From positions 1 through 50,930 of the forward strand of contig JAIBBN010000019.1 in the NCBI GenBank assembly GCA_019694655.1: DNA of 50,930 bases. The letters run 5' to 3'. A program made the position numbers and the translations under genes. Source of the stretch: Leptospirales bacterium. Its GTDB lineage: Bacteria > Spirochaetota > Leptospiria > Leptospirales > Leptonemataceae. The notes beneath the pieces are model-generated. The model did no database searches. It saw only the letters and a list, made by a program, of their open reading frames with translations, and was not told the origin of the DNA. How positions within the stretch are numbered: position 1 is the first letter of the stretch; each line of letters starts with the position of its first letter. Below are positions 1 to 50,930 of the stretch, piece by piece.

Positions 1-14
1 TTCATCGTTGCATC

Positions 15-1310
15 CTAGCCAAAGCGGACTTTGTTGCGATCGTAAATGAAGCTCTCCAGCATCCGGTAATCATCCGGTCCGGCGTGAAAAAACCGGACGC
101 CGATATTGAAGCCATCGCGAGAGGGATAGAAGCGGGTAATTTCGCCCTTGAAATTCAGCAAGGAGTGTCGTACCGGCGTCAGCATATTCAGCTTATCATG
201 AAAGGTAAGGAAGTCGAATATCTGTCGATTGGTCAGCTCGAAAAGCAGCCCGCCCATGCTAATATTGATCACCCGCGTATAGGTGTGGCGAAAGTAGCTG
301 CGGGCAATTACCGTTTTGCTCATCGCATAGCTCAGGAGTTGCGCCAGCAGGTCAATGCGGTAGGCCTCGTCGTAGCTGATCAAATGCCTGTCGAGCACGG
401 CGGTGCTTACATAGATGTGTCCGACGACTTCATCAAAGATCATCAATGGCGAGCAAACATAGTTTGCGATCAGACGTTCCATGTCCTGACGCTGGATTTG
501 CCGAAACGGTCCGAGCGCTTCATCCTCGGATTCGCTGTTACGCATCTGCGATCTGTATTCTCGGTTGTAGTTGATCGGCCCCAGCAGCGATTGCGATTCA
601 ACATAAGTTTGCAAGCGACTGACATCGCGCAGAAACAGGGATTTCTTTTCCTCTGCAATCAACGACTCCATCAGATTCTTGCGGTATTCCGGCGGATAAA
701 AAAATATCAAGAAGTCGCGCGAGACTTTGCTGATCTCCTCGGAAACAATTCGATTGATCAGCGCCAGATCCGGTTCATCGCGCCGAAGTTCCGACACAAT
801 GTAGGGATAGCGTTGCTCAATCAGCTGGCCTGCGCCCCGTCGCCCATGCAAAGGCTGATAGAGGATGCCGAAACGCATGAATAGATCATCAGCAAACACA
901 CGGCGGTGCTTGCGACGTTTGGCCGATTGAATGTAGGCCGGCAGTCGGACTACCAGCTGCTCGTCGCGCAGCTGCAAGATCGGGACTTCGAACTGATAGA
1001 GAGTGTTCAGGCTTTCAAACTTCAGCCGGCAGCGCCGCATTGATTCCTCTTGAAAGCCGGGAGCGTCGACCGTTACGCTGGCTTCGTCCACATCGTGAAC
1101 GTGCCCGGTATAGACCTCATTGGCGTAGCTGACCTGGATCGCTCGCTGCTCGGCGCGCAGCCAGTAAAAGAGATGGCGGATCTGATTGATATCCGAGTTC
1201 AGAATGGTATCTTCAGTAAAGTCCTCAGCCTCGGAGCGCAGAATCTTCTGCAGCGAGCGTACCAGAGATTCCTCCATGCTCAGCACAGAGTCGGCGACGG
1301 CAAGGGCCAT
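15..1310 (-). CDS. PilZ-domain protein (DUF1577-like), putative c-di-GMP effector
   Basis: 431 aa, no signal peptide or membrane segment, so probably cytoplasmic. The N-terminal part (about residues 45-125) resembles a YcgR-type flagellar-brake domain. A basic RRKHRR cluster at 132-137 and an N-x-S-x-x-G signature (NISMGG, about 349-354) are the two elements a PilZ domain uses to bind cyclic di-GMP, but here they are about 210 residues apart. The insert, about 240-335, looks GAF-like. This layout matches the DUF1577 family that I know from Leptospira. The STAS gene lies 69 bp upstream on the same strand, so the two may be co-transcribed. The target is not visible. The start is an ATG; a second Met at residue 12 is also possible. 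Confidence 0.75.
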   Translation of the reverse strand: MALAVADSVLSMEESLVRSLQKILRSEAEDFTEDTILNSDINQIRHLFYWLRAEQRAIQVSYANEVYTGHVHDVDEASVTVDAPGFQEESMRRCRLKFESLNTLYQFEVPILQLRDEQLVVRLPAYIQSAKRRKHRRVFADDLFMRFGILYQPLHGRRGAGQLIEQRYPYIVSELRRDEPDLALINRIVSEEISKVSRDFLIFFYPPEYRKNLMESLIAEEKKSLFLRDVSRLQTYVESQSLLGPINYNREYRSQMRNSESEDEALGPFRQIQRQDMERLIANYVCSPLMIFDEVVGHIYVSTAVLDRHLISYDEAYRIDLLAQLLSYAMSKTVIARSYFRHTYTRVINISMGGLLFELTNRQIFDFLTFHDKLNMLTPVRHSLLNFKGEITRFYPSRDGFNIGVRFFHAGPDDYRMLESFIYDRNKVRFG

Positions 1311-1379
1311 GGATTGAGTATCGAAATCAGTGCGCCCTTGAATTGAAAGCGCCGATGGCGCTTTTTGGCCGGCGTGGCC

Positions 1380-1706
1380 CTATTGCAGCGACTTTTCGAG
1401 GCTTTCGGAGATCTCGAATAGCAGATCGAGCTTGGAAAGCTTCAAGAGGGTCAAGAGCGAGCGCGACAGATTGCAGAGAGTGAGGCGGCCGCCGTAGGCT
1501 TTGACGTCCTTCATGAAGGCCACAAGCGCGCCAAGGGCGGAACTATCGAAATATTCAGTTTCCTTGAGGTCGAGGACGATGCGGCCAGGCTTGTCCTTCA
1601 GGTAGCTGGAGAGGCCCTCGCGAAACTTACGGGCAACTACCATATCGACCCGGGGCTCTTGCACGTGCAGGACCAGCACGTTGCCACGAGTCTCGGAAGC
1701 GATCAT
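1380..1706 (-). CDS. STAS-domain anti-sigma factor antagonist
   Basis: 108 aa from the ATG at 1706, which is preceded by a GAGAG-type ribosome site. The open frame continues upstream to 1850, but that part is low-complexity and runs into the pgm promoter region. The whole protein is one STAS domain. The DSSALGAL motif (D54-S55-S56) corresponds to the D-S-S-G-L loop of SpoIIAA/RsbV, where the second serine is phosphorylated by a partner-switching kinase; S56 is the expected site. No kinase or phosphatase gene is nearby, so its partners are encoded elsewhere. It is divergent from pgm and lies just upstream of the PilZ gene. Confidence 0.85.
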   Translation of the reverse strand: MIASETRGNVLVLHVQEPRVDMVVARKFREGLSSYLKDKPGRIVLDLKETEYFDSSALGALVAFMKDVKAYGGRLTLCNLSRSLLTLLKLSKLDLLFEISESLEKSLQ

Positions 1707-1861
1707 ACCATGCGAACTCTCTGTTTTCTGGCCGCTTGGGTCAATACAATTTTCGAGGCCGCTATCGATTGGACGACGGTGCGTTACTGCAAATGCCAGG
1801 ACACAGACCGGCCATTTGTTCTTGCCCTGCGACGCGCTTGCCTTCGCCATCCTTCGTAGCT

Positions 1862-3691
1862 ATGAGTACCAGCGAGTTAGACACTGTGAACTCCCCGGCC
1901 GAGCAGGCCGTTCGTCGCGCGATCCTGGATTGGGCCGGACCGGCTTTTCCGCTGGCCGTTCGCGAGGAGGCGGCCGTCGCCCTGGCCGACTATCTGCAGC
2001 AACGCCCAAACGAGTTGATCGATTTTTACGCGCACCCCTTGCGTTTTGGCACGGGCGGTTTGCGCGGCATCATCGGCAACGGCGCCGGACGCATGAATCA
2101 GTGGACAGTGGGTCGCACTACTGTCGGCCTCTGCAACTTTCTGAAGCAGGCCTCGCGCAAACCGGCGCTGGTTATTGCTTACGATAGCCGTCGCATGAGT
2201 CGACAGTTTTCAACGATCACCGCCGGTATTGCCGCCAGCATGGGTCTGCAGGTTTTTCTTTTTGATCAGGAGACGCCAACGCCTTTGCTGTCCTATGCCG
2301 TTCGGCGATTGAAGGCTACCGGCGGCGTTGTAATTACAGCCAGCCACAATCCGCCGGAATACAACGGCTATAAAGTCTACGGCGATGACGGAGCGCAACT
2401 GACTGGCGAAGATCAGGGTAAACTGGAGGCGGCCATCGAAGCTGTTGCGGATTGGGGTTCCATCCCTTTTGTAGACGAAAATTCAGCAGCGTTCAAGAAG
2501 CTGGTCAAACGCATCGGCGCCGATATTCGCAAAGCTTACTACGACGAATTCAAGGCGCTGGATTGGGTCAGCCCGGCGCGTCAGGAATCCAAGAAAAAAC
2601 TGAAAGTTGTCTATTCTCCATTGCATGGCACTGGCGGCGCCTGGCTGCCTGGCCTGCTGGAACGCTATGGCTTTCATGTCGACCTGGTTCCGGAGCAGGC
2701 CAAGCCGGATGGCGAATTTCCCACTGTGAAATTGCCCAATCCGGAGGAGCGCGAAGCGCTGCGGCTCTGCGAAGAGCGGTCTCGACAATTGCAGGCCGAC
2801 ATCTTTCTGGCCAGCGATCCGGATGCCGACCGCATGGGCGCCGGCGTTCGCCAGCCCGATGGAAATTATGCCTACCTGAACGGCAACCAGCTGGGAAGCA
2901 TCATGTGCGCCTACCTCTGTGAACGGCTCAGCGAAAGCGGCGCCGCCAGCAACGGCAAGTCGCGCTGGCACGTTTTCAAAACGATCGTGACCACCGACCT
3001 GCAGACTCAGATTGCTCGTAAACACGGCGTGCAGATTCTCGATGTTCTTACGGGGTTCAAGTACATCGCCGAGCAGCTGCGCGCCATGGATGAGTCATCC
3101 CACGGTTACAAGCGCAAGACCGATCGCTATCTGTTTGGCGGCGAAGAAAGTTACGGCTATCTGCCGGTTGACTTTGTTCGGGATAAAGACTCGCTGGCGT
3201 CTTCGCTGTTGCTTTGCGAGATACTTGCGGCGCGCGGCGATCTGGTCGGATACCTCAACGAGGTCTATTTGAAGTACGGCCTCTACCTGGAAGACCTCAA
3301 GTCCGTGACAATGAAAGGATCCGCCGGTCAGGCAAAGATGGCGGAATTGATCAATGGTCTGCGTACTCAGGATTTGAGCGGCTGGAAACTTGGCGAGCGC
3401 ACTGTTGTGGCAATGCGCGATTACGAGCGACAGACCCGAAACGGCAAGCCAGCGCCGGAAATATTTGGACGCCTGCCTGCTTCCAATGTCATCCAGCTGG
3501 AGCTGGAGCCGGAAGGGAAACTGACCATACGGCCTTCGGGAACTGAGCCCAAGGTCAAACTCTACGCCAGTCTGCGCGCCGCACAGCAACCCACCAGTCT
3601 GGAGGAGTTGGCTCGAGCGCGTACCGCCCTGGAAGACGAGCTGGCTTCGGTCTCCGGCCATTTCATCGCGCGCACCGGCCTTGCGGGCTAG
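1862..3691 (+). CDS. Phosphoglucomutase/phosphomannomutase (alpha-D-phosphohexomutase)
   Basis: 609 aa; interconverts hexose 1- and 6-phosphates in the cytosol, feeding glycan synthesis. All four signature loops are present: FGTGGLRG near 62-69, the catalytic phosphoserine loop TASHNPPEYNG with S161, the metal loop DPDADR near 319-324, the sugar loop GGEESYGY near 426, and the phosphate-binding RPSGTEPKVK near 557. The length and the N-terminal FGTGG extension fit the PgcA/PGM2-like branch rather than short bacterial GlmM/ManB. The ATG at 1862 begins MSTSELD; an upstream in-frame start at 1736 would add 42 residues of non-domain sequence. Whether glucose or mannose is preferred cannot be read here. 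Confidence 0.92.
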   Translation: MSTSELDTVNSPAEQAVRRAILDWAGPAFPLAVREEAAVALADYLQQRPNELIDFYAHPLRFGTGGLRGIIGNGAGRMNQWTVGRTTVGLCNFLKQASRKPALVIAYDSRRMSRQFSTITAGIAASMGLQVFLFDQETPTPLLSYAVRRLKATGGVVITASHNPPEYNGYKVYGDDGAQLTGEDQGKLEAAIEAVADWGSIPFVDENSAAFKKLVKRIGADIRKAYYDEFKALDWVSPARQESKKKLKVVYSPLHGTGGAWLPGLLERYGFHVDLVPEQAKPDGEFPTVKLPNPEEREALRLCEERSRQLQADIFLASDPDADRMGAGVRQPDGNYAYLNGNQLGSIMCAYLCERLSESGAASNGKSRWHVFKTIVTTDLQTQIARKHGVQILDVLTGFKYIAEQLRAMDESSHGYKRKTDRYLFGGEESYGYLPVDFVRDKDSLASSLLLCEILAARGDLVGYLNEVYLKYGLYLEDLKSVTMKGSAGQAKMAELINGLRTQDLSGWKLGERTVVAMRDYERQTRNGKPAPEIFGRLPASNVIQLELEPEGKLTIRPSGTEPKVKLYASLRAAQQPTSLEELARARTALEDELASVSGHFIARTGLAG

Positions 3692-3716
3692 CAAACTGCT
3701 TCCTTTCTGATTGCGG

Positions 3717-3747
3717 CTGCAGGCCTGGCCAAAAGCCTGGCCTGCAG
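3717..3747. repeat. Inverted repeat between pgm and argD
   Basis: Perfect 9-bp arms CTGCAGGCC (3717-3725) and GGCCTGCAG (3739-3747) enclose 13 nt. No T-run follows on either strand, so it is not a classical intrinsic terminator. It could attenuate or separate the two genes. Confidence 0.5.
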
Positions 3748-3782
3748 ACCCCCGGTCAGCAGCACACCCCGCGGAGGCGCCC

Positions 3783-5021
3783 ATGAGCGTTGATTTCTTC
3801 CGTGCCTTGAGCTTCGATGAAGTAAAGGCCAAAAGCGATCGCTTTCTTCTGGGCAACTACGGCCGGCCGATTGCACGCGCCTTCAGTTTTGGGCAGGGCG
3901 AATACCTCTTCGACAGCGAAGGAAAGCGTTACCTGGACTTTCACTGCGGCATCTCGGTCACTAACATTGGACACAGCGACGCCGACATCGTTGAGGCCAT
4001 TCGTGATCAGGCGGAGCGACTGATCCACTCCTCCAATCTCTGCTACAGCCAGGAGCAGGCGCTGCTGGCTGAGGCGCTGGTCGGCCATAGCTTTCCCTCG
4101 CGCGTGTTTTTATGTAACAGCGGGACGGAAGCAAACGAAGCAGCCTTCAAGCTGGCTCGCAGCTATGGCCAGCAGGCGCGCGGCGGCGCAACCTCTATTG
4201 TCAGCGTCGAGAACTCCTTTCACGGGCGCACTACCGCTGGCATGAGCATGACCGGCCAGAGCAAGATCCACGGCGGCTTCGGGCCGCTGCTGTCAGACAT
4301 GGTTTATCTGCGCCGCAACGACCAGGACTTGCTGCGCAAGGAGTTCGACGAAAACGGAAGCAGCATCTGCGCAGTCATTCTGGAACTGGTGCAGGGCGAG
4401 GGCGGCATCCATGTCCTCGATCGCGAATTTGTACGCCTGGCCCGGGAACTCTGCAGCGAGTACAAGGCCTTGCTCATTGTGGATGAAATCCAGACGGGCA
4501 TGGGTCGCACCGGAAAACTGTGGGGCTACGAGCACTATGACATCATCCCCGATGTCATGAGCCTCGCCAAGGCGCTGGGCTCCGGACTGCCGATTGGCGC
4601 GCTGTTAATCGGCGAGGAATTTGCGCCCTATCTGGGCAAAGGGCAGCACGGATCTACATTTGGCGGCAATCATCTGGCGGCGCGAGCTGCGCTCGAAACA
4701 TTGCGGATCATTGTTGGTCGCGAATTGTTGGAGAATGCCGCCGGCATCAGCGAGTATCTTTTCCGTCGGCTGCGCCTGCTGCGCGACCGGTTTTCCTGCA
4801 TCCGCGAAGTACGCGGCATCGGACTGCACATTGGCGTGGAACTGGATCGCGAGGGCGGCGCCCTGGTCAACGCCTGCCTGGAGCGCGGGCTGGTGGTTAA
4901 CTGCACGGCGGGCAACGTCATTCGCATCATGCCGCCGCTGAATCTCAGTCTTGATCGAGCCGCCGAAGGTATGGATTTGTTTGAGCAGGGCCTCGCTGAC
5001 TTTCAGGCGCAGGGCCGGTAA
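3783..5021 (+). CDS. argD: Acetylornithine/succinyldiaminopimelate-type aminotransferase
   Basis: 412 aa class-III PLP-dependent aminotransferase, expected to convert N-acetylglutamate semialdehyde to N-acetylornithine in arginine synthesis. GTEANEAA near 113 binds the cofactor phosphate, the VDEIQTGMGRTG block is present, and the PLP lysine is K263 in SLAKALGSG. GGAGG lies about 6 nt before the ATG at 3783; the longer frame from 3711 would translate the upstream inverted repeat. The next gene starts 6 bp after the stop, so the two are probably translated from one message. Close relatives use ornithine, succinylornithine or gamma-aminobutyrate, so the substrate is family-level inference. Confidence 0.85.
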   Translation: MSVDFFRALSFDEVKAKSDRFLLGNYGRPIARAFSFGQGEYLFDSEGKRYLDFHCGISVTNIGHSDADIVEAIRDQAERLIHSSNLCYSQEQALLAEALVGHSFPSRVFLCNSGTEANEAAFKLARSYGQQARGGATSIVSVENSFHGRTTAGMSMTGQSKIHGGFGPLLSDMVYLRRNDQDLLRKEFDENGSSICAVILELVQGEGGIHVLDREFVRLARELCSEYKALLIVDEIQTGMGRTGKLWGYEHYDIIPDVMSLAKALGSGLPIGALLIGEEFAPYLGKGQHGSTFGGNHLAARAALETLRIIVGRELLENAAGISEYLFRRLRLLRDRFSCIREVRGIGLHIGVELDREGGALVNACLERGLVVNCTAGNVIRIMPPLNLSLDRAAEGMDLFEQGLADFQAQGR

Positions 5022-5027
5022 CGACCG

Positions 5028-6080
5028 GTGCAGGTTCATCGCTACGAAGCGACGCCGCAATTTCGTGAAATTGGAGCGCAGCTGTACGTCGCCTCCGTGC
5101 CGCAGCCATTCTATGCTCCTAACAACATTTATCTGATACTTTCCGATCAGCCGACGCTGATAGATAGCGGCTATATTCAGAGTCTGGGGATGTTGCAGCG
5201 GGCGCTGCGCGGACTGGGCCTTGGATTTCGCGACCTGGCGCACATTTTCTATACGCACGAACACATTGATCATATCAGCGGCGCGCTGACCTTGCGTCAC
5301 TATACAAGAGCGAAGTTTTATGGGATGAAGGGTATGGCGGCCTGGGTTGGCGACTACAGCCTCCACATCCAGTTGCACCAGCGCGCCATGGAGCGTCTGA
5401 TTTACAAGGCTCATCCGGAGCGCTCCCTTCGCCTCGAAATGCTGGAGAAGACCCGCGCCGCCTGGGTCCGTTTTCTCAGCTCGACCAGCGGTCAGGGTCG
5501 CTATGACGACCGCCTGCGGATGGACGTAGAATTGGTCGAGGGCGATGTCATCGACATTGGCGGTCGAGAACTGGGCTTCCTGCATACGCCGGGTCACAAT
5601 CGACACCACCTCACGCCCTACCTGCTGGGCGAGGGGCTCTATTTTACGGGCGACCTGGTGCTGGAGAATATCTCGTCGATTTACGCCGAACTGGATGGCA
5701 ACCTGCAACACTACCATCGCTCCCTTTCGCGGCTGCTGAAACTGCCTATCAAGCGATTGCTCCCGGGTCACGGCGCCGAACCGGCCTCGCCGCAGAAGGC
5801 CATCAAGTTAATATCAAAAACACTATCATTGTTGGAACGGGGAGTGGTGCGTCGATTGCGGGACGCGGAGTACGATCTGGCTGAATTGACGCGGGCCGCG
5901 CTTGGCGAGAAAGCGCAAATGAGCAGCCACTACATCACTGCTCTGGCAACGGTTCACGCCATACTGCTGGAATTGATTGCGCGCGGGCAGGTTGGCATCC
6001 GCGAGGCGGACCCGCCCTACGAACGCTACTTCTGGCAAAGCGACCTACACGATCGGAGCGCTGGCGCCGATCTTCAATAG
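5028..6080 (+). CDS. MBL-fold metallo-hydrolase
   Basis: 350 aa starting at GTG, 6 bp after argD. The metallo-beta-lactamase core is clear: the metal site THEHIDH at 76-82 (H-x-E/H-x-D-H), a second histidine in HTPGHNRHH near 187-195, the bridging Asp in FTGDLVLENIS near 213 and a last His in LLPGHGAEP near 247. About 85 C-terminal residues form a helical extension as in hydroxyacylglutathione-hydrolase-like and LACTB2-like proteins. No signal peptide, so cytosolic. Coupling to argD does not reveal the substrate. Confidence 0.85.
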   Translation: MQVHRYEATPQFREIGAQLYVASVPQPFYAPNNIYLILSDQPTLIDSGYIQSLGMLQRALRGLGLGFRDLAHIFYTHEHIDHISGALTLRHYTRAKFYGMKGMAAWVGDYSLHIQLHQRAMERLIYKAHPERSLRLEMLEKTRAAWVRFLSSTSGQGRYDDRLRMDVELVEGDVIDIGGRELGFLHTPGHNRHHLTPYLLGEGLYFTGDLVLENISSIYAELDGNLQHYHRSLSRLLKLPIKRLLPGHGAEPASPQKAIKLISKTLSLLERGVVRRLRDAEYDLAELTRAALGEKAQMSSHYITALATVHAILLELIARGQVGIREADPPYERYFWQSDLHDRSAGADLQ

Positions 6081-6170
6081 GAATGGCCGCGCTTCTTACG
6101 TCGGATGAATCGCCGATCGGCGAGAAGCGCACAGCTGCGAATTCCAGGCGGAGCGAAAGGCGGATACACA

Positions 6171-6800
6171 ATGGGGCATAGTCGACTGTGGCGAGGGATT
6201 CTTTTCGTAATGCTGTGCGCTGCTCTGGCAAGCGCGTGCCGCAGCGCAGACGAAGCACAGTCTCCAGCGCCCGCGGCGCCAACGGCTGCAGCGCCAGCGA
6301 CGCCCCCGCCGACGAGCGCGGAAGTGGAAGGCGTCGAACGAAGTATCGGACCGCCTCTGAGCGCTGAGAGCAAGCGCGTGCGCGAAGAGCTGGGCGACGC
6401 CAGCTCCGGCATCCAGCGCGGCTGTATCTCCGGCGATTGCGAGAATGGCAGCGGAGTCTATGTCTACAGGGATGGCGAGGCCTACAGCGGAAACTTCCGC
6501 GAGCGCAAGCGACAGGGCAACGGCATCCTGCGCTATTCAAACGGCGAATTCTACGAGGGCGCTTTTCAGAATGACCAGCGTCACGGAATTGGTCGCTACG
6601 ATTTTCAGAACGGCGACATCTATGTTGGCGAATTTACCGACGGGCGAATGCAGGGCCTTGGCGCCTACCTCTTTGCCGACGGCGTAGAATACCAGGGTCG
6701 ATTTGATGGCAACGGCGACAGCGGCGAGGGCACCATAGTCGGCGATGAACACAATCGCAATTGCTCGGTCGAAAACCGCGTACTGTCCTGCCGGAACTGA
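6171..6800 (+). CDS. MORN-repeat lipoprotein
   Basis: 209 aa from the ATG at 6171, preceded by GGCGGA. The N-terminus has a basic start, a hydrophobic stretch and the lipobox LASAC, so it is a likely lipoprotein. An Ala/Pro-rich linker follows. The second half is four to five MORN repeats (units such as GNGILRYSNGEFYEGAF and GIGRYDFQNGDIYVGEF), a repeat that forms elongated beta-hairpin arrays. Four cysteines lie outside the repeats (the CISGDC pair before them, and the NCSVENRVLSC pair at the C-terminus), consistent with disulfides in the envelope. Function unknown. Confidence 0.85.
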   Translation: MGHSRLWRGILFVMLCAALASACRSADEAQSPAPAAPTAAAPATPPPTSAEVEGVERSIGPPLSAESKRVREELGDASSGIQRGCISGDCENGSGVYVYRDGEAYSGNFRERKRQGNGILRYSNGEFYEGAFQNDQRHGIGRYDFQNGDIYVGEFTDGRMQGLGAYLFADGVEYQGRFDGNGDSGEGTIVGDEHNRNCSVENRVLSCRN

Positions 6801-6903
6801 TTGACAGCGCCATCGGCGCTGCCGGTGCTCGCGCGACGTCGAGCCATGTAAAATCTGGCAGTCAGCCAGGGCGCAGCCGCTCGGAAAAGCAAACGGGGCG
6901 ATT

Positions 6904-9018
6904 GTGCATAGCCGTTCCCTCATCCTTTACGGACTGCTGGCCGCTGGCGCCATCGTCCTGGCCTTTGTTCTGCTGTATGCTGGCAATTCCGCCTTCCCCT
7001 CGTCGGCAATCGTTGGCGCCGGACAGGGCGACTCTTCTAACGCGTTGAGCGATTTGTCCTTGCAATGGATTCGATCGCCGCTGGCCGCACTGCTGATGCA
7101 GATTGTGGTAGTTGTCAGCGTTGCCAGTATCGGCGGCGCCCTCTGTCGACGGATAGGTCAACCGGCGGTCATCGGCGAGGTGCTGGCAGGTATTGCTTTA
7201 GGACCCTCCGCCCTGGGCTTACTCTGGCCCGCAGCCCGGGAATTTCTCTTTGCCCAGCCCACACTGCTGCCGCTGGAATTGTTAAGTCAGATTGGTCTGG
7301 TTCTATTCCTTTTCGTAATCGGAATGGAACTGGATATCAGCCTGCTGCGCAAACAGGCGCAGGCGGCGGTCTTTGTCAGCCATGCCAGCATCGCGGCGCC
7401 ATTTCTGCTGGGGATTGCACTGGCCCTCTGGCTCTACCCGATGCAGGCGCCGCGCGGAGTATCCTTCCTGGCCTTCAGTCTGTTCATCGGGATATCCATG
7501 AGCATCACTGCATTTCCGGTGCTTGCCCGGATTTTGCAAGAGCGCAACCTCGCCAGGCAACGCCTCGGCGCGATCGTCCTTACCTGTGCGGCCTCGGACG
7601 ACGTAACTGCCTGGTCTTTGCTGGCGATTGTAGTGGCCGTAGTTCGCGCCGGAAATGCCGCCGCCGGCGCAATTGTTGTAGCGCTGGCCGGCTTATTTGT
7701 ATTCGCCATAGCATTTGTAGCGCGACCGATTATGCAGCGTCTGGGAGCGCTCTTTGCATCGCAAGAGCGAATGCGTGGCGCAGTACTGACGCTATTTCTG
7801 CTGGCGCCTTTTGCCAGCGCCATGGTCACGCAAGCGATTGGCGTCCATGCGCTTTTTGGCGCATTTCTGGCCGGCGTAATCATGCCTGCCGGCGGCGAAC
7901 TGCGACGCATGCTCAGCGAAAAGCTGTCCGATGTGAGCGTGCGTTTGCTGCTTCCGCTGTTCTTCGCATTTACGGGACTGCGAACCGAACTTGGTTTACT
8001 TGAAGACGCAAGCGCCTGGTTGACCTGCGGCTTGATTACTCTGACCGCAGTCGTGGGGAAATTGGGGGGCAGCGCCATCGCGGCGCGACTGGTTGGGGAA
8101 AGCTGGCGCGACTCGGCAGCCATTGGCATCCTGATGAATACGCGCGGACTGATGGAGCTGGTTGTGCTGAACATTGGTCTCGAATTGGGCGTGCTGTCGC
8201 CATCGCTATTTGCCATGATGATTGTCATGGCGCTGGCGACGACGGTGATGACTTCGCCGGCGCTGGCTTTGCTTAACTGGCTTTCGCCCGACGCTGGCGC
8301 CACGGAAGTTTCGTCAAAGTCCGCTCCGGGCGGCGCCCTGCTGGCCTTCGGTCGACGCGACACGGCGGAGGCAATGTTCACACTGCTCCATTCCCTGGCC
8401 TGGAACGAGCCGGTGCGCGGTCTGCATCTACTGCAGGCCGGAGACCTGTCGCCAGCCGATGCACAGATGTATTTTGCTCAAACGCGCGCCATCGTACTTG
8501 AAAACGCGGCCCGCCACGGCTTCAGCCCTCAAATCGAAATGCGCTCGGGGGCCAATCTGCCTGAGGCGCTCGTGGCCCAGGCCGAACAACAGAATGCCAG
8601 GCTGGTACTGCTGGGCGGCGCGCGCAGCGTATTTTCCGATGACCTGCTGGCCGGACCCAATCGTGAAATCATTCAGCGCGCCCGCCAGCCGGTCGCTGTG
8701 CTGGCAGTGCGTGGCCTGCTTCCGCCGCGCCGCGTCCTCCTGTTGCGCGGCGATGAGAACGACCTTCGATTGCTAGAGCTTTTTGCGGCGGGCGCGGCCC
8801 GTTCTCGGATCGAATGCGTTTCGGCCTTCGCCGGACCGAATAGGCGAAGCGCCCGCCGTTTGCCCGCTCAGCTTCGGGCGATCCAGGAAGTCGAACCGGG
8901 ACTCATAGACGACTCTTACATCGCTCAGTTTGATCTGCTTGCCCTCGACAGCGAACTGTTTCGCAAGATGGCGCACAGTCCGTCGATCACGACGTTGATC
9001 GTTCACTTCCCAACTTGA
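6904..9018 (+). CDS. Monovalent cation:proton antiporter (CPA2/Kef type) with C-terminal USP-like domain
   Basis: 704 aa, GTG start. About twelve to thirteen hydrophobic segments fill residues 1-455, matching the Na+/H+ exchanger domain of the CPA2 family; GQPAVIGEVLAGIALGPS is the characteristic early motif and the central CAASDDVTAW holds the paired aspartates used for ion exchange. The hydrophilic tail, about 475-690, resembles a universal-stress-protein fold (pattern LVLLGGARSVF...REIIQRARQPVAVLAVRG). No TrkA-N (NAD-binding) domain is present, unlike KefB/KefC. Inner-membrane Na+ or K+ export is expected; the ion cannot be read. Confidence 0.88.
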   Translation: MHSRSLILYGLLAAGAIVLAFVLLYAGNSAFPSSAIVGAGQGDSSNALSDLSLQWIRSPLAALLMQIVVVVSVASIGGALCRRIGQPAVIGEVLAGIALGPSALGLLWPAAREFLFAQPTLLPLELLSQIGLVLFLFVIGMELDISLLRKQAQAAVFVSHASIAAPFLLGIALALWLYPMQAPRGVSFLAFSLFIGISMSITAFPVLARILQERNLARQRLGAIVLTCAASDDVTAWSLLAIVVAVVRAGNAAAGAIVVALAGLFVFAIAFVARPIMQRLGALFASQERMRGAVLTLFLLAPFASAMVTQAIGVHALFGAFLAGVIMPAGGELRRMLSEKLSDVSVRLLLPLFFAFTGLRTELGLLEDASAWLTCGLITLTAVVGKLGGSAIAARLVGESWRDSAAIGILMNTRGLMELVVLNIGLELGVLSPSLFAMMIVMALATTVMTSPALALLNWLSPDAGATEVSSKSAPGGALLAFGRRDTAEAMFTLLHSLAWNEPVRGLHLLQAGDLSPADAQMYFAQTRAIVLENAARHGFSPQIEMRSGANLPEALVAQAEQQNARLVLLGGARSVFSDDLLAGPNREIIQRARQPVAVLAVRGLLPPRRVLLLRGDENDLRLLELFAAGAARSRIECVSAFAGPNRRSARRLPAQLRAIQEVEPGLIDDSYIAQFDLLALDSELFRKMAHSPSITTLIVHFPT

Positions 9019-9024
9019 TAAGTG

Positions 9025-10407
9025 TCAAATTCCGGCATGGTCGCGGCGGCGAAGCAGCGCTACCTGCTCAAGGTGAGGCGTGTGCGGATAACAATCAATG
9101 ATTTGAGCTCGCAGCAGCTGGTAAGACTCCTTGAGCTCCGCGAAGTCCTGAAGCTGAGTTTTGGGATTACAGCTCACGTAGATGATGTGACTGAGACCGC
9201 GCGCATCCAGTAAAGCGCGGCGCAGCGCCTTACTGATGCCGGCGCGCGGCGGATCGATGATGGCAATGCCTTGCGCCGCCGACAGCAGTTCGCGCGGGGC
9301 CTGATCCAGATTCATTGCCTTGAAGCTGAAAGGCAAGGTTTGGTCTGGCATATTGGCCGAGGCCAGAGCCACGGCTGAAGCGCTAAATTCGTAGCCAAAT
9401 ACTCTGGAAAAGGCGGCTGTCGCGCGCTCCAGACACAAAGCAGAAAGTATGCCGGCCCCGCAGTAGAGGTCGTACAGCGCACAGGCGGCCGCCTTTCCCT
9501 GCTGCGCGCGTTCGGCCAGAGCTTGATCCAGACAGGAAAACATCTCCTGCAGTGCAACTTCAAAGGCTCGCGGACTGGGTTGAAAGAAACCATCGTAGGG
9601 TACAAAGAATTCTCTACCGCCCATCCTTTCGCGATATCCCGCTTCGCCGAAGATGGCCCGGCCCCCAGGCGTGGCGCTCATTTCGTTTTGTATCTCAACG
9701 GCGGTCTCGACCAGACTCCACGGATAATCCGCCTCTGCGCCGCCTTCAGCCAGTCGCGCCTGCAATTCGGCCAGCAGGGCGCCATAGTGCTGGCTGCCTT
9801 CCTGTCCTTCGACCACCGTGAGTATCATGCAGCCGCTCAGTGCGCCGGCGCGCAGCGTACAGTATTTGACACTGCCGCTCTGAGTTGCTCGCTGAAATCC
9901 AGCTTCGGGGAAGCGAGCGAGGCTCTGCCGGAAGATTTGCAGCGCCTGGTTTGCAGCCTCATTCTGGATGGGGCAGCGATCGATATCAACAAGCGTTTCA
10001 AATTCGCCAGGCGCCCGCTGGCCAACAAGCGCTCCATCAACGACAAAGTCCATGCGGCCCCGCAGTCCCTGCAACGCCGGAGCAGGCCGAACCTCAACCT
10101 CAATGCCGTAGGCTTGCCTCAACTGTTCTCGGATGGGGCCTGTCTTCAATTGCAGCTGGAATTCATACTGCAGGTGCTGGCCGCGACAGCCTCCGCAGCG
10201 TTCATAAACTGTGCAGAAGGCTTTGGCCAATGGCAGCTCCGGCGGATAGGCTGCGGCCCGCTCGATATGCCGGATCCGGAAGCCGTGACGGCCCATTTGA
10301 AATTGGACCAGGTCTCCGGGGAGGGCAAAGGGGGCGCTGACACGTTTCCCCCGGAAGTGAAATTCTCCCTCTAAACTTGCATTCAATCGCTCAACTGGCA
10401 AGGCCAT
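9025..10407 (-). CDS. rlmD: 23S rRNA uracil-5 methyltransferase, RlmD/RumA type
   Basis: 460 aa class-I SAM-dependent RNA methyltransferase of the TrmA/RumA family. An N-terminal TRAM-like segment (about 10-50) is followed by the cysteines of a [4Fe-4S] cluster: C65-x5-C71-x2-C74 and a fourth at C145 (DIDRCPIQNE). The SAM motif LYCGAGILSA, the IIDPPRAGI motif and the nucleophile motif YVSCNPKTQ are all intact, so it should be active. The cluster favours RlmD (U1939) over TrmA, but RlmC-like proteins also have it; the site is family inference. Divergent from the next gene. Confidence 0.85.
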   Translation of the reverse strand: MALPVERLNASLEGEFHFRGKRVSAPFALPGDLVQFQMGRHGFRIRHIERAAAYPPELPLAKAFCTVYERCGGCRGQHLQYEFQLQLKTGPIREQLRQAYGIEVEVRPAPALQGLRGRMDFVVDGALVGQRAPGEFETLVDIDRCPIQNEAANQALQIFRQSLARFPEAGFQRATQSGSVKYCTLRAGALSGCMILTVVEGQEGSQHYGALLAELQARLAEGGAEADYPWSLVETAVEIQNEMSATPGGRAIFGEAGYRERMGGREFFVPYDGFFQPSPRAFEVALQEMFSCLDQALAERAQQGKAAACALYDLYCGAGILSALCLERATAAFSRVFGYEFSASAVALASANMPDQTLPFSFKAMNLDQAPRELLSAAQGIAIIDPPRAGISKALRRALLDARGLSHIIYVSCNPKTQLQDFAELKESYQLLRAQIIDCYPHTPHLEQVALLRRRDHAGI

Positions 10408-10535
10408 AGTGAAAACTGCCCCCCGGCCCGGTCGATATGTACCCGGAAGACCCTGGCCGGCGCGACAGCCATGGCCTCAGGCCCTGGCTGGAGGGCAAGG
10501 CCCTCGAGCGCCGCTACGTCTGATTTTATACCGCC

Positions 10536-12593
10536 ATGGAGCTGTTGATTCTTGCATTGCTGGGCGCCCTCACGGCCGGCGTCGGTCTATGGGCGGCGCG
10601 CGGAGAGCGTCCTGCTGAAGACGGAAAGGACGACGATGGCGAGTCGCGAGGCGGCGGTCCGCGCTCCAGTCCGGAATTGCCCGAGGCGAATCGCGATGCA
10701 GGGGCCGCCGAAGCCGGAAAGGCTGTGGTTCTTGGCGGTTCCAGGCCGGGCGAGGAGTTGCGTGCGGCCTTGCAGCGCGCTCCGGAGCAGATACGGCCCG
10801 ATGTGGTTCCCGGCGCAACGATCGAAGAGGCGCTTCAGAAAACGAAGGCGCAGCGTACACGTCGCCGGCCGCTCAAAGTCACCTACGACGCCGACGGCTT
10901 GATTGGTCGAGCTTCGCGCCATGCCCACCACCGCCGCGCGCTGCTCAATGCAGACACACTGGTCGAAAAGCAAAAGGGCGAAGAGGCGCTGGCAGTTTAT
11001 GAACGCGTACAGCGGCGCGTCAATGACGAGGAGATTCAGAGCCGAATCCAGGTGAACGTCGACGACATCAAGCGCTGGCTTTCCGGTGCGGACGTCGAGG
11101 ATGAGACCTTACAATTTCCAGAAATCATCATTCCGCTGACTACTCAGGCTATTGCCCTGGAGAATCTCAGCCAGGGATTGCGCACTATTTCAGAGGGGCT
11201 TGTCCAGCAGATCGGGCAGGTCCTGCAGCAGCCGATTCCGGTTTCGATTAGCGGCAGCGTTGGCCTGGGCGCAGCGCCCGGCGCTCCAGTTGCCGGCGCT
11301 CCAACTGTCGGCGCGTTGCCGGCGGCGCCGGCCAGCGCCGCTGCGCCGACGGCATTTGCTCCTGGTTTTGCGCCACAGCCAGCCATCCCCGGGATGGGAG
11401 AAATCGTTGCCGTCACAGTTTCTGATCTGTTGCAGCAGGCGCGGGAAGGTGCGGTTGGCGACGCAGCGATGCCTCCCGGCTTTGAGGTCGATGAACAAGG
11501 TCGATTGCTGACCGACGGTTGGAGCGATCAGGACTTTGAGCGCGAGTGGGAGAAATTCAAACACCTTCCATTGAAAGACCGACGCAGCGGCCTGGAAAGG
11601 CGCACGCAACCGGATCGCAGGAGAGAAAAGGATCCCGATCGCAAGGATCGCCGCGGCGGATTTGATCGACGGAAGCGCGATCTTTTCAAAGAGCGCGAGG
11701 ATTTCCTCAACAAACTGGCGCGGCACAAGGAGCGCAAGAAGCAGCTCGAGGAATGGAAAAAGAAGCAGGAAGAAGAAAAGCCGCCGGAGAAGCCGCTTTT
11801 CAGGATTCCAGTGGAGGCAACGCTAAAGCCGATCGAGGCGCTGCCCGAGGAAGAGCCGCCAGAAATTGAAACGGAAATAGCAGCGCCGGAACCGGAAGAA
11901 GAAGAGCCGGAAGAAATTCCGGCGCCGCCCCAGCCGCCCGAGGAAGAGCCGACGCCCGAAGAGGCAGTGGCGGAAGCGGAAGAGGAACCGGCGCCCGCTC
12001 CGGAAAAACCAGAGGAGCCGCCCGAAGAAGCAGAGAAGGGGCCGGCCAGAACGGAACTGATTCCTCCGGAGTTGATCGCGGTGGGCATGCCCTCCGCCGA
12101 TGATCCCTATTTTGCCGGCGGCGCAATGGCCGCCGCCGCTCAGGAAGGCGGCGCTGGCGGCGGCGCCGCGGAAGGCGGAGCGCCGCCGGAAATGGCGGCA
12201 GAGGAGCTGGAGGAAGGACCGGAACTTCCGGAAATCGAACTGCCGGAGGAAGAGAAAAAGCCGCCGCCACAGGAAATCCATGGCATTCTCGAGCTCAAGC
12301 CGCCGGAAGAGGATGATGCGCCCTTCCTTACGCTGACCTACGATTTCTCCAAGATTCCGGACTCGTTCAAGTTGAGCCGCGACTACCACACCATGGAGTA
12401 TGCCTACTACAAGTACAAGCCAATGCTGATCAAGGCGCAGGAATTCACGCGCCGCAAGATGCTAAAAAACGCTTTGAACTACTACCGCGTCATCAAATCA
12501 CAAAACATTCCGCCGGAATTCAAGCGCATGATCAATCGCAATATCATGGACATCACCGAGTATCTGGAGAAATTCCTGATGCGCCGCGGTTGA
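10536..12593 (+). CDS. Membrane-anchored acidic Pro/Glu-rich protein of unknown function
   Basis: 685 aa. Residues 2-20 form one hydrophobic anchor with a very short N-terminus, so most of the chain may be outside the inner membrane or tethered to it. Then come a helical region (about 100-190), an Ala/Pro/Gly-rich spacer, a strongly basic block with repeated DRR units (about 345-390), a coiled-coil-like Glu/Lys stretch, and a long low-complexity region of PE/EE/PP repeats (about 410-590). The C-terminal 65 residues are a folded helical module rich in Tyr and Lys (YAYYKYKPMLIK). I do not recognise a family. The DRR-rich block is a pattern I associate with spirochaete proteins, without a known role. 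Confidence 0.75.
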   Translation: MELLILALLGALTAGVGLWAARGERPAEDGKDDDGESRGGGPRSSPELPEANRDAGAAEAGKAVVLGGSRPGEELRAALQRAPEQIRPDVVPGATIEEALQKTKAQRTRRRPLKVTYDADGLIGRASRHAHHRRALLNADTLVEKQKGEEALAVYERVQRRVNDEEIQSRIQVNVDDIKRWLSGADVEDETLQFPEIIIPLTTQAIALENLSQGLRTISEGLVQQIGQVLQQPIPVSISGSVGLGAAPGAPVAGAPTVGALPAAPASAAAPTAFAPGFAPQPAIPGMGEIVAVTVSDLLQQAREGAVGDAAMPPGFEVDEQGRLLTDGWSDQDFEREWEKFKHLPLKDRRSGLERRTQPDRRREKDPDRKDRRGGFDRRKRDLFKEREDFLNKLARHKERKKQLEEWKKKQEEEKPPEKPLFRIPVEATLKPIEALPEEEPPEIETEIAAPEPEEEEPEEIPAPPQPPEEEPTPEEAVAEAEEEPAPAPEKPEEPPEEAEKGPARTELIPPELIAVGMPSADDPYFAGGAMAAAAQEGGAGGGAAEGGAPPEMAAEELEEGPELPEIELPEEEKKPPPQEIHGILELKPPEEDDAPFLTLTYDFSKIPDSFKLSRDYHTMEYAYYKYKPMLIKAQEFTRRKMLKNALNYYRVIKSQNIPPEFKRMINRNIMDITEYLEKFLMRRG

Positions 12594-12682
12594 GCGCGAT
12601 CCATCTCTCGCTGCCTTCCAGTCCGACAAATGTTAGCGCCCGCGTCTGTATCTGTTGTATATTGAACCGGGGGTATCCGCCG

Positions 12683-13069
12683 GTGTATAAGGGATCCTGC
12701 CTTTGTGGACGCGTCCGTTTCAGGGTCAAGGGCCCGCTCTCCGAACCGACAGCCTGCCATTGCCGCCAGTGCCGAAAACATTCGGGACACTTCGATGTTT
12801 CCACAAACGTGCCGCGAAGCAGTTTGAAGATATTCGGCGCTGAACAGCTGAGCTGGTATTGCTCGTCGTCGGCGATTCGCAGGGGATTTTGTTCGGTGTG
12901 CGGATCGTCTCTGTTCTGGGATCCAATAGATCAGGAGCATATTTCGATTTCAATGGGCGCCTTTGATGGTCGCACTGATACAGAACTTGAGAAACCGATA
13001 TTCGTTGAGAGCAAGGGCGACTATTACCAGCTCACAGATGGCTTGCCGCAATTTGCAGAGTGGGACTGA
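12683..13069 (+). CDS. GFA-family zinc-binding protein (CENP-V/GFA fold)
   Basis: 128 aa from a GTG at 12683 preceded by a GGGGG ribosome site; this start gives the usual GFA length and puts the first zinc motif at once (GSCLCGRVRF). The Cys pairs C6/C8, the CHCRQC cluster and CSVCG form the two zinc sites of the family. The longer frame from a TTG at 12590 would overlap the previous stop and add cysteine-rich sequence with no family counterpart. Some members act on S-hydroxymethylglutathione, but most are uncharacterised, so no reaction is assigned. Confidence 0.82.
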   Translation: MYKGSCLCGRVRFRVKGPLSEPTACHCRQCRKHSGHFDVSTNVPRSSLKIFGAEQLSWYCSSSAIRRGFCSVCGSSLFWDPIDQEHISISMGAFDGRTDTELEKPIFVESKGDYYQLTDGLPQFAEWD

Positions 13070-13114
13070 ATCCCGGCGTCGCTGGGCAAATGCCCTCCTG
13101 CTGATTACGCCCGG

Positions 13115-14221
13115 CTAAAATGCAGCGCCGACTGGAGGGTAGTCAAAGTCGGCTACACCGGCGGCGGTCATTCCGGTTTTAATTGGCGATCCGGAAACGG
13201 AGTATGAATAGACGACGTCCAGTCCGTCAGCTGCAATCAAGTATCGACTGTCGTTTGAAGGTAGCATGAAAGTGCGAAACGAAACAGCATTCCCTGCAGT
13301 TACAATTGTGGCTTGGGTTGCCAGTCCGGGGCCGCTCAAATTGAAAATTGCCAGGTCAGCGCTGAATCCAGCGTAGCCGCGGAGGCCGGAGGGCAGCACC
13401 GCAAGTGGTCCGCTCAGTGAGATCGAAGAAGACACAGACACTGGAGTCGCTCCCGAACTGAAGCAGACTGAATTGAGCGAAGAAACCCCTAACCGGAACG
13501 CATAGGCGCAGCCTTGCGGTTCGAGAAGGCTGATTGCAGTAGGCGTCAAAAACGCCGGCGATGCAATTAGCAAAGTAGAGGCGGACGGTAATCCGCCCGC
13601 GACGAAGCGAGTCAGAAATATTCCGGCATTTGAGCCATGAATGAGCTGGGAATCGTAATAAGGAAGCGTCTCGCCGCCTTGCATCTGTAAGACCTCGGGC
13701 GTATTGAATGATAATCGCAGGGTGATCAGCCCGCTACTTGCAATCGAGTAGCTTCTGAAAGCGCCTGTCGCCGAATTCAAAACGAGCGCTGCATTCTGAA
13801 CAGGGTCGTAGGCCGCCGCAGTAAATCCGCCAAAGGTCGTCAGGTCGGCATAGCTTGCCAGCCGCAGGTCTCCGTTGCTGCCCTCAATCGCATACGTTTC
13901 CAGCGCAGAATTGGATATTGTAATCAGCAGCAGCCCATTGCGCTGAAAGCCCAGCGGTCGACGGCTTGGTACGAATCCTGAGCCAGAATAGCTCAAGCGG
14001 GAGAGGGCGCCGTTGCTACTGAGCGCCAGCGCGCCAATATCGCCAGTCGACGCCCGAACATACACATAGCGCGTTGGCGGCGTGAGCAGGCCGCTGGCCA
14101 GCAAGCCCTGCAGCAGGTTGATGCAATCGATGTCGCCGCAGTCGCCCTGCGCAGCATGGCAGGCCGGGAGAAGACCAAGGGACAGACAAGCTGCCAGCAG
14201 TTTATATTGAAGCGACTTCAT
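13115..14221 (-). CDS. Putative lipoprotein with beta-propeller-like repeats
   Basis: 368 aa from the ATG at 14221 (MKSLQYKLL). The signal peptide ends in LLPAC, a good lipobox. After a short Cys-containing spacer the chain is a series of about 45-residue units rich in Ser, Gly, Tyr and Leu (for example YVYVRASTGDIGALALSSNG, then ETYAIEGSNGDLRLASY). This is typical of lactonase-like (YVTN-type) beta-propellers, although I cannot confirm blade number. No catalytic residues are recognisable. A surface or periplasmic location is inferred from the lipobox. It is divergent from rplU. Confidence 0.75.
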   Translation of the reverse strand: MKSLQYKLLAACLSLGLLPACHAAQGDCGDIDCINLLQGLLASGLLTPPTRYVYVRASTGDIGALALSSNGALSRLSYSGSGFVPSRRPLGFQRNGLLLITISNSALETYAIEGSNGDLRLASYADLTTFGGFTAAAYDPVQNAALVLNSATGAFRSYSIASSGLITLRLSFNTPEVLQMQGGETLPYYDSQLIHGSNAGIFLTRFVAGGLPSASTLLIASPAFLTPTAISLLEPQGCAYAFRLGVSSLNSVCFSSGATPVSVSSSISLSGPLAVLPSGLRGYAGFSADLAIFNLSGPGLATQATIVTAGNAVSFRTFMLPSNDSRYLIAADGLDVVYSYSVSGSPIKTGMTAAGVADFDYPPVGAAF

Positions 14222-14320
14222 CGATACGGGGCGCAGTATGTCATTGGTGAGCGCCAATCTTTCTACACGGCAGAGAATCTATTTTTTCACTGTTATTCGC
14301 GTTTGGCCGGCAAAGTTGAC

Positions 14321-14338
14321 GGTCAAGGCTGCTTGACC
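14321..14338. repeat. Inverted repeat in the rplU leader region
   Basis: GGTCAAG (14321-14327) and CTTGACC (14332-14338) are perfect 7-bp arms around a 4-nt loop, 86 bp before the rplU start and in the divergent region with the lipoprotein gene. A second short pair CGGCC/GGCCG follows at about 14370-14390. They could be an operator or a ribosomal-protein leader structure; no promoter boxes are convincing. Confidence 0.4.
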
Positions 14339-14423
14339 GGCGGACGCCGGGCCGGAAGATGACCATTCGGCCGGAATTTTTCGGGCCGCCGTCAGGCGTT
14401 GGCCTCGCGGAAGAGAAAGGATT

Positions 14424-14735
14424 ATGTACGCTTACATCAGACTTGGCGGCCATCAGCACCGTGTAGAAAAAGACATGATTCTCCTGGCTGAGCTCAGCGG
14501 GCAGGAGGCAGGGAAAGAATTTACCTGCAGCGATGTCCTGGTCGTAGGCGAGGGCGAGTCTGTAAAGGTGGGCAAGCCGACGGTAGCCGGGGCTCAAGTT
14601 CAGCTCAAGGTTCTGGAAATCATTCGCTCGCCAAAGGTCAGCGGAATGAAGTTCAAGCGTCGCAAGGGCTTTACCCGCCGTCTGGGCCACCGCCAGCAGC
14701 TGCAGAAGCTACAGGTCGTGGCCATCAAGGGCTGA
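14424..14735 (+). CDS. rplU: 50S ribosomal protein L21
   Basis: 103 aa, the normal length. It begins MYAYIRLGGHQHRVEKDM and carries the conserved KVGKPTVAGAQV and KVSGMKFKRRKGFTRRLGHRQ segments that bind 23S rRNA. AGAAAGG lies just before the ATG. First gene of a block in which prp, rpmA, obgE and proB follow on the same strand with short gaps, the common bacterial L21-L27-Obg order. Confidence 0.97.
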   Translation: MYAYIRLGGHQHRVEKDMILLAELSGQEAGKEFTCSDVLVVGEGESVKVGKPTVAGAQVQLKVLEIIRSPKVSGMKFKRRKGFTRRLGHRQQLQKLQVVAIKG

Positions 14736-15056
14736 TTGATCGAGGTTTGCTTCCAGACCCATCAGGGGCGGGCGGTCGCGCTCAGTATGCGGGGCCATGC
14801 CGGTCTGGCGGCGGCAGGAAGCGATATCGTTTGCGCGGCAGCATCGGTCCTGGCTGACAATCTGGCGGCCGGCTTAGAGCGCCTCTGTGGCGTCCGGCTG
14901 GACAGGCAAGCGGCCAGCGGCTATCTGCAACTGCAGATTGCGCTGGAGGATAGTACGCCGGAAACGGAGTTGCTATTTGCTTCAGCTGCATTGGGTCTGC
15001 GCAGCGTGGCGGCTGAGCATCCGCTGAGGGTGCAGGTGAGAACCGAGGGCGATTGA
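14736..15056 (+). CDS. prp: Ribosomal-processing cysteine protease Prp family (YsxB-like)
   Basis: 106 aa starting at TTG directly after the rplU stop, so translation is probably coupled. The Prp catalytic pair is present: H21 in MRGHAG and C33 in SDIVCAAAS. In Firmicutes this protease removes an N-terminal extension from L27. Here the rpmA product begins directly with MAHKKGGG and has no cleavable extension, so the usual substrate site is absent while the protease residues are kept. Confidence 0.85.
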   Translation: MIEVCFQTHQGRAVALSMRGHAGLAAAGSDIVCAAASVLADNLAAGLERLCGVRLDRQAASGYLQLQIALEDSTPETELLFASAALGLRSVAAEHPLRVQVRTEGD

Positions 15057-15078
15057 AGTTGTTTTATTAAGAAGGCGA

Positions 15079-15099
15079 TCAGACTGGTTCTCAGTCTGA
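15079..15099. repeat. Hairpin between prp and rpmA
   Basis: Perfect 8-bp arms TCAGACTG (15079-15086) and CAGTCTGA (15092-15099) with a 5-nt loop, 42 bp before the rpmA start. No T-run follows. It may modulate or process the message inside this ribosomal operon. Confidence 0.5.
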
Positions 15100-15140
15100 C
15101 GCAGGAAGCGCGCGGCAGGAGTCGCGGAGGAAGCAAGAAG

Positions 15141-15410
15141 ATGGCGCACAAGAAGGGCGGCGGATCTACACGAAACGGACGCGATTCCAATCCCAAAATG
15201 CTGGGAGTGAAGCGTTATGGCGGGCAGCATGTACTGGCCGGCAATATCCTGGTGCGCCAGCGCGGAACCAGGATTCACGCCGGAAAGAACGTGGGCGTTG
15301 GCCGCGACCATACGCTGTTTGCGCTGGCTACCGGCGTGGTAAAGTTTGAGCACATCAATCGCAAGAAGAAGCAAGTCAGCATCATCCCGCAGGCTGCGTC
15401 CGCAAACTGA
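15141..15410 (+). CDS. rpmA: 50S ribosomal protein L27
   Basis: 89 aa with the mature-type N-terminus [16 protein letters not shown], whose flexible tip reaches the peptidyl-transferase centre, followed by the [10 protein letters not shown] and [10 protein letters not shown] blocks. GGAGGAAG precedes the ATG. The frame is open upstream to 15057 but contains no ATG, GTG or TTG, so a longer Prp-cleavable form is not encoded by a normal start. Confidence 0.97.
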
Positions 15411-15484
15411 TTTGCACCCTCGTTCCGGCGGCGCGCTCTCTGGGCCGCCGCCGCAAGCGAAGAGCCCGTAGCCTGGCGGGTTGA

Positions 15485-16630
15485 ATGAAATTCGTAGACG
15501 AAATTGAAGTTCGCATCCGAGCCGGACACGGCGGGCCCGGTTGCGTTAGTTTTCTGCGCGAGAAGTACCGACCGCATGGCGGGCCTGACGGCGGCGACGG
15601 CGGGCGCGGCGGGGATTTCTATCTGCGCGCCGATCCCTCCCTGCAAAGTCTTGGCCATCTACGCCAGGCCCGGCTTTATCGCGCCGCGGACGGCGAAGCC
15701 GGATCCGGTCTGCAATGCAGCGGACCGGCCGGTCAGGACGCGGAACTGCGACTGCCTGTTGGCTCGGCGGTCTACGATGCCGAAAGCGGCGAGCTTCTGG
15801 CAGATCTGGATCGTAGCGAGATGCGCGTTCTGGCGGCGCGCGGCGGCAAAGGCGGCCTGGGCAACCAGCATTTTGCCAGCAGCGTCAATCAGGCCCCGGC
15901 CTACGCACAAAGCGGCCTGCCCGGCGAGGAACGTCGGCTGCTGTTGAAATTGAAACTACTGGCCGACGTTGGTCTGGTGGGGCTGCCCAACGCGGGGAAA
16001 TCCACATTGCTGGCGGCAGTATCGCGAAGTCATCCAAAGATCGCCGACTACGCTTTCACCACGCTGATCCCCAATATCGGAGTGGTAGAGGGCGCCAATT
16101 TTCGTCGTTTGCTTCTGGCAGATATCCCGGGGATCATCGAGGGCGCCAGTCGCGGTCATGGCCTGGGGCTGTCTTTCTTGCGTCACATTGAGCGCGTGCG
16201 AGTGATCGTTTATTTGATCGATATTGCAAGTCTGGATCACGCCGCCGAAATTGAGCTGTTAAAAAACGAGCTGCGACAATACAGCGCGGAACTGCTCCAT
16301 CGACCGGCGCTGGTCGTCCTGAATAAGTGCGATCTGGCGTCCTATGACCCGGCGTTTCTTGCAGAAATCAAGACACGAGTTTGCCGCGCCGAGCTCTGGT
16401 CGGACGCGGTGCAAGCAGTTCAGGCCATTGCAATTTCGGCGCTGGAGCGCCGCGGCGTTGAGGCGCTGATTGAGGCGCTTTTTGAACTCCTACCCGAATC
16501 AACGCTGGCGGAACAGGCGCTGCCCGGATCCTCGGCCCAGCAGGATGCGCCGCGGCAGCTTACGCCGGCTGAAGCCCCGGCCCTGCCTCTGCCGCACAAT
16601 TCGCTGCTGGGCGAGGCGGAAGGGGAATAG
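15485..16630 (+). CDS. obgE: GTPase Obg
   Basis: 381 aa. The Gly-rich Obg fold occupies residues 1-158 (GGPDGGDGGRGGDF near 34-47). The G domain has P-loop GLPNAGKST, switch/G3 DIPGIIEGASRGHGLG and NKCDL for guanine recognition. The C-terminal tail is short and rich in Pro/Glu; no OCT domain is obvious. It acts in 50S assembly and stringent-type control. It directly follows L27 and is followed by proB after 1 bp. Confidence 0.96.
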   Translation: MKFVDEIEVRIRAGHGGPGCVSFLREKYRPHGGPDGGDGGRGGDFYLRADPSLQSLGHLRQARLYRAADGEAGSGLQCSGPAGQDAELRLPVGSAVYDAESGELLADLDRSEMRVLAARGGKGGLGNQHFASSVNQAPAYAQSGLPGEERRLLLKLKLLADVGLVGLPNAGKSTLLAAVSRSHPKIADYAFTTLIPNIGVVEGANFRRLLLADIPGIIEGASRGHGLGLSFLRHIERVRVIVYLIDIASLDHAAEIELLKNELRQYSAELLHRPALVVLNKCDLASYDPAFLAEIKTRVCRAELWSDAVQAVQAIAISALERRGVEALIEALFELLPESTLAEQALPGSSAQQDAPRQLTPAEAPALPLPHNSLLGEAEGE

Positions 16631-16631
16631 T

Positions 16632-17768
16632 ATGGATCGCTTTAGCTATCTGGAAAAACTCCGAATTCGTCGTCTGGTCATCAAGGTCGGAACTTCCAGC
16701 ATAACCAGCGCCGCCGCGTCCGATGGCATCGACGCACAAATGATGGCATCGCTGGTCGAGGAGATTGCCTCGCTGCGGCAACAAGGTATTGAGGTCATTC
16801 TGGTTTCCAGCGGCGCGGTGGGCGCCGGCCGACGATTGATTGCAGAAAGTTTCCAGCGGCCGGCTCCGTCCAACCCGGGCATTGTTCGCCGTCAGGCGCT
16901 TTCAGCCATCGGACAGAGCCATCTGATGGCGCGCTATGGCGCCGCCTTTCAGCCGGCGGGCATTCCGGTTGCACAATTGTTGCTCACGGCGCGAGATTTT
17001 CGCGATCGCAGGGCCTATCTGAACATCGGTCACGCTATTGACGAATTGCAGAGCATGGGTGCGCTGCCGATTGTTAACGAGAACGACACCGTCTCCACCG
17101 ACGAGCTGCAGTTTGGCGACAACGATATGCTTTCGGCGGCCGTGGCTGCGCTTTTCCGCGCCGATCTGCTGGTTATTTTGACTTCCGTAGAAGGCTTCTT
17201 GTTGGGCCAGACTCGCCTGCCAGAAATTACCAACTTCACGGCGCAAGTGCGGGCGGCGGCGGGCGGACCGGAAGGTCCCGGTCGCGGCGGTATGGAAACC
17301 AAGCTGCGCGCCGGGGAGCTCTGTCTGATGGCCGGCGCCGCGCTGGCTATCTTGCCGGCCCGGGCCCCGCGGCCGCTGAGCGCCTTGCTGCAGGGCCAGG
17401 ACATTGGTACGCTGGTATATGGCGCGACGCCGGCGCGTCTGAGTGCGCGCAAGCGCTGGCTGTTGTTTGCACGCACCGAAGGCGCTGTCTGCATTGACGC
17501 CGGCGCTGAACAGGCCTTGCGCGAGCGCGGTTCTTCGCTGCTGGCCGCCGGCGTGCGCAGATTGCGCGGTCGATTTCTGGCCGGCGACCTGGTCGAAATG
17601 GAAAGCCTTTCTGGCGCCCCGCTGGGACGGGGCATCATCAACTACAGCTACCGCGAGGTAGGGGCCATGCTTGGGCTTTCTGGAAAAGAAATTCAAGCGC
17701 GCGGCCTCTTACAGCGCGCCGGGGAACTGATCCATCGTAACAACTTGATTCTAGAACGCCGCGATTGA
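16632..17768 (+). CDS. proB: Glutamate 5-kinase with PUA domain
   Basis: 378 aa from the ATG at 16632, with GAAGGGGAA just upstream. The kinase domain has KVGTSSIT at the N-terminus, LVSSGAVGAG, the VNENDTVSTDELQFGDND active-site block and GRGGMETK. Residues from about 275 to the end form the PUA domain. It makes gamma-glutamyl phosphate, the first step of proline synthesis, which is unstable and passed to ProA. The partner gene proA is separated from proB by an opposite-strand gene. Confidence 0.95.
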   Translation: MDRFSYLEKLRIRRLVIKVGTSSITSAAASDGIDAQMMASLVEEIASLRQQGIEVILVSSGAVGAGRRLIAESFQRPAPSNPGIVRRQALSAIGQSHLMARYGAAFQPAGIPVAQLLLTARDFRDRRAYLNIGHAIDELQSMGALPIVNENDTVSTDELQFGDNDMLSAAVAALFRADLLVILTSVEGFLLGQTRLPEITNFTAQVRAAAGGPEGPGRGGMETKLRAGELCLMAGAALAILPARAPRPLSALLQGQDIGTLVYGATPARLSARKRWLLFARTEGAVCIDAGAEQALRERGSSLLAAGVRRLRGRFLAGDLVEMESLSGAPLGRGIINYSYREVGAMLGLSGKEIQARGLLQRAGELIHRNNLILERRD

Positions 17769-17779
17769 AGCGCAGAGTT

Positions 17780-18244
17780 CTAGCGGCCCCAGGGATTGCT
17801 CCCGGCGGCGTCGCCGCCCTCGGCGGCCGTCTTCGCCGGAGGCGTCGACAAACCGGCAGCCTGCAAAGCGGCCGCAGCCTTGTTGATTTGATCCTGGTGG
17901 ATGGCGCAGGAGATTACGCCGGTCAGATAACCCGTGACGATTCCAGCAACGTCGAGGATGACAACCGGGATGCGCGTGTCATTTTCCGGCATACTGGCGC
18001 GCTGCTGCATTTCGTTGAGCCGTTCTGAAATCGTATAGTCGACGTAGACGCTCCACAATCCGAAAGTGACGACGGTCAGTAGCAGATCCATCCAGTAGCC
18101 ATTGCCGGTAGGAGTCCGCCCGCAGAGTTTGCCCAGGTCCTCGTAGGTTCGATAGTACCAGAAAAATAAATAGATCCCACAGGTCACTATAGAGAGTACT
18201 ATTACAAAGACTGGGCTGGGGCGTTCCGTGGTCGAATCACTCAT
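17780..18244 (-). CDS. DUF4234-type small membrane protein
   Basis: 154 aa from the ATG at 18244 (MSDSTTERPS), with GAGG at a suitable distance. The opening VFVIVLSIVTCGIYLFFWYY is the first membrane segment and matches the DUF4234 signature (T-x-G-I/L-Y-x-x-x-W-x-Y); two further hydrophobic segments follow at about 50-70 and 92-115. The C-terminal 35 residues are Ala/Pro/Gly-rich. It lies on the minus strand between proB and proA, 12 bp from the proB stop, and breaks what is usually a proBA operon. Function unknown. Confidence 0.7.
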   Translation of the reverse strand: MSDSTTERPSPVFVIVLSIVTCGIYLFFWYYRTYEDLGKLCGRTPTGNGYWMDLLLTVVTFGLWSVYVDYTISERLNEMQQRASMPENDTRIPVVILDVAGIVTGYLTGVISCAIHQDQINKAAAALQAAGLSTPPAKTAAEGGDAAGSNPWGR

Positions 18245-18357
18245 TGGCGGAAACCTCACAATGGCGGAGAGATGTTGAGAAAGGAATTGCCAGGCGTCGG
18301 GGTGGCAAGCGATTCTCGTTTGGCCATATAGACGTTCAAGCAGCGCGATTGTTCACA

Positions 18358-19674
18358 ATGAGTATGACGGCGATCACACAAAATGCTACATCAGAAGCGG
18401 ACGCTTCCGTCAGTCAATTTGCGCCCCAGGCCGAAACCATTGCTCGCGCCGCGCGTGGAGCATTTCGCCGTCTGCGGCAGGCTTCGCTGGCCATGCGCAA
18501 TGACACGCTGCGGCGCCTGGCCGGGGCGCTGGTTTCGGCCGAGGGCCTCCAGAGCGTACTTGCCGCCAACCAAAGGGACCTGGCTCAGGCTGCCGCCGAT
18601 CAGTTGCGCTCCAATCTTGTCGATCGCCTGAAGCTCAGCGAGTCGCGGCTGGCAGATATGGCGCGCTCGCTGGAGGAGATTGCCTCCTTTCCAGACCCGC
18701 TTGGCGAAGTGATCCTCGGTCGCACCCTGCCCAATGGCATCGAAATGCTGCAACGTCGTACGCCGCTGGGCGTTGTCTTTACCATCTTTGAATCGCGGCC
18801 CAATGTAACGATCGATATCGCCGCGCTATGCGTCAAAAGCGGCAATTGTGCAATTCTGCGCGGCGGCAAAGAGGCGATCCACAGCAATCGTGCGCTGGCA
18901 GCGCTCTTTGCGCAGGCGGCAAGCGATGCCGGGTTGCCGCCAGACTCGGTGCAGCTGGTTGACAATGTTGACCGCCACTTGATGCAGGCGCTACTGCTGC
19001 GCGATGATCTCATTGATCTGGCGGTGCCGCGCGGCGGGGAGCAGCTGATTCGCTTCGTTAACGCGCACACCAGGATCCCGGTGATCAAGCACGACCGGGG
19101 CGTTTGCAACCTGTACATCGACCAGAGCGCTGCGCCGGAGCAGGCGCTGGCCATTGCAATCAATTCCAAGCTGCAACGCAGCTCCGTTTGCAACGCCATC
19201 GAAAACCTGGTGATTCACAAGGATTACCCCTGGGCCCGCGAGCTTCTGGCGGGACTGGCCGCTGCCGGGGCTGTACTGCTGGGCTGTGCGCGAACGCGCG
19301 CGTTTTTTCCGGCGGCGACGCCAATTGAGGACGAAGACGCCGCTTACTCCGAGGAGTTCCTCGATGAGCGTCTTTCGGTTAAGATCGTCGATGGACAGGA
19401 CGAAGCCATGGATTTCATATACCGCTACGGTAGCGGGCACAGCGAAGGCATTGTGGCGCGGGAGTCAGCGGCGATCGAGGCTTTTCAGAAGGCCTGTGAT
19501 AGCGCTGCCGTCTTTGTAAATTGCAGCACGCGCTTCCATGATGGCGGACAGATGGGTTTTGGCGCTGAAGTGGGCATCTCGACCGGTCGTTTGCATGTTC
19601 GCGGACCAATGGGACTTCGCGATTTGACCACGACCAGCTACTTGATGCGCGGCGAGGGTCAAGTTCGCACTTGA
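18358..19674 (+). CDS. proA: Gamma-glutamyl phosphate reductase
   Basis: 438 aa from the ATG at 18358 (a second ATG follows two codons later). It is an NADPH-dependent aldehyde-dehydrogenase-fold enzyme making glutamate semialdehyde from the ProB product. Family blocks visible: PLGVVFTIFESRPNVTID, LRGGKEAIHSN, VPRGGEQLI, HDRGVCNLYID and the catalytic cysteine in SSVCNAIENL. The end HVRGPMGLRDLTT is intact. Since the preceding gene points the other way, proA must have its own promoter in 18245-18357; I see no strong boxes. Confidence 0.96.
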   Translation: MSMTAITQNATSEADASVSQFAPQAETIARAARGAFRRLRQASLAMRNDTLRRLAGALVSAEGLQSVLAANQRDLAQAAADQLRSNLVDRLKLSESRLADMARSLEEIASFPDPLGEVILGRTLPNGIEMLQRRTPLGVVFTIFESRPNVTIDIAALCVKSGNCAILRGGKEAIHSNRALAALFAQAASDAGLPPDSVQLVDNVDRHLMQALLLRDDLIDLAVPRGGEQLIRFVNAHTRIPVIKHDRGVCNLYIDQSAAPEQALAIAINSKLQRSSVCNAIENLVIHKDYPWARELLAGLAAAGAVLLGCARTRAFFPAATPIEDEDAAYSEEFLDERLSVKIVDGQDEAMDFIYRYGSGHSEGIVARESAAIEAFQKACDSAAVFVNCSTRFHDGGQMGFGAEVGISTGRLHVRGPMGLRDLTTTSYLMRGEGQVRT

Positions 19675-19697
19675 GCAAACGGGGCGGAGGTACTTAG

Positions 19698-20414
19698 ATG
19701 TTATTCTGGAAACGCATGCGCCGACCGCTGCGCAAGTATAAGCCTGTGGAACGGCTGCTTTTTGGCGGCTCCTTTGATCCGCCGCATCGCGGTCATCTGG
19801 CGATGGTGCGCTTTGCCTTGCAGCAAGGTCTGTGCGATGACCTGGACATCTGTCCGGCGGCCCTGTCGCCCTTTAAGACGCTCTCCCCGCCGGCCTCCGC
19901 TGCCGAGCGCAAACGCATGCTGGAGCTCGCCCTTGGCGATATTGCTCTGGAAATCGACGAGCATCGCGATCGCATCCGTATTCTGGACCTGGAACTGCAG
20001 CGTGGCGGCCCAAGCTTCACAGCACAGACCTTGCGCGATCTACGCCTGGAATTTCCAGATACGCGCATCGGCCTGTTGCTGGGCTCGGACTCTTTTCTGA
20101 GCCTGGAACGCTGGCGCAATTTCCAGGATATCCTGTTTCATCACACCTTGCTGGTTTTTCGTCGATCAGAGGATCGCCAGGAAATGTTGCAGAATACGGC
20201 GCGCCGTTTCAAGCACCAGTACAGCAACTGCGGACCAGAGATCCGGATCCTGGACAACCCGCTGGTTGAAGCGTCCAGCCGGGAAACCAGAGCGGCCCTG
20301 GCCGAGGGCCTGGAGTCGCCGGCCTTGAGCCGCATGTTGAGTCCGGCGGTATTGCAGCACATCCGGCAACAGGGTCTCTACCGAGCCGCCGCTGGCGACC
20401 GGCGCAGCGCCTGA
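19698..20414 (+). CDS. nadD: Nicotinate-nucleotide adenylyltransferase
   Basis: 238 aa; transfers AMP to nicotinate mononucleotide in NAD synthesis. GGSFDPPHRGH near 23-33 is the nucleotidyltransferase motif, LLGSDSFLSLERW binds the nicotinate end, and VEASSRETRAALAEG is the ISSTxIR-like motif. GGAGG sits 7 nt before the ATG, supporting a start that adds about 17 basic residues before the motif region. Confidence 0.94.
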   Translation: MLFWKRMRRPLRKYKPVERLLFGGSFDPPHRGHLAMVRFALQQGLCDDLDICPAALSPFKTLSPPASAAERKRMLELALGDIALEIDEHRDRIRILDLELQRGGPSFTAQTLRDLRLEFPDTRIGLLLGSDSFLSLERWRNFQDILFHHTLLVFRRSEDRQEMLQNTARRFKHQYSNCGPEIRILDNPLVEASSRETRAALAEGLESPALSRMLSPAVLQHIRQQGLYRAAAGDRRSA

Positions 20415-20462
20415 CATGCTGAAATCGGTTGGCCCTGGCGCCGGCAAGCCGAAGCTGGTCGC

Positions 20463-21599
20463 ATGCCCCCGCAGCTAAAGCGCGCCTTGTGGATCGCAGG
20501 CATCGGGCTGGCTGTCTTCTTCGGCTTGATGGCTTACAATCGAGCCACATCGAACTCCATCGACCTCCGCCTGGGCGAAAGCGCGCCTTTTGCAGTACGC
20601 TTTGCAATCACGGAAGAGGATGGTTCGCTTCCGGTGGTAGGGCAGGCCGTTTTCTTTCCAACACGAAAGCGCCTGTTGCTCTACTTTGCCAACACCGATG
20701 CCCGCTTTGACGCCTCCGGCGATTTGCTGTCGTCCATGAGTCCTTCTGGCGCCGACCGTTTCTCCCAGTATACCGACCTTGGCAGCGAGTATCACCTTCA
20801 TATTTCGCGGCCCCAGCTGGGCAGACTGCTCGATCTGGGCGAGGGCCTGTCGATGTTCCTGGAGGCGCCGCTGGTTTTCGAGAATGCGCGTTTTCAGTAT
20901 CCCGATGGTCTGCGCATCATGCCAGGCGAGCAGGCCCTGGAATACGCGCTGGCGCGCAGGAAAATGGAGCGCGGCAGCGAGTACCTGTCCGGAGTGGAGC
21001 GCCTCTACCGCGTTGAGTCGTTGCTGCTAACGCTCTTCTGGAACGCAGCCGAATTTGCGCACAAACTGGACAGCGCTGCCGTCCAGCACAGCGCCGTTGG
21101 TTTGCTGGATACCAACATGAATCCAGAGGAGCTGGCCAGCCTCTTTGGCTATATCGTCGGGCGCAGCGAGCTCGAAATCAGTTGTCTTGAATTGCCGCTG
21201 GACTTCGTGCCAGGACCTGGCGGCGGGAAGTTGCTGGTAAAGGAGACGCGATCCAGAGTGCTCTTCAGTGAATTTGTAGAGAATCTGAATGCCGGGCGCT
21301 TGAATCAGGACACATTCCCTGTCGAGGTGCTCAATGGCACGGAGGTTGGCGGTCAGGCCCGTCGCGTGAAGCAATTCCTGCAGGATCGCGCCCTGCCAGT
21401 ACTCAACGCCGGCAACTATCCGCTGAAGCCGCTTGCTTCCAGTTACATCGTCGATCGATCCGGCAATACCTACGCCCCTCGTCGGGTTCTAGAATTGACA
21501 GGGATGGATCGCACCCGAGTCGCCTTTGGGCGGGCCGCCGCAAATGTCAGCGTGTCCTTGTTGATTGGCGAGGACTTCAATCCTAAACACTTACATTAA
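20463..21599 (+). CDS. LytR C-terminal-domain membrane protein
   Basis: 378 aa. Residues 7-25 are one membrane anchor; the rest is predicted outside the cytoplasm. Residues about 285-370 match the LytR_C domain (VEVLNGTEVGGQARRVKQFL, a frequent partner of LCP wall-polymer ligases). The middle part only loosely resembles an LCP domain and lacks the usual Arg/Asp phosphate-binding pattern, so ligase activity is doubtful. The position between nadD and rsfS matches the Leptospira arrangement as I remember it. The stop is 6 bp before rsfS. Confidence 0.75.
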   Translation: MPPQLKRALWIAGIGLAVFFGLMAYNRATSNSIDLRLGESAPFAVRFAITEEDGSLPVVGQAVFFPTRKRLLLYFANTDARFDASGDLLSSMSPSGADRFSQYTDLGSEYHLHISRPQLGRLLDLGEGLSMFLEAPLVFENARFQYPDGLRIMPGEQALEYALARRKMERGSEYLSGVERLYRVESLLLTLFWNAAEFAHKLDSAAVQHSAVGLLDTNMNPEELASLFGYIVGRSELEISCLELPLDFVPGPGGGKLLVKETRSRVLFSEFVENLNAGRLNQDTFPVEVLNGTEVGGQARRVKQFLQDRALPVLNAGNYPLKPLASSYIVDRSGNTYAPRRVLELTGMDRTRVAFGRAAANVSVSLLIGEDFNPKHLH

Positions 21600-21605
21600 A
21601 TTACC

Positions 21606-22031
21606 ATGCCGCGCAATCCCGAATCTCAAAAGCAAAAAGAAGCGAACGCTATCGATCAACAGTCGGCGGCGCTTGCCGCCCGCCGCAAACTGGCCATGGA
21701 GATTATCGATTTTCTGGACGAGAAGAAGGTCATGGACCTGCTCGCCATTGATCTGGAGGGAGTGAACCCCTACTTTGGCATCTTCTTAATTGGTACGGCA
21801 GGTTCTCAAGTTCAGCTCAAATCGCTGGTTCGCGAATTCAGTCGGCGATTTGCCGAGCAGATTCCGCGTGGAATGAACGTGCGTCCCGCCGATTTCGCCT
21901 CCGGCTGGGTGATCCTCGACTTGATTGACGTTGTCGTACATCTATTTCTGCCCGAACAACGCGAGTTCTACAATCTGGAACGCCTGTGGGGCGACGGCAA
22001 GACGCTGCGCGACGAGCGACGCCGCCTCTAA
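21606..22031 (+). CDS. rsfS: Ribosome silencing factor RsfS
   Basis: 141 aa. The RsfS/DUF143 domain is complete: FLDEKKVMDLLAIDLEGV, FGIFLIGTAGSQVQLKSL, SGWVILDLIDVVVHLF and EQREFYNLERLWG. It binds L14 and blocks subunit joining when nutrients fall. About 25 extra charged residues precede the domain. Last gene of the plus-strand block that begins upstream with nadD. Confidence 0.95.
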   Translation: MPRNPESQKQKEANAIDQQSAALAARRKLAMEIIDFLDEKKVMDLLAIDLEGVNPYFGIFLIGTAGSQVQLKSLVREFSRRFAEQIPRGMNVRPADFASGWVILDLIDVVVHLFLPEQREFYNLERLWGDGKTLRDERRRL

Positions 22032-22076
22032 GAGCGCGTCCCCAAACCCCATCTGTGGAGTTTTGGGACCGGCTCT
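22031..22076. terminator. Long hairpin between convergent genes, possible bidirectional terminator
   Basis: AGAGC (22031-22035) pairs with GCTCT (22072-22076), and inside it GTCCC-c-AAAC (22038-22047) pairs with GTTT-t-GGGAC (22060-22069). It begins at the rsfS stop and lies between rsfS and a convergent gene. There is no T-run on either side, so intrinsic termination is only suggested. Confidence 0.45.
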
Positions 22077-22084
22077 AATTCGCC

Positions 22085-22118
22085 GCAGGGACTTGCGGCA
22101 GGGACTTGCGGCAGGGAC
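22085..22118. repeat. Short tandem repeat, 13-bp unit
   Basis: Unit GCAGGGACTTGCG occurs twice in full (22085-22097, 22098-22110), followed by the first eight bases of a third. Non-coding, just beyond the hairpin after rsfS. Such a repeat can change length by slippage. Confidence 0.7.
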
Positions 22119-22122
22119 AGCG

Positions 22123-22599
22123 CTACTCTGCGCTAACAGCCTGCGTTGACCGTTGCCAGGGCGGCGCCAGAGGGTGAGTCGCGCTCAGTAGATTCCAAAC
22201 CCCGGCCAGAGCTAGCAACAGCCCGATCCCGGAGACGATCCCAAGCGCAAACGCCCCCTCTCCGCCGGAGCTGCGAGCAGCTATGATCATTCCCAGAAGC
22301 CAGGCCGCGCCCAGCAGGCACAGGCCAAGCGCGTGCACAATAAGCAGAATCGCCCCTGGTCGGCGCTGGCGCAGAATGATGCCCAGCGTACCACACAACG
22401 CCAGTGCCAGCAGCACGCCCGAGGCGGCGGCAATTGCAGAGACGGGCGGTAAATTTTGCATCGCCGGCGAGGCGCCCTGGGCGCTGAGCAGGCGAGCCAG
22501 CAAGATGATCAGGGCAATGAGCGCCATAAGGCCGCTGCTGCCAGCGGTAATGCCAATACAGAGTTTCCAGGCGAGTCTCATCCGGCGATCAGGGTCCAC
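22123..22599 (-). CDS. Small integral membrane protein, unknown
   Basis: 158 aa if the GTG at 22599 is used; an ATG at 22581 (MRLAWKLC) is equally plausible because neither has a clear ribosome site. Four hydrophobic segments, roughly residues 15-38, 52-74, 82-105 and 117-140, with short loops and a basic N-terminus. No family recognised. Composition and codon use look like the neighbours. Convergent with rsfS. Confidence 0.6.
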   Translation of the reverse strand: MDPDRRMRLAWKLCIGITAGSSGLMALIALIILLARLLSAQGASPAMQNLPPVSAIAAASGVLLALALCGTLGIILRQRRPGAILLIVHALGLCLLGAAWLLGMIIAARSSGGEGAFALGIVSGIGLLLALAGVWNLLSATHPLAPPWQRSTQAVSAE

Positions 22600-22729
22600 A
22601 AGACACGGGAACGACGGTGCGCCGCGGCGGCCAGCGAAATGCGCCGCAGCTTCGCCGCAAAAGGAATAGCGGCCGTGGCCATAGAGGAAACTCTGGCCTC
22701 GAGCCGTTCCATGAGCGGTCAGTGCAACT

Positions 22730-23782
22730 ATGATAACTGCAGAACTGGAGCGCGCCGTCCAGGCAGCGCTGGAAACGATCGAACACCCCGGCTATAAGCG
22801 CAGCCTTGCCGACCTTGGCATGTACGGCGGATTGAGCGCCGACGGCGAAAGCCTGCGCCTGCTGCTACGCAGCCCCGACGCTGATAAGAAAGCTCAGATT
22901 GCGCTTGAGGCGCAGGTGCGCAAGGCGCTTTCACCCGTGGAACTGCCGGCCAAGCTCAAGATCCGCTTTGAAGTTGATGAGAGCCTGAAGCCGGGAGACG
23001 ATGGCAATCGAATCCGGGGCGTAAAGAACCTGATCGCGGTGGGCTCGGGCAAAGGCGGCGTTGGCAAGAGCACCGTTGCTGCCAATCTCGCGGCGGCCAT
23101 GGCGCTGCGCGGCCTGCGCGTTGGTTTGATCGATGCGGACATCTATGGCCCGTCGCTGGGACGCATGTTTGGACTGCAGGGGAAGATTCCGCTGCATGGC
23201 GATGGGAAGAATCGTATCTTTCCGGTGGAAGCGCATGGCGTAAAGCTGGTCTCCTTCAGTTTCATGCTGGAGAATGATCAGGCTGTTATCTGGCGCGGTC
23301 CGATGCTGGGCAAGGCCGTGGAACAATTTCTGTTTCAGGTCAATTGGGGCGAGCTCGACTACCTGATCATAGATCTGCCGCCAGGAACGGGCGATGTGCA
23401 GCTTTCGCTGGCGCAACTGGTTGAGGTGGATGGCGCCGTGATTGTCACCACGCCTCAGAATGTGGCGCTGCAGGACGCCAGCCGCGCCATCCGTATGTTC
23501 ATGGATGTTAAGATGCCGATTCTGGGCGTCATCGAGAATATGTCGGAGTTTATCTGTCCGGAATGCGGACATGTATCGCATATCTTTTCGCGCAATGGCG
23601 GCGAGTCTATAGCAGCGAAGTACAGCGCCCCCCTGCTGGGAAACATTCCAATTACAGAAGCAATCATGCAGTCCGGCGAAGAAGGCGTTCCGCTGGCGGC
23701 AGCGCTCAAAGAAGGTCCGATGGTAGAGGCCTACTTTCAAGTCATCGATCGTCTGGCCGTCGAAATTGAGAAGTACCGCTAG
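22730..23782 (+). CDS. Mrp/ApbC-family Fe-S carrier ATPase
   Basis: 350 aa. An N-terminal DUF59/MIP18-like domain (about 1-85) is followed by a deviant Walker A GSGKGGVGKST (105-115), DADIYGPSLGRMFG, and a switch block DYLIIDLPPGTGDVQL. The CPEC pair near residue 275 is the site that holds a bridging Fe-S cluster in the dimer. It delivers clusters to apoproteins in the cytosol. The DUF59 domain, however, has no cysteine, unlike SufT-type versions. Confidence 0.92.
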   Translation: MITAELERAVQAALETIEHPGYKRSLADLGMYGGLSADGESLRLLLRSPDADKKAQIALEAQVRKALSPVELPAKLKIRFEVDESLKPGDDGNRIRGVKNLIAVGSGKGGVGKSTVAANLAAAMALRGLRVGLIDADIYGPSLGRMFGLQGKIPLHGDGKNRIFPVEAHGVKLVSFSFMLENDQAVIWRGPMLGKAVEQFLFQVNWGELDYLIIDLPPGTGDVQLSLAQLVEVDGAVIVTTPQNVALQDASRAIRMFMDVKMPILGVIENMSEFICPECGHVSHIFSRNGGESIAAKYSAPLLGNIPITEAIMQSGEEGVPLAAALKEGPMVEAYFQVIDRLAVEIEKYR

Positions 23783-23817
23783 GTCTGCCCGGTAGCAGGG
23801 CCAGGCGCGCGAGGTCT

Positions 23818-23852
23818 ATAAAAAAGAAAAGGGGCGCTGGTTTGCGCCCCTT
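23818..23852 (-). terminator. Intrinsic terminator of flgM
   Basis: Perfect 9-bp stem AAGGGGCGC (23829-23837) / GCGCCCCTT (23844-23852) with a 6-nt loop. On the minus strand it is followed by a T-rich tract (TTTTCTTTTTTA), the classical rho-independent form, 54 bp beyond the flgM stop. On the plus strand only TT follows, so it serves mrp less well. Confidence 0.85.
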
Positions 23853-23905
23853 GGTCTGCGAACTTCTTCGCCAATCACAGTTGAGAGATACGGAATCGCT
23901 GTGAA

Positions 23906-24205
23906 TTAGCCGCGAAAGAAGACGCCAAGCAAAGATTCGGCCACGCGGTTGGCCTGCTCATCGCTTACTGCATCGTATTCGCCGCGAGCAACGCGCTCCT
24001 TGATGTCACGCAAGCGTTCGGCGCGATCCGGTTCTTCAGTTTGCAGCGCGGCTTTGGCAACCCGGGCTGCTTCCGCTGCGCGGGCGCCTTCGGCTGATAT
24101 GGTTACAGCATCGCCGGCGCGCAAGGGGGTTTCGGCGCGAGCGGTCGGCTCGTTCTTTTTGGGTCCGTAGTTGGGACCGACGCCCCCGACTTTATCAATA
24201 ATCAT
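23906..24205 (-). CDS. flgM: FlgM-like anti-sigma-28 factor
   Basis: 99 aa from the ATG at 24205 (MIIDKVGGVGP), with GGAGAGG 9 nt upstream; the frame from 24229 would place the ribosome site inside the gene. The first half is disordered-looking and the C-terminal part (RAERLRDIKERVARGEY, then DEQANRVAESLLG) matches the two FlgM helices that hold the flagellar sigma factor FliA. It would keep late flagellar genes off until the hook is complete. No other flagellar gene is next to it, and its own terminator shows it is a single-gene unit on this side. Confidence 0.8.
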   Translation of the reverse strand: MIIDKVGGVGPNYGPKKNEPTARAETPLRAGDAVTISAEGARAAEAARVAKAALQTEEPDRAERLRDIKERVARGEYDAVSDEQANRVAESLLGVFFRG

Positions 24206-24301
24206 GACAGTGTACCTCTCCATTTGCATTATCGGCCGCCAGCAGAATCCACATAAATAATTTTCCGGAAAGCGCCAGGTCCCGGGGCCCCCGGCAACGT
24301 C

Positions 24302-25066
24302 TCATGGCAGATCCTGGCCGGAGGGCGGGGCAGCATCGCGGCTGCGCCCCGGCGGCCCTAAGAGGATCGTAAATTCGCCGCGAAGCTCAAGATTTGCCAG
24401 TAGCCTTTCCGGGGGCTGACCCGGCTGCCAGCGCCTTATGTCCTCGAAGCGCTTGGTCAGCTCCCGAAATACCAGTATTTCGCGCTCTGGCAGCAACTCC
24501 ATCGACTCGCGCAATAAGGCCTGGACTCGATGGACGCTTTCGTAGAGGGCCAGGACGCCATCAAAGTCCCGCCACTGCTCCAGAAAGCGGCGGCGGGGGC
24601 CGCCCTTATGCGATAGGAAGCCAGTGAAGAGCGTTGGATTGGTTTGCCAACCGCTGGCCGAAAGCGCGGCGGTCAGGGCTGAGGGTCCCGGAATGGGTAC
24701 AAGCGGACAATCGGGCAGCAGATCGCGGACCATGCGAACCAGGGAGGAACCGGGGTCGGAGAGGCCTGGCGTGCCGGCGTCGCTGACCAGGGCCAGGCGC
24801 TGTTGGGACTGCAGCGCGCGCAACGCGGCCTCGTTGTCTTCCTGCTGACGATGGACGCGATAGGACTTGAGCGGCGTTTTCAAGCCATAATGGTGCAGCA
24901 GACGCGAAGTCGTCCGCGTGTCCTCGGCCAGCAGCAAATCGACGCCGGCCAGCACGCGTAACGCGCGCAGGCTGATGTCCTCCAGATTGCCGATCGGCGT
25001 GGCGACGATGTAAAGGGCCGGCCCGGCCGGCAGCTCCGGATCAAGCGTAAGCGTCAGGGATTGCAC
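24302..25066 (-). CDS. rsmI: 16S rRNA (cytidine-1402-2'-O)-methyltransferase
   Basis: 254 aa tetrapyrrole-methylase-fold enzyme. Conserved blocks: LYIVATPIGNLEDISLRAL, LLAEDTRTTSRLL, LVSDAGTPGLSDPG and IPGPSALTAALSASG. It methylates the ribose of C1402 in the decoding centre. The GTG start lies 13 bp inside the end of the upstream lipoprotein gene, so the two are translationally coupled. Confidence 0.95.
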   Translation of the reverse strand: MQSLTLTLDPELPAGPALYIVATPIGNLEDISLRALRVLAGVDLLLAEDTRTTSRLLHHYGLKTPLKSYRVHRQQEDNEAALRALQSQQRLALVSDAGTPGLSDPGSSLVRMVRDLLPDCPLVPIPGPSALTAALSASGWQTNPTLFTGFLSHKGGPRRRFLEQWRDFDGVLALYESVHRVQALLRESMELLPEREILVFRELTKRFEDIRRWQPGQPPERLLANLELRGEFTILLGPPGRSRDAAPPSGQDLP

Positions 25067-25599
25067 GGAGTTCCCGAGGGACAGAGGGCCACATTGGCAG
25101 CGGCGCAGGCGCTGATCTCTGCGCCGGCAATCGATTCCAGGCCTTCGCGCGTATAAGCGCTCATCCGAAAATAGTAACGTTCGCAGGTAGCAAAGTACTC
25201 TGGCGAGGGCGGCGCCTTGAAGTAGTTCAAGCGCTGCGTGATGCGATTTGTGGTATCCGGCGGCTGGTCGGCGTGGTTGAAACTGGGGCGGACCCCTGAA
25301 GGCAAGTAGGGCTGACCGCTGACGCCGCCCAGAATGGCCTGGGCTGAGGTTGCGGTGTTGTTGATATACAGGTTGTAGCCAACAAATCCGCTTTCTTGAT
25401 TTGTAAGGTAGTATTGTAAGTCGAAGCCGTACTGCAGCGGTTGGCCAATCGCTTGAATCTCGACGGCCTGCACGGAGACAATTGCCGGGGCGCCGATGGG
25501 CGTGAGCGCCACGTACAGAGGGTAGATGGCGTCATCGGCGTTCACGCCGCAGGCGGATAGACCCAGGGCCGCCGCCAGAATGGCCGCTTTTCTTGCCAT
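25054..25599 (-). CDS. Lipoprotein, unknown
   Basis: 181 aa from the ATG at 25599 (MARKAAILAAALGLSACG). The signal peptide ends with the lipobox LSAC. The mature part is beta-rich, with a fibronectin-III-like feel (VSVQAVEIQAIGQPLQYGF, then GFVGYNLYINN and YYFRMSAYTREGLES), ending with several cysteines. It overlaps rsmI by 13 bp. The domain call is from pattern only; a role in the envelope follows from the lipobox. Confidence 0.7.
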   Translation of the reverse strand: MARKAAILAAALGLSACGVNADDAIYPLYVALTPIGAPAIVSVQAVEIQAIGQPLQYGFDLQYYLTNQESGFVGYNLYINNTATSAQAILGGVSGQPYLPSGVRPSFNHADQPPDTTNRITQRLNYFKAPPSPEYFATCERYYFRMSAYTREGLESIAGAEISACAAANVALCPSGTPCNP

Positions 25600-25658
25600 C
25601 ACGCGTTCCAGCTGGTAGCGTGGCAGGCGGCCCTTGCGGGTCAAGCAAAGCTCCAGCT

Positions 25659-26351
25659 ATGAAATCCAACGCCCTGGTCTATCCCATTTATCTGGCATGC
25701 TGTGCGGCGCTGGCATTCTACTTTTTGTTTACATCGAGTCGGGAGTCGGCCGGACATTCGGATGCCGATCTGATTGGCGCAGTACTGGCCGGTCGGGCTG
25801 GCGCGGATTCTGGCGGCGAGGAGGACGGGCCCGAATCAATCTTCGATACCCCTTTCTATTCCAGCGCGCAACTCAGCCGTCCGATCGCCGAAGAGGAGGG
25901 CGAATTGCCCGACAATGGCGAGGAGCCGGAGATTCTGGATCCCGCAAATCCAGACAACCCGGTCAACCCGATGACCGGCCAGCGCTTTCCCGATTCAGCA
26001 ATGCGCGTCTTCGATCGATTGCGCGATCGTTTCCCTACCAACAGTTTGCTGCCCAGACGACAGAGCGCCGCAGAACGCCAGGCCGAGGATACGGAGCGCT
26101 TGCGTGTCATGAGTCTTCAGTCCAGTATTGCTACAGGCCAGGCCTCCCGCGACCAGGTGAATGAATTCTATGACTTTCAAGCGAAGAGCTGGCGCGATCG
26201 TCTGGAACTGATTGAGTTTGTAGTTGGCGAGAAGGGCGACGCTATGTCGCCGGAAATTCGTCAGCAGTATGATCGCGTCAGAAGCATGAGCGACGAGCAG
26301 GTCAAGGCGCTTGAGGCGCAGCGTCAGGCTGCCCTTAGCAGAGCGCACTGA
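25659..26351 (+). CDS. Membrane-anchored protein, unknown
   Basis: 230 aa from the ATG at 25659. Residues 6-24 are a hydrophobic anchor (ALVYPIYLACCAALAFYFLF). An acidic, Pro/Asn-rich middle (about 55-105) is followed by a helical, charged C-terminal half with many Arg, Gln and Glu residues, possibly coiled coil. No family recognised. The longer frame from 25593 adds non-hydrophobic residues before the anchor and is less likely. It is divergent from the lipoprotein gene with 59 bp between starts. Confidence 0.6.
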   Translation: MKSNALVYPIYLACCAALAFYFLFTSSRESAGHSDADLIGAVLAGRAGADSGGEEDGPESIFDTPFYSSAQLSRPIAEEEGELPDNGEEPEILDPANPDNPVNPMTGQRFPDSAMRVFDRLRDRFPTNSLLPRRQSAAERQAEDTERLRVMSLQSSIATGQASRDQVNEFYDFQAKSWRDRLELIEFVVGEKGDAMSPEIRQQYDRVRSMSDEQVKALEAQRQAALSRAH

Positions 26352-26408
26352 AAAAAGGTCAACTGTCGCTTGCCGCCGCTGCGATGGCCAGAGCTTTGCG
26401 TCCTCCGG

Positions 26409-27125
26409 CTAGGCGCCTGGCAGCAGCTGAAGTATGTTGGTTTCCCGGCTGGCGACGCCCTCAATGTCCTCGTAGGTTGGCGTTACGATGCGCGACATTT
26501 GGCGCACGCCGACAGCGGGAGCATAGCTTCGTCCCGGATCGGCAATTACGACTCTGGCGCCCTGATCGGCCGCCTGTTGCAGCATCTTCAGGCTGCGCTC
26601 AGCCAGCTTCTGTTCGTAAAGCATATCGCCCACAACAATCAAATCAAATTCAGCAAGCTCGCTGCTGCTGAGCGCAAAGGCATCCTGGATGCGAAATTGC
26701 GCCTCGCACTGGTTGACAGCCGCCATGGCGCGCGCCAGATCAACGGCATCTGCGTCCAGATCGATGCCAAGGGCGCGGGCGCCACAGAGCGAAGCCGCGA
26801 TGGTTGCCAGACCATTGCCACAACCGATGTCCAGCAATCGCAGTTTCTTGTTCAGAAGTTTGCTTTCAAACAAATAGCGCGCCAGCGCGCGCGCCCCGGG
26901 CCATACCAGACACCAGAAGGGCGGCGGCGCGTGGGCCCCGCGCTCCGCTACGACTTGCTTCCAGATTTCGGAGAAATGGCGCGTATTGAAGGCCAGAATT
27001 GCGGGCGAGAGCGGGTCTGGCGCAAGTTCAGCATAGTCGCTCAAGAACCGACGCACCAGCGGCCGCTGTGCAGCTTGCAGGGCGCGATCCATGAGCGGAT
27101 GCCGCTCGCCGCCAAGCCGCGCCAT
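26409..27125 (-). CDS. SAM-dependent methyltransferase, ETFB-lysine methyltransferase-like
   Basis: 238 aa from the ATG at 27125, 1 bp after the stop of the SRAP gene. PPFWCLVWPGARALARYL and LLDIGCGNGLATIAAS (SAM motif I), then LGIDLDADAVDLA and FDLIVVGDMLYE, match the METTL20/PrmA-like group that methylates protein lysines such as those of electron-transfer flavoprotein beta. The family is broad, so the substrate is uncertain. It is the last gene of the likely sigma/anti-sigma/SRAP operon. Confidence 0.75.
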   Translation of the reverse strand: MARLGGERHPLMDRALQAAQRPLVRRFLSDYAELAPDPLSPAILAFNTRHFSEIWKQVVAERGAHAPPPFWCLVWPGARALARYLFESKLLNKKLRLLDIGCGNGLATIAASLCGARALGIDLDADAVDLARAMAAVNQCEAQFRIQDAFALSSSELAEFDLIVVGDMLYEQKLAERSLKMLQQAADQGARVVIADPGRSYAPAVGVRQMSRIVTPTYEDIEGVASRETNILQLLPGA

Positions 27126-27126
27126 G

Positions 27127-27843
27127 CTAGTTCGCTTCCGACGCTGCGGCGTCGACTGGCGCAAGTACCGCGGCATCATCAAAGGACGCCTTGTTGATCA
27201 GACGACTGATTGCGCGAAATCGAAATCCATCTTCCAGCGCTGTCTGGGACAGGCTCGCAATTTCCGCTTCTGACTGCAAGGCAGGGTCCAGCCAGGCCGA
27301 CCAGCTTTCCGGCGGCAATATCAAGGGCATACGCTCGTGGATCGACTGCATCGCTGTCGAAGCCGCTCTGGTGAGAATGGCGCAAGTGCCGCTTCCGGCT
27401 TGCTCATCGTTTTCCGGCGAAGGCGTCCACAGCGCTGCCAGGGCCATTGTGGCGCCGTCCTGGCGATCAATGTAGTACGGTTGCTTTGCGTTTTTGCCTG
27501 ATTTGACTGGTCCCGACGCTGCGGTCTGCCATTCGTAAAAGCCGCTGGCCGGAATCAGCGCCCTGTGTCGCAAGAAGGCCTCGCGAAAGGAAGGTTTCTG
27601 GCTGGCTGTCTCCAATCGGGCATTGATCAGCCGCGCCGATTCGGCCCTATTTCGGGCCCAGGCCGGAATCAATCCCCAGAGCATCGAGCTTAAGATGCGT
27701 TTGCCGTCGGCTAAGGAACGGACCACGGCAATCTCTTGACCCGGCGCAATGTTGTAGCGCGGAATCAGATCCTCCAGCAGAGGCAAATCAAACTGACGGG
27801 CCAGCTGATCAGGCGAAAGGAGCAGTGCAAAGCGGCCGCACAC
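27127..27843 (-). CDS. SRAP-domain abasic-site processing protein (YedK/HMCES family)
   Basis: 238 aa. The GTG start is followed directly by Cys2 (MCGRF); after Met removal this Cys forms the thiazolidine crosslink with abasic sites in single-stranded DNA. Other catalytic-site residues are visible: N31 in PRYNIAPG, the NARLET block, the Glu in ASGFYEW near 107 and the His in SIHERMP. It protects DNA at stalled forks. It lies between a zinc anti-sigma factor gene and a methyltransferase gene with gaps of about 9 and 1 bp, suggesting shared expression. Confidence 0.93.
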   Translation of the reverse strand: MCGRFALLLSPDQLARQFDLPLLEDLIPRYNIAPGQEIAVVRSLADGKRILSSMLWGLIPAWARNRAESARLINARLETASQKPSFREAFLRHRALIPASGFYEWQTAASGPVKSGKNAKQPYYIDRQDGATMALAALWTPSPENDEQAGSGTCAILTRAASTAMQSIHERMPLILPPESWSAWLDPALQSEAEIASLSQTALEDGFRFRAISRLINKASFDDAAVLAPVDAAASEAN

Positions 27844-27852
27844 AGTTCGACC

Positions 27853-28110
27853 TTAGAGACGGTCGCCGTCGGCGCTGCAGGAGCGCTCTGCTATGATCTG
27901 ATTGAGGCGGGCCTGGACCTTCGGCGGGCAGGAGTAGCGGCGAACATGAGCAAGCAATTCTACGCTGCTCCGGAAGCTGGCAAAAAACTCGCGGCATTCA
28001 ACGCAGTCTTCAAAATGCTTGAGCCACAGACGCTTGAGCTCCTGGTCGAGCTCGCCGTCCATATAATCCGTCATCAAGTCGACGAAGTGGTAGCAATCGA
28101 TGGCTTCCAT
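27853..28110 (-). CDS. Zinc-binding anti-sigma factor
   Basis: 85 aa. The H32-x3-C36-x2-C39 motif (KHFEDCVECREFF) is the ZAS/zf-HC2 signature of soluble anti-sigma factors such as RsrA, which release their sigma factor on thiol oxidation or zinc loss. There is no membrane segment, so it acts in the cytosol. It starts 9 bp after the ECF sigma gene, its probable target. Redox sensing is family inference. Confidence 0.85.
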   Translation of the reverse strand: MEAIDCYHFVDLMTDYMDGELDQELKRLWLKHFEDCVECREFFASFRSSVELLAHVRRYSCPPKVQARLNQIIAERSCSADGDRL

Positions 28111-28119
28111 ATACGTTGC

Positions 28120-28722
28120 TTATTGCTCTTCCCAGTAGTCGCTCAAGCGAGCGCGCAACATCAGACGCGCCCGATGCAGCCGGGTCTTTACGGCGCCGCC
28201 GTTGATCCCAAAAATCCCGGCAATTTCCTTAATCGGCAGCTCCTGAACTTCTTTCAAAATAAATAGCTCCCGATAGCCGTCTGGCAGCGATCCGATCGCT
28301 CGCTCCAGTCTTTCCTGCAGTTCTTCCAGCAATACCGGGTCGTCTTCCTTTCTGACGCTGAAGATCGTCGTCGGGTTTCGCTCCCAATCGCTGCGCGCCA
28401 GGATTTCTTCGTCAAAGGCGACAGAATTCTGGCCCTTCTTACGCAGCCGGCTCAGCGCTCCGTTGGAGGCAATGGCGTAGATCCAGGTCGATAGTCGCGA
28501 GCGACCTTCGAATCCGCCGATTTTGTCGAAGACGGCGAGAAAAGTTTCCTGGGTCAGTTCCTCGGCGTCATCAGGATTTCGCGTCAGCCGCAGGGTAAGG
28601 TTATAGATGCGATCGCGGTAGGCGTCGACAAGACGGCGAAAGGCGGCCTCTTCGCCCCGGCGCAGCTGCTCAAGAAATTCAGGGCTTTCGAGGTCCTGCA
28701 ACGATGGCTGTGGCGCCTCCAC
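28120..28722 (-). CDS. ECF-type RNA polymerase sigma factor
   Basis: 200 aa, GTG start. Region 2 (about 25-95) has RRLVDAYRDRIYNLTLRLTR and DDAEELTQETFLAVFDKIG; region 4 (about 138-195) has LPDGYRELFILKEVQELPIKEIA and a helix-turn-helix. No sigma-70 region 1 or 3. The gene leads a probable operon with its anti-sigma factor, SRAP and a methyltransferase, which may be part of its regulon. ECF factors usually control their own operon, but I could not identify a matching promoter. Confidence 0.93.
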   Translation of the reverse strand: MEAPQPSLQDLESPEFLEQLRRGEEAAFRRLVDAYRDRIYNLTLRLTRNPDDAEELTQETFLAVFDKIGGFEGRSRLSTWIYAIASNGALSRLRKKGQNSVAFDEEILARSDWERNPTTIFSVRKEDDPVLLEELQERLERAIGSLPDGYRELFILKEVQELPIKEIAGIFGINGGAVKTRLHRARLMLRARLSDYWEEQ

Positions 28723-28868
28723 GTCGACAGCTCACTGATAGCGGCCCGCACTAGCAACCAGGATTAGGCGCCCCTGACAACGGCTGGCGACTGTAGCTTT
28801 GCACTCGACCAGCAGCGAGTTTCGATTCTGCTGGACCTGATTGGCCTTTGAATCGCGGCAGGGAGTAG

Positions 28869-30017
28869 ATGGATAAGACCACCATTCTGGGCGGAGCAAT
28901 GCGCCAGGTACAGAAGCAAACCAGGGAATCAATCTGGGAGCTTGGCGCTGCGGTGCTGCGCGAGGCTTTGCAAGATGCCGAACTGGAGACCGTCGATGCA
29001 GTGTACAGCTCCAATATGCTTGGCGACGAACTGCAGCAGGTCAAGCACCTCGCGGCCTTGATCGCCAGCGAGGCCGGCCTTCGCTTTCCCGAGGCGATGG
29101 AAATACGTGCGGCTATGGCTGGCGGCGCTGCCGCCCTGCGCGCCGCCTGTTTGCTGATTGAAAGCGGGCAGGCTACAAGCGTCGCGGTGGTGGGCGTGGA
29201 ACAAATGAGCAGGGAGGGCGTTCAGGCTGCCCTGGCCAAAGCCTTGCATCCGCGTCTGGAGACGGCGCGCGGCGGCACGATGCTGACGGCGGCGGCCGAG
29301 ATCATGGAGCAATATCTGAAGCTCAATGGGCCCGACATCGAGGCCTTTTCTAATTTTGCAGTCAACGCCAGGGCCAACGCCGCTCGCAATCCACAGGCCC
29401 TTTTTCAGCAAGCGGTGGATGCCTGCACGGTGAACGAAAGCCGCGTCGTCGCTGCGCCGCTTCGCCTCTATGATTGTGCGCCAATCTGCGACGGGGCGGC
29501 GGCCATTGTTCTGGGCGCGGCGTCGCACAAGGCGCAGCGCCGCGAGCGACGGGAGGTGCGCATTGTCGCCTCGGCGGCGGCAGCGGACCATATGGCGGTT
29601 GCCGAGCGCCCCGATCTGCTGTCCCTTTCTGCAGCTCACATCAGCGCCGCGCGCGCCTACGCCATGGCCCGACTGGGTCCTCAGGATATTGACTTTTTCG
29701 AATTGCATGACGCCTTCAGTATCATGGCGGTCATGGCGCTGGAGGCCTGTGGATTTGCCGAGCGCGGGCAAGGCTGGCGGCTGGCAGCGGACGGCGCCAT
29801 TTTTGCCGACGGCGGTTTGCCGCTGCAGACGATGGGCGGCTTGCTCGGTCGCGGCCATCCGATCGGCGCCACCGCCATCTATCAAACGCTGGAGGCCTAC
29901 TTACAAATCAGCGGCCGGGCCGGCGCCAACCAGCTTGGCCGGGCTGATGTTGGCATGTTGCAAAGTATTGGCGGCGCCGGCGTCAGCCTGTTTACGCACA
30001 TTCTGCGCGGCGCATAG
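28869..30017 (+). CDS. Thiolase-superfamily protein lacking the nucleophilic cysteine
   Basis: 382 aa with the full thiolase layout: HDAF with H280, GRGHPIGATAIYQ with H330 and the Gly-rich end SIGGAG near 367. At the position of the nucleophile (usually A-C-A-S-G-G in SCP2/archaeal-type enzymes) it reads AAMAGGAAALRAA, so Met83 replaces Cys, and the usual C-terminal Cys is Ser367. It is therefore unlikely to do normal Claisen condensation or thiolysis; a structural or scaffold role, as for inactive thiolases in multi-enzyme complexes, is possible. No DUF35 partner gene is adjacent. Confidence 0.82.
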   Translation: MDKTTILGGAMRQVQKQTRESIWELGAAVLREALQDAELETVDAVYSSNMLGDELQQVKHLAALIASEAGLRFPEAMEIRAAMAGGAAALRAACLLIESGQATSVAVVGVEQMSREGVQAALAKALHPRLETARGGTMLTAAAEIMEQYLKLNGPDIEAFSNFAVNARANAARNPQALFQQAVDACTVNESRVVAAPLRLYDCAPICDGAAAIVLGAASHKAQRRERREVRIVASAAAADHMAVAERPDLLSLSAAHISAARAYAMARLGPQDIDFFELHDAFSIMAVMALEACGFAERGQGWRLAADGAIFADGGLPLQTMGGLLGRGHPIGATAIYQTLEAYLQISGRAGANQLGRADVGMLQSIGGAGVSLFTHILRGA

Positions 30018-30026
30018 CGCTACGCT

Positions 30027-31202
30027 TTACTTACGCTGCTTGCGATCGGATTGATCCAGCGACTGCTGCAGCAGTCGACCAAAGCTGCTCATCCCGCCCT
30101 GGTCGCTATCTTGCTTTTGCATGTACTGTTCGAATTCGCGACGTTGGTCGGCATCCTGGACCCGGTTGACGGACAGGCTGATACGCTCTCGATCGCGATC
30201 GATGCGCGCCACCATAACGCGCAGTTGTTGACCTTTCTGAAAGAATTGTTCCAGACGCTGGCCGCGCGGCACGCCGCTTTCCGCCGGCGGAATCAGACCG
30301 TGGAAGGCGCCCGGCAGCTTTACAAAGATGCCAAAGTTCTTTACGCTATCGACTTCGCCTTCGAGTATTTCGCCTTCATTGAACGGCAATTTTCCCTTCC
30401 AGGGATTATCCAGCAGCGCGCGCAGCGAAAGCGTAATGCGATCCTCTTTCCAGTCGACGCTGAGCACCTGGGCGCGCAGTTCCTGTCCAACTTTGACCGC
30501 TTCCGAGGGATGCTGCAGGCGCGTAAAACTCAATTCTGAAATGGGAATCAATCCCTGTACGCCGCCAAGGTCCAGAAAGGCGCCAAAGTCCTGCAGCGAG
30601 GCGATAACGCCGCTGACTACATCGCCAATCTGCAATCGAGTGGAGAGTTCTTCCTTCTGTTTGCGCCGCTGTTCGTCGCGAAAAGCTCGACGCGAAGCAA
30701 TCACGCGCTTGCCGGAGACCTCGGTAATCAGGAACTCCATTTCGCCCTTTGCCTGATCTTCGTTGTCCATCTGCGATGCCGGGCAAAAGGCCATAGCATC
30801 GCCGATCTGGATTTCGAAACCGCCTTTGATCTTGCTGGCGACGCGTCCGCGTACTGGCATGCGCTGCTCAAAGGCCTGTTGCAAGGCCGCCTGGCGAATA
30901 CGACCGCTTGGCGTCAGCGTGAACAACTTCTCGCCGCCATGCACTTCCTGAAAAAAGGCGCGCAGCCGCTCGCCATTGTTGACGGTAATGCGGCCCTCGC
31001 GATCCAGCAGCTCCTCGCGGCGAATGACGCCCGGTCCATAATCGCTGCTGACGATCACAAACTCTTTGTCCTGATTGTTCTGGACGCGCAGTTCCACGGC
31101 TGCGCCCGGCTCGATCTGTCCCGAGCGCTGGAAGTCGGCTTCCAGCATTTTCGCAAAGGCGCTCTGTTCATTGCGGTCTTTGCCGATCTGTCTGCTTTTC
31201 AT
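30027..31202 (-). CDS. S1-domain RNA-binding protein
   Basis: 391 aa with up to four OB/S1 modules: about 30-100 and 115-172 (both divergent), 192-262 (GDVVSGVIASLQDFGAFLDL) and 277-348 (GEVDSVKNFGIFVKL). The last two are classical. The tail is Gln/Asp/Arg-rich. It resembles the short S1-like proteins annotated as ribosomal protein S1 in spirochaetes, but with four domains it may instead be a separate RNA-binding factor. The gene lies 59 bp downstream of the PBP gene on the same strand. Confidence 0.85.
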   Translation of the reverse strand: MKSRQIGKDRNEQSAFAKMLEADFQRSGQIEPGAAVELRVQNNQDKEFVIVSSDYGPGVIRREELLDREGRITVNNGERLRAFFQEVHGGEKLFTLTPSGRIRQAALQQAFEQRMPVRGRVASKIKGGFEIQIGDAMAFCPASQMDNEDQAKGEMEFLITEVSGKRVIASRRAFRDEQRRKQKEELSTRLQIGDVVSGVIASLQDFGAFLDLGGVQGLIPISELSFTRLQHPSEAVKVGQELRAQVLSVDWKEDRITLSLRALLDNPWKGKLPFNEGEILEGEVDSVKNFGIFVKLPGAFHGLIPPAESGVPRGQRLEQFFQKGQQLRVMVARIDRDRERISLSVNRVQDADQRREFEQYMQKQDSDQGGMSSFGRLLQQSLDQSDRKQRK

Positions 31203-31261
31203 CGTTCTCTATCCGAAGCTCAACTGGCTTTCAGGCTATTCCTGTATGGTTGCGACAGCGC

Positions 31262-33694
31262 TCAATCGCTGCGAAAGCGAACATGGCCCTCGCGGCCGAT
31301 GTCTTCCGGCGAAATGCCCATTTGTTGCATCAGCAGCTCGCGGTAGTCATAGATTCGTTCGCCGCCACAACTGCCATCTGTGGCCGCCTGGATTACGACG
31401 CCATCGATTTCTCGCTCGCGAAGGCCAAAGCCATCGCAGGGCGTGGGCAGCACGTCGGGCGGCGGCTGGTCGCGATCGGGCAATTGTTTGAATTCGGGAT
31501 AGGCGCGATTGGATTGTTGATAGATACGACGGTAGAAGCTGCCCATCACCGGCGCAGCAATCTGACCGCCGGCCATTCCCGAACCCATGGTGATGCTTGA
31601 TTTGTCGAAGCCGAACCAGATAGCGCTGGCATATTCCGGATTGAAGCCGGTGATCCAGGCGTCCGAGAAATTGGAGGTCGTCCCTGTTTTACAGGCCAGA
31701 TCGCCGCGAAAGCCGCCGTCGCCGCGAACGCCGTGAACTGCAGTGCCGGCATTCGCCACTTCTTTCATCATCGTTCGCAGAATGTAAGCCAGTCCAGGCT
31801 CAATGACCTGAATGCGGTTTTCACGAGTGCGCAGCGCAATCAGGCGACGTAAGCGATCCTCTTGATTGTAGATTGTCTCGCCGCTCTGGTCGGTCACGTA
31901 GCGAACGGGAAAGGGAAAGACATCCTTGCCATTGTTGGCAATGATCGAAACCGCCGTGGCCAGCTCCATCGGCGTGATCTCGCTGGAACCCAGGGCCATC
32001 GCCGGATCTGGATTGAAGCGCGAGGTATCGCTGATTTTCATCAGACGCGCTGCCAGGTCGATGATCGGCTCCGGTCCGACGCGGAAGAAGGTCATAACCG
32101 CCGGCGTATTCAGCGACAGGGCAAAGGCGCGCTTGGCCGGCACCAGGCCCATAAAGCCCTGGTCGTAGTTGCCAGGCGACCAGGCGCTGCCATCAGGCGC
32201 GATCGTATAGAAGGGCGCATCATTGACGGCGGAGGTGGAGCTGTAGGCGCGCGTTTCCAGGGCGGCGCCATAGACAAAAATCTTGAAGGCCGATCCGGGC
32301 TGACGGCGGGCGCGCAGCACGCGATTGAATTGATTTTTGGGACTGAAATCGGCGCCGCCAATCATTGATGTGATGTAGCCGCTGCGCGGCTCGATGGAAA
32401 CGAAGGCGCCCTGCACCGTAAGGTTGCTGGTATAAGTATAGGTATCCTTACGAAATTCCTCGAAGGCCGAGGCCTCATTGTTGGCCGGAGTCAGGAAGCT
32501 GAGCAGCTGCGCCCCATCGAGCATTTCTGCCTCCATTTCTTTGCGCAATTGTCCGCGATCATCCAGTCCGCGGGAGTAGGGCGCGGAAACTGGCACGAAC
32601 ATGGCCAGACTGTTGCGAATGCCAAAGAGACTGAAATCCACGCCGCCGCGGCCGCCGGCCTGGGCATTGGCGCGGCTGTAACGGTTGACCTCGTCGATTT
32701 GCTTCTTCATCTCCTCTTCGGCGATGCGCTGGTGGTTCATGTCCAGCGTGGTATAGACTCTCAGGCCCTGGGTATAGAGCAGCTCCGGTCCAACCTCCGG
32801 CGTAGCTTCCAGAATCTGACGAACGTATTCCGTAAAGTAAGGCGCGCGATCCAGACGCTGTCCCCACAGCGAGCGATTGGGCGACTCGACCACAACGCGG
32901 TCCCAGTACCTGGCCCAGAAATCATTGTGGATCCCGGCCACCTGATCCTGACGCAAATAGCCGGCGGCCACCATGCGCTGCAGAACGGCAATGTGCGCCT
33001 TCTTCGCCGCGCCCGGATAGCGGAAGGGCGAGTAGTCGTTAGGCGCCTTTGGCATGCGCGCCAGCAGCGCGCCCTCGGCGATGGTAAGGTCCTGAACATT
33101 CTTGTCAAAATAGAGACGCGAGGCGCAAGCAATGCCCTGGCAGCCGTGACCCAGGTAGATGACGTTGAAGTAGACCTCGAGGATTTCTTCTTTGGACAGG
33201 TTCTCCTCGATCTCCAGGGCCAGAATCGTTTCGCGGATCTTGTTGAAGAAGCTGCGCTTACGTTCGCCCTCCGCACCCTGGTAGATGGCCTTGGCCAGCT
33301 GCTGCGTCAGAGTGGAACCGCCCTGCACAATATCGCCGGCCAGGACGTTCTTCACCATCGCCCGAAAGATTCCGGGTATATCCAGGCCGAAGTGGTTGTA
33401 GAAGTTGTCGTCTTCCACGGCCAGAAAGGCCTGTACGACATGCGGCGGAATGTCCTGCAGCCGCACCAACTCCTGTTTGTGGCGGTACAACTCCGCAAAG
33501 ACCTCGCCGTTGCGGTCATAAAGACGGGTGGGCGTCGACGGCCGGTAGCTGGCCAGTAGCTGCAATTCCTGGCGACCCTGCACCTGGGAGAGGATCAATC
33601 CAAAGACCAGGCCGCCAATCAGAGCTGCGGAGAAGATTCCGGCGACGACGATGCCTTCGGCGGTCAGCAGGACCTTTTTCAGATTCAGGTTCAT
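31262..33694 (-). CDS. Penicillin-binding protein 1A (bifunctional class A PBP)
   Basis: 810 aa. An N-terminal anchor (about 8-32) is followed by the GT51 transglycosylase domain (about 60-240) with EDDNFYNHFG and GGSTLTQQLAK, and by the transpeptidase domain with RQPGSAFKIF (active Ser in SxxK), SLNTPAV (SxN) and CKTGTTSNFSDAW (KTG). It polymerises and crosslinks peptidoglycan in the periplasm. All catalytic motifs are intact and the length fits the family. Confidence 0.95.
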   Translation of the reverse strand: MNLNLKKVLLTAEGIVVAGIFSAALIGGLVFGLILSQVQGRQELQLLASYRPSTPTRLYDRNGEVFAELYRHKQELVRLQDIPPHVVQAFLAVEDDNFYNHFGLDIPGIFRAMVKNVLAGDIVQGGSTLTQQLAKAIYQGAEGERKRSFFNKIRETILALEIEENLSKEEILEVYFNVIYLGHGCQGIACASRLYFDKNVQDLTIAEGALLARMPKAPNDYSPFRYPGAAKKAHIAVLQRMVAAGYLRQDQVAGIHNDFWARYWDRVVVESPNRSLWGQRLDRAPYFTEYVRQILEATPEVGPELLYTQGLRVYTTLDMNHQRIAEEEMKKQIDEVNRYSRANAQAGGRGGVDFSLFGIRNSLAMFVPVSAPYSRGLDDRGQLRKEMEAEMLDGAQLLSFLTPANNEASAFEEFRKDTYTYTSNLTVQGAFVSIEPRSGYITSMIGGADFSPKNQFNRVLRARRQPGSAFKIFVYGAALETRAYSSTSAVNDAPFYTIAPDGSAWSPGNYDQGFMGLVPAKRAFALSLNTPAVMTFFRVGPEPIIDLAARLMKISDTSRFNPDPAMALGSSEITPMELATAVSIIANNGKDVFPFPVRYVTDQSGETIYNQEDRLRRLIALRTRENRIQVIEPGLAYILRTMMKEVANAGTAVHGVRGDGGFRGDLACKTGTTSNFSDAWITGFNPEYASAIWFGFDKSSITMGSGMAGGQIAAPVMGSFYRRIYQQSNRAYPEFKQLPDRDQPPPDVLPTPCDGFGLREREIDGVVIQAATDGSCGGERIYDYRELLMQQMGISPEDIGREGHVRFRSD

Positions 33695-33764
33695 GATGTG
33701 ATTCGGGAGCGGAAGAGGGCTGCTTGTTCTGCTTGCCAGATCCAGCGGCTGTCGGAGTCTTCCT

Positions 33765-34658
33765 GTGATGCAACAGCGGTGGTCCGAGCAGCAGCTCTAT
33801 TTTCCCCCGGCGACCGACAGCGTTTTCCGGCTGATTGCGCTCCTGATTGCAGCATTTGTCGTTCAATGGGCGGCGGCCAGTCTTTTTTACCCCAATGCCG
33901 GCTTCAGCCAGCCGATTGCACATATCTGGGCCGACAACGCCCTGCACATGGACGCTGCCTTCCAGCCGACGCAGATTCTAACCCATGCACTTGTCGCACA
34001 GCCAGTCAGCTTCGGCTACTCGCTGCTGGGTTTGATCTTTGATTGTCTGATGATTTACTTCTTTGGCTCGGAGCTGGAGCGAGCCTGGGGCCGTCATAAT
34101 TTTCTGCGCTTTTTTCTGCTTGGACAACTTGGCGGTCTGAGCCTTGGTCTGGCGCTGGCGCTGTTGCCCGCTTCGTTCTTTGAAAGCCGCAGCTACTTTG
34201 GCGTCGACGGTTCGCTTGCGGCGTTGATGACTGCCTATGCCATTTTGTGGCCGGAGCGCGAGGCGCGTCTCTATTTCTTCTTTCCGATCAAGATGAAATG
34301 GCTGGTTCCCGCCATGCTTGTTTTGACAGCGCTGCTGGGCAGCGCCATGCGCGTTGTTCTCTATTGTGGCGGCGCCGTAACTGGCGCCCTGTTTCTCTAT
34401 TACTATGCGCGACGCGGCCGCAATCAATCGACCTATGCATCGGCCAATGCGCCGCAGCGCGTCCGCCCCGGACTGCGCGAACGCTGGGATGAGTACTGGC
34501 GCAAGCGTCGGCTGCGCAAGAAGCAGCAGGTAATCAATCAGCGCATAGAAATGAAAAATGAAGTCGATCGTTTGCTGGAGAAGATCTCCCGCCAGGGTAT
34601 GAACTCGCTCAGCCGTAAGGAGAAAGCATTTCTGGATCGCGCTTCAAAAGAATTCTGA
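33765..34658 (+). CDS. Rhomboid-fold membrane protein with altered catalytic residues
   Basis: 297 aa, about six hydrophobic segments up to residue 215, then a basic soluble tail. The tail end (LLEKISRQGMNSLSRKEKAFLDRASKEF, written over about 270-297) matches the DUF6576 motif common at the end of bacterial rhomboids. At the serine motif (normally G-x-S-G) it has G146-V-D148-G, and at the histidine position (normally H-x-G-G) it has Y200-C-G-G. Both dyad residues are lost, so it is probably a pseudoprotease. The ATG-ATG start is used as given. Divergent from PBP1A. Confidence 0.72.
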   Translation: MMQQRWSEQQLYFPPATDSVFRLIALLIAAFVVQWAAASLFYPNAGFSQPIAHIWADNALHMDAAFQPTQILTHALVAQPVSFGYSLLGLIFDCLMIYFFGSELERAWGRHNFLRFFLLGQLGGLSLGLALALLPASFFESRSYFGVDGSLAALMTAYAILWPEREARLYFFFPIKMKWLVPAMLVLTALLGSAMRVVLYCGGAVTGALFLYYYARRGRNQSTYASANAPQRVRPGLRERWDEYWRKRRLRKKQQVINQRIEMKNEVDRLLEKISRQGMNSLSRKEKAFLDRASKEF

Positions 34659-34668
34659 ATGCACCGCG

Positions 34669-35079
34669 ATGTCGCTGACCGATCTTTTGCCTGAAGTCCG
34701 CGCCGCCCTCGATCGCCTGGTACGATTGTCAGAGCCGGCCTGGCAGTCTTTTGCGGCAAAGTTGCGTTTGCGCTCGTTGAGCGATGGCGAATACTTTCTG
34801 CGCGCCGGCCAGCCAGCCGAACAGATCGCCTTTGTGGCCAGCGGCGTGGTGCGCGAATACTTCATCACCGCCCAGGGCTCGGAATACAACAAGGCCTTTG
34901 TTCTGCCCGGCAGCTTTAGCGGCTCGCTCTACGACCTCCTGATGGGCGGCTTCTGGAACGTCAGCGATCCGATCCAGCATCATGTCCAGATGGCGCATTT
35001 TATCAAAAATGTGAGCATGATCGGCGGCGCGCTGATCATCCTGCATTTTGGCTCCGGGCCGTTGAGTCTCTGGCCTTGA
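34669..35079 (+). pseudogene. Chimera: Crp/Fnr cNMP-binding N-terminus joined to a DoxX C-terminus
   Basis: 136 aa open frame. Residues 1 to about 90 look like the cyclic-nucleotide-binding beta-roll of a Crp/Fnr-type regulator (LSDGEYFLRAGQPAEQIAFV, GVVREYFITAQG, NKAFVLPGSFSGS). From about residue 92 the sequence changes to FWNVSDPIQHHVQMAHFIKN and ends IILHFGSGPLSL, which is the end of a DoxX-family membrane protein. The regulator lacks its DNA-binding domain and DoxX lacks its first three segments. A deletion joining two genes near 34933-34945 explains it. The frame is intact, so a small product may be made, but normal function is unlikely. Confidence 0.7.
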
Positions 35080-35179
35080 GGCCGGTCCTGAAGTTCGTCG
35101 ACACTGCGGCGGATTTCAGCACAGGAGAGGACGGGATTGGCTGTTGACATGTTCGCAGCCCTGAACCAAGCGACCTGCT

Positions 35180-36136
35180 ATGCGTGCACTGGCTACACTG
35201 CTCCCGTTTTTCTGCCTCTTCGCTTGCATCAGGATACCGCAGACTACCGCCCTCGATGCCGGGCTGCCGCGAATTCTGGTCGATGGCTATCCGCTGCATG
35301 TGGAACGCGTTGGCTCGGCGCAGCAGCCGCCTTTGATTGTCATCCACGGCGGGCCCGGCGCTGACATGAGCTATCTGCGCAGCCTGGACGCGCTATCGGA
35401 TACATACTATATAATCTACTACGATCAACGGGGGACCGGTCTCAGCGCGCGCGAAGATCCTTCCGGTCATTCGCTGGAACGCTTTGTTGCCGATCTGGAC
35501 GCCGTAGTAGACGCCCATTCTGGAGGCCGTCCGCTGCGCATGCTTGGCCACAGCTGGGGCGCCATGCTGCTCGTGGCATACGCGGCTCGCCATCCGCAAA
35601 AGGTGTCACACATTGTGCTGGCTGAACCGGGGATGCTCGATCCGGAAGCTGCAGTGGACTTCATCACGCAGCTAAAGGCTTCGCAAACCATTGGACAATT
35701 GCTTGGCATTGTTCCGGCGCTGATTGGCGCCCTCGCAGTTGAAACCGAGGACGGCTACGAGCGCGGCGATTATGTGATGAGTCGCATGGTTGGATCCGGC
35801 AAGGGGCCGCCCTACCAGTGCGAAGGCGACGTTTTGCCGGAGGGCGCCTTCGGCCGCGCCGGATACGCCTCCTTTCGATCAATGCTTGGGCCAGTGCTGG
35901 ACGATCCGGCAGCTTTTCAATTCCGCCTGGCAACGGGGATTGAGGACTACCGCGGCAAGACCCTTTTCCTGTCGACGCAGTGCAGCTTTATCGGCTTTGA
36001 TTTTCAGGAACATCATCATCTCCATTACTTTGGGTCGCGCGCCGAGCATCGCCTGTTGAAAGGGCAAGGACACAACATGTTCACCATTCGGCCGGAGGCG
36101 GCGCTGCAAGAGGTGCGCGAATTTCTACGGCGCTGA
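35180..36136 (+). CDS. Alpha/beta-hydrolase lipoprotein (proline iminopeptidase-like)
   Basis: 318 aa. The N-terminus ends with the lipobox LFAC, suggesting an envelope lipoprotein. HGGPGADMSY near 54 is the oxyanion-hole motif of proline iminopeptidases; GHSWGAML holds the nucleophile Ser, and a catalytic His is seen in GQGHNMF near 295. The Asp of the triad is not certain. Substrate preference cannot be read. It is preceded by about 100 bp with no gene. Confidence 0.8.
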   Translation: MRALATLLPFFCLFACIRIPQTTALDAGLPRILVDGYPLHVERVGSAQQPPLIVIHGGPGADMSYLRSLDALSDTYYIIYYDQRGTGLSAREDPSGHSLERFVADLDAVVDAHSGGRPLRMLGHSWGAMLLVAYAARHPQKVSHIVLAEPGMLDPEAAVDFITQLKASQTIGQLLGIVPALIGALAVETEDGYERGDYVMSRMVGSGKGPPYQCEGDVLPEGAFGRAGYASFRSMLGPVLDDPAAFQFRLATGIEDYRGKTLFLSTQCSFIGFDFQEHHHLHYFGSRAEHRLLKGQGHNMFTIRPEAALQEVREFLRR

Positions 36137-36259
36137 TTGAATTGATGCAGCAGCCGCCAGATAGGCGAGGCCGGAAGCTTCAGGAAAGAGGCGACAGTGG
36201 CGCGCGCCGGCCAAGCATGACCTGTAGATCAGTCCGCAGCGACTGAGAAGGCCGCCGCC

Positions 36260-37093
36260 ATGAAGCCAGGCGAATCATTCATGGCTTTGCTGGAGCAAAG
36301 CCCGCCGCCCATCGCACGGATCGAGCGTGCCCTGGAGACCATGCCGCCCGCCGAACTGGCAACGGTCATCGATCGCGGCGCTCCGGCGGCCATCATGGTC
36401 GACTACTACTTTCGCCTGCTGCCGGAGAATCTGGCGCTGCGTTTCATAGAATCCGCCGAGTTCGATCTGCCCACCCGGATTCACCTGTTCAACTGTCAGC
36501 TGGCGCGCTATTACATTGCCGCCGCCGAGGCGCTGCGCGGCGGTCCGCCGGGCCAACTGATCGATTCCTACTGGCGCTTTCTCAGCGAACCTGGATTTGT
36601 TGAGCTTTACTGTCAATTGGTGAACACAGAGCGACTTGACGACGAGGACGCCTACGAATGGCTCAAAGTGGTCGATCTGGCGCGTTTGAGCGCTCTATTA
36701 GAGAACGAAGTATTTGATGGCGCTCGCGCTTTGCAGTTTTTCCGGGAACTGGACAATGCTGAATTGCAGGGCCTTGGCGCCCGCGTTGACCTGTTTGATT
36801 TTGTATACCGACTTGCGCGTTCCAGAGAGGACAACGCCTTCCTGGCCCGTCTGGATGTACACGCTGATCGCATCATTCATTTGCGAGCAGCGCGCGCCAT
36901 CGCCGCCGAGGTGGCCGGACGACTGGATTCCCACGGCCGCGTACCGCTGCCGGTCGTGGCTCGGCTGATTGAAAACGCCGGCGACGAGTCCTTTCGAACG
37001 GCGCTGGAAATTCTGGAAGAGCGTCATCTGGTCGATCATGGCACAGTGCAGGCGCTCTCGCGCCTGCAGGAGAGCCCGCCGGCCATGCACTAA
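36260..37093 (+). CDS. Conserved-looking helical protein, unknown
   Basis: 277 aa, ATG with GAGAAGG at good spacing. No signal peptide, no membrane segment. The sequence is almost wholly alpha-helical, acidic and Leu/Ala/Arg-rich, with several 35-40-residue helical-pair-like units (for example ELATVIDRGAPAAIMVDYYF and RLIENAGDESFRTALEILEE), so it may form a solenoid. Codon use is like the neighbours, supporting a real gene. No family recognised. Confidence 0.6.
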   Translation: MKPGESFMALLEQSPPPIARIERALETMPPAELATVIDRGAPAAIMVDYYFRLLPENLALRFIESAEFDLPTRIHLFNCQLARYYIAAAEALRGGPPGQLIDSYWRFLSEPGFVELYCQLVNTERLDDEDAYEWLKVVDLARLSALLENEVFDGARALQFFRELDNAELQGLGARVDLFDFVYRLARSREDNAFLARLDVHADRIIHLRAARAIAAEVAGRLDSHGRVPLPVVARLIENAGDESFRTALEILEERHLVDHGTVQALSRLQESPPAMH

Positions 37094-37208
37094 GTTCTTA
37101 CCGGTGTGCTGGCCAATTCAAGTCAACTCAATTGAAATTGACCGCAATGCGGCTTTTGCAACAGGCTGCGGAGCGACGAGGTCGCGCGACGATGACAGCG
37201 CGTTGCTG

Positions 37209-37949
37209 CTACTCCATCTCGTCGATGTCAAAAGGCACGGGGCGGCGCAGATAGCTTGCGCATTGCGGTCCGTAGGGCGTATTCCTGTACACCGCACAAC
37301 TCCAGAAATCGATCGAATGCGGCAACCTGCGCCGCGCCTCTGCAAAGTCGTGCGTTAACATCATACCGGAAGATAGCGATTGCTCAGGCATCGGTCGGGC
37401 GCAGCGCTGCGCCGCGAAGTGCAGAGCCAGCAGCTGGATGGTCTCGACATAGATCGACCAGGGTCGGCGCTGTCCCTCGTCTCCGGCGTCTCGCGGGTCA
37501 AAGGACAGTGCAAAACTGGCGCTGCATCGGGCGCCTTCGCCGCCGGTCCGCATCGTCAGACTGATCAGACTGGCAATCCCGCCGCCGGCGGCGATCAGCT
37601 CCTGAATCTCTACTTGAAGCACAGCGTCGCCTGGATTTTCTGCAGCCGAAACTGCAAGGGCCAGACCGCTCAGGCGCGCCGACTGCCGCAGCGCATTGCT
37701 CAGATCGCGGAGCTCCTCGCTGCTCAGGCAACGCTCCCGCTCAATTTTTCCTTCGTCTTCTGCGTAGTAGCAATGGCTGCCCGTCGTGCGGTCCGCCACA
37801 CTGGCGATGCTCAAACGGGGCAGGGCAGGCGCCGCAAGATCCACGGTCAGCGGACTTGCAAAGGGTGCCGACAGGCAGGCAGCAAGCGCTGCAGCTGCCA
37901 ACACGACCGGGCTTCGAAAGGCGAACAGTTGTAAATACTTATGGTTCAT
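37209..37949 (-). CDS. Putative lipoprotein, unknown
   Basis: 246 aa, ATG with GAAGAG upstream. A hydrophobic N-terminus ends in LAAC, a lipobox. The mature part has six or more cysteines (SHCYYAEDEG, ERCLSSEE, GARCSASF, AQRCARP, WSCAVYRN, PQCASYL), suggesting disulfides outside the cytosol. No domain recognised. It is the last backbone-like gene before the mobile island and is convergent with the previous gene across 115 bp. Confidence 0.6.
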   Translation of the reverse strand: MNHKYLQLFAFRSPVVLAAAALAACLSAPFASPLTVDLAAPALPRLSIASVADRTTGSHCYYAEDEGKIERERCLSSEELRDLSNALRQSARLSGLALAVSAAENPGDAVLQVEIQELIAAGGGIASLISLTMRTGGEGARCSASFALSFDPRDAGDEGQRRPWSIYVETIQLLALHFAAQRCARPMPEQSLSSGMMLTHDFAEARRRLPHSIDFWSCAVYRNTPYGPQCASYLRRPVPFDIDEME

Positions 37950-38086
37950 CTCTTCAGACAGGACTCAAGGGCGCCTGCCTTGCTTGCGACAATTTTCTGC
38001 GATTCACTGCGTACTGGCCGCAGGAGGGGTCAAAGGGCGACGGCGGCGTGATTGCGAACGCTTTGGCAGGGAGTCGTCGGGGTCTG

Positions 38087-38240
38087 CAGGCATTTCACGG
38101 CGAAATCCCCGATCGCCACCGGTTCTCCGCCAGAATAGTCGAAGCTCGGGCGCTCCGCATTGCCGCGAATCGAAACTTCGACTGCAAGGTCTGTAAATCC
38201 GGTGAGATTTCCGCCCTCACCGCCCCATTGCCGGAATAGA
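38087..38240 (+). pseudogene. Relic: 3' end of integrase-type transposase
   Basis: About 154 bp nearly identical to the last part of the transposase gene at 39661-40471, from GCAGGCATTTCA to the stop. The translation ends with the ANRNFDCKVCKSGEIS motif. The 5' part is missing. The 140 bp before it, upstream of the lipoprotein at 37949, hold nothing recognisable. Confidence 0.85.
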
Positions 38241-38269
38241 ACGTCCGCGTAGCTTCCTTCGGACAATAG

Positions 38270-38290
38270 ACAGGCGGCTTCGCCGCCTGT
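38270..38290. terminator. Hairpin after the transposase 3' end (copy 1)
   Basis: Perfect 9-bp arms ACAGGCGGC / GCCGCCTGT with a TTC loop, 30 bp beyond the transposase-relic stop. An identical hairpin follows the more complete copy (40502-40522). A T-containing stretch (TCTGGTCTTTG) follows, so it may end transposase transcription. Confidence 0.6.
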
Positions 38291-38299
38291 TCTGGTCTT

Positions 38300-38381
38300 T
38301 GAGTTACCCCTGGTCATACTCTTAAGAAAGCGTACGCATTTGCGTACGATCTCCCTGCAACTCGTCGTGGACGGTGCCCGG
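38300..38381. repeat. Transposon right-end repeat, copy 1
   Basis: Contains the palindrome CGTACGCATTTGCGTACG (38331-38348) between GGTCATACTCTT and CGTGGACGGTGCCCGG. Five copies of differing decay occur in the island. This one ends 25 bp from the stop of the immunity gene of module D. Confidence 0.8.
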
Positions 38382-38405
38382 GGATTGTCCACAGCTTTCC
38401 TCGAC

Positions 38406-38774
38406 TCAGTCCGCGACGGCATTGGCCAAGCGTTCATCCCACGCCTCGAAATCTGAGTAGGAATCCATGGTTGATCGCTGATTGACAACGTATACGCCAA
38501 ATAGAAAACCGCCGCGGATTGTTACAGCAAGCTTTAGGTTGCCCTGCTGAAACAGCCGCGGTAGAAGCGCCTTGCCCAGACTCTCCCAGAGGATGCGGAT
38601 CTTCTTAGACTCACCGAAGGTGAAAGAAAAGTGTTCCGGATACAGAAGTTCGGATTCGTCACCAAGCTTGAAGATTATCGCGCCGCTGTCGGAGCATACC
38701 ACCGACAAGGTAGCGCCGACAAATTCATGCGCAGCTTTCATTGCCATCTCCAACCGTCTGGGTAGTATCTCCAT
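38406..38774 (-). CDS. Putative immunity protein, module D
   Basis: 122 aa from the ATG at 38774, with GAGG 5 nt upstream; the longer frame from 38804 would overlap the toxin end more. A compact alpha/beta protein: MEILPRRLEMAMKAAHEFVG, then SDSGAIIFKLGDESELLYPE and VTIRGGFLFGVYVVNQR. It directly follows the module D toxin, the usual place of an immunity gene. A decayed relative lies at 43688-43862, which shows this immunity type is recurrent here. The family is not recognised; the role is from context. Confidence 0.65.
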   Translation of the reverse strand: MEILPRRLEMAMKAAHEFVGATLSVVCSDSGAIIFKLGDESELLYPEHFSFTFGESKKIRILWESLGKALLPRLFQQGNLKLAVTIRGGFLFGVYVVNQRSTMDSYSDFEAWDERLANAVAD

Positions 38775-38782
38775 CTTTGCCT

Positions 38783-39660
38783 CTACAAACCTGGATCTAG
38801 CCATCTACCGCTGCCAGGCGGCCGCTCCACAAGGCGTAGGCCCTTGGCTCTCCAATGTTGATAGATTTCTCGCTGACGCAAGCTACTCCCGCCGGCTTCA
38901 TTGTTAAACACTGAACTTGCTGGATGCCGGCCTGAGACATTGTGTTCGACGCGGGGTATCTCATCAATCACTCCACCGTCGCGCAGAGGCAATTGATGCC
39001 GGTGGTGTGGTGCAAGCCCGCTATGGCCACCCCTGCCTTCCAAGAATTCAGCCCGCTGCGCTGCAGTGAAAGGTCCGGGCGCTACTTTCGGCGGTCGCGA
39101 CATTGGTGGATCGAGTGAGTTGAACCTATGTCCCTCAGGCGCGCATACTGGCTCACCGCGGTAATTGAACTGGTTGCCGGTTGGCACGCTGGCCGTCGGC
39201 CTGACCCCCGCATGCGCCTGCTGCTGTTGCACTGGCTGCGGCTGCGTTGGCGGCCGCGGCGTGCTTCCATTGGGGACCGGCGGTCGGCTTTCCGCCGTCC
39301 CTCCGCGGAGTTCGGCAGCGAGCGCCTGCTCTGTGCTGGCTGGGCCCGATCGCATTGCGGCGGCGCGCGCCGCAGATTCTTCAAGCGTATTGGCTGCAGC
39401 CCCGGACATTGCCGAAGGAGTAGCTGCTGCCTCGCGGAGCACGCCGCGAACAATAGCGCCATAGGCTTGCTACATATGGCAATACGAGCCAGCTCCACGG
39501 ACAGCTGGAAGTTCGCAGAGCCCTCGATCATCGTGTTATGGATGTAGGCGTCCCGACGCAGGCCCGCCTCCGGTCCAGTTCCAAAGCTTTCCAGCTTCTC
39601 GCGCAGACGGTTCGCTGAGTCTTCGCTGATCAAGCGAGCGCCATCCTCGTATTGCTGGCA
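38783..39660 (-). pseudogene. Polymorphic toxin C-terminal module D (HNH-like), broken
   Basis: The reading frame enters from the right at 39660 (CQQYEDGARLISED), continues to SVELARIAICSKP, then must shift frame between about 39455 and 39470 to continue as YGAIVRGVLREAAATPSAM. After a Pro/Gln-rich linker comes a nuclease-like end: GLAPHHRHQLPLRDGG, then EIYQHWRAKGLRLV, with paired His as in HNH/ENDO VII toxins. The 5' side is cut by a transposon fragment at 39661, and no Hint domain remains. Without both repairs no full toxin is made. The nuclease assignment is by motif only. Confidence 0.65.
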
Positions 39661-40471
39661 GGCGATTGTGCGCTACGCGCACAATCCACAATTCAAGTGC
39701 TGGCCGCTCATTTCCATCTACTTCCAGATGCTGGAAGATGGCGCTCTCTACTGCGGAAAATCCGCCTTCTACCGTCTCTGTCGCGCACTCGGTCTTTCCC
39801 GGGTATTCAGGAGCTTCCGTCGCAAGCATCCAATCGGAATTCGAGCAGAATCGCCGGGTCAAATCCTGCATGCCGATGGCACCCGCATCTTTATTGGCGA
39901 TCATCGCATGGTGCATGTGCATGTCCTGATGGACAACTTCTCCAGATGCATTCTGGCTGCTGTGGCCAGCTTCTCGGCATCCGCCGTACTCTGGCGCTCG
40001 ATCCTCGAAGGCGTTCTGGACCGCCATGCAGCGATTCTCGCTTCGCCTCTTGATCTCATCGTCGACAACGGTTCCGAAAACAAAGGTGATGTCGTCGCAC
40101 TGGCCGACAGCGCTCCCGATCGTGTTCGTCGGCTGGTCGCGCAGAAGGACATCACCTTCTCGAACTCGATGGCCGAAGCCATAAATCGAATGCTGAAAGG
40201 GCAGTACATTCAAGGGCGCGTCTTCACAACCCTGGCTGGACTCCAGGAAGCCATTGATGATGCGGTTAAGGACTACAATAACCGTTGCCACGGATCCCTT
40301 CACGGCACGCGACCTCTGCAGGCATTTCAAGGCGAAATCCCCGATCGCCACCGCTTCGCTGCCAGAATAGTCGAAGCTCGGGCGCTCCGCATTGCCGCGA
40401 ATCGAAACTTCGACTGCAAGGTCTGTAAATCCGGTGAGATTTCCGCAGTCACCGCCCCATTGCCGGAATAG
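39661..40471 (+). pseudogene. DDE integrase-type transposase, 5'-truncated
   Basis: The open frame gives 267 aa from a GTG at 39668, but about 100 N-terminal residues including the helix-turn-helix are missing relative to the family. The catalytic core is present: LHADGT, a second Asp in IVDNGSENKG and the Glu in NSMAEAINRMLKGQY. The end NRNFDCKVC matches the Cys-containing tail of a family I know from myxobacteria and Leptospira as integrase-catalytic transposases. The left boundary joins toxin D directly. Stop at 40471, then the hairpin and right-end repeat. Confidence 0.8.
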
Positions 40472-40501
40472 AACGTCCGCGTAAGTCCCTTCAGGCAATA
40501 G

Positions 40502-40522
40502 ACAGGCGGCTTCGCCGCCTGT
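40502..40522. terminator. Hairpin after the transposase gene (copy 2)
   Basis: Same ACAGGCGGC-TTC-GCCGCCTGT stem as at 38270-38290, 30 bp after the transposase stop. Confidence 0.6.
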
Positions 40523-40530
40523 TCTGGTCT

Positions 40531-40610
40531 TTGAGTTACCCCTGGTCATACTCTTGAAATACCGTACGCATTTGCGTACGATCTCCCTGCAACTCGGCGT
40601 GGACGGTGCC
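40531..40610. repeat. Transposon right-end repeat, copy 2
   Basis: Palindrome CGTACGCATTTGCGTACG at 40563-40580, ending GGCGTGGACGGTGCC at 40610. An IS481-type fragment follows at once. Copy 3 on the other side of that fragment has the same orientation. Confidence 0.8.
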
Positions 40611-40873
40611 GTGTGCGATATTGAGCATCGTAAAACAAAAGTTCGCCGGCCACAAACAAATGGATTCGTCGAGCGTTTCAATCGCACAGTTCTCGATGAA
40701 TTTTTCCGCCCGGCCTTCCGAAAGAAGATGTATACAAGCGTCGGGCAGCTGCAGCGAGACCTGAACAAATGGATCCAGTTCTACAACTACGAACGCCCCC
40801 ACCGCGGGTATCGCAACATGGGCAAAAGGCCTGCAGATACCATGGGAGTGTTAGACATGAAGGTTAGCTGAAC
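40609..40873 (+). pseudogene. IS481-type transposase, C-terminal fragment
   Basis: About 87 codons of an IS481-type DDE transposase: EHRKTKVRRPQTNGFVERFN (with the catalytic Glu), TVLDEFFRPAFRKKMYTS, FYNYERPHRGYRNMG, stop TGA at 40871-40873. The 5' two thirds are missing; the frame starts in the right-end repeat by chance (TTG at 40554). It is bracketed by two direct copies of the right-end repeat. Bases 40748-40874 are identical to the reverse complement of 50804-50930. Confidence 0.85.
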
Positions 40874-40936
40874 ATCTTAAGAAAGCGTACGCATTTGCGT
40901 ACGGTATCCTTGCAACTCGGCGTGGACGGTGCCCGG
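40874..40936. repeat. Transposon right-end repeat, copy 3
   Basis: Palindrome CGTACGCATTTGCGTACG at 40886-40903, ending CGTGGACGGTGCCCGG at 40936. Same orientation as copy 2, with the IS481 fragment between them. Confidence 0.8.
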
Positions 40937-41188
40937 CGGAAATTGTGAATTCAAGCTGTTCTGTGCATATTGGATATTGTGGCTGTTTGTTGATGCCGCC
41001 AGAATATCTGGCGAAACCAGAGTCTGCGCGAATACAATCAGCGAAATCTCAGCGGCCCTCGATTTCGCGCTGAGCTTCATCTTCTGAGCCGCTCGATGGT
41101 TTGCAGCTTCAGGTCTGCTGCTGGATGTTAATCGCGGAGTTTCATTGGTCCAATTTCTTCAGCTGGAAGTCCCCTCGGCCTCGTATGC
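40937..41188. other. Non-coding gap downstream of immunity A, two hairpins
   Basis: No gene seen. It contains CGCCAGA-ata-TCTGGCG (40997-41013) and GCGAAATC (41041-41048) pairing with GATTTCGC (41061-41068). Both could slow or end transcription from the immunity A gene on the minus strand; neither has a T-run. Confidence 0.45.
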
Positions 41189-41665
41189 TCATCGCCTGCC
41201 CCAAACATTTCCGATGTCATAGTAGTCCGGCGCAAAAACCCCTGGGTTCGCCGATTCTATTGCCCGGATCGCAGTAGTGTAGAGATTTCGCCTCCGCGTG
41301 CCAGATTCCGATTGATCTTCCAGTCTTCGTAGGCTCGGTAGGGAACTCTGATTTTCAGAAAAAACTAAGCCAAAAAGTGCGTCTGCTACTACATCATCAT
41401 CCTTATCATCAGCTAAAACTTGGTAAGCCCGCAGGCTTATTTCGGATCTTGATCCCTGAGAACGGAGGATGGATAGCGCGCGAATCTTGGAAGGTTTCGT
41501 AAGTAAGGCGCCAGAAATGATTGCCTTTGCAACTTCCGCTGTTATGGAGCGCGCTGCAAGTTCTTCTGCAGCTAAGTCTCCAACGCTCTTCTTTGGATGA
41601 GTAAGAAGTTGAATGAGTTCAGGTAAATCAAGTCGTTTGACCTCTACGCCGTCTCCCTTATCCAT
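41189..41665 (-). CDS. Putative immunity protein, module A (HEAT-like)
   Basis: 158 aa from the ATG at 41665 (MDKGDGVEVKRLDLPEL). Helical repeats resembling HEAT/ARM units: AAEELAARSITAEVAKAIIS, IRALSILRSQGSRSEISLRA, DDVVADALFGLVFSENQS. Such solenoids are a known immunity type. It lies 61 bp after the end of the module A toxin frame. The longer frame from 41761 overlaps the toxin. Its toxin is interrupted by a stop codon, yet this gene looks intact. Confidence 0.65.
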   Translation of the reverse strand: MDKGDGVEVKRLDLPELIQLLTHPKKSVGDLAAEELAARSITAEVAKAIISGALLTKPSKIRALSILRSQGSRSEISLRAYQVLADDKDDDVVADALFGLVFSENQSSLPSLRRLEDQSESGTRRRNLYTTAIRAIESANPGVFAPDYYDIGNVWGRR

Positions 41666-41726
41666 GCTGTTCCGTCTGCCCCGGTCTTTGGATTTCAAAT
41701 GATTTCCTGAGCATCCATCGCCTCTG

Positions 41727-43067
41727 CTACTGCATCCTTTGAGCAGCGGGAATTGGGTCAACCCACTTTATATCTCCAGCCCTTGCTCCGAGGATGCGCC
41801 GAAACTCCGCAAGTTTAGCGTTCATTTCGGATGCCGTCTGGCTTCTGCTGCGAACTTCAAGAATGTCGATTTTCCCATCTTGCCTGATTCTGTAGGCATC
41901 CGGCCTGAGCGTAGTCAACCGCTGCCCATTCGCATCGACAAGCTCTTGATTGAAACGAACATGCTGGGAGGCCGGATCGTTCTGCCATGCGCGCGCCTGA
42001 TTAAAGGCCGTCGCATCATGAGCTGGGCTTCCGTGTACCGGGCGGGTTGAATCAATAGGCAGTGCGCGAGTTCCGGCACTCGCCGCCGGCTCGGCGGGTC
42101 TAACCCCATTTGCCTGCGCTGGCTGCACATCCGGTGCAGGCCGTTCAACATTGACAGGCGAGGATGTTGCGTACTCCGAATTTGCGGCAATGCTTTATGA
42201 AGCCGATGGGCCGGATGACGTCGATTGTCCGCCAAGGGCGTACTCGCGATTTGCGGCGCGACCGGCTGCAGCCGCTTCTTCGGCGGCAATCACACCTACT
42301 GTCGGAGCTGCACCAGATCTGGCGAAGGCGCCGCCTCCGCGATGCGTCAGCGCATTTAAGACCGCAAGTCCCAGAACTGTATTCCTGGAATTGTCGCTAT
42401 AACGACTGCCAATCCCATCGGAGATTCCAAGTAGCGCCGCCTGGTCCAAACTCGATAGCAGACCGCTCATTTCAGTCACTGTTTGCCGCAATGCTTCCTC
42501 AAAGTTCGCACCCTGGAGCATCAATGAATGAATGCGCGGGTACATGAGTTCCCGGCCCATTATCTGCATCATCTGGTAGCGTTCCAGACCTGCTGCTCCG
42601 TAGGTGTCCCGGATTTCAGCATCTGAGAAGCTTTGTCCGGTGAATGCGAGGAGCGCGGTGCGGTATATATTCTGATTATGCATTAGCGCCGCATCACGGC
42701 CCACGAAATACGTGTGGTTATCCTGCACCTCGAAGTTGTAGACCGTTTCGTAACGGGCCTCGGCGTTCACGCCGGAGATCAGCTGCTGGCCTCCGCTGGC
42801 CAGAAGACTCACATCGCCAGCGCGCAGCTGTTTGGCTTGTACCCAGCCTTCGCCCTCTACGTAGAACACGTGATTGAATGTGGTCTCAAATTCAGCGCCG
42901 TTGGAATAGTGGGCGCGATAGATGCGGTCCGTCTGGCGAACGAAGGTCTGGACCACTCGCTTGGGTTCTACGGCCTGTGTCTGCTCATTGTATGAGAGAA
43001 CGATATCTCCGGGAACAATCTCCTGGATTTCCTTGAACCAGCGGCCGTTGTGGTACTCCGCGCCGTC
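41727..43067 (-). pseudogene. Hint-toxin module A with in-frame stop codon
   Basis: The frame enters at 43067 from repeat R2 (DGAEYHNGRWFKEIQEIVPG), gives most of a Hint domain (RVVQTFVRQTDRIYRAHYSN, FETTFNHVFYV, and the cleavage end ALMHNQ), then a 130-residue linker. TAA at 42195-42197 interrupts it. In the same frame, after the stop, follow a Pro/Ala-rich stretch and a nuclease-like end: TTLRPDAYRIRQDGKIDILE with EVRSRSQT, a D...E-x-R pattern like PDDEXK toxins. The Hint nucleophile segment (N-T-C-F-V-A-G-T in modules B and C) is absent. So it is both 5'-truncated and split. Confidence 0.75.
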
Positions 43068-43378
43068 GGCGCTTCAGAGTCCCCTGGCAGGCGACACGGG
43101 CGTCCATGCCCGAGTCGCCTGCACACGCGACCTCCATGGTCGCGTGCGAGCAGGGGACTCTTCCGCGCTAGGCTCAGGCCAGACTATCGTTCTGGTCGCG
43201 ATTTCCGGAAGCGAGCCAGGGTCTCGCTTCCGGAGGCGCGTTGCGCCGGTATTTGTCTGGGCGGCCGCCGCTCGATGCTTGTGATATATACAGCTTCCTG
43301 ACCTCGCTTAGCGCCCGGTCAGTCCTGCGTACGGGTCTTGCTGCGCTTGCGCTTGCAATGTTGCGCATCCCTGCCGCT
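43068..43378. repeat. Structured repeat R2, copy A
   Basis: 311 bp, shares its first part (GGCGCTTCAGAGTCCCCTGG onward) with copies B and C at near identity. The outer stem AGAGTCCCCTG/CAGGGGACTCT encloses two hairpins. The CCGGAAGCGAG/CTCGCTTCCGG hairpin is conserved. About 100 bp present in B and C near the right side is missing. It meets the module A toxin at a GAC-GGC codon pair. Confidence 0.85.
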
Positions 43379-43399
43379 TAAATGAAGTCTGGAACGGCG

Positions 43400-43530
43400 C
43401 CATCGCCGATCCTCACCATTTCTCCGTAAGATTATAGAAATCACGCGCTGCGCTGGTGGCTGCCAACCAGCAGACCGACTGCCGGTCCTGCAAGGCCGGT
43501 GAGATGTCGCCGCCAATGGTTGAAGCTTAA
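43400..43530 (+). pseudogene. Degenerate relic of the integrase-type transposase 3' end
   Basis: Translation IADPHHFSVRL-stop-KSRAALVAANQQTD, then CRSCKAGEMS, aligns codon for codon with IPDRHRFAARIVEARALRIAANRNFD and CKVCKSGEIS of the better copy. Highly diverged with one internal stop, so much older than the copy at 38.1 kb. It follows R2 copy A after about 20 bp. Confidence 0.75.
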
Positions 43531-43620
43531 CATGACTTCCTGCAGACGCTTCCCGCATGAGGGCGGGACGCGGTTTCATCGCCTCGCCCTCTCTCACAGT
43601 GACCCTGTATGACACTGTGG

Positions 43621-43676
43621 CCGTAGTGTCCGCATTTGCGAACGCTCTTCCCTGGAGTCGTCGTGGACGCTGCAGG
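43621..43676. repeat. Transposon right-end repeat, copy 4 (degenerate)
   Basis: GTGTCCGCATTTGCGAACG and TCGTCGTGGACGCTGC correspond to the palindrome and the end of copies 1-3, with several substitutions. It directly abuts the immunity pseudogene. Confidence 0.65.
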
Positions 43677-43687
43677 GCGCGGATATT

Positions 43688-43862
43688 CCTGGTGTCGCCG
43701 ACGTTGAAGTCAAAGTGATTTGGTTATGGAAGGTCGGCTTCGTCGCCAGGTTTGCAAATAATCAGCCCATTCTTAGTGGATCCGACGGACAAGGCGCCAC
43801 TGAGCGCTTCATGCGCGGTTTTGACTGCGACCAGTAACCTCCAAGTCAATTTGTTCATCCAT
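43688..43862 (-). pseudogene. Decayed immunity gene related to module D immunity
   Basis: From an ATG at 43862: MDEQIDLEV, then after a frameshift VAVKTAHEALSGALSVGSTK and NGLIICKPGDEADLP, a stop codon, then PNHFDFNVGDT. This follows module D immunity (AMKAAHEFVGATLSVVCSDS, GAIIFKLGDESELLYPEHFSF) position by position. It carries a frameshift and a nonsense codon, and its 3' end is cut by the right-end repeat. A relic of a further module lost from this place. Confidence 0.75.
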
Positions 43863-43884
43863 TTGCTCAGCGTGCTGCCTGCGA

Positions 43885-44445
43885 CTACTTTCTATGGAAT
43901 GTGATCTCCGAAACGGGTTCGAACTCGAAATTTTTGAGTTTGCACTGCTTTACAACCTCGCGAACTCGTGGGCGCGCCAAAATGAAGCCGCTGTCTCGCG
44001 GGAGAAACAGATCGCTCCCATCCCACAAGCGTCTGTCGAGTACCAGCCCCCGATATTCTGTAAAATAGTCCTTCGCGAGTACCTTCGTATGGCTCAGTTC
44101 CAATGGACCGCCGCGGCCTGTGATCTGCAGAATGCCGAAGTTCGGCGCTTTAGGCAAATCGATCTGAACCGGCAGGTACTGCCAGCCGGTAATCGAATGC
44201 TTTTGAAATTCGCTAGCCGCATACTCGGAAATGAAATACAGGACTGCAGCCGTGCAGCCGTGAAAATCATAGAACCGCGTCCCGGAGTGCCGCCCAAATC
44301 TCCAGCCCGGCGTACCGGCTTGCGCTCGCAGGACTGCAAAGAAATCATCCGGAACGGATCCCTTCAACCAGTATGCTCCACGGGACCTCCCCGATCCCAT
44401 GAGATACAATTCTGTCATCGGTTCAATTTTTCTAAATCGGAACAT
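43885..44445 (-). CDS. Putative immunity protein, module B (DUF1629/Imm-type)
   Basis: 186 aa (an ATG at 44418 is an alternative start). The C-terminal half, AKDYFTEYRGLVLDRRLWDG, SDLFLPRDSGFILARPRV and KQCKLKNFEFEPVSEI, resembles the DUF1629/Imm11-Imm43 group found next to polymorphic toxins. No signal peptide. It lies 242 bp downstream of toxin B; that gap is relatively AT-rich and shows no gene. Function from context. Confidence 0.65.
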   Translation of the reverse strand: MFRFRKIEPMTELYLMGSGRSRGAYWLKGSVPDDFFAVLRAQAGTPGWRFGRHSGTRFYDFHGCTAAVLYFISEYAASEFQKHSITGWQYLPVQIDLPKAPNFGILQITGRGGPLELSHTKVLAKDYFTEYRGLVLDRRLWDGSDLFLPRDSGFILARPRVREVVKQCKLKNFEFEPVSEITFHRK

Positions 44446-44687
44446 TCAAGTATGCCTGCTACGCGCCAGGCGAATTCACGGATGATGCATACGACATAGA
44501 ATCATGATTATTTGCAATCTGGTTTTAATCTGTTTGATTGGCTCCAACTGGCGGCAAGTCGCCAATGCCACCACAGCGCATCCTTTGTGAGCTTCCAGTA
44601 TTTGCCATGACGACCTTGAACCGAACGGCAACTGGAGTCAATGTCTGAACCTATCCGCAGGCTAGACCGGTAATTGAAAAGCTTGCA

Positions 44688-46706
44688 TCAGTAATGTGTG
44701 GCAAATCCAAACTCCTTTGCAAGCGTATCTCCAAATCGCAGTACATCATCGGCTGAATTCCCTCCCTCACGGAAGAATCTCTCCCAGCGCCGATTGTATT
44801 CGACGGCGTGCCGTAAATGGTCTGTTTTTTCCCACCACGTTGCAAAACGCGGATCATGAATGGAGAGCCCACTTTCTTGAAATATTCTCTCAAATTTGTC
44901 TGCAAATTTTTCGGGGAAAATATGATGGGCGTGCGAGTTGGCGGGATTGCGACCGGTCAGCCGCGCCAGATTTTCACGAATGTTGTTGTAAGTAAACTGT
45001 AAAAATCTTCTGCCGCCAGCAAGGTTGGGAAGCGGTCTGAGGGTGGCGACGCGTCCTCCAGTCAGAAGCGTGCGCAGATACCGCAGCTTTGAAAGAGCGC
45101 CCTCAACGCCTTCCGGTCCGCCGGCGACGATTTCTAAGCCCATCTCCGCGAGCGAATAATGCAGCCTTCCCTGCTCGACGGCGCTCAAGTCCTCGTAGTG
45201 CAATAGCTGTTGTTCCAGCTCATCCAGTTTTTCTCTGACTGGATCAACGCCTGTAAGGTGACCAAGAAGTCCAGTAGTCGAACTAACCGCCCCACAGGCT
45301 AAATTCAAGACTATTGCGCAGAGGACGATTCTCGCGTACTGTGCGACAATTGACTTGCCGTAGTCATCCTCATTATGCACCAGCACACCCGCTTCGGAGA
45401 CGAAGTAATTGTGATGCTTCTCTACCTCGAAGTTGTAGACCGTCTCGTAGCGCGGGTCGATCTCCACGCTCGAGATCATCAGGCCCTGGCCGGCGGCGGT
45501 TTCGCCGACGTCGCCCGCACGCAGATAGCGCGCCTCGATCCAGCCCTTGCCGCGCACATAGAAGGGATGCGACCATGTCGTCTCGATCAGCGTCCCGTCT
45601 TCGTAGCGGATCTGGTAGATCCGGTCCGCGGAGCGGATGAAGGTCTGCTGCACGCGGGAGTAGAGCAGCTCGCCGGAGTCTTCGTCTTTGGCAAGCACCA
45701 GATCCCCGGGAACAATGTCCTCGACCACTTTGTAGTAGTGGCCGCCCTGGAATCTGGCGCCGGGCGTGCTGTGGTGCACGCGAACGAGAGTCCCCGCCAC
45801 AAAGCACGTATTCTGTCGCCACTCGCCGGTCTCCGGATCGATGTAGCCGTCGTCGTCGGAGTATTTGTTGAAAAATGCCCAGTCGGCAAAATCGCTCACG
45901 CCGCCGGTGATCTTATCCCAGATGGAGTCGCGCGTCTGGCCAAGCTCCGGCGCCAGAGCCATCAGCTCTTCGTCGGTCGGTGCACGACCGTTTTCCGCCG
46001 CAAAGGCCGCTATCTTCTCCTCCTGCAGCTGCAGGCCTACGTCGTGCATTGCCGCAGAAAGCTTCTCGGGGTCTTTCAGCAGATCGGCCAGCTCCTCATC
46101 GGTCATCTCGCCGCGCAGACTCTCCAGAGTTGCACGGTGGGACAGCAGCCAGTTCACCTTTGTGTTCAGATTGCTGGCCGAGGCCGAACGCGTTTGATAC
46201 TCCTCGTCAGAGATGCGCCCCTCTTTGTGCAGCCTTTTCAGATTCTGGTGAACCTGCGCCCAGGTCTGCCAGGTGGTCGAGGTCGTGATATTGTTGCTTA
46301 CGCCTTCGAATCCGCCGTCTGCATTCCAGTTAAAGGTATGCGAAAAGTCCGTTCCCACTCCGGACAGACCGCTGGAGAGCAGACTGTTGGACCCAACGCT
46401 GTTGTTCAGACTCAGGCCAAAGCTGTTGTCCGCATTCCAGGAAAGTCCCACTCCCGTCGTGTAGTTGTTGGCGAAGTGCTCCTGACCCAGGAAGCCTCCG
46501 GGACCGTAATCGATGTCAAATTCTCGAGACAGCGAGTAGTTCAGATCAAAGCCGGCATAGCGGCCATCCGCTCCAAAACGCAGACCGGCGCTGGCCGTTT
46601 GATCCCATGAATCCTGTAGCCCCTGTCTCAGGTTTCCGCCGATGCTGGCGCCGGCAAAATTGCCGCTGCCATCGAAACTCAGGCCCAGATTTGCGCCCCA
46701 ACCATC
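44688..46706 (-). CDS. Hint-domain polymorphic toxin, module B (5'-truncated)
   Basis: The frame is open from R2 copy B at 46706 to 44688 (672 codons); a GTG at 46451 would give 587 aa. Upstream of it are Gly/Asn-rich beta repeats (DGWGANLGLSFDGSGNFAG, DGRYAGFDLNYSLSREFDID) like those of very large Leptospira surface proteins. In 46451 numbering: helical region 65-180, Hint domain 215-360 with nucleophile C216, TTWSHPF with H295 and terminal VLVHN at 356-360; then a toxin end with a hydrophobic segment (about 368-390) and the nuclease-like AHHIFPEKF near 500 with later WEKTDHLRHAVEYNRRW (AHH-type HNH). The least damaged toxin here, but with no proper start or secretion signal. Confidence 0.75.
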   Translation of the reverse strand, partial: DGWGANLGLSFDGSGNFAGASIGGNLRQGLQDSWDQTASAGLRFGADGRYAGFDLNYSLSREFDIDYGPGGFLGQEHFANNYTTGVGLSWNADNSFGLSLNNSVGSNSLLSSGLSGVGTDFSHTFNWNADGGFEGVSNNITTSTTWQTWAQVHQNLKRLHKEGRISDEEYQTRSASASNLNTKVNWLLSHRATLESLRGEMTDEELADLLKDPEKLSAAMHDVGLQLQEEKIAAFAAENGRAPTDEELMALAPELGQTRDSIWDKITGGVSDFADWAFFNKYSDDDGYIDPETGEWRQNTCFVAGTLVRVHHSTPGARFQGGHYYKVVEDIVPGDLVLAKDEDSGELLYSRVQQTFIRSADRIYQIRYEDGTLIETTWSHPFYVRGKGWIEARYLRAGDVGETAAGQGLMISSVEIDPRYETVYNFEVEKHHNYFVSEAGVLVHNEDDYGKSIVAQYARIVLCAIVLNLACGAVSSTTGLLGHLTGVDPVREKLDELEQQLLHYEDLSAVEQGRLHYSLAEMGLEIVAGGPEGVEGALSKLRYLRTLLTGGRVATLRPLPNLAGGRRFLQFTYNNIRENLARLTGRNPANSHAHHIFPEKFADKFERIFQESGLSIHDPRFATWWEKTDHLRHAVEYNRRWERFFREGGNSADDVLRFGDTLAKEFGFATHY

Positions 46707-47122
46707 GGCGCTTCAGAGTCCCCTGGCAGGCGACACGGGCGTCCATGCCCGAGTCGCCTGCACACGCGACCTCCATGGTCGCGTGCGAGCAGGGGACTCT
46801 TGCGCGCTAGGCTCAGGCCAGACTATCGTTCTGGCCTTCCTCCCGGAAGCGAGCCAGGGTCTCGCTTCCGGCGGCGCGTTGCGCCGGCCATTCTCTGGGC
46901 GGCCGCCGCTCGATGCTTGTGATATATATATATCTTCCGGGCCTCGCTATTCGCTCGGCCAGCGGCGCCGGGCTGCTGCGCACTCCGCTCTCGCTTCGGC
47001 CCCGCAGGCGGAGATTTCAGGTAAGACAGTCATGTCTGGTACAGCGCTCTCGGCCCCGGTAATCTCGCCTGCGGGTCTTGCGGCGCTCGCGCTTGCAATG
47101 CTGCGCATCCCTGCCGCGGAAG
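46707..47122. repeat. Structured repeat R2, copy B
   Basis: 416 bp. Outer stem 46715-46725/46790-46800; hairpin 1 at 46726-46761 (GCAGGCGAC/GTCGCCTGC with inner CGGGC/GCCCG); hairpin 2 at 46763-46785 (CACGCGACC/GGTCGCGTG); hairpin 3 at 46815-46837 (AGGCCAGA/TCTGGCCT); hairpin 4 at 46843-46871 (CCGGAAGCGAG/CTCGCTTCCGG); hairpin 5 at 46872-46886 (CGGCGC/GCGCCG). An AT repeat (ATATATATAT) follows near 46922. Open frames through it have no protein-like features. Confidence 0.88.
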
Positions 47123-47245
47123 CGTGGCTGCCAATTTTAGATTCCGCAGCCGTCTGCGGAATTGCCTGTTCTCCCGAATTGATTTGCCACGGTCGGAGGC
47201 TATTCGTATCCCGCATGCGAACCCTCTCTGGCTGGACTATAGGGA

Positions 47246-47348
47246 GCCATCAATGATGCGGTCGCTGACTGCAATTTCAGGGCAACTCCGGCCGATCGCA
47301 GGCCGGTTCTCCGTCAGAATTGTAGAATCGCGCGCCCTTTGCAGTTAG
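47246..47348 (+). pseudogene. Degenerate relic of the integrase-type transposase
   Basis: AINDAVADCN, then after a deletion AISGQLRPIAGRFSVRIVES and RALCS-stop, match AIDDAVKDYN and AFQGEIPDRHRFAARIVEA of the better copy. It follows R2 copy B after about 125 bp in which I recognise nothing. Confidence 0.7.
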
Positions 47349-47349
47349 C

Positions 47350-47415
47350 CGCGGTCATACTTTTGAAAAAACGTGTCCGCTTACGTACTGTCTCGCATCC
47401 CGTCGTGGACGCTGC
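47350..47415. repeat. Transposon right-end repeat, copy 5 (degenerate)
   Basis: GCGGTCATACTTTTGAAAAA and CGTGTCCGCTTACGTACTG, then CGTCGTGGACGCTGC, match the order of copies 1-3. It ends 75 bp from the stop of immunity C. Confidence 0.65.
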
Positions 47416-47489
47416 AATACGCAGTTGTGAAAGCTTTGACATGGAATCGTCGTTACCGCTGAACCGCCAATTCCGCAGGAATTTGCCAA

Positions 47490-48254
47490 CTACACCTGCA
47501 GCTCAAAGTTGGCTTTTTGATAGCCGCCAGTGGCGCCTATCTGCGGATCATAAAAGGCTTCACTTCCCAGGTGGATCTTGACTTCGCGCCGTCGCGCTTC
47601 CATTTCCACCGGATCTATGATTGACAGGTCATCCATCAATTTAAGCATAATTGCGCCATTTTCAAGTTCGATCGCTTGGGCAACTGGAGCTTGAACCAAC
47701 TTTTTCCGTCCAAACAGCTGAATATACGGCTTGCCGAAAATCGTTATCAGATATATTTCTGGAATGTACGATTGCAAAGCTATGGAGCTAATATAGATTG
47801 AAGGATCTTTGCCTCCGACAATGCCCAGATCTTGGGCGGCCCAACCGCCTGCTGCCGCGCGACTGACTTCTTCCGCTGTAAGCCTGTGTATGAATCCAAA
47901 ATTGACAGGTAGCCGGGAGGCGGACTTGGACATAAATTTGATTAGTGAATCAAAGACTCCCGGCTTGTCAGGAACTCTGAGATGGAAGTCGGAATGGCAG
48001 GCTAGGCCCTCAATTTCGGGACTGATAGATCCGTCGCACCATGGGTCATCTGCCGACCAATAGAGGGTATTTCTCCAAATGCTACGGAGCGACTCAAGAT
48101 TCGTCCAATCTACTCGAATAGTGAGAGGTTCGTGATTACCGCAGCGTTGCGCAACACACTCGGGGTGCAAATTCCCAATGTGCGTCAGCAAACTTGATGC
48201 TAGTGCAAAATCGAGTTCTCCATGTAATAGAAGGCCGGCGGAAATGGATTTCAA
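47490..48254 (-). CDS. Putative immunity protein, module C
   Basis: 254 aa. Its ATG overlaps the toxin C stop (ATGA type), so it is translated with the toxin end. Large alpha/beta protein with LTIRVDWTNLESLRSIWRNT, DDPWCDGSISPEIEGLACHS, and a beta-rich end. No signal peptide or membrane segment. The region is visibly richer in A/T than the backbone, suggesting transfer. I cannot name the family with confidence; the immunity role comes from position and overlap. Confidence 0.65.
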   Translation of the reverse strand: MKSISAGLLLHGELDFALASSLLTHIGNLHPECVAQRCGNHEPLTIRVDWTNLESLRSIWRNTLYWSADDPWCDGSISPEIEGLACHSDFHLRVPDKPGVFDSLIKFMSKSASRLPVNFGFIHRLTAEEVSRAAAGGWAAQDLGIVGGKDPSIYISSIALQSYIPEIYLITIFGKPYIQLFGRKKLVQAPVAQAIELENGAIMLKLMDDLSIIDPVEMEARRREVKIHLGSEAFYDPQIGATGGYQKANFELQV

Positions 48255-49526
48255 TTTTGTACCCTTATATAAGGCTGCATCTCTACCCGAATCGGGTCGA
48301 ACACGGCTATCCTTCCACCGCTTCGTAGAATTTTCTGCTCCAGAATTCGACTCAATACCGCTCGCGGACTGACAATCAAGTGAAAAGGTTTGCCTAGCCG
48401 TTCAGCAGCAGAAATTTCAGCCTCCAACTGTGCGGTGAGCCCCAAATTCTGCACATCTTTGATTTCGCCAACAGCATTTTCAAGATAGTCCGGAATAACA
48501 CGTACGACCCCCGCGCCGCGTATTGCCGAATAGAGCTTCGCTAGTGTTTGGCGAAGCGCCAAGTGCCTTTAGAGCTGCAGCTTCAAACACTCGACCGCGT
48601 AAATTATTGATGATTCCAACTTCCGAACTACTTTGAGCGCTCCGGCCAGCAATGAGCAGTCGCTTCCACAACTGCCCGAGCATTCTACTATCTGCTGAGA
48701 GTAGCTTTTGCCGAATGAGTGCAGCCTCCTCCGCAGTGACGGCCCCTGACCCGTTAAGATAGGCGTCGCCGCCCAATAGAGAGACAAAGAATGCCGTAAC
48801 CTCAACATGGGATTGTAACCAAGTTGTGTAGGCAGCTGCACAGCCTCCTTCAAAGCACGTCGCAAGCGTTACAACCCCGACCCCTCCCGCGATACTGCCA
48901 GCAAGTTCGCCCAGTCCCCGGGCCATTCCAGCAGCCCGCAGCTGCGCCATGTATTCCGGATTGTCGCATCCATTCTCCACCCGCCCGACGATTCGTGATA
49001 TGCCACAAAGCAGATCTGGGGCGGCCGCAGGTGGAACATAAGTCTGATTGTGCACCAGCACCGTATCACGGCCCACGAAATACGTGTGGTTGTCCTGGAC
49101 CTCGAAGTTGTAGACTGTCTCGTAGCGGGCCTCGCCGTTTACGCCGGCGATCGTCTGCTCAGCGCCGTTTGCGGTAATGCTCACATCTCCGGGACGCAGC
49201 TGCTTCGCCTGCACCCAGCCTTCGCCCTTTACATAGAACTCGTGATTGAATGTAGTCTCAAATTCCGCGCCGTTGCTGTAGCGGACATGGTAGATGCGGT
49301 CCGTCTGACGCACAAAGGTCTGGACCACTCGTTTGGGTTCAACGGTATGTGTGGACTCGTTGTATGAGAGGACAATGTCGCCGGGAATAATCTCCTGGAT
49401 CTCCTTGAACCAGGCCCCGTTCTCATAGCGGGCGCCATCGGTGCTCGCATCCACCAGCACCAGCGTCCCCGCCACAAAGCAGGTATTCTGTCGCCACTCG
49501 CCGGTCTCCGGATCGATGTAGCCATC
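48251..49526 (-). pseudogene. Hint-toxin module C (Tox-REase-7-like) with frameshift at a G run
   Basis: The frame enters from R2 copy C at 49526 (DGYIDPETGEWRQNTCFVAG), with the Hint nucleophile Cys present, TTFNHEFYV and the terminal VLVHNQ. A 180-residue linker with a hydrophobic stretch follows. The frame ends at 48480 after FGNTRRGGRTCYSGLS. In the other frame the sequence goes on as VRVIPDYLENAV, GEIKDVQNLGLTAQLEAEIS and FHLIVSPRAVLS, a PDDEXK nuclease (D...E-x-K) like Tox-REase-7. Removing one base from the five-G run (C run 48508-48512 on the plus strand) rejoins them as FGNTRRGVVRVIPDYL. No native start is present. Confidence 0.78.
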
Positions 49527-49942
49527 GGCGCTTCAGAGTCCCCTGGCAGGCGACACGGGCGTCCATGCCCGAGTCGCCTGCACACGCGACCTCCATGGTC
49601 GCGTGCGAGCAGGGGACTCTTGCGCGCTAGGCTCAGGCCAGACTATCGTTCTGGCCTTCCTCCCGGAAGCGAGCCAGGGTCTCGCTTCCGGCGGCGCGTT
49701 GCGCCGGTCATTCTCAGGGCGGCCGCCGCTCGATGCTTGTGATATATACAGCTTCCTGGCCTCGCTTAGCGCTCGGCCAGCGGCGCCGGGCTGCTGCGCA
49801 CTCCGCTCTCGCTTCGGCCCCGCGCGCAGAGCACTCTGAAATTACTTTGTGATAATCCAGAATCTCCCCTGCGCCTGGTCAGTCCTGCGTGCGGGTCTTG
49901 CTGCGCTGGCGCTTGCAATGCTGCGCATCCCTGCCGCGGAAG
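49527..49942. repeat. Structured repeat R2, copy C
   Basis: 416 bp, nearly identical to copy B over the first 190 bp, with the same set of stems. The middle differs (GATATATACAGC instead of the longer AT repeat, and a distinct 60-bp stretch near 49830-49880). It meets module C at a GAT-GGC codon pair. Confidence 0.88.
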
Positions 49943-49949
49943 TGCGGTC

Positions 49950-50086
49950 ATAAACGCCATGGCCGAAGCCGCCAACCGCAGCGGGCAGCCGCATGGTCAG
50001 CTTCACGGTCTGTCGCCGCATGAATCTACGGCGGCTAATGATCCTCAAGAGCTGGCCGCGCTTGTCGATGCGGCCTTGAGTTGCTG
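49950..50086 (+). pseudogene. Probable relic of the integrase-type transposase
   Basis: INAMAEAANRSGQPHGQLHG resembles SNSMAEAINRMLKGQYIQG of the better copy around its catalytic Glu; the rest, to TGA at 50084-50086, is poorly matched. It starts about 8 bp after R2 copy C. Weaker than the other relics. Confidence 0.45.
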
Positions 50087-50115
50087 AGCAGTGCGCTCAC
50101 CGCCCGGCGCGGCAA

Positions 50116-50787
50116 TCAAATCCCCTCCAGTTGGTTCTCCACCGAGTAGTCCAGAGTGATCCGGTATTCACCGTTGCTTTGCCTGGTATAGACCAGAGTC
50201 AGCGCTAAGGGCGGCCAGGGTACGGCATCGCTCTCCACGATGCGCATGGAGACGACAAACGCCTTCAGAGTCGACGGTCTACCCTCTGGCCACGGCGAAA
50301 CCGACCAGCGAAGCGGGCGCTCGTTAAGGCGCGTCCGCAACGCCCATAGATTGGAAAGTTTTTTGGCGGGACCGAGGCTTTCCTGCTGCGGAAGGAGCGG
50401 CATTAATATCGCTGCTTGCTCCGTCGGATCCGCGGTCCCAGTAATATCTGCAAGGTCGTCGGGAGATATGCAGCCAATCACCTGCTGCAAATCCCCGGAG
50501 TGCATCGCAATGTCCAACTTCCGAAGCTGGGGAATGATCTCCTGACGCAATGGAGTTTGATAGTCGACTTTGGCCTCATCTAGCATTGCTGTACGAGCGT
50601 CTTTAATCAATTCGACGTCTTCAGCGACAACCACCGCGTCTACGTAGCTCGGCGGAGTATTGAAATGCGGCGGCGGCGGTGAATTTTCCTCGGCGACGGA
50701 TTCGGATTCATGCTTGCGACAACCTGAAAGCAGCATGGCAAACGTCGCCAGAGCGGCGAGGCCAGAAGCGGCCAGTATTATGCGCAT
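50116..50787 (-). CDS. Putative lipoprotein, unknown
   Basis: 223 aa from the ATG at 50787, with GAGG at good distance; an ATG at 50802 adds five residues. The signal peptide ends in LLSGC, a lipobox. A Pro-rich spacer follows, then a soluble alpha/beta domain (VEDVELIKDARTAMLDEAKV-like helix, and a beta-rich end with LTLVYTRQSNGEYRITLDYS). It lies between R2 copy C and the IS481 fragment. It could be an island cargo gene; no function visible. Confidence 0.65.
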   Translation of the reverse strand: MRIILAASGLAALATFAMLLSGCRKHESESVAEENSPPPPHFNTPPSYVDAVVVAEDVELIKDARTAMLDEAKVDYQTPLRQEIIPQLRKLDIAMHSGDLQQVIGCISPDDLADITGTADPTEQAAILMPLLPQQESLGPAKKLSNLWALRTRLNERPLRWSVSPWPEGRPSTLKAFVVSMRIVESDAVPWPPLALTLVYTRQSNGEYRITLDYSVENQLEGI

Positions 50788-50806
50788 CCGTACGAACCTC
50801 ATCTGT

Positions 50807-50930
50807 TCAGCTAACCTTCATGTCTAACACTCCCATGGTATCTGCAGGCCTTTTGCCCATGTTGCGATACCCGCGGTGGGGGCGTTCGTAGTTGTAGAAC
50901 TGGATCCATTTGTTCAGGTCTCGCTGCAGC
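50807..50930 (-). pseudogene. IS481-type transposase C-terminal end, continues beyond window
   Basis: Reads FYNYERPHRGYRNMGKRPAD and ends DMKVS-stop, identical to the fragment at 40609-40873. Positions 50804-50930 equal the reverse complement of 40748-40874 over 127 bp. The 5' part is outside the window, so it may be a complete IS there. Confidence 0.85.

What the first reader, a model, noticed from the sequence alone, without database searches (positions are those of the whole stretch)
46707..47415. R2 and transposase relics form one composite unit, with the R2 side best conserved
Each R2 is followed, on the plus strand, by a relic of the same transposase gene (at 43400, 47246, 49950) with different deletion points; a right-end palindromic repeat follows in intervals A and B (43621, 47350), but none is seen after copy C. 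So R2 may be the left region of that element. However the transposase parts are heavily decayed while R2 is near identical between copies. Either R2 moves or is copied on its own, or it is kept by selection or gene conversion.
Basis: partly seen in the sequence, partly recalled or inferred. Interest (0 to 1): 0.62.

Follow-up and report, generated by a model that had tools for sequence, protein, structure and literature searches.

The report
Structured repeat between polymorphic-toxin modules
R2 is a 300-410-base DNA repeat that can fold into conserved hairpins; it forms the left part of a bacterial jumping gene here, but its 3' half belongs to an apparently undescribed repeat family that also occurs alone in related bacteria, and copies often mark the joints between interchangeable toxin modules.

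Summary
R2 (A 43070-43377, B 46709-47117, C 49529-49937) is followed by transposase relics in all three copies; A and B also have a right-end motif, C has none. Three more copies lie elsewhere in the genome. One (C25:21277-21577) precedes an intact 429-aa IS3/IS481-like rve transposase, so R2 is the left region of that element in this lineage. A and C9 share one deletion junction, so R2, relic and right end behaved as one unit, like a non-autonomous IS derivative. The conserved block stops at R2's last helix. R2 is mosaic between copies and better conserved than the relics (A/C9 87% against 74%).

The new point is that R2's 3' half belongs to a structured repeat family absent from Rfam. A covariance model built without copies A, B, C, C9 and C1a finds B and C as the only window hits, and 73 matches in 25 of 150 genomes, mostly without this IS. 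In G032 two IS-free copies sit at toxin-module joints, as here. R2's 5' domain keeps a three-way junction while its stems are rewritten. Homogenisation between copies plus selection on structure is the favoured explanation; a role in module exchange is inferred, not shown.

The parts
46709..47117 (+). R2 copy B, whole structured repeat
   Evidence: the left limit is where homology to the toxin paralogue stops; the right limit is the P1' helix strand, where identity between copies collapses
46715..46800 (+). 5' domain of R2-B: three-way junction with an 11-bp outer stem and two arms
   Evidence: z about -9 as RNA and DNA; same fold with rewritten stems in copy C25
46816..46886 (+). three conserved hairpins of R2-B (46816-46836, 46843-46871, 46872-46886)
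46897..47117 (+). core of R2-B: P1, conserved stretch 46968-47002, variable P3 stem about 47000-47074, box ATCCCT 47107-47112, P1' 47113-47117
   Evidence: R1 match 46960-47117, E 0.0077 in the window
43070..43377 (+). R2 copy A, with an internal deletion removing most of the core centre and P3
49529..49937 (+). R2 copy C, with the other P3 stem type
   Evidence: R1 match E 0.0022 in the window
43366..43509 (+). transposase C-terminal relic after R2-A
   Evidence: 37 bits; best of 20 shuffles 24.3
47225..47339 (+). transposase C-terminal relic after R2-B (two collinear pieces)
   Evidence: E 4.9e-4
49980..50051 (+). transposase relic after R2-C, best match to the G006-type transposase
   Evidence: 28.5 bits, E 0.004
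43620..43674 (+). right-end motif of unit A (GTCCGCATTTGCGAACGC then TCGTCGTGGACGCTGCA)
47370..47416 (+). right-end motif of unit B (degenerate palindrome, then CCGTCGTGGACGCTGCA)
   Evidence: compared
42195..43062 (-). truncated toxin fragment with PT-HINT, abutting R2-A
44688..46706 (-). truncated toxin fragment with PT-HINT, abutting R2-B
48480..49526 (-). truncated toxin fragment with PT-HINT, abutting R2-C

Best explanation
R2 is a structured DNA (possibly RNA) repeat of about 410 nt in its full copies. Its 5' domain is a three-way junction plus three hairpins. Its 3' core (helices P1, P2, P3 around the conserved stretch TCGGGCTgCTnCGgrCTcCGCTtCGCTtCGGyC and the box ATCCCT) belongs to a dispersed intergenic repeat family of spirochaetes. 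In this Leptospiraceae lineage the repeat became the left part of an IS3/IS481-like rve insertion sequence. Units A, B and C1a, and A's relative C9, are internally deleted, MITE-like derivatives that keep R2 and the right end; C is a remnant of another subfamily without a right end. R2 stays similar while the rest decays because copies exchange sequence with each other and because the fold is under constraint. Most copies sit where a toxin fragment of the next polymorphic-toxin module begins, after the immunity-type gene of the previous module, so they probably act as shared homology blocks or breakpoints when modules are gained or reshuffled. Shown: anatomy, membership of the repeat family, left-end position in the intact copy, mosaicism, helix covariation, location at module joints in two families. 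Inferred: mobilisation in trans, gene conversion as the mechanism, a role in module exchange.
For: Intact copy: R2 homologue then 429-aa transposase then right end at C25. G006 and G011 transposases also have the element upstream. A and C9 share a deletion junction; A/C9 identity 87% in R2 (214/245) against 74% in relic plus right end (211/285). Mosaic: B equals C over the 5' 250 nt but has the P3 stem of C9. The conserved block ends at P1' in all copies. Family: 17 pattern hits in 10 of 393 genomes, none with the reversed pattern. P1 pairing 18/20 against a shuffled mean of 5.1, maximum 12 in 20,000. 95.5% of cells paired, 12 of 17 pairs with double changes. Model R1, built without R2 copies A, B, C, C9 or C1a, finds only R2-B and R2-C in the window and 73 matches in 25 of 150 genomes. 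The three-way-junction fold is kept in C25 with rewritten stems. In G032 two IS-free copies lie 3.2 kb apart at the starts of two toxin fragments that share a homologous upstream region.
Against: No target-site duplication and no clear terminal inverted repeat were seen, so transposition of the unit is not demonstrated. The genome is one MAG with six copies. In training R1 I trimmed the P2 and P3 loops and picked P3 by eye, so only P1 has an unbiased test; C25 is one of the 13 training sequences. The model scores of B and C are modest (20-23 bits). Most family copies elsewhere lie between housekeeping genes, so location at toxin modules is not a general property. Arm-templated repair of palindromes could also create compensatory stems without selection.
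Confidence: 0.62

Rival explanations
1. R2 is nothing more than the ordinary left end of an insertion sequence; its structure serves transposase binding or blocks incoming transcription, and its similarity reflects recent transposition.
For: R2 lies upstream of the transposase in every copy that is not truncated on the left in G000, G006 and G011; the A and C9 units share a deletion junction.
Against: The core occurs without this IS in most of 25 genomes; 410 nt is far longer than usual IS ends; recent transposition would carry relic and R2 together at equal divergence, but A/C9 differ 13% against 26%; more distant transposase relatives lack it.
Confidence: 0.2
2. R2 is a dispersed structured repeat that merely happened to lie beside the site where this IS inserted; the pairing with the transposase is coincidental and inherited.
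For: Same repeat family stands alone in many genomes; next to a Leptospira mayottensis plasmid copy of the transposase the element lies on the right side, not the left; an IS5-type gene lies beside a G006 copy.
Against: All six G000 copies, with different flanks, carry IS sequence or a right end on the same side, and A and C9 share one deletion junction; two other genera show the same left-side order.
Confidence: 0.15
3. The compensatory stem changes come from templated repair between palindrome arms (template switching), not from selection on structure.
For: The stems are near-perfect inverted repeats, in which such repair is established from general knowledge; arm sequence changes wholesale between copies.
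Against: P1 is only 5-7 bp with its strands far apart, yet covaries across genera; the hairpin loops and the core stretch are conserved as well.
Confidence: 0.25

Closest known systems
IS3 and IS481 families of insertion sequences
   Same: rve (DDE) integrase-core transposase of similar length and order; NCBIfam best matches are transpos_IS3 (71.5 bits) and transpos_IS481 (71.1 bits).
   Different: Both scores are far below the curated cut-offs (160 and 224); no TG..CA inverted ends or target duplication found; left region is 410 nt of hairpins.
REP / BIME / MITE-type dispersed palindromic repeats
   Same: Short, structured, mostly intergenic, several copies per genome, no coding capacity, found with and without a transposase.
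   Different: Defined core with three covarying helices and long exchangeable stems; no RAYT (REP-associated tyrosine transposase) link was seen or tested; not in Rfam.
rhs orphan modules of enterobacteria with H-rpt (ISAs1-type) sequences
   Same: Displaced toxin C-termini with immunity-type genes in tandem, IS material at the module joints (known from general knowledge; orphan Rhs selection is reported in PMC3967940, title and abstract seen).
   Different: Different toxin family (PT-HINT, GH-E nuclease), different IS, and a structured repeat at the joint that also occurs without IS in G032.
Integron attC sites
   Same: Structure conserved more than sequence, placed between exchangeable modules.
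   Different: No RYYYAAC...GTTRRRY core sites; where P1 is GCGTT/AACGC the order is reversed; G000 has no integron integrase above the curated cut-off.

Membership tests
IS3 / IS481 insertion sequences | transposase above the curated family cut-off | tested here: not met
   71.5 of 160 bits and 71.1 of 224 bits
IS3 / IS481 insertion sequences | rve integrase core | tested here: met
   PF00665, PF13683, PF13333 matches at E 2.6e-5 to 4e-4, slightly below the Pfam cut-offs
IS3 / IS481 insertion sequences | terminal inverted repeats and target-site duplication | tested here: inconclusive
   ends compared by eye for A, C1a and C25: no inverted repeat or duplication seen; sites may be rearranged
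spirochaetal structured repeat family defined here (model R1) | covariance-model match | tested here: met
   R2-C E 0.0022, R2-B E 0.0077, the only matches up to E 10 in the window; A, B, C, C9 and C1a were not in the training set (C25 was)
spirochaetal structured repeat family defined here (model R1) | P1 helix between the 5' start of the core and the bases after ATCCCT | tested here: met
   18 of 20 elements pair, shuffled mean 5.1, maximum 12; R2-B pairs GCGGC/GCCGC
known Rfam RNA families | match to any of 4227 models | tested here: not met
   none over the window or R2-bearing loci; only a Bacillaceae-1 RNA nested in the L153 element
integron attC sites | RYYYAAC / GTTRRRY core sites and an integron integrase in the genome | tested here: not met
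   no such core sites in R2 by inspection; no G000 match over the TIGR02249 cut-off
REP/RAYT system | a RAYT gene in the genome that acts on the repeat | not tested
   no RAYT search was made
polymorphic toxin loci with orphan modules | tandem truncated toxin C-termini, each with an immunity-type gene | tested here: met
   PT-HINT in A, B and C; GH-E nuclease at C25; the immunity-type genes are assigned by position only

The most novel reading that the evidence does not exclude
The repeat is an active recombination site: its long stems extrude or fold as single strands and are cut or exchanged by a dedicated enzyme, so that toxin-immunity modules are gained, lost and reordered at R2, with or without the insertion sequence.
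Probability: 0.12. Interest if true: 0.8.

Novelty: new variant of a known kind. Interest (0 to 1): 0.5.

Why it matters
A covarying structured repeat that is not in Rfam, is scattered through Spirochaetota and recurs at the joints of polymorphic-toxin modules in two families would give a concrete handle on how toxin-immunity modules are exchanged. It also shows an IS whose left part is a long repeat with interchangeable stems, which bears on how non-autonomous elements keep their ends.

Tried and rejected
attC-like site: rejected, no core sites and no integron integrase over the cut-off. One G057 copy lies next to an integron integrase gene but between convergent genes, so taken as coincidence. 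Known RNA family: none. R2 in plasmids or phages by DNA similarity: no match. Literature searches, by motif letters and by topic, found no description of the repeat; the library holds only open-licence papers. Empty-site test: the genes flanking a G020 copy lie on different contigs with different neighbours in three sister genomes, so it is uninformative. Promoter or terminator in R2: no consensus match. A target preference was considered: four of five left junctions read CCRTY before GG (A, B, C, C25; C1a does not), and comparison with paralogues shows these bases belong to the toxin gene in A and C. This is suggestive, counted by eye on few sites, and would explain the constant orientation; it is not claimed as shown.

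Full report
WHAT IS THERE. The window is the whole contig C19 of a 3.9-Mb draft genome (G000) whose close relatives are Leptospirales/Leptospiraceae MAGs. R2 occurs three times in direct orientation in the window and three more times elsewhere: C9:5111-5474, C1:617485-617915, and C25:21277-21577, where direct DNA similarity is limited to about 100 nt but the architecture is the same.

THE TRANSPOSON. At C25 the R2 homologue is followed by an intact 429-aa transposase (21966-23252) and a right end (CGTACGCAAATGCGTACGG ... CCTGCAACTCGTCGTGGACGCAGCC). The protein has an rve core and lies between IS3 and IS481, below both curated cut-offs. Relics A (43366-43509) and B (47225-47339) match its C-terminus; relic C (49980-50051) matches another stretch and scores best with the G006 transposase; the best of 20 shuffled controls was 24.3 bits. 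Related transposases (about 32%) in G006 and G011 also have an element of the R2 kind upstream. Relatives in G008, Leptospira mayottensis and other spirochaetes showed none upstream. So R2 is the left region of this IS within one sublineage.

ONE UNIT. A and C9 join R2 to the same point of the transposase C-terminus and both continue to the right end, at different places in the genome. R2, relic and right end therefore descended together as one internally deleted unit. B and C1a carry other deletions; C has no right end.

CONSERVATION. Over comparable positions A and C9 are 87% identical in R2 (214/245) and 74% in relic plus right end (211/285). B and C are 97% identical over the first 250 nt, and the junction domain is identical in A, B and C. 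Identity collapses right after the last helix strand (ATCCCT-GCCGC). The copies are mosaics: B has the 5' part of C but the P3 stem of C9 (48/48, then 50/50), while C has the stem type of C1a (42/50). Exchange between copies is the simplest reading.

STRUCTURE. The first 90 nt fold as a three-way junction (z about -9 as RNA and as DNA). In C25 the outer stem AGAGTCCCCTG/CAGGGGACTCT has become AGCACACACTG/CAGTGTGTGCT and one arm is rewritten too, with pairing kept, while the hairpins downstream are nearly unchanged. C1a has a further compensatory change.

A WIDER FAMILY. A motif in R2's 3' half led to stand-alone elements in other spirochaetes: 17 hits in 10 of 393 genomes, none with the reversed pattern. 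They share P1, P2, a conserved stretch, a variable P3 stem, ATCCCT and P1'. For P1, 18 of 20 elements pair by a fixed rule, against a shuffled mean of 5.1 and a maximum of 12 in 20,000 shuffles. On a trimmed alignment of 13 elements 95.5% of cells pair and 12 of 17 pairs show double changes; the trimming and the choice of P3 were mine, so this second test is not unbiased. The model R1, which includes C25 but none of A, B, C, C9 or C1a, finds R2-B and R2-C as the only hits in the window and 73 matches in 25 of 150 genomes, up to 13 per genome. A similar element lies in a viral contig of unknown host. No Rfam family covers it.

WHERE IT SITS. In the window every R2 abuts a truncated minus-strand toxin fragment with PT-HINT. 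The toxin fragments start at different points of the gene, so the junctions are not one inherited insertion. In G032, a different family, two IS-free copies lie 3.2 kb apart, each at the start of a toxin fragment; the two fragments share 40% identity over about 190 residues. Most other stand-alone copies lie between housekeeping genes, so toxin joints are a recurrent, not an exclusive, site.

HOW IT MAY WORK. Established here: R2 as left region of an IS, membership of a repeat family, covarying P1, mosaicism, position at module joints. Inferred: the deleted units are mobilised in trans by the intact transposase; copies are homogenised by recombination; R2 supplies homology or breakpoints for module exchange.

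Noticed in passing
window 40610-40874 and 50804-50930: C-terminal piece of an IS3/IS481-like transposase between two right-end-like palindromes (40552-40610, 40875-40933); an identical inverted 127-nt stretch forms the contig's end, so the contig probably breaks in a repeated IS.
   Followed up: partly
window 38063-38236 and 39659-40468: Further partial copies of the C25-type transposase without R2, both with the full right end.
   Followed up: partly
G000:C25 17480-17700 and 23340-23440 (in L090): The right-end motif CCTGCAACTCGTCGTGGACGCAGCC is repeated in tandem next to two transposase copies, as if ends accumulated there.
   Followed up: no
L127 (Leptospira mayottensis plasmid NZ_CP024873.1), 6001-7224 and 7423-7541: A homologous transposase without annotated feature, followed by a family element and then a hypothetical gene and an RHS gene.
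   Followed up: partly
L153, 270-335: A Bacillaceae-1 RNA (RF01690, 54 bits) lies inside a family element, between its GCGCAT and CCCTCACGC boxes.
   Followed up: no
L138, about 1560-1900: An IS5-type transposase gene directly follows a G006 copy of the element, which lacks its 3' end.
   Followed up: no
L136 / G057:C77 6508-7705: A full integron integrase gene (358 bits to TIGR02249) lies beside a family element.
   Followed up: partly
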